NCBI GenBank assembly: GCA_013214715.1
Contig: JABSSB010000125.1
Location: forward strand, 1 to 37,987
Length of the DNA stretch: 37,987 bases
Direction of reading: 5' to 3'
Source of the DNA: Paracoccaceae bacterium
GTDB taxonomy: Bacteria; Pseudomonadota; Alphaproteobacteria; Rhodobacterales; Rhodobacteraceae
Shown here: positions 1 through 37,987 of the stretch, one piece after another
How positions within the stretch are numbered: the stretch's first letter is position 1
How the letters are laid out: each line of letters starts with the position of its first letter
Notes under the pieces: model-generated
The model's input: only the letters and a program-made list of their open reading frames with translations
The model's database searches: none
What the model was told of the DNA's origin: nothing
Made by a program: the position numbers and the translations under genes

Positions 1-48
1 TGGTGCCTGCGGGCATGCGTTTGGCTGATTGCCAGACCGGAGCCCGCC

Positions 49-940
49 ATGCCCCTGCCCCCGCTACCTGACGCTGATTGGGTCGATACCAAGGACACCC
101 TGCATCTGTTTTTGCAGATCATCGGCAAAATCCGCCTGGAAACGCATCCCAAGCTGAACCATTGGTGGCATGTGACGCTTTATCCGCATGTGCGCGGCCT
201 GACCACCGGGCGCATCCCCTATGGCACTGGCGGGTTCGAAATTCTCTATGACAGGGTCGATCACGAGGTCACGCTGTCTCGGCATGACGGGCGGCAAAGC
301 GGGTTTTCCGTGCCCGGCCTGACGGTGGTCGAGTTTTACGATGCCCTCTTTTCGCGGCTCAACGCATTTGATCTCGACATCCAGATCAAGGCCGAACCCT
401 ATGACACCAAATCCAAGACACCTTTTGCCAAAGATACCGCCCCCGCGCCTATGATGCGCAGGCCGTGACGCAGTTCTGGCGCGCGCTTTGCGTGATTTCA
501 GGCGTTTTTGAAACCTAACGTACCACCTTCGTGGGCAAACAGACCCTCGTCCAGCCTTGTTGGCACAGCTTCGATCTGGTCGTGACGCGCTTTTCCCGAG
601 AGGCACACCCGCTGCAAGGCGGCACGCAATCGGATCGGTAGGCCTATTCCCACGCCGTGATCTCGGTCGGGTTCTGACCCGGCGATGACAGCTGCCCCGA
701 AGCTGCCTTTTTAGCTATGCCTATCCCGAACCCGACGGCATGGCGCAAATCCTGCTGGCGCCCGATACCGCCGTCTGGGCCGAAAAGAATGGCGGCGCGC
801 TGGCGATCCTGACATATGACGACGCCCGGCCGGCTGAAGATCCGTCCCAAGCGATTCTGTCCTTTTTGCACAGCCTCTATGACGGGGCAGCCAATCGCTG
901 CGGATGGCCGACACAGGATGTCTGGCACGACCACGCCTGA
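49..940 (+). pseudogene. DUF5996 family protein, degraded (frameshifts plus in-frame stops)
   Basis: ORF 49-468 (LPDADWVDTKDTLHLFLQIIGKIRLETHPKLNHWWHVTLY...) is the DUF5996 N-terminal half. Homology continues in another frame (YDAQAVTQFWRALCVISGVFET*RTTFVGKQTLVQPCWHSFDLVVTRFSREAHP...*AYSHAVISVGF*PGDD) with TAA, TAG and TGA stops, then shifts again into SYAYPEPDGMAQILLAPDTAVW...ILSFLHSLYDGAANRCGW. Confidence 0.8.
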
Positions 941-1120
941 GAAGCGGCCGATACCGTTAACATGCGCCAATTGGCCCCAGAGATTTCCAAAACGCGACGT
1001 CCCAAGCTCAAGACGTGACGATTTTGCCCTGTCTCCCGCCCCGCTTCGCTTATATCAAGCGGGACATGGAATTCGAAAGGCGGGCAAAGTCGCCCAGCCC
1101 ATAGTGAGGAGAAAACGCCG

Positions 1121-1879
1121 ATGAAGGTGCTCGTGCCCGTCAAGCGCGTGATCGACTATAACGTGAAGGTTCGCGTCAAAGCGGACGGTTCCGGCGTCGA
1201 TCTGGCCAATGTGAAAATGTCGATGAACCCCTTTGACGAGATTGCCGTCGAAGAGGCCATCCGCCTGAAAGAAGCTGGCAAGGCTGATGAAATCATCGCC
1301 GTGTCGATCGGCGTGAAGCAGGCGCAGGAAACCCTGCGCACCGCGCTGGCCATGGGCGCCGACCGCGCGATCCTGGTCGTGGCCGCCGATGACGTGCATG
1401 CCGATATCGAACCGCTCGCCGTTGCCAAGATCCTCAAAGCTGTGATCGATGAAGAGCAGCCGGGCCTTGTGCTCTGTGGCAAGCAGGCGATCGACAATGA
1501 CATGAACGCCACTGGGCAGATGCTGTCGGCTCTGCTGGGCTGGTCTCAGGCGACCTTTGCCTCCGAGGTGGACGTGGATGGCGACACCGCCACCGTGACC
1601 CGCGAAGTCGATGGCGGTCTGCAGACCATCAAGGTCAAGATGCCCGCGATCATCTCGGTCGATCTGCGCCTGAATGAGCCGCGCTATGCCTCGCTGCCCA
1701 ACATCATGAAAGCCAAGAAAAAGCCGCTGGATGAAAAAACCGCCGCCGATTACGGCGTCGATGTCACCCCGCGTCTGGAAATCGTCGGCACAGCCGAACC
1801 GGCCGAACGCGCTGCCGGAATCAAAGTGGGCTCGGTCGACGAGCTGGTCGAGAAACTCAAAGAAGCGGGGGCTGTATAA
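1121..1879 (+). CDS. etfB: Electron transfer flavoprotein subunit beta
   Basis: [53 protein letters not shown] is a typical EtfB N-terminus; stop overlaps the etfA start (TAATG). Confidence 0.97.
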
Positions 1880-2808
1880 TGGCTGTTCTTCTGCTGGCTG
1901 AAGTCAACAATGGTGAACTGGCGATGGACGCGACCGCAAAGGCCGTGACCGCCGCCAAAGCTCTGGGCGATGTGACGGTTCTGGCCGCGGGCGGCTCTGC
2001 TGCCGCTGCGGGCGAAGCCGCTGCCAAGATCGACGGTGTGTCCAAGGTTCTCGTGGCCGAAGACGAAACGCTGGGCCACCGTCTGGCCGAAAGCACTGCT
2101 GCGCTGATCGCCGGTCTGGCCGATGGCTATGAGCATATCGTGGCCCCTGCCACGACCGACGCCAAAAACGTGATGCCCCGCGTGGCCGCGCTGCTGGACG
2201 TGATGGTGATCTCGGACGCCACTGCCGTGATCGACGGCGCCACGTTCGAGCGTCCGATCTATGCCGGCAACGCGATCCAGACGGTGAAATCCTCGGACGC
2301 GACAAAAGTCGTGACCTTCCGCACCGCGAACTTTGATGCGGCAGGCGAAGGCGGCGCGGCAGCGGTCGAAGCCATCTCGGTCGGTGCGGCAGATGGGCTG
2401 TCGGAATGGGTCGAAGACAAGGTCGCCGAAAGCGATCGTCCTGAACTGACTTCGGCTGGCGTGGTTGTCTCGGGCGGCCGTGGCGTTGGCTCCGAAGACG
2501 ATTTCAAGCTGATCGAAACCCTCGCAGACAAGCTGGGCGCGGCTGTGGGCGCCTCGCGTGCAGCGGTTGATTCGGGCTATGCCCCGAACGATTGGCAGGT
2601 GGGCCAGACCGGCAAGGTCGTCGCGCCTGATCTCTATGTTGCCGTCGGCATTTCCGGTGCGATCCAGCACCTGGCCGGTATGAAAGACAGCAAGATCATC
2701 GTCGCGATCAACAAGGACGAAGAGGCCCCGATCTTTCAGGTGGCCGACTATGGTCTGGTCGCTGACCTCTTCGACGCGGTCCCGGACCTGACTAGCAAGC
2801 TGGGCTAA
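1879..2808 (+). CDS. etfA: Electron transfer flavoprotein subunit alpha
   Basis: C-terminal FAD-binding signature ([40 protein letters not shown]...[59 protein letters not shown]). Confidence 0.98.
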
Positions 2809-2868
2809 ACCCCGTAACGCGCCCCACCCGCGCAGGCCTCGCCTGCGCGCACAGGGGATCAGATCACG

Positions 2869-2901
2869 CCCTTGCCGATCGCGGTCGACAAGGGTTTTTT
2901 T
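2869..2901 (+). terminator. Rho-independent terminator-like hairpin downstream of etfA
   Basis: CCCTTG...CAAGGG stem followed immediately by T7; lies between convergent etfA and the hybrid kinase. An additional 9-bp hairpin (CGCGCAGGC-CTC-GCCTGCGCG) sits at about 2829-2849. Confidence 0.6.
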
Positions 2902-2927
2902 ATGCCTTGGCCCCGTCGTAGGATGTT

Positions 2928-4445
2928 TCAGGCCGTTCTGGCGCTTTGGGCCTGATGCAATGTCGCGGCAAGTTCTCGCAAGGTGAACGGCTTTCGTAAA
3001 ATCGCCTGCTGCGCCAAAGCCCCGGTCAGACTGCCATAGGTCTCTGGCGCAAAGCCGGTCATGAAGACCGGACAAATCTTTGGGTAAAGCGCCAGCAGAT
3101 CTGTGACCACGCTGGGGCCACGATCTCCATCGGCCAGAACGATATCGCACAGGACAATGTCAAACCCGTCATTCTCGCGCGCGGCCCGAAAGGCTTCGTC
3201 CCGGCTGGTGGCAATGACGGCCTGGAAATTCAGACTGAGAAGCTGTTTTTGCAACAAACCGGCAAGCTCGTGATTGTCCTCGATCACCAAAACGCTTTCC
3301 GTGGTGGCCTGCCAGACATAGCCCGGAGTTTGCGTCGCAAAGGACGCACGCGTCTTGCTCCGCGGCATCAGCAGGGACACGGTGGTGCCTTTGCCTTTGA
3401 TGGAATCGATACGCAGTTCTCCGCCGGATTGTTTGACGAAGCCATCCACCATCGACAAACCAAGCCCTGAGCCTTTCCCAACCGGTTTGGTCGTAAAGAA
3501 CGGATCGCGCGCCTGGCGCATCACGGGGTCTGTCATGCCGCTGCCCGTGTCGCGCAGGGCGATTTCGACATAGTCCGGGCCGGTGTCGTGGTTATGGCCA
3601 GCGGATCGATTGCGGCAAGACAGGGTAATCCGCCCTGCTCCGTCAATCGCATCGCGCGCGTTCACGGTCAGGTTCACCAACGCCTCTTCCAACGGCGCCG
3701 GATCGGCATCGATCAGCCAGGTATCCACCGCCAGATCAAGATCAAGGCGGATATCTGCCCCGGTCAGGCGATCCAACATGGACGCGATCCCGCAGATCGT
3801 ATCCACCACATTCACCTGCGTCGAGCGCAGCGGCTGTTTGCGGGCAAAAGCCAACAGCCGATGTGTCAACTCGCCCCCCCGCTTGGCCGCGGCGATAATG
3901 CTTTCGACCAATTCCCGATCGCTGCGCTTGTCATATTGCAGCAATTCCGCAGCCCCCATGATGGCCGCCAGAATATTGTTGAAATCATGCGCCACCCCAC
4001 CGCTGAGATGCCCGATGGTTTCCATTTTCTGCGCCTGCCGCAGCTTGGCCTCTGTCTCGATCTGATCCGAGACATCCTGCACCATGCCGCTGAACCCGCA
4101 GGGATTGCCATGCGGATCGCGCAGCACAATCGCCGTTTGACGCATATGACGCAGGTTCCCATCGGGATGCAGAACACGGTATTCGGCGTTGAAATAGTCG
4201 TCTTGCGAGCCCTCGAAATCCTCAAGGCGCTTCAGCCCCTCGATGTCGTCAGGATGCACAAGGTCAAAAAACGCGTCAATGCTGCCGGTGAAGTCGTCAG
4301 GCGAGACGCCAAACAGCTCAAGCGTTTCCGCTGACCACAGCAGTTCTTCGTCTTCGGTCACTTCCCAAGTGCCAATTTTGGCAACGCGATGCACCTCTCG
4401 CAACAGCCCCGTGCGAAGCTTGGGTTCCTTGCGCTGCTGCCTCAT
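2928..4445 (-). CDS. PAS-domain hybrid sensor histidine kinase with C-terminal receiver domain
   Basis: H-box (AQKMETIGHLSGGVAHDFNNILAAIMGAAELL), N box (VNLTVNARDAI), G boxes (DTGSGM, GKGSGLGLSMVDGFVKQSGG) and a receiver domain (VLVIEDNHELAGLLQ...DIVLCDIVL). Confidence 0.93.
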   Translation of the reverse strand: MRQQRKEPKLRTGLLREVHRVAKIGTWEVTEDEELLWSAETLELFGVSPDDFTGSIDAFFDLVHPDDIEGLKRLEDFEGSQDDYFNAEYRVLHPDGNLRHMRQTAIVLRDPHGNPCGFSGMVQDVSDQIETEAKLRQAQKMETIGHLSGGVAHDFNNILAAIMGAAELLQYDKRSDRELVESIIAAAKRGGELTHRLLAFARKQPLRSTQVNVVDTICGIASMLDRLTGADIRLDLDLAVDTWLIDADPAPLEEALVNLTVNARDAIDGAGRITLSCRNRSAGHNHDTGPDYVEIALRDTGSGMTDPVMRQARDPFFTTKPVGKGSGLGLSMVDGFVKQSGGELRIDSIKGKGTTVSLLMPRSKTRASFATQTPGYVWQATTESVLVIEDNHELAGLLQKQLLSLNFQAVIATSRDEAFRAARENDGFDIVLCDIVLADGDRGPSVVTDLLALYPKICPVFMTGFAPETYGSLTGALAQQAILRKPFTLRELAATLHQAQSARTA

Positions 4446-4719
4446 GACGTGCCCCGCTGCCTCCCTGCACGCGCGCGATCGGTCGTCAGTTTTTCCAGCC
4501 GGTCATCGCAAAGCAAGGTTTTTTTGACTGTGTTTCGCCGCAGGCCTGCGGCGTACAGCCGCGTGTGTCATCACATATGCACAGCCTGCCCCACATGGTA
4601 GCCGCGCGGCGATGCCGGGTTTTCGGCCTGGCCCTGCTGCGTCGCGGCGTCTGAGTCATAGACAAATCGCGCGCAAACGCTAAAGCATGTGAGCGACAGA
4701 CAGGAAAGGCTTGGATCCC

Positions 4720-5598
4720 ATGGCAGACATCAAAAGCGTAGGTGTGATCGGCGCCGGGCAAATGGGCAACGGGATTGCGCATGTGCTGGCCCTTGCCGAA
4801 TATGACGTTGTGCTCAGCGATGTCAGCGCCGACGCCCTGACCCGTGCGGTGGATACGATCCGCACGAACATGGTCCGGCAGGTCAGTCGCGGCAAGATCG
4901 ATGAGGCCACGATGGACACCGCTCTGGGCCGCATTGTCACCTCGCAGGATATGGCCGTGGTGGGACAAACCGATCTTGTGATCGAATCCGCGACCGAGCG
5001 TGAGACGATCAAACAGGCGATCTTCGAGGATGTTCAGCCACATCTGAAACCGACCACGATCCTGACCTCCAACACCTCGTCGATCTCGATCACGCGACTG
5101 GCCTCGCGCACCGACCGGCCCGAACGCTTCATGGGGTTTCACTTCATGAACCCGGTCCCGGTCATGCCGCTGGTTGAACTGATCCGGGGCATTGCGACGG
5201 ACCAACCCACCTTTGACGCCTGCCAGACCGTGGTGGACAAGCTTGGCAAGACCTCCGCCAGCGCCGAAGACTTTCCCGCCTTCATCGTGAACCGCATCCT
5301 GATGCCGATGATCAACGAAGCGGTCTACACGCTTTATGAAGGGGTCGGAAATGTCGAATCCATCGACAGCGCGATGAAACTTGGGGCAAACCACCCGATG
5401 GGCCCGCTGCAACTGGCGGATTTCATCGGGCTCGACACCTGCCTGGCGATCATGAATGTGCTGCATGACGGGCTGGCCGACACGAAATACCGCCCCTGCC
5501 CGCTGCTGACCAAATATGTCGAAGCCGGATGGCTGGGCCGCAAATCGCAACGCGGCTTCTATGATTACCGCGGCGACGTACCGGTTCCGACCCGGTAG
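4720..5598 (+). CDS. hbd: 3-hydroxybutyryl-CoA dehydrogenase
   Basis: Rossmann motif VGVIGAGQMGNGIAHVLA; TSNTSSISITRLASRTDRPERFMGFHFMNPVPVMPLVELIRG; C-terminal NHPMGPLQLADFIGLDTCLAIMNVLHDGL. Confidence 0.95.
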   Translation: MADIKSVGVIGAGQMGNGIAHVLALAEYDVVLSDVSADALTRAVDTIRTNMVRQVSRGKIDEATMDTALGRIVTSQDMAVVGQTDLVIESATERETIKQAIFEDVQPHLKPTTILTSNTSSISITRLASRTDRPERFMGFHFMNPVPVMPLVELIRGIATDQPTFDACQTVVDKLGKTSASAEDFPAFIVNRILMPMINEAVYTLYEGVGNVESIDSAMKLGANHPMGPLQLADFIGLDTCLAIMNVLHDGLADTKYRPCPLLTKYVEAGWLGRKSQRGFYDYRGDVPVPTR

Positions 5599-5599
5599 A

Positions 5600-5762
5600 A
5601 AGGAAACACTCCCGCGCGCCCCTTTGCGCCGCCTGCGGCGGTCGCCGGGGCCCTTGGGCCGGGCGCCGCATCCCTGCGGGCTGCGGCGCTGCACCGCTCA
5701 AAACTGGGCACATCCCCAATTTCTTCTCTTGAAAAATACCCCCGCCGGAGGCCAGCTGCTGC
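5600..5762. repeat. GC-rich intergenic hairpin region with TTCTCTTGAAAAATACCCCCGCCGGAGGC element
   Basis: Multiple short inverted repeats (CCGCCTGCGGCGG, GGCCCTTGGGCC, GGCGCCGCATCCCTGCGGGCTGCGGCGCC-like) followed by an AAAATACCCCCGCCGGAGG-type motif, resembling dispersed intergenic elements I recall from Rhodobacterales; only one copy in this window. Confidence 0.4.
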
Positions 5763-5844
5763 AAGGACGCTTGCCCGCGCCGCCGCAGAGGCAGCGCGTA
5801 TCACATCGGCGTACTCAGGTCGCACCAAATGCTGAAAGGACCGG

Positions 5845-6738
5845 TCAATCGGTCAGGGACAGCGTGTGGTCACGTAGCCAGGCCATGAACTGGCGCGGGT
5901 CATTGCCCATCTCATCCACCTTGGCCGGATCCAGCGGATGCCCCACAATCGGCCCCTGCGGCTTGTTGAGCGCATGCACGATCTCATGCAACAGCAAGCC
6001 CTGCCGCAACACCGGAGAGACCTGATTGGCAATCTGATACAACCGCGAATTGGCGCCGGGGAATTTCATCGGCACCACGGTCGCGCCGGATTTACGGATC
6101 ATCTTGGCCGTGAACACATTCCACTCCGCCTCGATTGCGGGGCCGAACCATGTCTCGGAATGAGCCACCACACCCGACGGAAACAGCGCCACGACACCTC
6201 CGGCTTTGAGATGCGCCATCGCCTCGGCGCGCATCTTCACGCCTTTGCGCTGCGCCTCGGGATCATGCGGAAACGGAACCGGGATCATGTAAGAGCCCGC
6301 GACCTCGTCCAGATCGGTCAGAAGCGACCGGGTCAGAATGCGGTAATCATCGCGCACCCGCCCAATCAGATCGGCAAAGATCATGCCATCGACCATACCA
6401 TGCGGGTGATTGGCCACCACGATGACCGGGCCAGTCGCCGGGATGCGCGCCAATTGCTCGGCCGGGGTGGTCAGGTCGATCCCCATCACATCCAGCGCCG
6501 CGCGCCAGAATTTCTGCCCCCGCGGCGCGCCTTGGCGTTCGAATTCCTTGATCAACCGCAGCACCGTCAACTTGCCGGTCAGCGCTTCGATCACGCGGAT
6601 CAGCGCCGATTTGCGCGGGTCTTCAAAGGTCGTCGCATAAGACAGCCGTCGCCGATCGTAGCTTCTGAAATCGACCGTGCCCAGATCCTCATCGACCTTG
6701 GCGCGTGCAGGCGAGGTATTTTGAAAGCTGTCTACCAC
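5845..6738 (-). CDS. Lysophospholipid (1-acylglycerol-3-phosphate) acyltransferase family protein
   Basis: GPVIVVANHPHGMVDGMIFADLIG acyltransferase motif and GGVVALFPSGVVAHSE. Confidence 0.88.
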   Translation of the reverse strand: MVDSFQNTSPARAKVDEDLGTVDFRSYDRRRLSYATTFEDPRKSALIRVIEALTGKLTVLRLIKEFERQGAPRGQKFWRAALDVMGIDLTTPAEQLARIPATGPVIVVANHPHGMVDGMIFADLIGRVRDDYRILTRSLLTDLDEVAGSYMIPVPFPHDPEAQRKGVKMRAEAMAHLKAGGVVALFPSGVVAHSETWFGPAIEAEWNVFTAKMIRKSGATVVPMKFPGANSRLYQIANQVSPVLRQGLLLHEIVHALNKPQGPIVGHPLDPAKVDEMGNDPRQFMAWLRDHTLSLTD

Positions 6739-6773
6739 GTGGCCGTTCCGTTCTGTCCTGTCACGCGGGGCGT

Positions 6774-7043
6774 TCAGAACCCTTCGCCAAACTTGTCCGC
6801 GACCAATTCCTCGATCGCATCGGCCAATGCGTCGGCATCATCCCCCGCCGTTTCGATGTCAATAGTCGTTCCCTTGGCCGCTGCCAACATCAAAAGTCCC
6901 ATGATGCTGTCACCCGAGGCGCTCATGCCATCGCGGGACACCGTGACCTGCGCCGCATAGCCTTCGGCCAGCTCCACAAGCTTGGCCGAAGCCCGCGCAT
7001 GCAGACCTTTTTCATTCACAATCTTCAACGTTTTAATGGTCAT
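6774..7043 (-). CDS. ptsH: HPr family phosphocarrier protein
   Basis: KIVNEKGLHARASAKLVELAEGY: HPr phosphorylatable-His motif; 89 aa. Confidence 0.95.
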   Translation of the reverse strand: MTIKTLKIVNEKGLHARASAKLVELAEGYAAQVTVSRDGMSASGDSIMGLLMLAAAKGTTIDIETAGDDADALADAIEELVADKFGEGF

Positions 7044-7064
7044 CGTGTCGTTGTTCCAAGTCCG

Positions 7065-7457
7065 TCAGGCCCGCGGAATGCGGCGGGCATCAATGTATTT
7101 TCGTCCAGCATCCATCGCGACATCTACGGCCCGCTCAAGTGGCAGACGGCGGGATTTCGCCAATTTCAGCAGCAAGGGCAGGTTGGCACCGTAAAGGATC
7201 AGCCGGTTTTCTGCCATACAGGCCGGTAAAGACAGATTCGACGGAGAGCCGCCAAACAGATCGGTCACCACGACCACCCCGTCCCCGTCATCCACCGCAT
7301 CCGCGGCGGCGCTGATTTCGGCTTTCTTGTCGTCGCGGTCATGATCCGCTTCGATGGTAATGGCGCGAATGCCCTGCTGGCGTCCCAGCACATGCTCCAC
7401 CGCCGAGAGATACTCTCGAGCCAACCCGCCATGGGCCACAATCACGATGCCGATCAC
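7065..7457 (-). CDS. PTS mannose-type EIIA domain protein
   Basis: MIGIVIVAHGGLAREYLSAVEHVLG and VVVVTDLFGGSPSNLSLP; position between ptsH and rapZ. Confidence 0.93.
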   Translation of the reverse strand: MIGIVIVAHGGLAREYLSAVEHVLGRQQGIRAITIEADHDRDDKKAEISAAADAVDDGDGVVVVTDLFGGSPSNLSLPACMAENRLILYGANLPLLLKLAKSRRLPLERAVDVAMDAGRKYIDARRIPRA

Positions 7458-7460
7458 TGG

Positions 7461-8357
7461 TCAGGTCCCGCGCGCTGCTGTCTTCCGTTCCATTTCGTGA
7501 TGCCTAATTGACACCTGCACATCCTCTTCCGCAAGCACAGATGCAAGTCTTTCGGCCAGCGTCACCGATCTGTGTTGCCCGCCGGTGCAGCCAAAGCCGA
7601 TCGACAGGTGTGATTTGCCCTCTTCGCCATAAGCCGGCAACAGAAATCGGGTCATGTCGGAGACCCGATCAAAAAACGGCGCAAAGCGCGCATCGGCCAT
7701 GACGTGATCCTGCACCGCCTGATCCTGCCCGGTCAGGCCGCGCAGTTCGGGCACCCAATATGGATTTCTCAAAAACCGCACGTCAAACACCATGTCCAGC
7801 CCCGGCGGCATACCGCGTTTGTAAGAAAACGAATGCAGCACCACCGACAATCCCTGCGCCGCACTGCCCTTTGCGAACCACGCCCGGATTGCGGCGCGCG
7901 TGTCATGCACCGTCAGGCTGGTCGTGTCGATCACCACATCGGCCAGATCGCGCACCTGGCTCAGCAGATCCATCTCCAGCGCGATGCCGGTCATCGGATC
8001 TTCGCTGGCGGCCATCGGATGCCGGCGGCGGGTTTCGGAAAAGCGCCGCTGCAGCACATCGGGCGCGCAATCGAGATAGAGAACCGTCACTTTCAGATCG
8101 GGCCGCGCGCGCTGCGTGCCGATCAGATCGACCAGCCGGGTGGTTGAAAACTCGCGGTTCCGCGCGTCGATGCCCACAGCCAGCGGTCGTTCCGTCGCGG
8201 GGGCGGCGCTGTCGGTCAGGCGTGGCACAAAGCTCAGCGGGATATTGTCTACCGCCTCAAAGCCCGCATCCTCCAGCGCATTGATCGCGGTGGACCGCCC
8301 GGCCCCGGATGGTCCGGTCACAAGCACAACACGCTGAGGCATCTTGGACATGGGCAT
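7461..8357 (-). CDS. rapZ: RNase adapter protein RapZ (YvcJ family)
   Basis: VVLVTGPSGAGRSTAINALEDAGFEAVDNIPLS; SFSYKRGMPPGLDMVFDVRFLRNPYWVPELRGLTGQD; IGFGCTGGQHRSVTLAERLA. Confidence 0.96.
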   Translation of the reverse strand: MPMSKMPQRVVLVTGPSGAGRSTAINALEDAGFEAVDNIPLSFVPRLTDSAAPATERPLAVGIDARNREFSTTRLVDLIGTQRARPDLKVTVLYLDCAPDVLQRRFSETRRRHPMAASEDPMTGIALEMDLLSQVRDLADVVIDTTSLTVHDTRAAIRAWFAKGSAAQGLSVVLHSFSYKRGMPPGLDMVFDVRFLRNPYWVPELRGLTGQDQAVQDHVMADARFAPFFDRVSDMTRFLLPAYGEEGKSHLSIGFGCTGGQHRSVTLAERLASVLAEEDVQVSIRHHEMERKTAARGT

Positions 8358-8363
8358 TGGCTT

Positions 8364-8804
8364 TCAGTCAGACAGCCCCCGCAGATAAAGCAGAAGCGAC
8401 GCCGCGAACTGTGCCCCTTCGACACGAAATAGCAAGGGGAGCGAATGTCCCATGCAAAGGTATTTGCGATCCTGCGACGGATAGCGATCGCTTTCGCTGT
8501 GGTTCAGGTCCAAGACCGCCCAAAGCGGCACGCTGTCGCGCAGCAGCACGGGCAACAGGCCGATGCCGCGCGCCTCGATCGCGGCGATGTCGGGATTGGC
8601 GACCTGAGCGACCGGGCGACCCGCTGTGGGCGTCAGCCGGATCAGGTCATCGCCCACCAACTCAGCCCCAAGGGCGATCATCTGGATGGCGAGGCTGGAT
8701 TTGCCCGACCCGGAGGACCCAAGGATCAAAAGTCCCCGCCCGTCGACAGCCACGCAAGTGGCATGAACCAGGTCACCGCCCGACCCGTCAGACGGCAGGC
8801 TCAC
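8364..8804 (-). CDS. hprK: Short alphaproteobacterial HPr kinase/phosphorylase
   Basis: VHATCVAVDGRGLLILGSSGSGKSSLAIQMIALGAELVGDDLIRL. The start is inferred as GTG (VSLPSDG) overlapping the end of the upstream kinase gene; the listed ATG at 8870 is probably too far upstream. Confidence 0.88.
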   Translation of the reverse strand: MSLPSDGSGGDLVHATCVAVDGRGLLILGSSGSGKSSLAIQMIALGAELVGDDLIRLTPTAGRPVAQVANPDIAAIEARGIGLLPVLLRDSVPLWAVLDLNHSESDRYPSQDRKYLCMGHSLPLLFRVEGAQFAASLLLYLRGLSD

Positions 8805-8814
8805 AGGCGAAGGC

Positions 8815-10527
8815 TCACAGCGGCAGGCCCACCACAAATCGCGCACCCAAGGGCCCCGCGCTCGGTGCATCCTTGGTGCGGCGGATGTTTTCGGCCCAGA
8901 TCACGCCGCCATGGGCTTCGACGATCTGTTTTGAAATCGCCAGCCCAAGGCCGGAATTATTGCCGAAATGCGCCTGAGGGCGCTGCGAATAGAAGCGTTT
9001 GAAAATCTTGGTCAGCGCCTGTTCCGGGATGCCCGGCCCGGTATCTTCCACCGCGATCAGCACATGACGATCCCGCCGCCGCGCCCAGACGCGGATTGCA
9101 TCGCCCTCTTCGCAAAAGGAAATCGCATTGCCCAGAAGGTTGACAAAGACCTGCGCCAGACGTGCCTCCAAACCCTGGATCATCACGGGCTGGGATGGCA
9201 GATCGACCAGGAGATCGATCCCCTTGTCGCGCGCGTCTTCGCCCAGATACTGACTCAGATTTTGCAGCATGATGCGCAGGTCGAACTCTTCCTCGACCTC
9301 TTTGACCAACTCGGCATCCAGCCGCGAGGCATTGGAAATATCGCTGACAAGGCGATCGAGCCGGCGCACATCATGTTCGATCACTTCCAGCAGCTTTTCG
9401 CGCTGATCGTCGCGCTTGACCACGCGCAGCGTGCCCACCGCCGATTGTAGCGAGGCCAGCGGGTTCTTGATCTCATGCGCCACATCGGCGGCGAATTGTT
9501 CATTGCCATCGATGCGATCATAGAGCGCCGAGACCATCCCGCGCAGCGCGGCGCTTAGACGCCCGATCTCGTCCGGGCGGGCCGACAGGTCCGGGATACG
9601 GATGCGCCCCGGATTGACCCGGCGGCGGTTATGTTCGTGGCCAATTTCGGCCGCTGCGGCCAGATCGGCCAGCGGGTTCGCAATGGTCGAGGCCAGCACA
9701 AAGCTCAGCCCGATGGACACAAGAATGGCTACCAGGAACAGCAGCAGAATCTGCTCCTGCTCGGCGCGTGACAGAGCGTCAACCTCGCCGGACGGGCTGG
9801 TCATCGCCACCGCGCCCAAAACGGTGCCATCGGCCGTGATCGGGGTCAGCGCCAGATAGACCTTGGCCCCGTTGCGGTCGAGGCCGGATGAAAACTGCGT
9901 GCCCTCATTCAGCGCCAAAGGCACAAGGTTGGCCAATTGCTGCCCCAACCCGCTTTGCCCGTCGCTCGGATCGGACCGGAACGGGGCGGACACCGCCAGC
10001 CACAGATCGATCAGCGCATCGACAAAAAAGCTTGTCGGCTGTTCCGCCGTAGACAGATCACCGTCAAACCCGGAGGGCACGTGGCGGCCCCGGACATGGC
10101 CCAGCACCGCCCCATTGGCGTCGAAAACATAGACATCCAGCCCTTCGCGTAGGGTCAGACGGTTGAGCGTGGCATCCACTTCGACCGGATCAATGCGCGA
10201 GGGGTCCGACAATTCGGTATAGCCGCGAAAGACATCGGCAATCAGTGTGGATTGTGCCACCATGCCCTTGGCATGTTCGACCAGCACGCCATCGCGGGAA
10301 TGGTTCAGAAACAGGATGCAGGCGACAAGAATATTCAACGCAATCAAGTTGAATTTGATGATCTTGCTGGTCAGCGGCGAATTGCGCAAACGAAAACCCC
10401 GGCGCCGCTCTCGCAGCTCCGGGGATGGGCCTTGATCCATCTTCACCCAATCATCGCCAAGGACAATATCTGCCTCCCTGGTCTCTGATTTGGATGTGAA
10501 ATCTCGCATGCTCTTACCACTCACCAA
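8815..10527 (-). CDS. chvG: ChvG-type sensor histidine kinase
   Basis: HAMP region, H-box FAADVAHEIKNPLASLQSAVGTLR, VEDTGPGIPEQALTKIFKRFYSQRP, GLGLAISKQIVEAHGG; paired with a ChvI-like regulator next to pckA and hprK. Start may be the internal ATG near 10509. Confidence 0.9.
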   Translation of the reverse strand: MVSGKSMRDFTSKSETREADIVLGDDWVKMDQGPSPELRERRRGFRLRNSPLTSKIIKFNLIALNILVACILFLNHSRDGVLVEHAKGMVAQSTLIADVFRGYTELSDPSRIDPVEVDATLNRLTLREGLDVYVFDANGAVLGHVRGRHVPSGFDGDLSTAEQPTSFFVDALIDLWLAVSAPFRSDPSDGQSGLGQQLANLVPLALNEGTQFSSGLDRNGAKVYLALTPITADGTVLGAVAMTSPSGEVDALSRAEQEQILLLFLVAILVSIGLSFVLASTIANPLADLAAAAEIGHEHNRRRVNPGRIRIPDLSARPDEIGRLSAALRGMVSALYDRIDGNEQFAADVAHEIKNPLASLQSAVGTLRVVKRDDQREKLLEVIEHDVRRLDRLVSDISNASRLDAELVKEVEEEFDLRIMLQNLSQYLGEDARDKGIDLLVDLPSQPVMIQGLEARLAQVFVNLLGNAISFCEEGDAIRVWARRRDRHVLIAVEDTGPGIPEQALTKIFKRFYSQRPQAHFGNNSGLGLAISKQIVEAHGGVIWAENIRRTKDAPSAGPLGARFVVGLPL

Positions 10528-10568
10528 ACTGGCAGCGCCACGCCTGCGGCGCCACCCGCATCCGCCCC

Positions 10569-11273
10569 TCAGTCTTCGTTATACCTGTAACCGATGCCAT
10601 AGAGCGTTTCGATGGCTGCGAAGTTTTCATCAGCCCCGCGCATCTTCTTGCGCAGACGTTTGATATGGCTGTCGATGGTGCGGTCATCGACATAGACCTG
10701 ATCATCATAGGCCACATCCATCAGTTGATCGCGGCTTTTGACAAAGCCGGGGCGCTGCGCCAATGCCTGAAGCAGCAGGAATTCGGTGACCGTCAGGGAC
10801 ACATCCGTGCCCTTCCAGCTGACCGCATGGCGCAGCGGGTCCATGCGCAGGTGGCCGCGCTCCATCACCTTGCCATCATTGCGTTCTTCGGTGCTGACGG
10901 TTTCAATCGCATCCTGACGGCGCAGCAGCGCGCGAATACGTTCGACCAGCAGGCGCTGTGAAAACGGCTTTTTCACATAATCATCCGCGCCCATGCGCAG
11001 GCCCAGCACCTCGTCGATCTCATCATCTTTCGAGGTCAGGAAAATCACCGGCAACTGGTTGGTCTTCTGCCGCAGCCGCTGCAGCAGGTCCATGCCGTCC
11101 ATGCGCGGCATCTTGATGTCCAGCACGGCCATATCCGGCATGCTTTTGTTAAAGGCGTCCAAAGCGGATTGGCCATCATTGAAGGTTTCGACTTCAAAGC
11201 CTTCATTTTCGAGAGTCATTGCGACCGATGTCAGAATATTCCGATCATCATCTACAAGTGCGATACGCGACAT
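10569..11273 (-). CDS. chvI: ChvI-type OmpR-family response regulator
   Basis: [41 protein letters not shown]...[22 protein letters not shown]; winged helix [17 protein letters not shown]. Confidence 0.93.
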
Positions 11274-11479
11274 GCCTGTTGCCCCTTGCTGTAGGTTCTT
11301 CTTGCCTTCTTTGTCACCAGCACCGGGGGCCCGTTTTGAGCCGAATCGATTTTTACCATAGCTGGTTTTACTTGCTCTCTATTGTGAAAGCAAAAAATCT
11401 GCCTGCTGTCAGGGGTTATTCATTTAGACTTTGGCACGAATATGTCATTCTCTTGAGCGGTGTCACAGTTTCGCCACGC

Positions 11480-11514
11480 AATTGATTGCGCTAAAGGCCA
11501 ATAGATTGCGCTAA
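11480..11514. promoter_or_regulatory. Tandem direct-repeat operator candidate upstream of pckA
   Basis: AATTGATTGCGCTAA (11480-11494) and AATAGATTGCGCTAA (11500-11514): 14/15 identical, exactly 20 bp start to start. Confidence 0.6.
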
Positions 11515-11661
11515 CGACGAAAAACGCTCCTGTTCACTCCCGGAAACGTCATGTTATGACCCGCTCACGACCTCCGGCCGGGCGCGTCCCGGACGGAGGG
11601 TTATTGCGAATCGTCCTTGCGCCAAAAAGCTTAGGCGCTTGTGTGACAGGAGAGATCAGAC

Positions 11662-13260
11662 ATGACCACCGGACGGGTAAACCCGAACTTCCGCCTCGAA
11701 GATCAAGGCATCGAAGGGTTGGGTCAGGTCTATTATAACTTGATGGAACCGGCGCTTGTCTCAACCGCTTTGGCGCGCGGTGAAGGCAGCCTGGGCAAGG
11801 GCGGCGCGTTCCTGGTGACCACCGGCAAGTTTACCGGCCGGTCGCCCAAGGACAAGCATGTCGTGAAAACCGACAGCGTCGCCGACACAATCTGGTGGGA
11901 CAACAACGCCGCCATGTCGCCCGAAGGCTTTGACGCGCTGTATGAAGACATGCTGGCCCATATGAAGGGCCGCGACTATTTCGTTCAGGATCTGGTGGGC
12001 GGGGCCGACCCCGCGCATTCGATCAATGTGCGCATGGTGACGGAACTGGCCTGGCACGGGCTGTTCATCCGCCATCTGCTGCGCCGCCCGGATCGCGAAG
12101 ATCTGGATGAGTTCACTGCCGATTTCACCGTGATCAACTGCCCCAGCTTTCAGGCTGACCCGGCCAAGCATGACTGCCGCAGCGAAACCGTCATCGCGAT
12201 GAATTTCGACCAAAAGCTGATCTTGATCGGCGGCACCGAATATGCGGGTGAAAACAAGAAATCGGTCTTTACGCTGCTGAATTACCTGCTGCCGGAAAAA
12301 GGCATCATGCCGATGCATTGCTCGGCCAATCACGCGATTGGCAACCCGGTGGATGCGGCGGTGTTCTTTGGCCTGTCGGGCACCGGCAAGACCACGCTGT
12401 CAGCTGATCCGGGCCGCACGCTGATCGGTGATGACGAACATGGATGGTCGGATCGCGGCACCTTCAACTTTGAAGGCGGCTGCTATGCCAAGACGATCAA
12501 TCTCAGCCCCGAGGCCGAGCCCGAGATTTACGCCACGACCGAAAAATTCGGCACGATCATCGAAAACATGATCTTTGACGAAGAGACCTTCGATCTGGAT
12601 TTCAACGATGACAGCCTGACGGCGAATATGCGCTGCGCCTATCCGCTGGATTACATTTCCAACGCGTCGAAATCGGCGTTGGGTGGGCACCCCAAGAATA
12701 TCATTATGCTAACTTGCGACGCCTTTGGCGTGCTGCCCCCGATTGCCCGGCTGACGCCCGCACAGGCGATGTATCACTTCCTGTCGGGTTTCACGTCAAA
12801 GGTAGCAGGCACAGAACGCGGCGTGACCGAACCTGAGCCGACCTTCTCCACCTGCTTCGGCGCGCCCTTCATGCCGCGTCGCCCCGAGGTTTACGGCCAA
12901 CTGCTGCGCAACAAGATTGCCCAGCATGGCGCGACCTGCTGGCTGGTGAACACGGGCTGGACCGGTGGTGCCTATGGCACGGGCTCCCGTATGCCGATCA
13001 AGGCGACCCGCGCCCTGCTGACGGCGGCGCTGGATGGCTCGCTGGCGCAGGCGGAGTTCCGCAAGGATGAAAACTTCGGTTTCGAGGTGCCGATGGGCGT
13101 GGCCGGCGTGCCAGATCTGCTGCTTGAGCCGCGCAAGACCTGGGAAGACAAAGCTGCCTATGACGCGCAGGCCGCCAAGCTGGTCACGATGTTCTCGGAG
13201 AACTTCCAGCAGTATCTGCCGCATATCGATGATGATGTGAAAGCGGCGGCCATCGGCTGA
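11662..13260 (+). CDS. pckA: Phosphoenolpyruvate carboxykinase (ATP)
   Basis: [68 protein letters not shown]. Confidence 0.98.
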
Positions 13261-13287
13261 GCCGACCGCTGCTGCGACAGAATTCGG

Positions 13288-13320
13288 GGCATGCACGGGA
13301 CATCCTGTGCGTGCCTTTTT
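13288..13320 (+). terminator. Rho-independent terminator of pckA
   Basis: GGCATGCACGGG-ACAT-CCTGTGCGTGCC (12-bp stem with two G-U pairs, 4-nt loop) followed by TTTTT. Confidence 0.85.
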
Positions 13321-13400
13321 CCTTGGCGGCATGCCCGCTGCATTGTTGCCCTGCCGCATTTGATCTCCCCCATGCCAAGACACTGGTTGGGGAGCAGCAG

Positions 13401-14200
13401 ATGACCAAAATCAGCGCCACCACCCGGCTTTGCGCGTCGATTGCGAACCCGAACAAGGCCACCAAGGCGCCGGGCATGCATAATGCGGGCTTTGGCATGG
13501 TGGGGGCGGATCTGCGCTATACCGCCTTTCAACCGGAATTGATCGGCGCGGCCATCGCCGCGATCCAGGCATTGGATTTTGCCGGGGTCACGATGTCGCA
13601 GCCGTTCACGCAGGATGTGATGGCGCATCTCGACGCCATTGACGACACCGCCCGCGCCATTGGGGCGGTGAATGTGGTGCATCATTCTGGTGGGCCATAA
13701 TTCCGACTGGATCGGCGCGATGGATGCGCTGGAAGACCACGCCCCCGTGGCTGGCACACGCGCCCCCGTTCTGGGCGCAGGTTGGGCCGCGCGGGCCGTG
13801 GTCTATGGGCTGATCACACGCGGGGCGCAGGTGACGGTTCTGAACTGCTCGGACGCCAAGGCCGTGCTTTGGCAGATGATCTTGGCGCAACCTATGGCGG
13901 CGACATGGGCGCATTGGCAGCAGGCAGTTGCGATATTCCGGTCAACACCTTTCCACAAACCGCAACGATCCCACGGCGCGGCTGATCGACCCCGCCACCC
14001 TGACCGGGATCGACACAGTGATGGATATCAACATCCACAAAGCCCCCACGCAGCTTCTGATCGACGCCAAAGCCGTCAGGGCCATGCCCATCGGCGGTAT
14101 TCGGATGCTGGTCTTGCGGGGTGTTTTCGCGTTTGAGCTGTTTTCCGGCCACAAAGCGCCCGTCGAGATCATGCAGGCAGCGGTCGGGTCTGGGTCTTGA
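13401..14200 (+). pseudogene. Shikimate dehydrogenase-like protein (AroE/SDH-L type), multiply frameshifted
   Basis: Consecutive homologous segments in different frames: MTKISATTRLCASIANP...IGAVNVVHHSGG / LVGHNSDWIGAMDALEDHAPVAGTRAPVLGAGWAARAVVYGL / ADDLGATYGGDMGALAAGSCDIPVNTFPQ / IDPATLTGIDTVMDINIHKAPTQLLIDAKAVRAMPIGGIRMLVLRGVFAFELFSGHKAP. At least three frame changes. Confidence 0.8.
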
Positions 14201-14237
14201 AGACACCCGCCGGGACGGTCCCGGCGGGCGTCAAAGA

Positions 14238-16060
14238 TCAGGCGGCGCGCTTCACGCGATGGGCGGCGGAAATGATATCGGCCCCTTTTTCGCCGATCAT
14301 GATCGAGGCCGCATTGGTGTTGCCGCTGATGATGTCGGGCAACACGCTGGCATCGGCCACACGCAGATTGCCCACGCCGTTCACCCGCAATTCGGCATCG
14401 ACCACATCCCCCATCCGGCAGGTCGAGACGAGGTGATAGACGGTCGTCGAGAAATGCAGCGCCATATTCTCCAACAGCGCGTCGCTGGGCGGCTCACCAG
14501 CCACATAGCCATGCTTCTCGGCCAGTTCCGGCGGCACGTTCAGCGGGCCGGGTTTCACATCGCCGGGCCAGTTTTCGACGATCTCAAGGCATTTGCGCAT
14601 CACCGCGACCATGACCTTCAGATCATGCGGATCGGTGAAATAATTCATCCGGATGATCGGCGCATCGGCGGCATCCTTGCTGGCCAGAACGATCTCTCCG
14701 CTGGAATGGGGCAGAACCGGGTTGGCAAGCAGGAACATGTTTTCCGCCGTCGCAGCCAAACTCGCCTCGGGATCGGCAAAGAAGCGCGACAGATCAATGC
14801 GCAGCCGGTCGCCCAGTAGCCCGGCATCATAGCCGCAGGGGACATAGCCGATTTGCGCGTCATGGCTGTGATGATCGCCCAACCCGGTCGAGAAAAACGC
14901 CACCGCATCATAAAGCGATGACGAGACAAGGCTTTCGCCCGTTTCCATCCATTCGCCCACGCGGCGTTCGGCCTCGGCCTTCAAACCGGCCAGTTCGGGC
15001 GGCAGGTTGGCATCCTCTGCAGGATCGGCGGGCAGCGGACCGGCAGGCGCACGCAGGGCATCCGGCCCGGCCGAAACACCGACCTCTGCCACCGGCACGC
15101 CGATGCCGGGGGCCGGAAAGAACAAAGCGCAATGCAGATGGTCCTTGAGGTTCTTGCCCACGCCGGGCAATTCGACCTGACAGGTCACGCCGACCTCTTC
15201 CAATTCGCGGCGAGGACCAATCCCCGACAGCATCAGGATCTGCGGAGAGCCCACGGCACCCGCGCTCAGGATCACTTCGCCGCTGGCATGCAGCGCGTGC
15301 AGGGCACCATCGGCATCCCGATATTCAATGCCGGTCGCGGTCGGCGCGTCGCCTTCGGTCAGCAGCACGCGGGTCACCTGCGCGCCGGTGACGATGGTCA
15401 GGTTCTCGCGCGCTTCGGTCTCGCCCTGCAGGAAGGCGCGATAGGTGCTTGAGCGCATCCCGTTCCGTGTTGTTGTCTGGAAGAGCGATGTCACCCCCTC
15501 CGGCCCGCCGCGGTCACGGCCATTGTAATCGCCGCGTGCCATGCCCGTCGCCTCGGACGCAGTGACAAAACTGCGCGCCGCCGGAATCACGGGAGAGCGG
15601 ACAGACACCCCCAAAGGCCCGCCCGTGCCATGCGCGTCGCTGTCGATCGACACTTCGTTCGACGGGGTCAGGTCTTCGGATTTGATGAAATAGGGCAGCA
15701 CATCCTCGAACGACCAGCCGGTTGCGCCCATCTCGGCCCATTTGTCGAAATCGCCGGGATGGCCGCGCACATAGGCCATGTAGGTCAACGCCGACGACCC
15801 GCCCAGCATCTTGCCCCGCGGCACCGGCATCACATTGCCGACCAGCCCCAGCCCAGCATTGCCGGGATCAGCCGTATACATCCAGTCAGTATTGGGGTCG
15901 AGCTGCAGGCTCGCCACGGCGGCGGGCATCAATTCGTGATCGGGGGCGCTTCGCCCGCTTCGACCAAGGCCACGATTTTTGTCGGATCTTCGCTGAGCCG
16001 CGTGGCCATCACGGCCCCCGCAGACCCACCGCCCACGACGATGAAGTCATAAGTTGTCAT
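14238..16060 (-). pseudogene. GMC family oxidoreductase (choline dehydrogenase-like), single frameshift near the N-terminus
   Basis: N-terminus [39 protein letters not shown] is in one frame (stop at about 15929); the rest ([25 protein letters not shown]...GKMLGGSSALTYMAYVRGHPGDFDKWAEMG...RMGDVVDAELRVNGVGNLRVADASVLPDIISGNTNAASIMIGEKGADII) continues one base off after a C5 run near 15945. Confidence 0.85.
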
Positions 16061-16161
16061 TATGTGGTTTCCTCCCAGAACCAGAGGCAATGGCATCCTA
16101 GCACAGCCTGTCCCAGTTGAGAGTATTTTCAAATGCGGGGCATCTGGTCGCGGGGTGGTGT

Positions 16162-17050
16162 TTACCCGTCGGTGTGGCGCTGCGGGCCAAAGCGGTGGCG
16201 ATATTCGGTCGGGGAAAGCCCCACGATCTCGCGGAAGGCGCGGCGGAACCCGCCTGCATCATCATAGCCCACCGCAAAGGCCACCTGATCCACCGCGTCG
16301 CGCGTGGTTTCCAAAAGGGCCCGCGCCCGCGCTACCCGCAGACGACGCAGATAGGCGGTAGGTGTCAGCCCGGTTGCCGCGCGGAACCGGCGCAGGAAAC
16401 TGCGATCCGACATGGCCGCGCGGTCTGCCAGCGCCATCACCGTCCAATCGCGCCCCGGCGCGGCCTGAAGCGCCTTTTGCACATCGGCTATGGCGGTGTC
16501 CCCATGCGCATAGGACGGGCGGAAGGGTCGGAAAGATTGCGGCTCGCGCCCCTTGGGATCCACGACAAAAGCGCGCGCGACCTCCAGCATGATGGGCCGC
16601 CCGTGCAGGTTTTCGATCAGATGCAGCGCCAGATTGGTCCAGGCCATGATGCCAGCCGCAGACAGGATATCCCCCTCATCCACCAGCAGCCAGTCCACAT
16701 CCAGATCGACACATGGAAAGCGCGCTGCGAAACTGGCGCGGTGCTGCCAATGCGTGGTCATCCGCCGCCCCGTGGCCAGTCCGGCTTCGGCAATGGCAAA
16801 CGCCCCGGCTTGATGATATCCGCGCAAAGCTTCTGGCAAGGCATCAGGGAAGCTTGGCGGCGTCAGGCTCAGCGCAGGCGGCAGGATCAGCAGCACATCT
16901 GATCGAGACGCCGTTCCGGCCAGGTCTTGCAGGGTCATGACTGTTGCGCGGGTCGGGTCACCTGCCATTCAGGCCGCCATGTCGACCATATGCGCAGCCC
17001 CAGCAGCGTCGCCTACTGCGCGCCGGGATAGCGGATCAGCAGGATGTGCC
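16162..17050 (-). pseudogene. GlxA-type (DJ-1/PfpI-like + AraC HTH) transcriptional regulator, N-terminus disrupted
   Basis: ORF 16162-16968 carries the end of the amidotransferase-like domain and a complete AraC HTH (VMALADRAAMSDRSFLRRFRAATGLTPTAYLRRLRVARARALLE...[32 protein letters not shown]). The missing N-terminus is recognisable upstream as VRHILLIRYPGAQ*ATLLGL, starting at a GTGA overlap with the upstream stop and interrupted by TAG. Confidence 0.6.
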
Positions 17051-17815
17051 TCACCCCAGCAGCCCGCGCCGCACAAGGTTCAGCCCCGCCACCAGCAGGA
17101 CCACCAGCGTCGCGGTCTTGAAGGTCGCCTGATCGATCCGGTCCGAGATCTTCGTGCCCAGCCACATGCCAAACATCGCGGGCAGAACCAGCAAAGCCGA
17201 AAACGGTGCTGTTTCCGCCCGAAACACGCCCGACCCGATATGCGCGCCCACAAGCGCCGCCGCGCCCAGCCCATAGATCACGCCCTGTATCCTCATCTGA
17301 TCGGATTTGGGCGTGTTCAAAGCGGTCAGATAGGCCACTGTGGGCGGCCCCCAGACGCCGGAAAACCCGCCGATCAGCCCGGCAAAGGCGCCGACCCCGG
17401 CCTCCATCCGTTTGGAGGGGCGACCCAGTTTCGGCTGCCAGCCCAAAAGCTGCATCGCAGCAAAAAGGCTGACCAGCGCGCCCAGCGCCAGCAGCATGAC
17501 CTCTCCGGGCAGGACGCGCACCAACTGGGCCGAGCCCAACAGGAATACCAGCCCGACGCCCAGAAACAGGCCAAATTTGCGGGTCGAGGCCCAGGCCGCA
17601 CGCCAGCCCTGCCGCAGAGCCTGCATCCCGTTTGTGACCAAGGTGGGCAAGATCAGGCCAGCCAGCGCCAATTCCGGCGAAATGAAGCTCGACAGCCCTG
17701 AAATCAGTACCATTGGCATGGCAAAGCCCACCACGCCCTTGATCAGCCCGGCGAGAACTGCAACGCCTAGGGCGAGGGTCAGATCAAGCGGTGTGAAAAG
17801 GTCAAAGATCATCAT
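17051..17815 (-). CDS. TauE/SafE family sulfite exporter / permease
   Basis: GLIKGVVGFAMPMVLISGLSSFISPELALAGLILPTLVTN and GLIGGFSGVWGPPTVAYLTAL; polytopic hydrophobic protein. Confidence 0.88.
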   Translation of the reverse strand: MMIFDLFTPLDLTLALGVAVLAGLIKGVVGFAMPMVLISGLSSFISPELALAGLILPTLVTNGMQALRQGWRAAWASTRKFGLFLGVGLVFLLGSAQLVRVLPGEVMLLALGALVSLFAAMQLLGWQPKLGRPSKRMEAGVGAFAGLIGGFSGVWGPPTVAYLTALNTPKSDQMRIQGVIYGLGAAALVGAHIGSGVFRAETAPFSALLVLPAMFGMWLGTKISDRIDQATFKTATLVVLLVAGLNLVRRGLLG

Positions 17816-17963
17816 GCGCGTCGATCTAACGTCTTGACGCGGAAGGTGCGAGCGTTAAAGCACGAGGTAATTTTTAAACCGTGACGGTACGTCCCGCGTA
17901 ATCTTATTGCGCTGCAGGTGCAAAATGACTAGACCGGCATTCGAACTGGAAAGGGTATGATTC

Positions 17964-19652
17964 ATGGCGCATGATGGACAAATGACGACTGCGGATACCA
18001 GCCCGGTCCTGGCGGACCTTCTGACACTCACCGGTGCGGCCGTGGCCCCGGTCGAGACGCTGGTGAACACCGCGACCGCGCGGTTGAAAGAAATGCTGAG
18101 TATGGATGGCCGCGTGTCCTCCAAACTGGTGGAGCAGAACCAGACGGCGGCCCACGGGCTGGCCTGGCTGGCGACCTATGCTCAAAGCCTCAAACAGATG
18201 CAGGCCTGGGCCGAGAGATTGCAGGCCGAGAACAAGTTTGGCGAGATCGAGCAACTGATCCACCAGATCGCGTTTGGCGAATATCTCTGGCAGGTCTATG
18301 GCGGCATTCCGATGAGCCAGACAGAAATTCTGCGCCCGCAGGATCTGGGCCTGACGCAAGATGACCAGCGCGCGATGATGATCCCCGAGATCATGACCCT
18401 GACGCAGGAAGGCAACAGTCAAGCCGCGCGGATGCGGCTGGTTGAGCTGATGCAGGAGCAGGCAGCCAATATCACCGTGGGTGCTTCCGGTCTGGATGAA
18501 GAGCTGGAGATGATCCGCGAGCAGTTCCGCCGCTATGCTGTGGACAAGGTCGAGCCCTTCGCCCACGAGTGGCACCTCAAGGATGAGTTGATCCCGATGG
18601 AGGTCATCGAGGAGCTGGCCGAGATGGGTGTCTTTGGTCTGACCATCCCCGAAGAATATGGCGGGTTCGGCCTGTCCAAAGCGTCGATGTGCGTTGTGTC
18701 TGAGGAATTGTCACGCGGCTATATCGGCGTTGGCTCTTTGGGCACCCGGTCCGAGATCGCGGCCGAGCTGATCATCGCGGGCGGCACCGAAGAGCAAAAG
18801 CAGAAATGGCTGCCGCAACTGGCTTCGGCTGAGACATTGCCCACCGCTGTGTTCACCGAGCCGAATACCGGATCGGACCTTGGCTCCCTGCGCACCCGCG
18901 CGGTGAAGGGCGAAGATGGCAATTACACCATCACCGGCAACAAGACCTGGATCACCCATGCCGCCCGCACGCATGTGATGACGCTGCTGGCGCGCACTGA
19001 TCCCGAGACCAGTGATTACCGCGGTCTGTCCATGTTCCTGGCCGAGAAGACCCCCGGCACGGATGAGGCCCCCTTCCCCACCCCCGGCATGACCGGCGGA
19101 GAAATCGAAGTGCTCGGTTATCGCGGCATGAAGGAATATGAGCTGGGCTTCGACGGGTTTGAGGTCAAAGGCGAAAACCTTCTGGGCGGCGAAGAGGGCA
19201 AAGGCTTCAAGCAGCTGATGGAGACCTTTGAAAGCGCCCGTATCCAGACCGCCGCCCGCGCCATCGGCGTGGCGCAATCGGCACTGGATATCTCGATGCA
19301 ATATGCCAATGACCGCAAGCAATTCGGCAAATCGCTGATCCACTTCCCCCGTGTCGCGTCGAAACTGGCGATGATGGCGGTGGAGATCATGGTGGCGCGG
19401 CAGCTGACCTATTTCTCGGCCTATGAGAAAGACGATGGGCGCCGCTGCGATGTGGAGGCCGGCATGGCCAAGCTGCTGGGTGCGCGTGTGGCCTGGGCGG
19501 CGGCGGATAACGGCTTGCAAATCCACGGCGGCAACGGCTTTGCGCTGGAATACAAGATCAGCCGCGTGCTGTGTGATGCGCGGATCCTGAACATCTTTGA
19601 AGGCGCTGCCGAAATTCAGGCGCAGGTGATTGCACGGCGTTTGCTGGGCTGA
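17964..19652 (+). CDS. mcd: Acyl-CoA dehydrogenase with long N-terminal extension, probably (2S)-methylsuccinyl-CoA dehydrogenase
   Basis: Acyl-CoA dehydrogenase core (TAVFTEPNTGSDLGSLRTRA; ARAIGVAQSALDISMQYANDRKQFGKSL; LQIHGGNGFALEYKISRVLCDARILNIFEGAAEIQAQVIARRLLG) preceded by about 170 aa of helical extension (TARLKEMLSMDGRVSSKLVEQNQTAAHGLAWLATYAQSLKQMQAWAERL), the arrangement known for Mcd of the ethylmalonyl-CoA pathway. Confidence 0.8.
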   Translation: MAHDGQMTTADTSPVLADLLTLTGAAVAPVETLVNTATARLKEMLSMDGRVSSKLVEQNQTAAHGLAWLATYAQSLKQMQAWAERLQAENKFGEIEQLIHQIAFGEYLWQVYGGIPMSQTEILRPQDLGLTQDDQRAMMIPEIMTLTQEGNSQAARMRLVELMQEQAANITVGASGLDEELEMIREQFRRYAVDKVEPFAHEWHLKDELIPMEVIEELAEMGVFGLTIPEEYGGFGLSKASMCVVSEELSRGYIGVGSLGTRSEIAAELIIAGGTEEQKQKWLPQLASAETLPTAVFTEPNTGSDLGSLRTRAVKGEDGNYTITGNKTWITHAARTHVMTLLARTDPETSDYRGLSMFLAEKTPGTDEAPFPTPGMTGGEIEVLGYRGMKEYELGFDGFEVKGENLLGGEEGKGFKQLMETFESARIQTAARAIGVAQSALDISMQYANDRKQFGKSLIHFPRVASKLAMMAVEIMVARQLTYFSAYEKDDGRRCDVEAGMAKLLGARVAWAAADNGLQIHGGNGFALEYKISRVLCDARILNIFEGAAEIQAQVIARRLLG

Positions 19653-19673
19653 TCGCCTTTCCAGAGTGCAAAT

Positions 19674-19755
19674 GTAGGGCGGGGGTGACCCCGCCCTTTC
19701 TTGTTGGCCAGACGGCGGGGTAAACCCCGCCCTACCCACGCGTCACCCATTGCGC
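19674..19755. repeat. Intergenic hairpin repeat, copy 1
   Basis: AGGGCGGGG-GTGA-CCCCGCCCT hairpin plus GGCGGGGTAAACCCCGCCCTACCCACGCGTCACCCATTGCGC; the last 41 nt match copy 2 at 20617-20657 with one mismatch. Confidence 0.85.
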
Positions 19756-19860
19756 TTGGGGCGCGACGCTCTCCTCTGCCCGGCAGGGGGGCAACCCTCG
19801 CCACCCCATGCCATGGCTTTGCCTCGCTTAGGTCAAAAAGCGCGGACAGGCTGTCTGGCG

Positions 19861-20493
19861 ATGACCTATATTTTTGATATGCAACTTCACAAAGTGCAGA
19901 TACCGGTCGATATGCCCGAGTGGCATAAGACATACCACAATCCAGAACGGGGTGCGGAAGGGGCCAGCGCTGCTAGTGCATGGCGCGACGGTCTCCGCAG
20001 ATCCGTGCTTGAGGAAATGCCGACCCTGCTTGTCGCGGACAAACCGCGCAAAAGCTGGCGCGATGCGTTCACAGGCGTCAACGGCATCCATGTGGTCTCT
20101 GGCTGCGCCAAAGAGGTGATCGAGCGCTTCGACCCTGATCTGCACCAGTTCTGCCCCGTGCCCCTGCGTACCAAACGCGGGGTGGAGATCGAGGGGCCGT
20201 GGTTCATGATGAATGTCACGGTGCGCCAGGATTCGATTGTGATGGAGAAATCGCGGGTCATAAGAAGCGAGCGACGTCCAGACAAGTTAAACAGCTTTCG
20301 GGTGACTTCGAGTACAAAAGACGTTGTGGTCGATCCGTCCCGGCAATCTCCGGATATCCATTTTTGGCGCGAGGCCCGGTTTCAAGGCAGCTTGCTTGGG
20401 TCGGATGATTTTGTCGCCGCGCTGAAAGAGGCGGGCCTCAGGTTCTTCCCATCCTACCGCGCAACCGATCTTGGGGACGCGCCCGACGGTTAG
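19861..20493 (+). CDS. Imm11/DUF1629-like (immunity MXAN-0049-type) protein
   Basis: NGIHVVSGCAKEVIERFDPDLHQFCPVPLRTKRGVEIEGPWFMMNVTVRQDSIVMEKSRVI...HFWREARFQGSLLGSDDFVAALKEAGLRFFPSY resembles Imm11-type proteins; start chosen at ATG 19861. Confidence 0.55.
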   Translation: MTYIFDMQLHKVQIPVDMPEWHKTYHNPERGAEGASAASAWRDGLRRSVLEEMPTLLVADKPRKSWRDAFTGVNGIHVVSGCAKEVIERFDPDLHQFCPVPLRTKRGVEIEGPWFMMNVTVRQDSIVMEKSRVIRSERRPDKLNSFRVTSSTKDVVVDPSRQSPDIHFWREARFQGSLLGSDDFVAALKEAGLRFFPSYRATDLGDAPDG

Positions 20494-20578
20494 CCGGTCA
20501 CGCAGGTCCAAAATGCACATCGGGACACCCGCATGACCCAGACCGGTTTGCGCTCAAACCACTGCGTGTGGTCCATGC

Positions 20579-20657
20579 GTAGGGCGGGGTTTACCCCGCC
20601 TCTGCCCCAAGCCATAGCGGGGTAAACCCCGCCCTACCCATGCGTCACCCATTGCGC
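20579..20657. repeat. Intergenic hairpin repeat, copy 2
   Basis: GTAGGGCGGGGTTTACCCCGCCTCTGCCCCAAGCCATAGCGGGGTAAACCCCGCCCTACCCATGCGTCACCCATTGCGC. Confidence 0.85.
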
Positions 20658-20704
20658 CCGGCATGGGACGGTCTAGGCTCCTTCTCATGAGGGGAGGCGC
20701 AGCC

Positions 20705-21733
20705 ATGACATCCAAAACCATTCTGATCACCGGGGTGACGGGCTATATCGCACGCCACATTGCGTTGCAGGCGCTTGAGGCCGGGGACCGGGTCATCGGC
20801 TCGACACGCGACCTGTCGCGCGAGGCGGCGTTGCGCGACGCGTTGCGCGCAAATCTGAGCGATCCGGCCAAGCTGGACAATCTGCGCCTGATGGCGCTGG
20901 ACAACACCGATGATACCGGCTGGGCCGAGGCATTTGACGGGGTCGAGGCTCTGATTCACACCGCCTCTCCGGTCCCGGTGCGCCAGCCGGACGACCCCGA
21001 AGAGGTGATCCGCCCCGCGGTGGACGGCGCCCTGCGCGCGGCCAAGGCGGCCTATGCGGCGGGCCTGCGGCGGATGGTGATGACCTCCTCCATCGCGGCG
21101 GTGACATCCTGCCCGATACGACCAGGACACCAGGCCCATGACGAGCAGGACTGGTCAGACCTGACCCGGCCCGGCCTGTCACCGTATCTGGCCTCCAAAA
21201 CGCTGGCGGAACGCGCGGTCTGGGACTGGCAGGCGGCAGAGGCGCCCGAGATGCGCGTGACGATGATCAACCCGGCGGTTGTCATCGGCCCGCCTGTCGG
21301 GCCCGAGATCGGCGCCTCGGTCTATATTCTGCGGCGGCTGATGCAGGGCAAGGATGCCTTCCTGCCGCGGCTGGGCTACCCGCTGGTCGATGTGCGCGAC
21401 GTGGCCGCGATGCATCTGCGCGCGCTGGAGCGGCCTGAGGCCGAAGGCGAACGCTTCATTGCATCCAACAAATTCTATTGGCATGGGCAGATCGCCCGCG
21501 ACCTGTCGGCCGCCTTCCCCGCGCGGCGTATTCCGACCCGCGTGATGCCGGATTGGGTGTTTCGCCTGCTGGCCAGATTTGTCAAACCGCTGCGTGGGTT
21601 GGTGCCGCTGCTGGGCACGCGGGAAGAGGTCGACGGGTCCAAAGCCACGCGCGTTCTGGGCATCCAGTATCGCGACACCGACGCCACGATCCGTGAGACC
21701 GCGCAGGCGCTGATCGATCACAAACTGGTCTGA
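20705..21733 (+). CDS. NAD-dependent epimerase/dehydratase (dihydroflavonol reductase-like extended SDR)
   Basis: [49 protein letters not shown] (YxxxK). Confidence 0.9.
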
Positions 21734-22455
21734 GCGCGGCGGGCCAGCAGATCGACCAACCGTCCACGCGCATCCGGCACAGGGTTGCGGCCCAGCTGCG
21801 GGGCCAGCTTATTGTCCAGAAAATAGCCCGTGACGCCCAGCGCGGCGACGATCTCGGTATCGCTGGCCTCACCGTCCCCGCGCAGCACGGGCGGCAGGGG
21901 CAGCAGGCGGTCGGCCCAATCGCCCGCACCGTCCCGCGACACGGCCCGCCCGGTCTTGGGAGAGACATAGACCAGCCCGGCGTCGCGGCCGGTGACGGCG
22001 CAGCTGGTCAGATCAAGGCCGAACCCGGTTTCCTCGAGCAGTGCAAGTTCCCATTGCAGATAGGCCAGCGGCCAGATCTCATCCTGCCCCAGCAAATCCA
22101 GAAGCGCCTCGCTGCGCTTGTAAAAGCCCGGATGCGGGTCACGCTCGGCCAGACAGAAGCGCAGCAACCCACAGACGGCATTCAACCCGGCCAGCGTCAT
22201 CCGCCCCGACAGGGCCACGGCCGCGCGCGAGCGTAAAGGTTCCACCGTGAAAGCGCCGATATGCTCTTCCAGCCGCGCGCGCCAGGCCACATGCAGCTGT
22301 GCGCCCGGTTGCAGGATCGGCGCGATCTTGCGGCTTGCCCCGCCGCGCACAACCCCGGCATGGCGCCCATGGGCTTCGGTGAACACCTCGATGATCGCGG
22401 CGTTTTCCCCATGCCGGCGGGTGCTGAGCAATATGCCGTGATCAGTCCAGTCCAT
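21718..22455 (-). CDS. recO: DNA repair protein RecO
   Basis: [43 protein letters not shown]...[24 protein letters not shown]; start set at the internal ATG (22455), not the listed 22866. Confidence 0.95.
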
Positions 22456-22533
22456 AGCCGGCAGAGTGGCGCGAGCGCCGGGGCGCTGCAACCGGTTCTT
22501 GCGCCTGCACGCGCTTTGCGAAAGACTGCGCCC

Positions 22534-23157
22534 ATGACATCGCACACCCTTCCCGCCTATCGCCTGACCGCTGCCTTGGTCGCCCTGCTTGCGCTGACCA
22601 GTGTCGGGCTTGATACCTATGAGGCGCTGATGCGCCACCCCGAGCGCAGCCTGGGCGAGGAAATCTGGAGGCGGTTGCGATACTTCACCATCCTGACCAA
22701 TCTGCTGGTGGTGCTGGGCTTTGCCGCGGCGGCACTGACGGGGAAGATGCGAGCCACAACCGGCGCAGCATTGACCCTGTGGATCGGGATCGTCGCGATT
22801 GTCTATCACACGCTGCTGTTTGAAGAGCATACCGGCCTGCGCTGGTGGACCGATCACGGGATGCACACGATTGTGCCCATTGCGGTGGCGCTATGGTGGG
22901 TGGCCTATGCGCCGAAATTCGGGTTGCGGATGCGGCAGGCGGCCTATTGGCTGGCCTTTCCCAGTCTCTATGTCGTCTATGTCCTGCTGCGCGGGGCGGC
23001 GGACGGGGTCTATCCCTATTTCTTCCTCGACCCGGTCAAAAGCGGCTGGGGCGGGCTGGGCCTATGGGTGCTGGCTTTGGGGGCCGGGTTCTGGCTGGGC
23101 GGTGTGCTGGTGATCTGGCTGGCCGGGCGCATGGCAACCCAAAGGATCACCCTTTAG
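22534..23157 (+). CDS. Pr6Pr family membrane protein
   Basis: Six predicted hydrophobic segments; [57 protein letters not shown]. Confidence 0.85.
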
Positions 23158-23163
23158 GCCCGG

Positions 23164-24345
23164 TCATGCCATTCTTTGCGAAAAAGGCCGCGCCGTGATG
23201 CCGTGCAACAGCACGCTGAGCGAGATCGTCAAAATCCCCACCGTCATGATTTGTGGACCACCGGGCAGATTTTCATTGGACACCATCACCAGAAACACGA
23301 CCGAGGCCAGCCCCCGCGGCCCGAACCAGCCGATAAACAGCCGTTCCTTGAGGCTAAGCCCTAGGCCACCAAGCGTGACCAGCACGGGCAGCATCCGCAC
23401 CACCGTCAGGCTCATCAGCGCATAGACAAGATCCATCCAGGTGAAATTCTGCAAGGCGATTGGCATCACCGCCGCGCCGAAGATCACCCATGTGATCAGC
23501 GATAGCCCGTCGCTGAGGCTTTCTGATGCGTCCTTGAGCGCCGCGATCTCATCGCGCGCCATCTGACCGAAGACCAGCCCGCCGACAAACGCCGCGATAA
23601 AGCCCGAGCCATGGATTGCCATGGCCCCGGAAAAGGCGGTGACGGCCATGGCCGCAATCAGGATCTGCGACCAGCCATGCCCCACCCAACCGCGCGGCAG
23701 CGCCACGCGCAGCGCCAAAGCGCCCAAAACGGCGACAGCCCCCCCCATGAGCGCGCCGCGCCCGACCTCTTCGATCAGCAATTTAAGCGCAAAGCGCCCC
23801 ACATCATCTGTGGCCACGCCTGTCGCAACGGCCAGAAAGGTCAGGAAAAAGGGGACACAGACCCCATCATTCAACCCGCTTTCGAAACTCAGGCCCTCGC
23901 GCAGATGCGCTGGCACGGATTTGTTGGACACCACCGCCTGCCCAAGGGCCGCATCGGTGGGTGCCAAAAGAGCGGCCAGCAAGGCCACCTCGACCCAGCT
24001 GAGGCCGGGCAACAACACGATCCCAAAAAGCCAGCCCAGCACCATCACCAAAGGCAGGGAGCGCAGGATCAGCCGTCGAGGAATGGCTTCGGATTGGCGC
24101 AGCACGCCCAGATCAGCTTTGGACGCGTCGATGAACAGAACCAGCGCCAGCGCCATTTCCGCGACCAGACGCAGATGCGAAGCCTCCAGCTCGAACGTGA
24201 CCCAGCCCAGCCCGGCCGGCCCAAGGCACAGCCCCATGAGGGCAAAGACAAGCGCCCCGTTGATCGGCGTGGTGCTGAGTTTGCCGGCCACCAGCGCATA
24301 AAGCCCGATCAGCGCCGCCACGATGGCGAGTGTTTCATAGACCAC
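23164..24345 (-). CDS. Cation:proton antiporter (CPA1/NhaP-like)
   Basis: LLAALLAPTDAALGQAVVSNKSVPAHLREGLSFESGLNDGVCVPFFLTFLAVA (PTD...ESGLNDG); IGWFGPRGLASVVFLVMV. Confidence 0.93.
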   Translation of the reverse strand: MVYETLAIVAALIGLYALVAGKLSTTPINGALVFALMGLCLGPAGLGWVTFELEASHLRLVAEMALALVLFIDASKADLGVLRQSEAIPRRLILRSLPLVMVLGWLFGIVLLPGLSWVEVALLAALLAPTDAALGQAVVSNKSVPAHLREGLSFESGLNDGVCVPFFLTFLAVATGVATDDVGRFALKLLIEEVGRGALMGGAVAVLGALALRVALPRGWVGHGWSQILIAAMAVTAFSGAMAIHGSGFIAAFVGGLVFGQMARDEIAALKDASESLSDGLSLITWVIFGAAVMPIALQNFTWMDLVYALMSLTVVRMLPVLVTLGGLGLSLKERLFIGWFGPRGLASVVFLVMVSNENLPGGPQIMTVGILTISLSVLLHGITARPFSQRMA

Positions 24346-24796
24346 GGGACGGCTTTCCTGTCAGGGCGGGCCGCATCGCGGCCAGCTGTTTCAATGCGCC
24401 GCGCAAGGCCTCGGCCTGCGCAGGGGTCATGTCGCGGGTCAGCTGCGCGTCATAATCGGCGGCGGTCTGGCTCAACTCGGCATAGGCGGCGCGCCCTGCC
24501 CGCGTCAGGCTCAGGTGATCGACACGCCGGTCGTCCGGGCTTTTTTCCCGCGCGAGAAAGCGCCGCTCCTCCAGCCGCGACACGGCGCGGCTGATCTTGG
24601 TCTTGTGGATACCCGCCCGCGCGCCGATGTCGCGCGCCGTCATCGGGCCGTAATGGCCCAGATGGAACAAGACCCGCCAATCGGTGCGCAGCAGACCAAA
24701 GCGATCCTTGTAAACCTGCGCAAAGCGCAGCGACGCCGCCTCGGCCGCGCGGTTGAGCAGATAGGGCAAAAAGGCTTCGGGATCAAAATCGGCCAT
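24335..24796 (-). CDS. MarR family transcriptional regulator
   Basis: FGLLRTDWRVLFHLGHYGPMTARDIGARAGIHKTKISRAVSRLEERRFLAREKSPDDRRVDHLSLTRAGRAAYAEL; divergent from hmgA. Start uncertain (24796 or about 24864). Confidence 0.9.
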   Translation of the reverse strand: MADFDPEAFLPYLLNRAAEAASLRFAQVYKDRFGLLRTDWRVLFHLGHYGPMTARDIGARAGIHKTKISRAVSRLEERRFLAREKSPDDRRVDHLSLTRAGRAAYAELSQTAADYDAQLTRDMTPAQAEALRGALKQLAAMRPALTGKPSRGL

Positions 24797-24813
24797 GCGT
24801 TCACGCTGAGGCT

Positions 24814-24842
24814 TGTTAGTTACAAAATCAACCAATAACTCG
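24814..24842. promoter_or_regulatory. Candidate MarR operator in the marR-hmgA divergent region
   Basis: AT-rich pseudopalindromes in an otherwise GC-rich region: TTAGTT-N8-AACCAA and AGTTA-N13-TAACT. Confidence 0.4.
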
Positions 24843-24866
24843 GATGGATCATCAGGGAGAGCCATC

Positions 24867-26222
24867 ATGAACAGACCGAGTGACCCCCAGCCCATGGTGC
24901 AGGCCCCGTCGCTGAGTGGCCCGCATGAAGGCTATATGCCCGGCTTTGGCAATGATTTCGAAACCGAAGCCCTGCCCGGTGCGCTGCCACAGGGCATGAA
25001 TTCGCCCCAGCGCTGCAATTACGGCCTGTATGGAGAGCAACTTTCAGGCACGGCCTTTACCGCCGAACGGCCCGAGCGGACATGGTGCTATCGGATCCGG
25101 CCTTCGGTGAAGCATTCGCATCGGTATGACCGCATTGATCTGCCCTATTGGAAATCCGCCCCGCATGTGGTCGAGGATGTAACCTCGCTGGGGCAGTATC
25201 GCTGGGATCCGCTGCCCCATAGCGACGCGCCGCTGACATGGCTGACGGGGATGCGCACCATGACCACGGCAGGTGATGTGAACACGCAGGTCGGCATGGC
25301 GAGCCATATCTATCTGGTCACAGACTCGATGGTCGACAGCTATTTCTTTTCTGCCGACAGCGAATTGCTGGTCGTGCCGCAGGAAGGTCAGCTGCGCTTT
25401 GCGACCGAGTTGGGGATCATCGATCTGGAGCCTAAAGAGATCGCGATCCTGCCGCGTGGGTTGCTCTATCGGGTCGAAGTGCTCGAAGGCCCGGCGCGCG
25501 GCTTTGTCTGCGAAAACTATGGCCAGAAATTCGATCTGCCCGGCCGAGGTCCGATTGGCGCCAATTGCATGGCCAATCCGCGCGATTTCAAGGCGCCTGT
25601 GGCGGCCTATGAGGATCGGGATGTGCCGTCGACCGTCACCGTGAAATGGTGCGGGCAGTTTCATCAAACGCAGATCGGGCAAAGCCCCTTGGATGTGGTG
25701 GCATGGCACGGCAATTACGCGCCTTACAAATACGATCTGCGGACCTATTGCCCGGTCGGCGCCGTGCTGTTTGATCATCCCGACCCGTCGATCTTTACTG
25801 TCCTGACCGCGCCGTCGGGCGTGCCGGGGACAGCGAATATCGATTTCGTGCTGTTCCGCGAACGCTGGATGGTGGCGGAAAACACCTTCCGCCCGCCCTG
25901 GTACCACAAGAACATCATGTCCGAGCTTATGGGCAATATTTACGGGCAATATGATGCCAAGCCACAGGGCTTTGTGCCGGGCGGGATGAGCCTGCATAAC
26001 ATGATGCTGCCGCATGGCCCGGATCGGGAGGCCTTTGACAAGGCGTCCAATGCCAATCTGGGGCCGGACAAGCTGGATCGGACGATGTCTTTCATGTTTG
26101 AAACCCGCTTTCCCCAGCATCTGACGCGCTTTGCCGGGCAAGAGGCGCCGATGCAGGAGGATTACATCGACTGCTGGAGCGATCTGGAAAAGAAATTCGA
26201 CGGCACGCCGGGGGTGAAGTGA
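24867..26222 (+). CDS. hmgA: Homogentisate 1,2-dioxygenase
   Basis: [91 protein letters not shown]. Confidence 0.98.
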
Positions 26223-26334
26223 TGCAGCGCTGCAAGAGGCCGGCGCCCGCCACGGGGATGCACCGTGGTGCCGCGAGAGCGGCAGAAACGCTCCTGGGGG
26301 GCGTTTCAACAGAGCATGGTCAGAATGACCCAGG

Positions 26335-26553
26335 CGCGAAAGCGCCCGCCCGTGGGGCGGCGCGGACGTGGCCTATCTGATCTGGCTTGGCGCGCGAATG
26401 ATCTGGCGGGCGCGCGATAGGCAAGCCGTTGCCACCGCCCAAAAGGCCAGGAAGCTGACGAGGCGGGCGCGGCTTTGGCTTGACCGCATCGGCGGGGGCT
26501 TCATGATCGGGGCGGCGGCGCTTTTGGGCGCCAAATCGCCCTCCCCCGCTTAG
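26335..26553 (+). pseudogene. LysE/RhtB-family transporter remnant
   Basis: WGGADVAYLIWLGARMIWRARD (mid-protein LysE motif) runs within about 25 aa into RRARLWLDRIGGGFMIGAAALLGAKS (LysE C-terminus); the intervening core and N-terminus are absent. Confidence 0.6.
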
Positions 26554-26566
26554 GAAAGGACGCAGA

Positions 26567-27829
26567 GTGCCATTGAAGACAAGCTGGGTGACAAGCGCCA
26601 ATAGCGCCGATCATCCATTCCCGCTCAACAACCTGCCCTATGGCGTTTTCTCGCAAGGCGATGACGATCCGCGCTGCGGCGTGGCGATCGGGGACATGAT
26701 CCTTGACCTGCGCGCCGCCGAGGAAAACGGCCTGGTTGTCTTGATGGAGGAGCCGCTTTTTGAAGCGCCCTATTGGAATGATCTGATGGAGCAAGGCCCC
26801 GCCGTCTGGACCGCGCTGCGCAACCGGCTGACCGATCTGCTGGGCGAGGGCAGCCCTGCGCAGGCCGCACTGCATGCCTGCATGGTGCCGCAATCCGATG
26901 CGCAGATGCATATGCCTATCGTGGTGTCGGAATACACCGATTTCTATGCCTCGCGGAACCACGCCTTCAATGTCGGCACGATGTTTCGCGGCCCAGACAA
27001 TGCGCTGCCGCCAAACTGGCTGCATATGCCCATCGGCTATAATGGCCGCGCCTCATCGGTGGTGGTGTCAGGCACCGATATCCGTCGCCCCTGGGGTCAG
27101 GTGAAATCCCCCAAACATGATCTGCCCGCGTTCCAACCTTCGCGGCGGTTCGATTTCGAACTTGAGATGGGCGCCATCGTGGGCACGCCGTCGGAAGGGC
27201 CGGTCACGGTTCAGCAGGCCGATGACATGATCTTTGGCTATGTGCTGCTGAATGACTGGTCCGCGCGCGATATCCAGGGCTGGGAATATGTGCCGCTTGG
27301 TCCGTTTCAGGGCAAGGCAACGGCCACGTCGATCAGCCCATGGATCGTGACCAAAGCCGCGTTGGAGCCGTTTCGCACCGATACGCCCCCGCGAGAGTTT
27401 GCGCTGCTGGACCATTTGAAAGACTGTGGGCCAATGCTCTATGATATCGACCTGACTGTGACGCTGACCCCGGCTGGCGGCGCAGCGCAGCAGATCAGCC
27501 GCACGAATTATGCCACCATGTATTACTCCGCCGCGCAGCAGCTTGCGCATCATGCCTCATCGGGCTGTCCGATGACTCCGGGCGATCTTCTGGGTTCGGG
27601 CACGGTGTCGGGGACGGAGCCGGACAGCCGTGGGTCGATGCTTGAACTCAGCTGGGGTGGACAAGAGCCGATGCAGATCGGTGAGGCGACGCGCAGCTTT
27701 CTGGAAGATGGCGACCGCTTGACGCTGTCGGGGGCGGCCCAGGGCGATGGGTATTCCATCGGGTTTGGCAGGTGCACGGGCGTGATCCTGCCCGCCCAGC
27801 CCGACCCGTTTGCAGAGACAAAAGGATAG
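26567..27829 (+). CDS. fahA: Fumarylacetoacetase
   Basis: DFYASRNHAFNVGTMFRGPDNALPPNWLHMPIGYNGRASSVVVSGTDIRRPWGQ; FELEMGAIVG; GYVLLNDWSARDIQGWEYVPLGPFQGKATATSISPWIV. GTG start. Confidence 0.97.
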   Translation: MPLKTSWVTSANSADHPFPLNNLPYGVFSQGDDDPRCGVAIGDMILDLRAAEENGLVVLMEEPLFEAPYWNDLMEQGPAVWTALRNRLTDLLGEGSPAQAALHACMVPQSDAQMHMPIVVSEYTDFYASRNHAFNVGTMFRGPDNALPPNWLHMPIGYNGRASSVVVSGTDIRRPWGQVKSPKHDLPAFQPSRRFDFELEMGAIVGTPSEGPVTVQQADDMIFGYVLLNDWSARDIQGWEYVPLGPFQGKATATSISPWIVTKAALEPFRTDTPPREFALLDHLKDCGPMLYDIDLTVTLTPAGGAAQQISRTNYATMYYSAAQQLAHHASSGCPMTPGDLLGSGTVSGTEPDSRGSMLELSWGGQEPMQIGEATRSFLEDGDRLTLSGAAQGDGYSIGFGRCTGVILPAQPDPFAETKG

Positions 27830-27833
27830 AGAC

Positions 27834-28784
27834 ATGAGCAAGCGCTTTGCCTCTCAAGGCGATATGGCGGACAAGCAGATCAGTTTTTCTCAGATCGGGC
27901 CGGGGCTTTATGCCTTTACCGCCGAAGGGGACCCGAATACCGGCGTGATCATCGGCGATGACAGCGTGATGATCATCGACGCGCAGGCGACGCCGCGGCT
28001 GGCCTCCAAAGTGATCGAATGCGTGCGGTCCGTCACCGAAAAGCCAATCAGCCATGTGGTGCTGACCCATTATCACGCAGTGCGGGTGCTGGGCGCGTCG
28101 GCCTATGGGGCGGGTCAGGTGATCATGTCGGAAAAGGCCCGCGCCATGGTGGCCGAGCGAGGCCAGGAAGACTGGGACAGCGAGTTTCAGCGCTTCCCGC
28201 GCCTGTTTCAGGGGCATGAGAGCATCCCAGGCCTGACCTGGCCCACAACCACGTTCCACGGGCGAATGTCGGTCTATCTAGGCCAGCGCCGGGTCGATCT
28301 GATGCAGCTGGGCCGGGCGCATACAGCGGGCGATGCGGTGGCATATGTGCCGGATGCCAATGTGATGTTCACCGGCGATATCGTCGAATATCACTCCGCC
28401 TGTTATTGCGGCGACGGGCATTTCCATGACTGGCCCAAAACGCTTGAGGCGATCCGCCGCTTTGACTTGGACGCGGTTGCACCGGGGCGCGGCGATGCGC
28501 TGGTGGGGGCCGATATGGTCAATGCCGCGCTGGACAGCACGGCGGATTTCGTGACCTCAACCTACCGTCCGGCGGCGCGGGTAGCGCTGCGCGGCGGCAC
28601 GCTGAAAGAGGCCTGGGACGCCGTCCGCGCCGCCTGCGATCCGAAATTCAGCGATTATGCGATCTATGAACACTGCCTGCCTTTCAACGTCGCGCGTGCC
28701 TATGACGAGGCGCTGGATATCGATACGCCCCGCATCTGGACCGCCGAACGAGACATGAAAATGTGGGAGGCGTTGCAGGGCTGA
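27834..28784 (+). CDS. MBL-fold (metallo-beta-lactamase-like) protein with atypical metal site
   Basis: GVIIGDDSVMIIDAQATPRLA; LTHYHAVRVLGA in place of HxHxDH; GRAHTAGDAVAYVPDANVMFTGDIV; APGRGDALVG in place of PGHG. Confidence 0.85.
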   Translation: MSKRFASQGDMADKQISFSQIGPGLYAFTAEGDPNTGVIIGDDSVMIIDAQATPRLASKVIECVRSVTEKPISHVVLTHYHAVRVLGASAYGAGQVIMSEKARAMVAERGQEDWDSEFQRFPRLFQGHESIPGLTWPTTTFHGRMSVYLGQRRVDLMQLGRAHTAGDAVAYVPDANVMFTGDIVEYHSACYCGDGHFHDWPKTLEAIRRFDLDAVAPGRGDALVGADMVNAALDSTADFVTSTYRPAARVALRGGTLKEAWDAVRAACDPKFSDYAIYEHCLPFNVARAYDEALDIDTPRIWTAERDMKMWEALQG

Positions 28785-28815
28785 ACGCACCAGCGGCAAC
28801 AGGGGGAGGACGCCG

Positions 28816-30441
28816 ATGGCCTATGACTACAAACGCCAACCCTATGTGACCCCGCCGGGGATCACAGCATCCGAGCCGCGCCATCCCGTGGCGATCATCG
28901 GGGCGGGGCCGGTGGGTTTGGCCATGGCCATTGATCTGGCCTTGCACGGCGTGGCTTGCGTGGTGCTGGATGACAATGATGTGGTGTCGATCGGATCGCG
29001 GGGCCTGTGCTGGGCCAAGCGCACGCTGGAGATTTACGACCGGCTGGGGGTTGGTCAACGCATCACCGACAAGGGTGTGACATGGCAGGTCGGGCGGCAG
29101 TTTCACGGGGAGGCCGAGCTTTTCAATTTCGACCTCCTGCCCGAGCCGGGGCATAAGATGCCGGCCTTTGTGAACCTTCAGCAATATTACGTCGAAGATT
29201 ATCTGATCGACCGCGCGCGGGATTTTCCCGACCTGATTGACCTGCGCTTCAAGAACACAGTCACGGGCCACCAAGATCAGGGCGATCATGTGCGCCTGAG
29301 GATCGACACGCCAGACGGACCCTATGAGATCGACGCGCACTATCTGCTGGCCTGCGACGGGGCGAAATCACCAACGCGGGCGCGGATGGGGCTGGGCTTT
29401 GACGGGCAAAGCTTTGAGGAACAATTCCTCATTGCCGATATCGAAATGCATGCCAGCCCCTTTGGCGATACGGACGTACCCGAACGTTGGTTCTGGTTCG
29501 ATCCAGCCTTTCATCCCGGCAAATCGGCGCTGCTGCATATGCAGCCCGACAATATCTATCGCATCGACCTGCAACTGGCCGCCGGGGCCGATCCCAAAGC
29601 CGAGGCACAGCCCGACCGCGTGATGCCACGCATCAAGGCGATGCTGGGCGACAAGGACTTCCGACTGGATTGGGTCAGCGTCTACAGCTTCCGTTGTGCG
29701 CGGCTAGAGCGGTTCGTACATGACCGGGTGATCTTTGTCGGCGATAGCGCGCATGTGGTCAGCCCCTTTGGCGCGCGCGGTGGTAATGGCGGCATTCAGG
29801 ATGTCGACAATCTGGGTTGGAAACTGGCCGCCATTCTGAACGGCGATGCGCCGATGGCGCTGCTGGAGAGCTATGATTCCGAACGCGGGCACGCGGCGGA
29901 TGAAAACATCCTCAATTCCGCCCGCGCGACGAATTTCATGACGCCGAAAAGCCCGGCAGAGGCTGAATTTAGGGCCGAAACCCTGCGCCTTGCGCGCTGC
30001 GAACACTTTGCGCGGAAACTGCTGAATTCGGGAAGGCTGTCTCTGCCTGCCTCTTACGCCGGGATGGCATTGCAAACGCCGTCAGATGCGCCAGTGCCAC
30101 CGGGCGCGGCCTGCCCGGATGCGCCGTTGAAGGACGGTGATAATAACCCCGTCTGGCTCATCGACCTACTGCGTGGCTTCACGCTGCTGGGGCTTGGCAA
30201 TGTCAGCCTGCCCACAGTTGAAGGGATCACCCGCATCGGTATTGATCAAACAGGCGATTACCCTTGTTTCGCCGATCCCGACGGGCTGGCCAGCGCCCGT
30301 TATGGCTGCGACCGCGCCTATCTGATCCGCCCGGACGGGCATGTCTGCGCCAGCTTCACCGCGCCGACGCGGGCCGGGATCGCGGCCGCGCGGGATCGCG
30401 CGCTGGGTCAGCACATCACCGAAAGCGAGAGCGCGGCATGA
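28816..30441 (+). CDS. FAD-dependent aromatic monooxygenase (MhpA-like)
   Basis: VAIIGAGPVGLAMAIDLALHGVACVVLDDND; RVIFVGDSAHVVSPFGARGGNGGIQDVDNLGWKLAAIL. Confidence 0.9.
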   Translation: MAYDYKRQPYVTPPGITASEPRHPVAIIGAGPVGLAMAIDLALHGVACVVLDDNDVVSIGSRGLCWAKRTLEIYDRLGVGQRITDKGVTWQVGRQFHGEAELFNFDLLPEPGHKMPAFVNLQQYYVEDYLIDRARDFPDLIDLRFKNTVTGHQDQGDHVRLRIDTPDGPYEIDAHYLLACDGAKSPTRARMGLGFDGQSFEEQFLIADIEMHASPFGDTDVPERWFWFDPAFHPGKSALLHMQPDNIYRIDLQLAAGADPKAEAQPDRVMPRIKAMLGDKDFRLDWVSVYSFRCARLERFVHDRVIFVGDSAHVVSPFGARGGNGGIQDVDNLGWKLAAILNGDAPMALLESYDSERGHAADENILNSARATNFMTPKSPAEAEFRAETLRLARCEHFARKLLNSGRLSLPASYAGMALQTPSDAPVPPGAACPDAPLKDGDNNPVWLIDLLRGFTLLGLGNVSLPTVEGITRIGIDQTGDYPCFADPDGLASARYGCDRAYLIRPDGHVCASFTAPTRAGIAAARDRALGQHITESESAA

Positions 30442-30632
30442 CGCAGGATAATCTCAGCCCCGACCAGGACCGATTTTACGCAGCGCTCATGGCCGCGCAT
30501 GAGGGGTTGTCAGATGACGAAAGCCGGGCGTTGAATGCCCGGCTTGTGCTGATGATGGCCAATCAGATTGGCGATGTGCCCCTGCTTGAGGCCCTGCTGC
30601 AACAGGCGCGCCAGATGACCGACGCGCCCTGA
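30438..30632 (+). CDS. DUF2783 domain-containing protein
   Basis: MTQDNLSPDQDRFYAALMAAHEGLSDDESRALNARLVLMMANQIGDVPLLEALLQQAR; ATGA overlap with the upstream monooxygenase. Confidence 0.85.
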   Translation: MTQDNLSPDQDRFYAALMAAHEGLSDDESRALNARLVLMMANQIGDVPLLEALLQQARQMTDAP

Positions 30633-30778
30633 GGTTTACTTGGCCTCATTCATCGTCAGGCGTTCAACTGCGCATAGCGGCGATGCAATGACAAAGGATC
30701 GCAGATTTCCCATGCATGGCTGCCTTTGCCGCGATCAGGGAGTCTCGCTGAGCAGGCGCAGTTCTCGCTTGCGCTGTG

Positions 30779-31350
30779 TCAGGCCCGGATATCCGCTTCG
30801 ACGCCTTTGGCCATGCTCGGATGCGCGCGGATCTGAAACTCCGGCACGGTTGCGGCCTTGCGATGCGCCATGAAATCGCGCGCCAGCGTGACCACGATGC
30901 TCGACAGCGCAAGGATCGCCACCAGATTGGTCACCGCCATGATCCCGATCGCAAGAGCCGCGATATTGAACACCACGGCCACGGCCTGCACCGCGCCCCA
31001 TAGCAAGATCACCATGACCGCGCCGCGCAATACGGCCCACCGGCGCGCGCTGCCAAGACCCAGATAGATCATCCCGCTTTCTGCATAGGGATAGGAGGCA
31101 ATGATCGTTGTGAAAGCAAAGAGCAGGATCACAATGGCAATGAAACACAGGCCGAAATCCCCTCTTTGTCCGCGGCATCAGCCCCCAAGGTGCAGCGCAG
31201 CATCTCTTTGAACCCGGTGATCTGCAAGAAACCCAGCCGCAGCGTAAAATAAAGACCTGCACCCAGCAGGCCATAGATCAGCACATATTCCGACAGAATT
31301 TGATGGAACAGAGCGATCAGATACACGGCTGCCATTCCCAGGAGTGATGA
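30779..31350 (-). pseudogene. Sodium:alanine (AGCS) symporter with large internal deletion
   Basis: N-terminal part ILSEYVLIYGLLGAGLYFTLRLGFLQITGFKEMLRCTLGADAADKEGIS is followed, with a frame change, by the C-terminal part FGLCFIAIVILLFAFTTIIASYPYAESGMIYLGLGSARRWAVLRGAVMVILLWGAVQAVAVVFNIAALAIGIMAVTNLVAILALSSIV; the central transmembrane core is missing. Confidence 0.8.
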
Positions 31351-31443
31351 GGTGCAACCTATGGTCCCCCGGCCGGATCGGGAGGGATGGGTAGCGGCTA
31401 TGCCCTGGCCCCAACCGATCCCCCAACCGCCTTGTCTGCATAT

Positions 31444-31477
31444 AAAAAACACCCGCCCCTGATACCAGGGACAGGTG
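31444..31477 (-). terminator. Rho-independent terminator of rpmI-rplT
   Basis: Minus strand: CACCTGTCCCTG-GTAT-CAGGGGCGGGTG (12-bp stem allowing G-U) followed by TTTTTT. Confidence 0.9.
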
Positions 31478-31505
31478 CAAATTCTGGTGCTGTGACGCGA
31501 TCAGG

Positions 31506-31871
31506 TCAGGCGGCGAGAGCGGCCTGCGCTTTGGCCACGATGGCACCGAAGGCTTCGGGCTCATGCACGGCGAGATCGGCCAAGACCTTGCGGTCCACTT
31601 CGATCCCGGCCAGGGTCAGGCCGTTGATGAAACGCGAATAGGTCAGCGCTTCGTCATGGCTGCGCACGGCGGCGTTGATCCGCTGGATCCACAGCGCGCG
31701 GAAATTCCGCTTGCGGTTCTTGCGGTCGCGGGTTGCGTACTGGTTGGCCTTGTCAACGGCCTGGCGGGCAACCTTGAACGTGTTCTTGCGGCGGCCATAG
31801 TAACCCTTGGCGGCCTTGATCACCTTCTTGTGGCGGGCGTGGGTGGTGGTTCCACCTTTTACTCGGGACAT
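31506..31871 (-). CDS. rplT: 50S ribosomal protein L20
   Basis: [70 protein letters not shown]. Confidence 0.99.
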
Positions 31872-31888
31872 ATCTCAGAGCCTCCTGA

Positions 31889-32089
31889 TCAGCGGTCGTA
31901 GGGCATGTAGCCCTTGACGATACGTGCGTCGGGGGCGCTCAGCGTGGTCGTGCCGCGGGCGTTGCGGATGAATTTCTTGTGGCGTTTGATCATGCCGTGG
32001 CGCTTGCCGGCCTGGGCCGAGATCACTTTGCCAGTGGCGCTGACCTTGAAGCGCTTCTTGGCGCTCGACTTGGTCTTCATCTTGGGCAT
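31889..32089 (-). CDS. rpmI: 50S ribosomal protein L35
   Basis: [51 protein letters not shown]. Confidence 0.99.
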
Positions 32090-32209
32090 TTCCGTCTCCT
32101 TTAGTCGGACAGGTGTTAACGCGACTCGGCATGCCTCTATTGGCCGGTCGCGCGCATGAGGCGGCGCTTTACGCCAGCGGGGTCAGCTTGGCAAGGGGCT
32201 TTTCGCAGA

Positions 32210-33232
32210 TCAGGTGACGCTGGCCGCCCAAAGGACCAGCGGTGCGCGTTTCCCGGCGGCCTCATAGGGCGGCAGGCTGCGCAGATCCGCGCGCAGGGGA
32301 TCGGGCAGCGCCTGCGCCGCCGCATCTGACAGGACGATGGCCTCATCCATCTTGCCCGCGGCCGTTTCGATCCGTGCGGCGGTGTTCATCGTGTCCCCCA
32401 ACAGGGCGATTTCCTTTTTCCAATCGCCAATGACCCCAGCGGCCAGAACACCCCGGTGAATCGCCACGCGCAGGCGCGGGCTATGGAAATAGGCTTTTTG
32501 ATAGGCCCGGTCGCGCCGCGCCAGCGCGTGATGCATCCGCCGCGCACAGTCCAGAGCCCGAACCGCTTCATCTCCATGCCGATGGGGCCATGTCACAAAG
32601 ACCGCATCCCCGACATAGCGATGCACGGCGCCGCCAGTGCGGTCAATCGCCGGAGAGAGTTCCTGCGCCACATCCGCCAGAAAGCTGTGAAAGCGCAATT
32701 CCCCCAAAGCCTCGCCCAATTCGGTTGACCCGGCGATATCGGCGACAAGGACAACGCGTTCTTCCAGCCGGGGACGATGATAGCGCCCGGACAACAGCGA
32801 TTGCGCCGCTTCGATCCCCAGCAGCCTGAGCGTCTCTGTCAGAAAGGCAAACCCGCCCGCCACGGTGATCGACATCGCAAACACCCAGGCAAAATTGGGT
32901 TCGTCCCAGGGGCGCGGCACATCCATCACCAAACCCGGCAGGCTCAGCCCCAGCAGGATCGCCGCACTGTAAAGCAGGGCGCGCAGCAGAACGATCACAA
33001 GGGGCGGAAAGCGTCGCGCCAGACGCAGCGAGGGGTTGGACAGGATCAGAACCTCGCTGCCGGAACAACCCAGCCCGATCACCACGCCCTGCGCCGCGCC
33101 CATCACAAGGACCAAAGCCGTCAATGGCCCATCGGTCACCGACGCCGCGATGATCATCCCGACGATGGAGGAGGTCGCCATCACAAGGCCGATGAATTCC
33201 AGCCGTGTGCGCAGTTGAGATTTGCTTAGCAT
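32210..33232 (-). CDS. Membrane-anchored adenylate/guanylate cyclase domain protein
   Basis: Hydrophobic N-terminal segments then a class III cyclase domain: VVLVADIAGSTELGEALGELRFHSFL...GGAVHRYVGDAVFVTWP...KKEIALLGDTMNTAARIE. Start taken at MLSKSQLRTRLEF. Confidence 0.88.
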   Translation of the reverse strand: MLSKSQLRTRLEFIGLVMATSSIVGMIIAASVTDGPLTALVLVMGAAQGVVIGLGCSGSEVLILSNPSLRLARRFPPLVIVLLRALLYSAAILLGLSLPGLVMDVPRPWDEPNFAWVFAMSITVAGGFAFLTETLRLLGIEAAQSLLSGRYHRPRLEERVVLVADIAGSTELGEALGELRFHSFLADVAQELSPAIDRTGGAVHRYVGDAVFVTWPHRHGDEAVRALDCARRMHHALARRDRAYQKAYFHSPRLRVAIHRGVLAAGVIGDWKKEIALLGDTMNTAARIETAAGKMDEAIVLSDAAAQALPDPLRADLRSLPPYEAAGKRAPLVLWAASVT

Positions 33233-33272
33233 CGGATACTCGGGGCAGCTACGCCCCAGCCATAGCAACCTG

Positions 33273-33866
33273 TCAGCGGCTCAACAACAGGCGCAGGCCC
33301 GATCCGCCCAGCACCAGCGCTGCCACCCGGTCGAGCCAGAGCTTGGCCGCCATAGAGCGACGCGAGACGGCCGCGCTGCCCATGGCCAAAGCCAAAGTAG
33401 AATAGAACAGCAGTTCGACGACAAAATGATTGGCCACCACCAGCAGGCTTTGTGTCAGCGTCATCTCGGGCGGAAAGATCACCACCAGCACGGCGGCGGC
33501 AAAAAGCACCGATTTCGGGTTGAGCAGGTTCACTGCGACGCCCTGCCGAAACGCATGTTGGGCGGGCTGTGGCTCGGTGGTGACCGGCGCGCGCGCTGCG
33601 CCACATGCCGATGGCAACATACATCAGATAGGCTGCGCCAAGCGTTTTCACGAGCGTATAGGCCCAGGGAAAAAGGACAAACACCGCCTTGAGCCCCAAC
33701 AGCGCGTCCAGAGCGCCGCGACCAGCCCCAGCCCCGCGCCCACGGCGATGCCCGCGCGCCGCCCGGCGCCCAGCGTTGTCTTGATCGCCATCAGCAAGGC
33801 CGGACCAGGGCTGGCAATGGCGGCGAGCAAGGCGATGTTGAAGGCGACGAGGTGGGTCAGGGCCAT
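33273..33866 (-). pseudogene. LysE family translocator with two frameshifts
   Basis: MALTHLVAFNIALLAAIASPGPALLMAIKTTLGAGRRAGIAVGAGLGLVAALW / LDALLGLKAVFVLFPWAYTLVKTLGAAYLMYVAIGMWR / ARAPVTTEPQPAQHAFRQGVAVNLLNPKSVLFAAAVLVVIFPPEM...KLWLDRVAALVLGGSGLRLLLSR lie in three frame segments. Confidence 0.8.
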
Positions 33867-33978
33867 CAGGCAGCTCCGGCTTTGAGTGCGGTGATGGGGC
33901 CAGGGCCGCCGCCGCGCTGTCAATCACGCGGCGGGGCATTTTGGATTTGGGGCACAGCACTGCCGTTTTGGCAGGCGC

Positions 33979-35424
33979 TTATTCCGGATCGGTCTTGACG
34001 ATCCGCCGCTCATCGCAGGGGGCGACGCGCAGGATGTTGGTCGTGCCGGGGATGTTGAAGGGCACGCCTGCGGTCACCACGATCTGATCCTCTTCCGTCG
34101 CAAAGCCGCCCGCCCGCGCGGCGCGGGCCGCGTTGATCACGGCCATTTTGAACCGGTCCAACTTACCGGTCCGCACCGTCGTGCAGCCCCAGACCAAGGC
34201 CAGTGCCCGCGCGGTATTCAGCTCGGACGTGATTGCGATGATCGGCACATTGGGCCGTTCGCGCGCGGTCAGCAGAGCGGTGGTGCCCGATTGGCTGTAG
34301 CAGCAGATCGCCTTGATATCCGTGGTTTCGGCAATCTCGCGCGCCGCGGCCACGATCGCATCGGCCACAGAGGCGCCCGTGGTCTGGCGCGAGGCCGCGA
34401 TGATCTGGCGATAGGTTGGATCGGTTTCGATTTCAGCCGCAACGCGGTCCATCATGCTCACGGCTTCTGTAGGGTAACTGCCTGCGGCGGATTCGGCGCT
34501 GAGCATGACCGCATCGGCGCCTTCATAGATCGCGCCGGCCACGTCAGAGACTTCGGCGCGGGTGGGCACCGGGCTTTCGATCATGCTTTCCATCATCTGG
34601 GTCGCCACGATCACAGGTTTGGCCGCGCGACGTGTCTTGCGCACCAGCTGTTTCTGGATCGGGGGCACGGCTTGCACCGGCAGTTCCACCCCCAGATCGC
34701 CCCGCGCGACCATGATCCCGTCGGAGGCGGCAAGAATCTGGTCAAACCGCTCTACCGCCGCAGGTTTTTCGATTTTTGACAGGATGAAGGCACGGTCGCG
34801 GGCCAATGCGCGCGCCTCTTCGACATCTTCGGGACGCTGGACAAAGGACAGCGCCAGCCAATCGACGCCAAGGTCGCAGACAAATTCCAGATCGGCGCGG
34901 TCCTTTTCCGACAACGCGGCCAAGGGCAGCAGCACGTCCGGCACGTTCACACCTTTGCGGTTCGAAATCGTGCCGCCCGTCACCACGATACAATTCGCGA
35001 AATCCGGGCCGCACTCTTCGACGCGCAAGCGGATCTTGCCGTCATTCACCAGCAGGGTCGATCCCGGCTCGAGCGCCTGAAAGATTTCGGGATGGGGCAA
35101 ATTCACGCGGGTGGCGGTGCCCGCGGCCTCGTCCAGATCAAGGCGGAAGCCCGCGCCTTCAATCAGGTCTTCGGCGTCATTGGCAAAGACACCGACGCGC
35201 AGCTTTGGCCCCTGAAGGTCGGCCAGAATGGCGATGGGGCTATTATATTCTTCTTCGACCTGACGGATGATGCGGTGGCGTTCGGCGATCTCGTCATGCG
35301 AGCCATGGCTCATGTTCAGGCGGAACACGTCGGCCCCGGCCTCATGCAGGTCGCGGATCATTTCATAGGTGCTGGAAGCCGGGCCCAGTGTGGCCACTAT
35401 CTTAACCTTGCGGTCGCGTTTCAT
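33979..35424 (-). CDS. pyk: Pyruvate kinase
   Basis: MKRDRKVKIVATLGPASSTYEMIRDLHEAGADVFRLNMSHGSHDE; SDGIMVARGDLGVELPVQAVPPIQKQLVRKTRRAAKPVIVATQMMESMI; start set at MKRDRK. Confidence 0.98.
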   Translation of the reverse strand: MKRDRKVKIVATLGPASSTYEMIRDLHEAGADVFRLNMSHGSHDEIAERHRIIRQVEEEYNSPIAILADLQGPKLRVGVFANDAEDLIEGAGFRLDLDEAAGTATRVNLPHPEIFQALEPGSTLLVNDGKIRLRVEECGPDFANCIVVTGGTISNRKGVNVPDVLLPLAALSEKDRADLEFVCDLGVDWLALSFVQRPEDVEEARALARDRAFILSKIEKPAAVERFDQILAASDGIMVARGDLGVELPVQAVPPIQKQLVRKTRRAAKPVIVATQMMESMIESPVPTRAEVSDVAGAIYEGADAVMLSAESAAGSYPTEAVSMMDRVAAEIETDPTYRQIIAASRQTTGASVADAIVAAAREIAETTDIKAICCYSQSGTTALLTARERPNVPIIAITSELNTARALALVWGCTTVRTGKLDRFKMAVINAARAARAGGFATEEDQIVVTAGVPFNIPGTTNILRVAPCDERRIVKTDPE

Positions 35425-35456
35425 CGTCTCTCTCTCCGCTTCGTCCTTAGCGGCCC

Positions 35457-35472
35457 ATGTTACCGCAAACAT
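35457..35472. promoter_or_regulatory. Palindromic operator candidate upstream of pyk
   Basis: ATGTTACCGCAAACAT (arms ATGTT/AACAT, central CG), 33 bp upstream of the pyk start and in the pyk / amidohydrolase divergent region. Confidence 0.5.
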
Positions 35473-35547
35473 CGTTGTCGTCCTTATGGCGCAATTCCCA
35501 TTGGCGGGCAACTGTCCTATGGGATGGAAAACAGACATGACAAGACG

Positions 35548-36300
35548 ATGAAATATACTCCGATCCTGATCGATGGCGCCGAACGTAGCGGGCGCTTTGT
35601 GGTAAGCTGCGACCATGCCTCCAATGTGGTGCCGCCCAGTGTAGGTGGGGGCGATCTTGGCCTGCCGCCCGAGGATATGGCGCGCCATATCGCCTGGGAT
35701 CCGGGGGCGTGGGGTGTGTCAAAACATCTTGCAAAGCTGCTGGAGGCGCCGGCGATCGGGAGCAATTTCTCGCGGCTTGTGATCGACCCGAACCGAGGAG
35801 AGGATGATCCGACCCTGATCATGCAGATCTATGACGGGTCGATTATTCCGGGCAATCGCCATGTCGATGCTGCCGAACGCACACGGCGGCTGGAGGCATT
35901 TTACCGCCCCTATGATTGCGCGCTCGCCGAAAAGATCACGCCCGGCAAGGCGTTGGTGGCGGTGCATTCCTTCACACCACAGCTGCGCGGACGCCCGCCC
36001 CGTCCGTGGGAAATCGGCGTGCTTTACCCGACCGATGACCGCTTTGCCCGTCCCTTCATCGCGCGTCTTGAGGCCAAAGGCGATCTGACCGTGGGGGATA
36101 ATGAACCCTATATCGGCTATCTGCCCGGAGATGCAGTCGACCGCCACGCAACGGCGCAGGGTCTGCCCAATGTCCTGATCGAGCTGCGCAATGATCTGAT
36201 CGCCAGTGAAGCGCAGCAAAGAGCATGGGCCGAAAGACTGGCGCCTTTGTTGCGCGGGGCGCTGGAGGATTTCGACCAAGATCCGGCGCATATGTCTTAA
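35548..36300 (+). CDS. N-formylglutamate amidohydrolase family protein
   Basis: GRFVVSCDHASNVVPP; ARHIAWDPGAWGVSKHLAKLLEAPAIGSNFSRLVIDPNR; VAVHSFTPQL; VLIELRNDLI. Confidence 0.93.
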   Translation: MKYTPILIDGAERSGRFVVSCDHASNVVPPSVGGGDLGLPPEDMARHIAWDPGAWGVSKHLAKLLEAPAIGSNFSRLVIDPNRGEDDPTLIMQIYDGSIIPGNRHVDAAERTRRLEAFYRPYDCALAEKITPGKALVAVHSFTPQLRGRPPRPWEIGVLYPTDDRFARPFIARLEAKGDLTVGDNEPYIGYLPGDAVDRHATAQGLPNVLIELRNDLIASEAQQRAWAERLAPLLRGALEDFDQDPAHMS

Positions 36301-36368
36301 AATCGAGGCGACGGCACCCCATATTTAAGCTAGGAAGGGAGCCGAAGTAAAAGGAAAGGGGTCACGAT

Positions 36369-36611
36369 ATGACTCTCGATATGCTTGTTTCTGTTTTTGG
36401 CTGGATGACCCTGATCAATGGCGGCTTGCTGCTTCTGGCGACGCTGGCGCTGTATGCGATGCGACCGAAGATCATTCCGATCCATCAAAGCGTTGCCGAT
36501 CTTGATGCATCCGCGTTGAACCGCGCTTATTTCAGCTATCTCTCGCAGTTCAAGCTGCTGTGGATCTTCCTGAACTTCGCGCCGTGGCTGGCGCTGGTCA
36601 TTGTGACGTGA
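36369..36611 (+). CDS. DUF6868 family small membrane protein
   Basis: MTLDMLVSVFGWMTLINGGLLLLATLALYAMRPKIIPIHQSVADLDASALNRAYFSYLSQFKLLWIFLNFAPWLALVIV; two hydrophobic segments. Confidence 0.75.
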   Translation: MTLDMLVSVFGWMTLINGGLLLLATLALYAMRPKIIPIHQSVADLDASALNRAYFSYLSQFKLLWIFLNFAPWLALVIVT

Positions 36612-36692
36612 TCGGCTTGCATCCCGGCACCGGGCGGGGTTTTCTTCCGCCCGAACGCGGCTAGCTTCAGACGCGACAGACCGGAGGCATTC

Positions 36693-37019
36693 ATGACATC
36701 CCAGATCGACCCGCAGACCGAGATTGAACTTCAGGCCGCGGCCTTTCGTCGATTGCAAAAGCACCTGATGGAAGACCGCACCGATGTGCAGAATATCGAC
36801 ATGATGAACCTGGCTGGGTTCTGCCGGAACTGCCTGAGCCGCTGGTATCAGGAAGCAGCCGCCGAGAAAGGGATCGAGATCGGCAAGGACGCCGCGCGCG
36901 AGCATTTCTATGGCATGACGATGGACGCGTGGAAGGCAACCTATCAGACCGAGGTCAGCGCCGAACAGCAGGCCGAATTCAAGACCTCTTTTGCCGAGAA
37001 TGTTGGCAAAGAGGGCTAG
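36693..37019 (+). CDS. DUF1244 domain-containing protein
   Basis: AAFRRLQKHLMEDRTDVQNIDMMNLAGFCRNCLSRWYQEAAAEKGIEIGKDAAREHFYGMTMDAWKATYQTEVSAEQ. Confidence 0.92.
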   Translation: MTSQIDPQTEIELQAAAFRRLQKHLMEDRTDVQNIDMMNLAGFCRNCLSRWYQEAAAEKGIEIGKDAAREHFYGMTMDAWKATYQTEVSAEQQAEFKTSFAENVGKEG

Positions 37020-37972
37020 GCGCTCGTCTTGGTCATGGCGGCCACTTCGCGCACCAGATTGGCGCAATCGCCCGGCGTGACCATCGGCAGCATGTGACCG
37101 CGGCCCTTCAATTCGTGATAGGTGAGCCCGTATTGCACCATGGGCTTGCCCTGTTCTTCGGCGTTGAGGATCACGTCCTGCTCTCCGAACAAAACCGCCC
37201 CCGGCACAGTGAGGTCAGCATAGCGTTTTGACAGGCGATGCACCCCGCCCGACGCCTCATAGTCCTGACTGGCGGTCACAAACGCCTTTGGGCGCAGGCC
37301 CAGCACGCCCCCGGCACGGGAGATGAAGCCTTCGGCGACCGGGTCGGGGCGGAACACCTCGGCCAGTACCGTTGCCCCGGCCATCTGCGCCATCGGCACG
37401 GCCACCGTGCGTGACAGGATGCGGCGGTGCAGGTCGTTTTGCACGACAAGACCAGAAAACGCCTGTGAGGGCGCTTTGGGCCGATGCGTCAAAGGCGCGA
37501 TTAAAGCCAGCCCCGTCACACGCTCTGGCTGGTTCAGTGCCATACCCAGCGCCACGGCACCGCCCAGCGAATGGCCCACGATCATCGCCTTGTCGACGCC
37601 TATCTGCTCCAGCGCCGAATGGATCATCCGCCCCTGTTCCAGCAGATCGGCCTGCGCCGGACCCAGGCGGGTGGAATATCCGCATCCGGGGCGGTCCACG
37701 ACGATCAGGCGGTATTCGTCGGACAACTGGTCGGTCACTGCAAAGGTGAAATGCTGTAACTGACCCGAAAGCCCGTGGATCATCACCACAACCGGCGCAT
37801 CGCGCGGGCCCAGATCGACGTAATGGATCGACCCTCCCGGCACATCCAGATGCTGTCCCACAGCGGGCAGAGCGGCCTCGGCTCGTTTGGCGATGCTGCG
37901 CGTCCACAGGATTGGGCCCAACACGATACTGCCGACAAACAGCAGCAGGAAAACAATAATTGTGAACAGCAT
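37016..37972 (-). CDS. Alpha/beta hydrolase
   Basis: DAPVVVMIHGLSGQLQHF; KAMIVGHSLGGAVALGMAL (GHSLGG nucleophile elbow); GRGHMLPM. Confidence 0.92.
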   Translation of the reverse strand: MLFTIIVFLLLFVGSIVLGPILWTRSIAKRAEAALPAVGQHLDVPGGSIHYVDLGPRDAPVVVMIHGLSGQLQHFTFAVTDQLSDEYRLIVVDRPGCGYSTRLGPAQADLLEQGRMIHSALEQIGVDKAMIVGHSLGGAVALGMALNQPERVTGLALIAPLTHRPKAPSQAFSGLVVQNDLHRRILSRTVAVPMAQMAGATVLAEVFRPDPVAEGFISRAGGVLGLRPKAFVTASQDYEASGGVHRLSKRYADLTVPGAVLFGEQDVILNAEEQGKPMVQYGLTYHELKGRGHMLPMVTPGDCANLVREVAAMTKTSA

Positions 37973-37987
37973 GAAACCCCTTTCGCT

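Follow-up and report, generated by a model that had tools for sequence, protein, structure and literature searches.

A probable CceR/GapR-type operator upstream of pyruvate kinase and its relation to tandem boxes upstream of pckA in a Paracoccaceae bacterium

Introduction

GapR and CceR are names given to a LacI-family regulator, and we take them to denote the same protein. The use of RegPrecise matrices for CceR (PMC5507952) is part of the basis for this assumption. Ravcheev et al. (2014) predicted GapR (RSP_1663 of Rhodobacter sphaeroides) in all 13 Rhodobacteraceae studied, with predicted targets including pykA, pckA, zwf-pgl-pgi, edd-eda, gapA, gapB, eno and tal (PMC4052901). The motif described for RSP_1663 is an inverted repeat, [AGT]GTT-N6-8-AAC[ACT], for which two spacer classes were noted and which has pckA and zwf among its targets (PMC4344238). 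This regulator represses glycolytic genes and activates gluconeogenic genes, and proteomic analysis of a Paracoccus denitrificans cceR deletion mutant grown on glyoxylate detected a decrease in PckA and an increase in Pyk (PMC11323563). The effector has been cited as 6-phosphogluconate or gluconate-6P (PMC4419725; PMC5507952).

Comparable LacI-family systems are present in other lineages. PckR is a dual regulator of pckA, pykA, zwf-pgl-edd and eda but has been described as not orthologous to GapR, with a different motif and a distribution restricted to the Rhizobiales (PMC4052901). GluR of Caulobacter similarly controls Entner-Doudoroff genes and pykA but is non-orthologous, recognizes a different 20-bp palindrome and is found only in the Caulobacterales (PMC4052901). 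The enterobacterial Cra/FruR system is analogous to the regulon considered here but constitutes a separate regulon. Its operator is different and its effectors are fructose phosphates. Cra/FruR is also a LacI-family switch, repressing glycolysis and activating gluconeogenesis (PMC4052901).

The DNA analyzed here, termed the window, is a stretch of 37,987 nucleotides from a Paracoccaceae bacterium (contig JABSSB010000125.1). A box upstream of pyk within this window is, on sequence comparisons, very probably an operator for a CceR/GapR-type regulator that also acts, with the opposite sign, on pckA. This finding is a new instance of the already published regulon, with which it shares the bacterial family, a LacI-family regulator, a CG-centred palindrome and the targets zwf, edd, gap, eno, pykA, tal and pckA (PMC4052901). 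There is no difference of kind, the pckA boxes found here being a degenerate tandem that departs from GTT-N6-8-AAC (PMC4344238). As the switch has already been published, the added value lies in a clean genome annotation and in a testable idea of activation through weak tandem boxes. The comparative analysis also offers independent support for control of both pyruvate kinase and PEP carboxykinase by a single regulator in this family, an arrangement that avoids futile cycling at the PEP/pyruvate node. The extent to which the pyk site is conserved across the family is shown as well.

The putative pyk operator

The gene for pyruvate kinase, pyk, occupies positions 33979..35424 of the minus strand (NCBIfam PRK06247 and TIGR01064 over cut-off), with its ATG at 35424. 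Direct reading of the sequence located the 16-mer ATGTTACCGCAAACAT at 35457-35472, exactly where the first-pass annotation had placed it; the position upstream of pyk was also correct, but the intervening gap measured 32 bp (35425-35456) and not 33 bp. In its coding-strand form, ATGTTTGCGGTAACAT on the minus strand, the box is a CG-centred LacI-type palindrome with one mismatch to TGTTANCGNTAACA and a 14-bp operator core at 35458-35471. The published inverted repeat is present at this site as TGTT-ACCGCA-AACA.

A pyk promoter was predicted from footprint conservation, with a −10 element (CATAAG) at 35483..35488 on the minus strand, 11 bp before the 14-bp core, and a −35 element (TTGCCC) at 35506..35511 on the same strand, separated from the −10 by a 17-bp spacer. 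In 26 of the 40 box-bearing pyk promoters of the family, the distance from a conserved −10-like ATAAG to the start of the box was 7-16 bp, and a conserved −35-like TTG block was present upstream; as this promoter motif was defined after viewing the alignment, its score is descriptive. The box would span approximately +5 to +18 of the predicted transcript, whose start is expected near 35476 on the minus strand; this is a repressor position at the predicted transcription start. Given its constant placement with respect to the pyk promoter, the box at 35457-35472 is most likely a pyk operator.

The box end is also 76 bp from a divergent gene of the N-formylglutamate amidohydrolase family (35548..36300, plus strand; Pfam PF05013), confirming that the site lies upstream of this gene as well. 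Control of the amidohydrolase gene by the box, instead of or besides control of pyk, would be in keeping with retention of this divergent pair in 29 of 30 loci. We consider this unlikely, as the pair was conserved also in genomes where the box is absent, the 7-16 bp distance from the predicted pyk −10 was the feature maintained in 26 of 40 genomes, and sites elsewhere in the genome precede glycolytic genes.

Genome-wide distribution and conservation of the box

The pattern TTASCGCAAWC, for which the first-pass annotation had suggested a check for enrichment near central carbon genes, was used to scan the 3.7-Mb genome. Eight matches were detected compared with five for the reversed control. 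Two of the eight were at pckA, one at pyk and one at eno, and in the flanking DNA that was read the remaining four were not followed by central carbon genes. A clear enrichment was therefore not apparent and the pattern alone is weak evidence. The 11-mer was rejected as an operator definition, its enrichment being unclear and its sequence a fragment of the real palindrome. The informative motif is the palindrome TGTTANCGNTAACA. With no more than one mismatch, this palindrome was present at only five sites in the genome, and translation of the flanks placed all five upstream of gap, edd, pyk, zwf and tal. The products, named from reading of the translations by eye without a family search, were glyceraldehyde-3-phosphate dehydrogenase, 6-phosphogluconate dehydratase, pyruvate kinase, glucose-6-phosphate dehydrogenase and transaldolase, whose functions are glycolytic, Entner-Doudoroff and pentose-phosphate. 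When up to two mismatches were allowed, 42 sites were detected, a number not above that of the reversed control (102), and weaker sites were therefore accepted only with other evidence. Among these weaker sites, eno and a second gap gene scored well with a matrix derived from the pyk boxes of other genera. The regulon genes with a site in this genome, besides pyk and pckA, were edd, gap (two genes), zwf, tal and eno. Several further loci examined from the two-mismatch list had their sites within coding sequence and were left uncounted.

Phylogenetic footprinting, which had been suggested alongside the scan, was performed on a family sample of 81 genomes, one per genus, all of which (81/81) contained pyk. 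Upstream DNA of pyk was read in 78 of these genomes, with 350 bp being examined. A pyk box with no more than two mismatches was retained in 39 of 64 regulator-bearing genera compared with 1 of 14 genera without the regulator (Fisher p = 0.0002, a value that ignores relatedness, with the regulator-less genomes tending to be more distant). The number of box-bearing genomes expected was 0.3 with shuffled sequences and a mean of 0.6 with permuted palindromes, the highest control (27) being a near-copy of the motif. This footprint bore out the conservation of the site. In the remaining 25 of the 64 regulator-bearing genera, the 350 bp examined contained no pyk box, and this observation counts against a CceR/GapR-type operator at pyk.

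The pckA tandem boxes

The pckA gene, encoding an ATP-dependent PEP carboxykinase, lies at 11662..13260 on the plus strand (NCBIfam TIGR00224 and PRK09344.1-4 over cut-off). Two boxes precede it on the same strand: box 1, TGATTGC-GCTAAAG (11483..11496), and box 2, AGATTGC-GCTAACG (11503..11516), the centre of which is exactly 20 bp from that of box 1. The boxes contain an exact 11-bp repeat (minus-strand form TTAGCGCAATC) at 11484-11494 and 11504-11514, 20 bp apart. Direct reading confirmed that the pyk-box core GTTACCGCAAACA and the pckA-box sequence GTTAGCGCAATCT are identical at 10 of 13 positions. A genome-wide search for further GCGCTAA tandems detected none beyond pckA, making this the sole case of such a tandem at 20-bp spacing in the genome. 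An OmpR/PhoB-type response regulator gene (window 10569-11273) is divergent to pckA.

The published consensus GTT-N6-8-AAC is absent from the pckA sites TGATTGCGCTAAAG and AGATTGCGCTAACG, yet both are recognized by the pyk-box matrix, with the pckA boxes of the window scoring 12.8 bits compared with 21.1 for the pyk box. This weight matrix was derived exclusively from the pyk boxes found in other genera, the window's own pyk box being excluded. When applied to the family, in which pckA upstream DNA was read in 42 genomes, all 29 regulator-bearing pckA regions exceeded the 95th percentile obtained with Markov-resampled sequence. The top-scoring sites in these regions were the boxes, usually paired 20-21 bp apart. 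The pckA core GCGCTAAC/GCGCAAAC was absent from 11 of 13 regulator-less genomes and retained in the other two, G044 and G019. The former (L031) has no LacI-family protein in its assembly and keeps both the pyk and pckA boxes; the latter (L141) keeps the pckA boxes with no CceR ortholog detected. Recent loss of the regulator or an assembly gap may possibly explain these cases, which have been counted against the preferred reading of one regulator acting at both genes.

The weakness of the pckA boxes, their departure from the published consensus and their persistence in G019 would also fit a situation in which CceR acts here on pyk alone and the degenerate pckA boxes serve another factor. Such a separation seems improbable given the recognition of every regulator-bearing pckA region by a matrix built from pyk boxes, the absence of the boxes from most regulator-less genomes and the drop in PckA in the P. 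denitrificans cceR deletion mutant (PMC11323563).

A −35 element for pckA (CTGTTC) was predicted at 11530..11535 on the plus strand, downstream of box 2 and within a conserved CCTGTTC block, and a −10 element (TGTTAT) at 11552..11557 on this strand, with a 16-bp spacer and a conserved CATGTTAAG block. The boxes are thus centred approximately 54 and 74 bp before the predicted start, expected near 11564 on the plus strand, and upstream of the −35, which is an activator position. The location of the boxes relative to the predicted promoters could explain the opposite signs at pyk and pckA. At low levels of 6-phosphogluconate, when sugars are not being catabolized, a dimer of the regulator would bind the pyk box and block transcription, while the same regulator would bind the two degenerate pckA boxes upstream of the −35 and activate pckA. 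Sugar catabolism would then release the regulator, leading to an increase in pyk and a decrease in pckA.

The candidate regulator

The candidate CceR/GapR-type LacI-family regulator is encoded away from the window, on contig C68 of the same genome (G000; 14683-15699, minus strand), and is one of eight LacI-family proteins in this genome. The C68 protein has LacI DNA-binding and sugar-binding domains (Pfam), and most of the 80 other genera encode a relative that is 60-86% identical to it; from these domains and relatives, it was provisionally counted as the conserved CceR/GapR type. A nearly full-length match (E = 2.8e-186) was obtained to PDB 3kjx, a LacI-family transcriptional regulator deposited under a name without an assigned function. 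A site, CGTTACCGCGAACA, is present ~58 bp upstream of the C68 regulator gene and recurs at about −57 to −64 in many relatives.

On another contig of the genome (C307; L008), a CceR-like site, CGTTAGCGTAAACA, was detected at 1743 near the start of a local LacI-family gene, which adjoins a gene for a sugar ABC transporter binding protein. The presence of this site indicates that cross-binding between LacI paralogs is possible.

With eight LacI-family proteins in the genome and a similar site upstream of the C307 gene, a paralog other than the CceR-like protein might be the one binding the pyk and pckA boxes. The CceR-like protein is, however, the sole PF00356 member in six genomes (G009, G052, G070, G041, G062 and G074), of which all six have pckA boxes and three have pyk boxes. 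This persistence of the boxes where the C68-type protein is the only LacI member argues against another paralog, for which we see very little likelihood. A chance origin of the pyk palindrome, with a coincidental likeness to the pckA boxes, as the near-chance frequency of the 11-mer might suggest, is virtually discounted by the footprint across tens of genera, the related functions of the genes that follow the five best sites in the genome and the prediction of the pckA boxes by a pyk-only matrix.

The first-pass proposal of a common operator with reciprocal control by one regulator was therefore supported by the genome scan, the footprint, the cross-prediction with the pyk matrix, the genomes with a sole LacI-family protein and the literature.

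Alternative elements in pyk promoters

A GGCCCAC element (mostly GGCCCACC) was observed immediately downstream of the −10-like element in 9 of the 25 box-less regulator-bearing genomes (G003, G013, G022, G024, G026, G034, G042, G051 and G078) compared with 0 of 40 box-bearing genomes, and was also present in G019. In these pyk upstream regions, the element occupies the same place as the missing CceR box. A genome-wide search for GGCCCACCACGA in four relatives detected no enrichment over the control, and a second regulon was therefore not proposed.

The least expected points of the analysis are the fixed weak tandem upstream of pckA and the occurrence of GGCCCACC as an alternative element in certain pyk promoters. 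We tentatively suggest, as close to an even call, a family-wide arrangement in which pyk is repressed through one strong palindrome at the start site and pckA is activated through a pair of weak boxes that lie upstream of the −35 and are separated by two helical turns, with part of the family having swapped the pyk operator for the GGCCCACC element.

Conservation was also observed in the spacer of the predicted pyk promoter (window 35489-35505), which contains GGGAATTGCGC, often extending to the palindrome ATTGCGCAAT. This conserved spacer might represent an additional site that overlaps with the pyk promoter.
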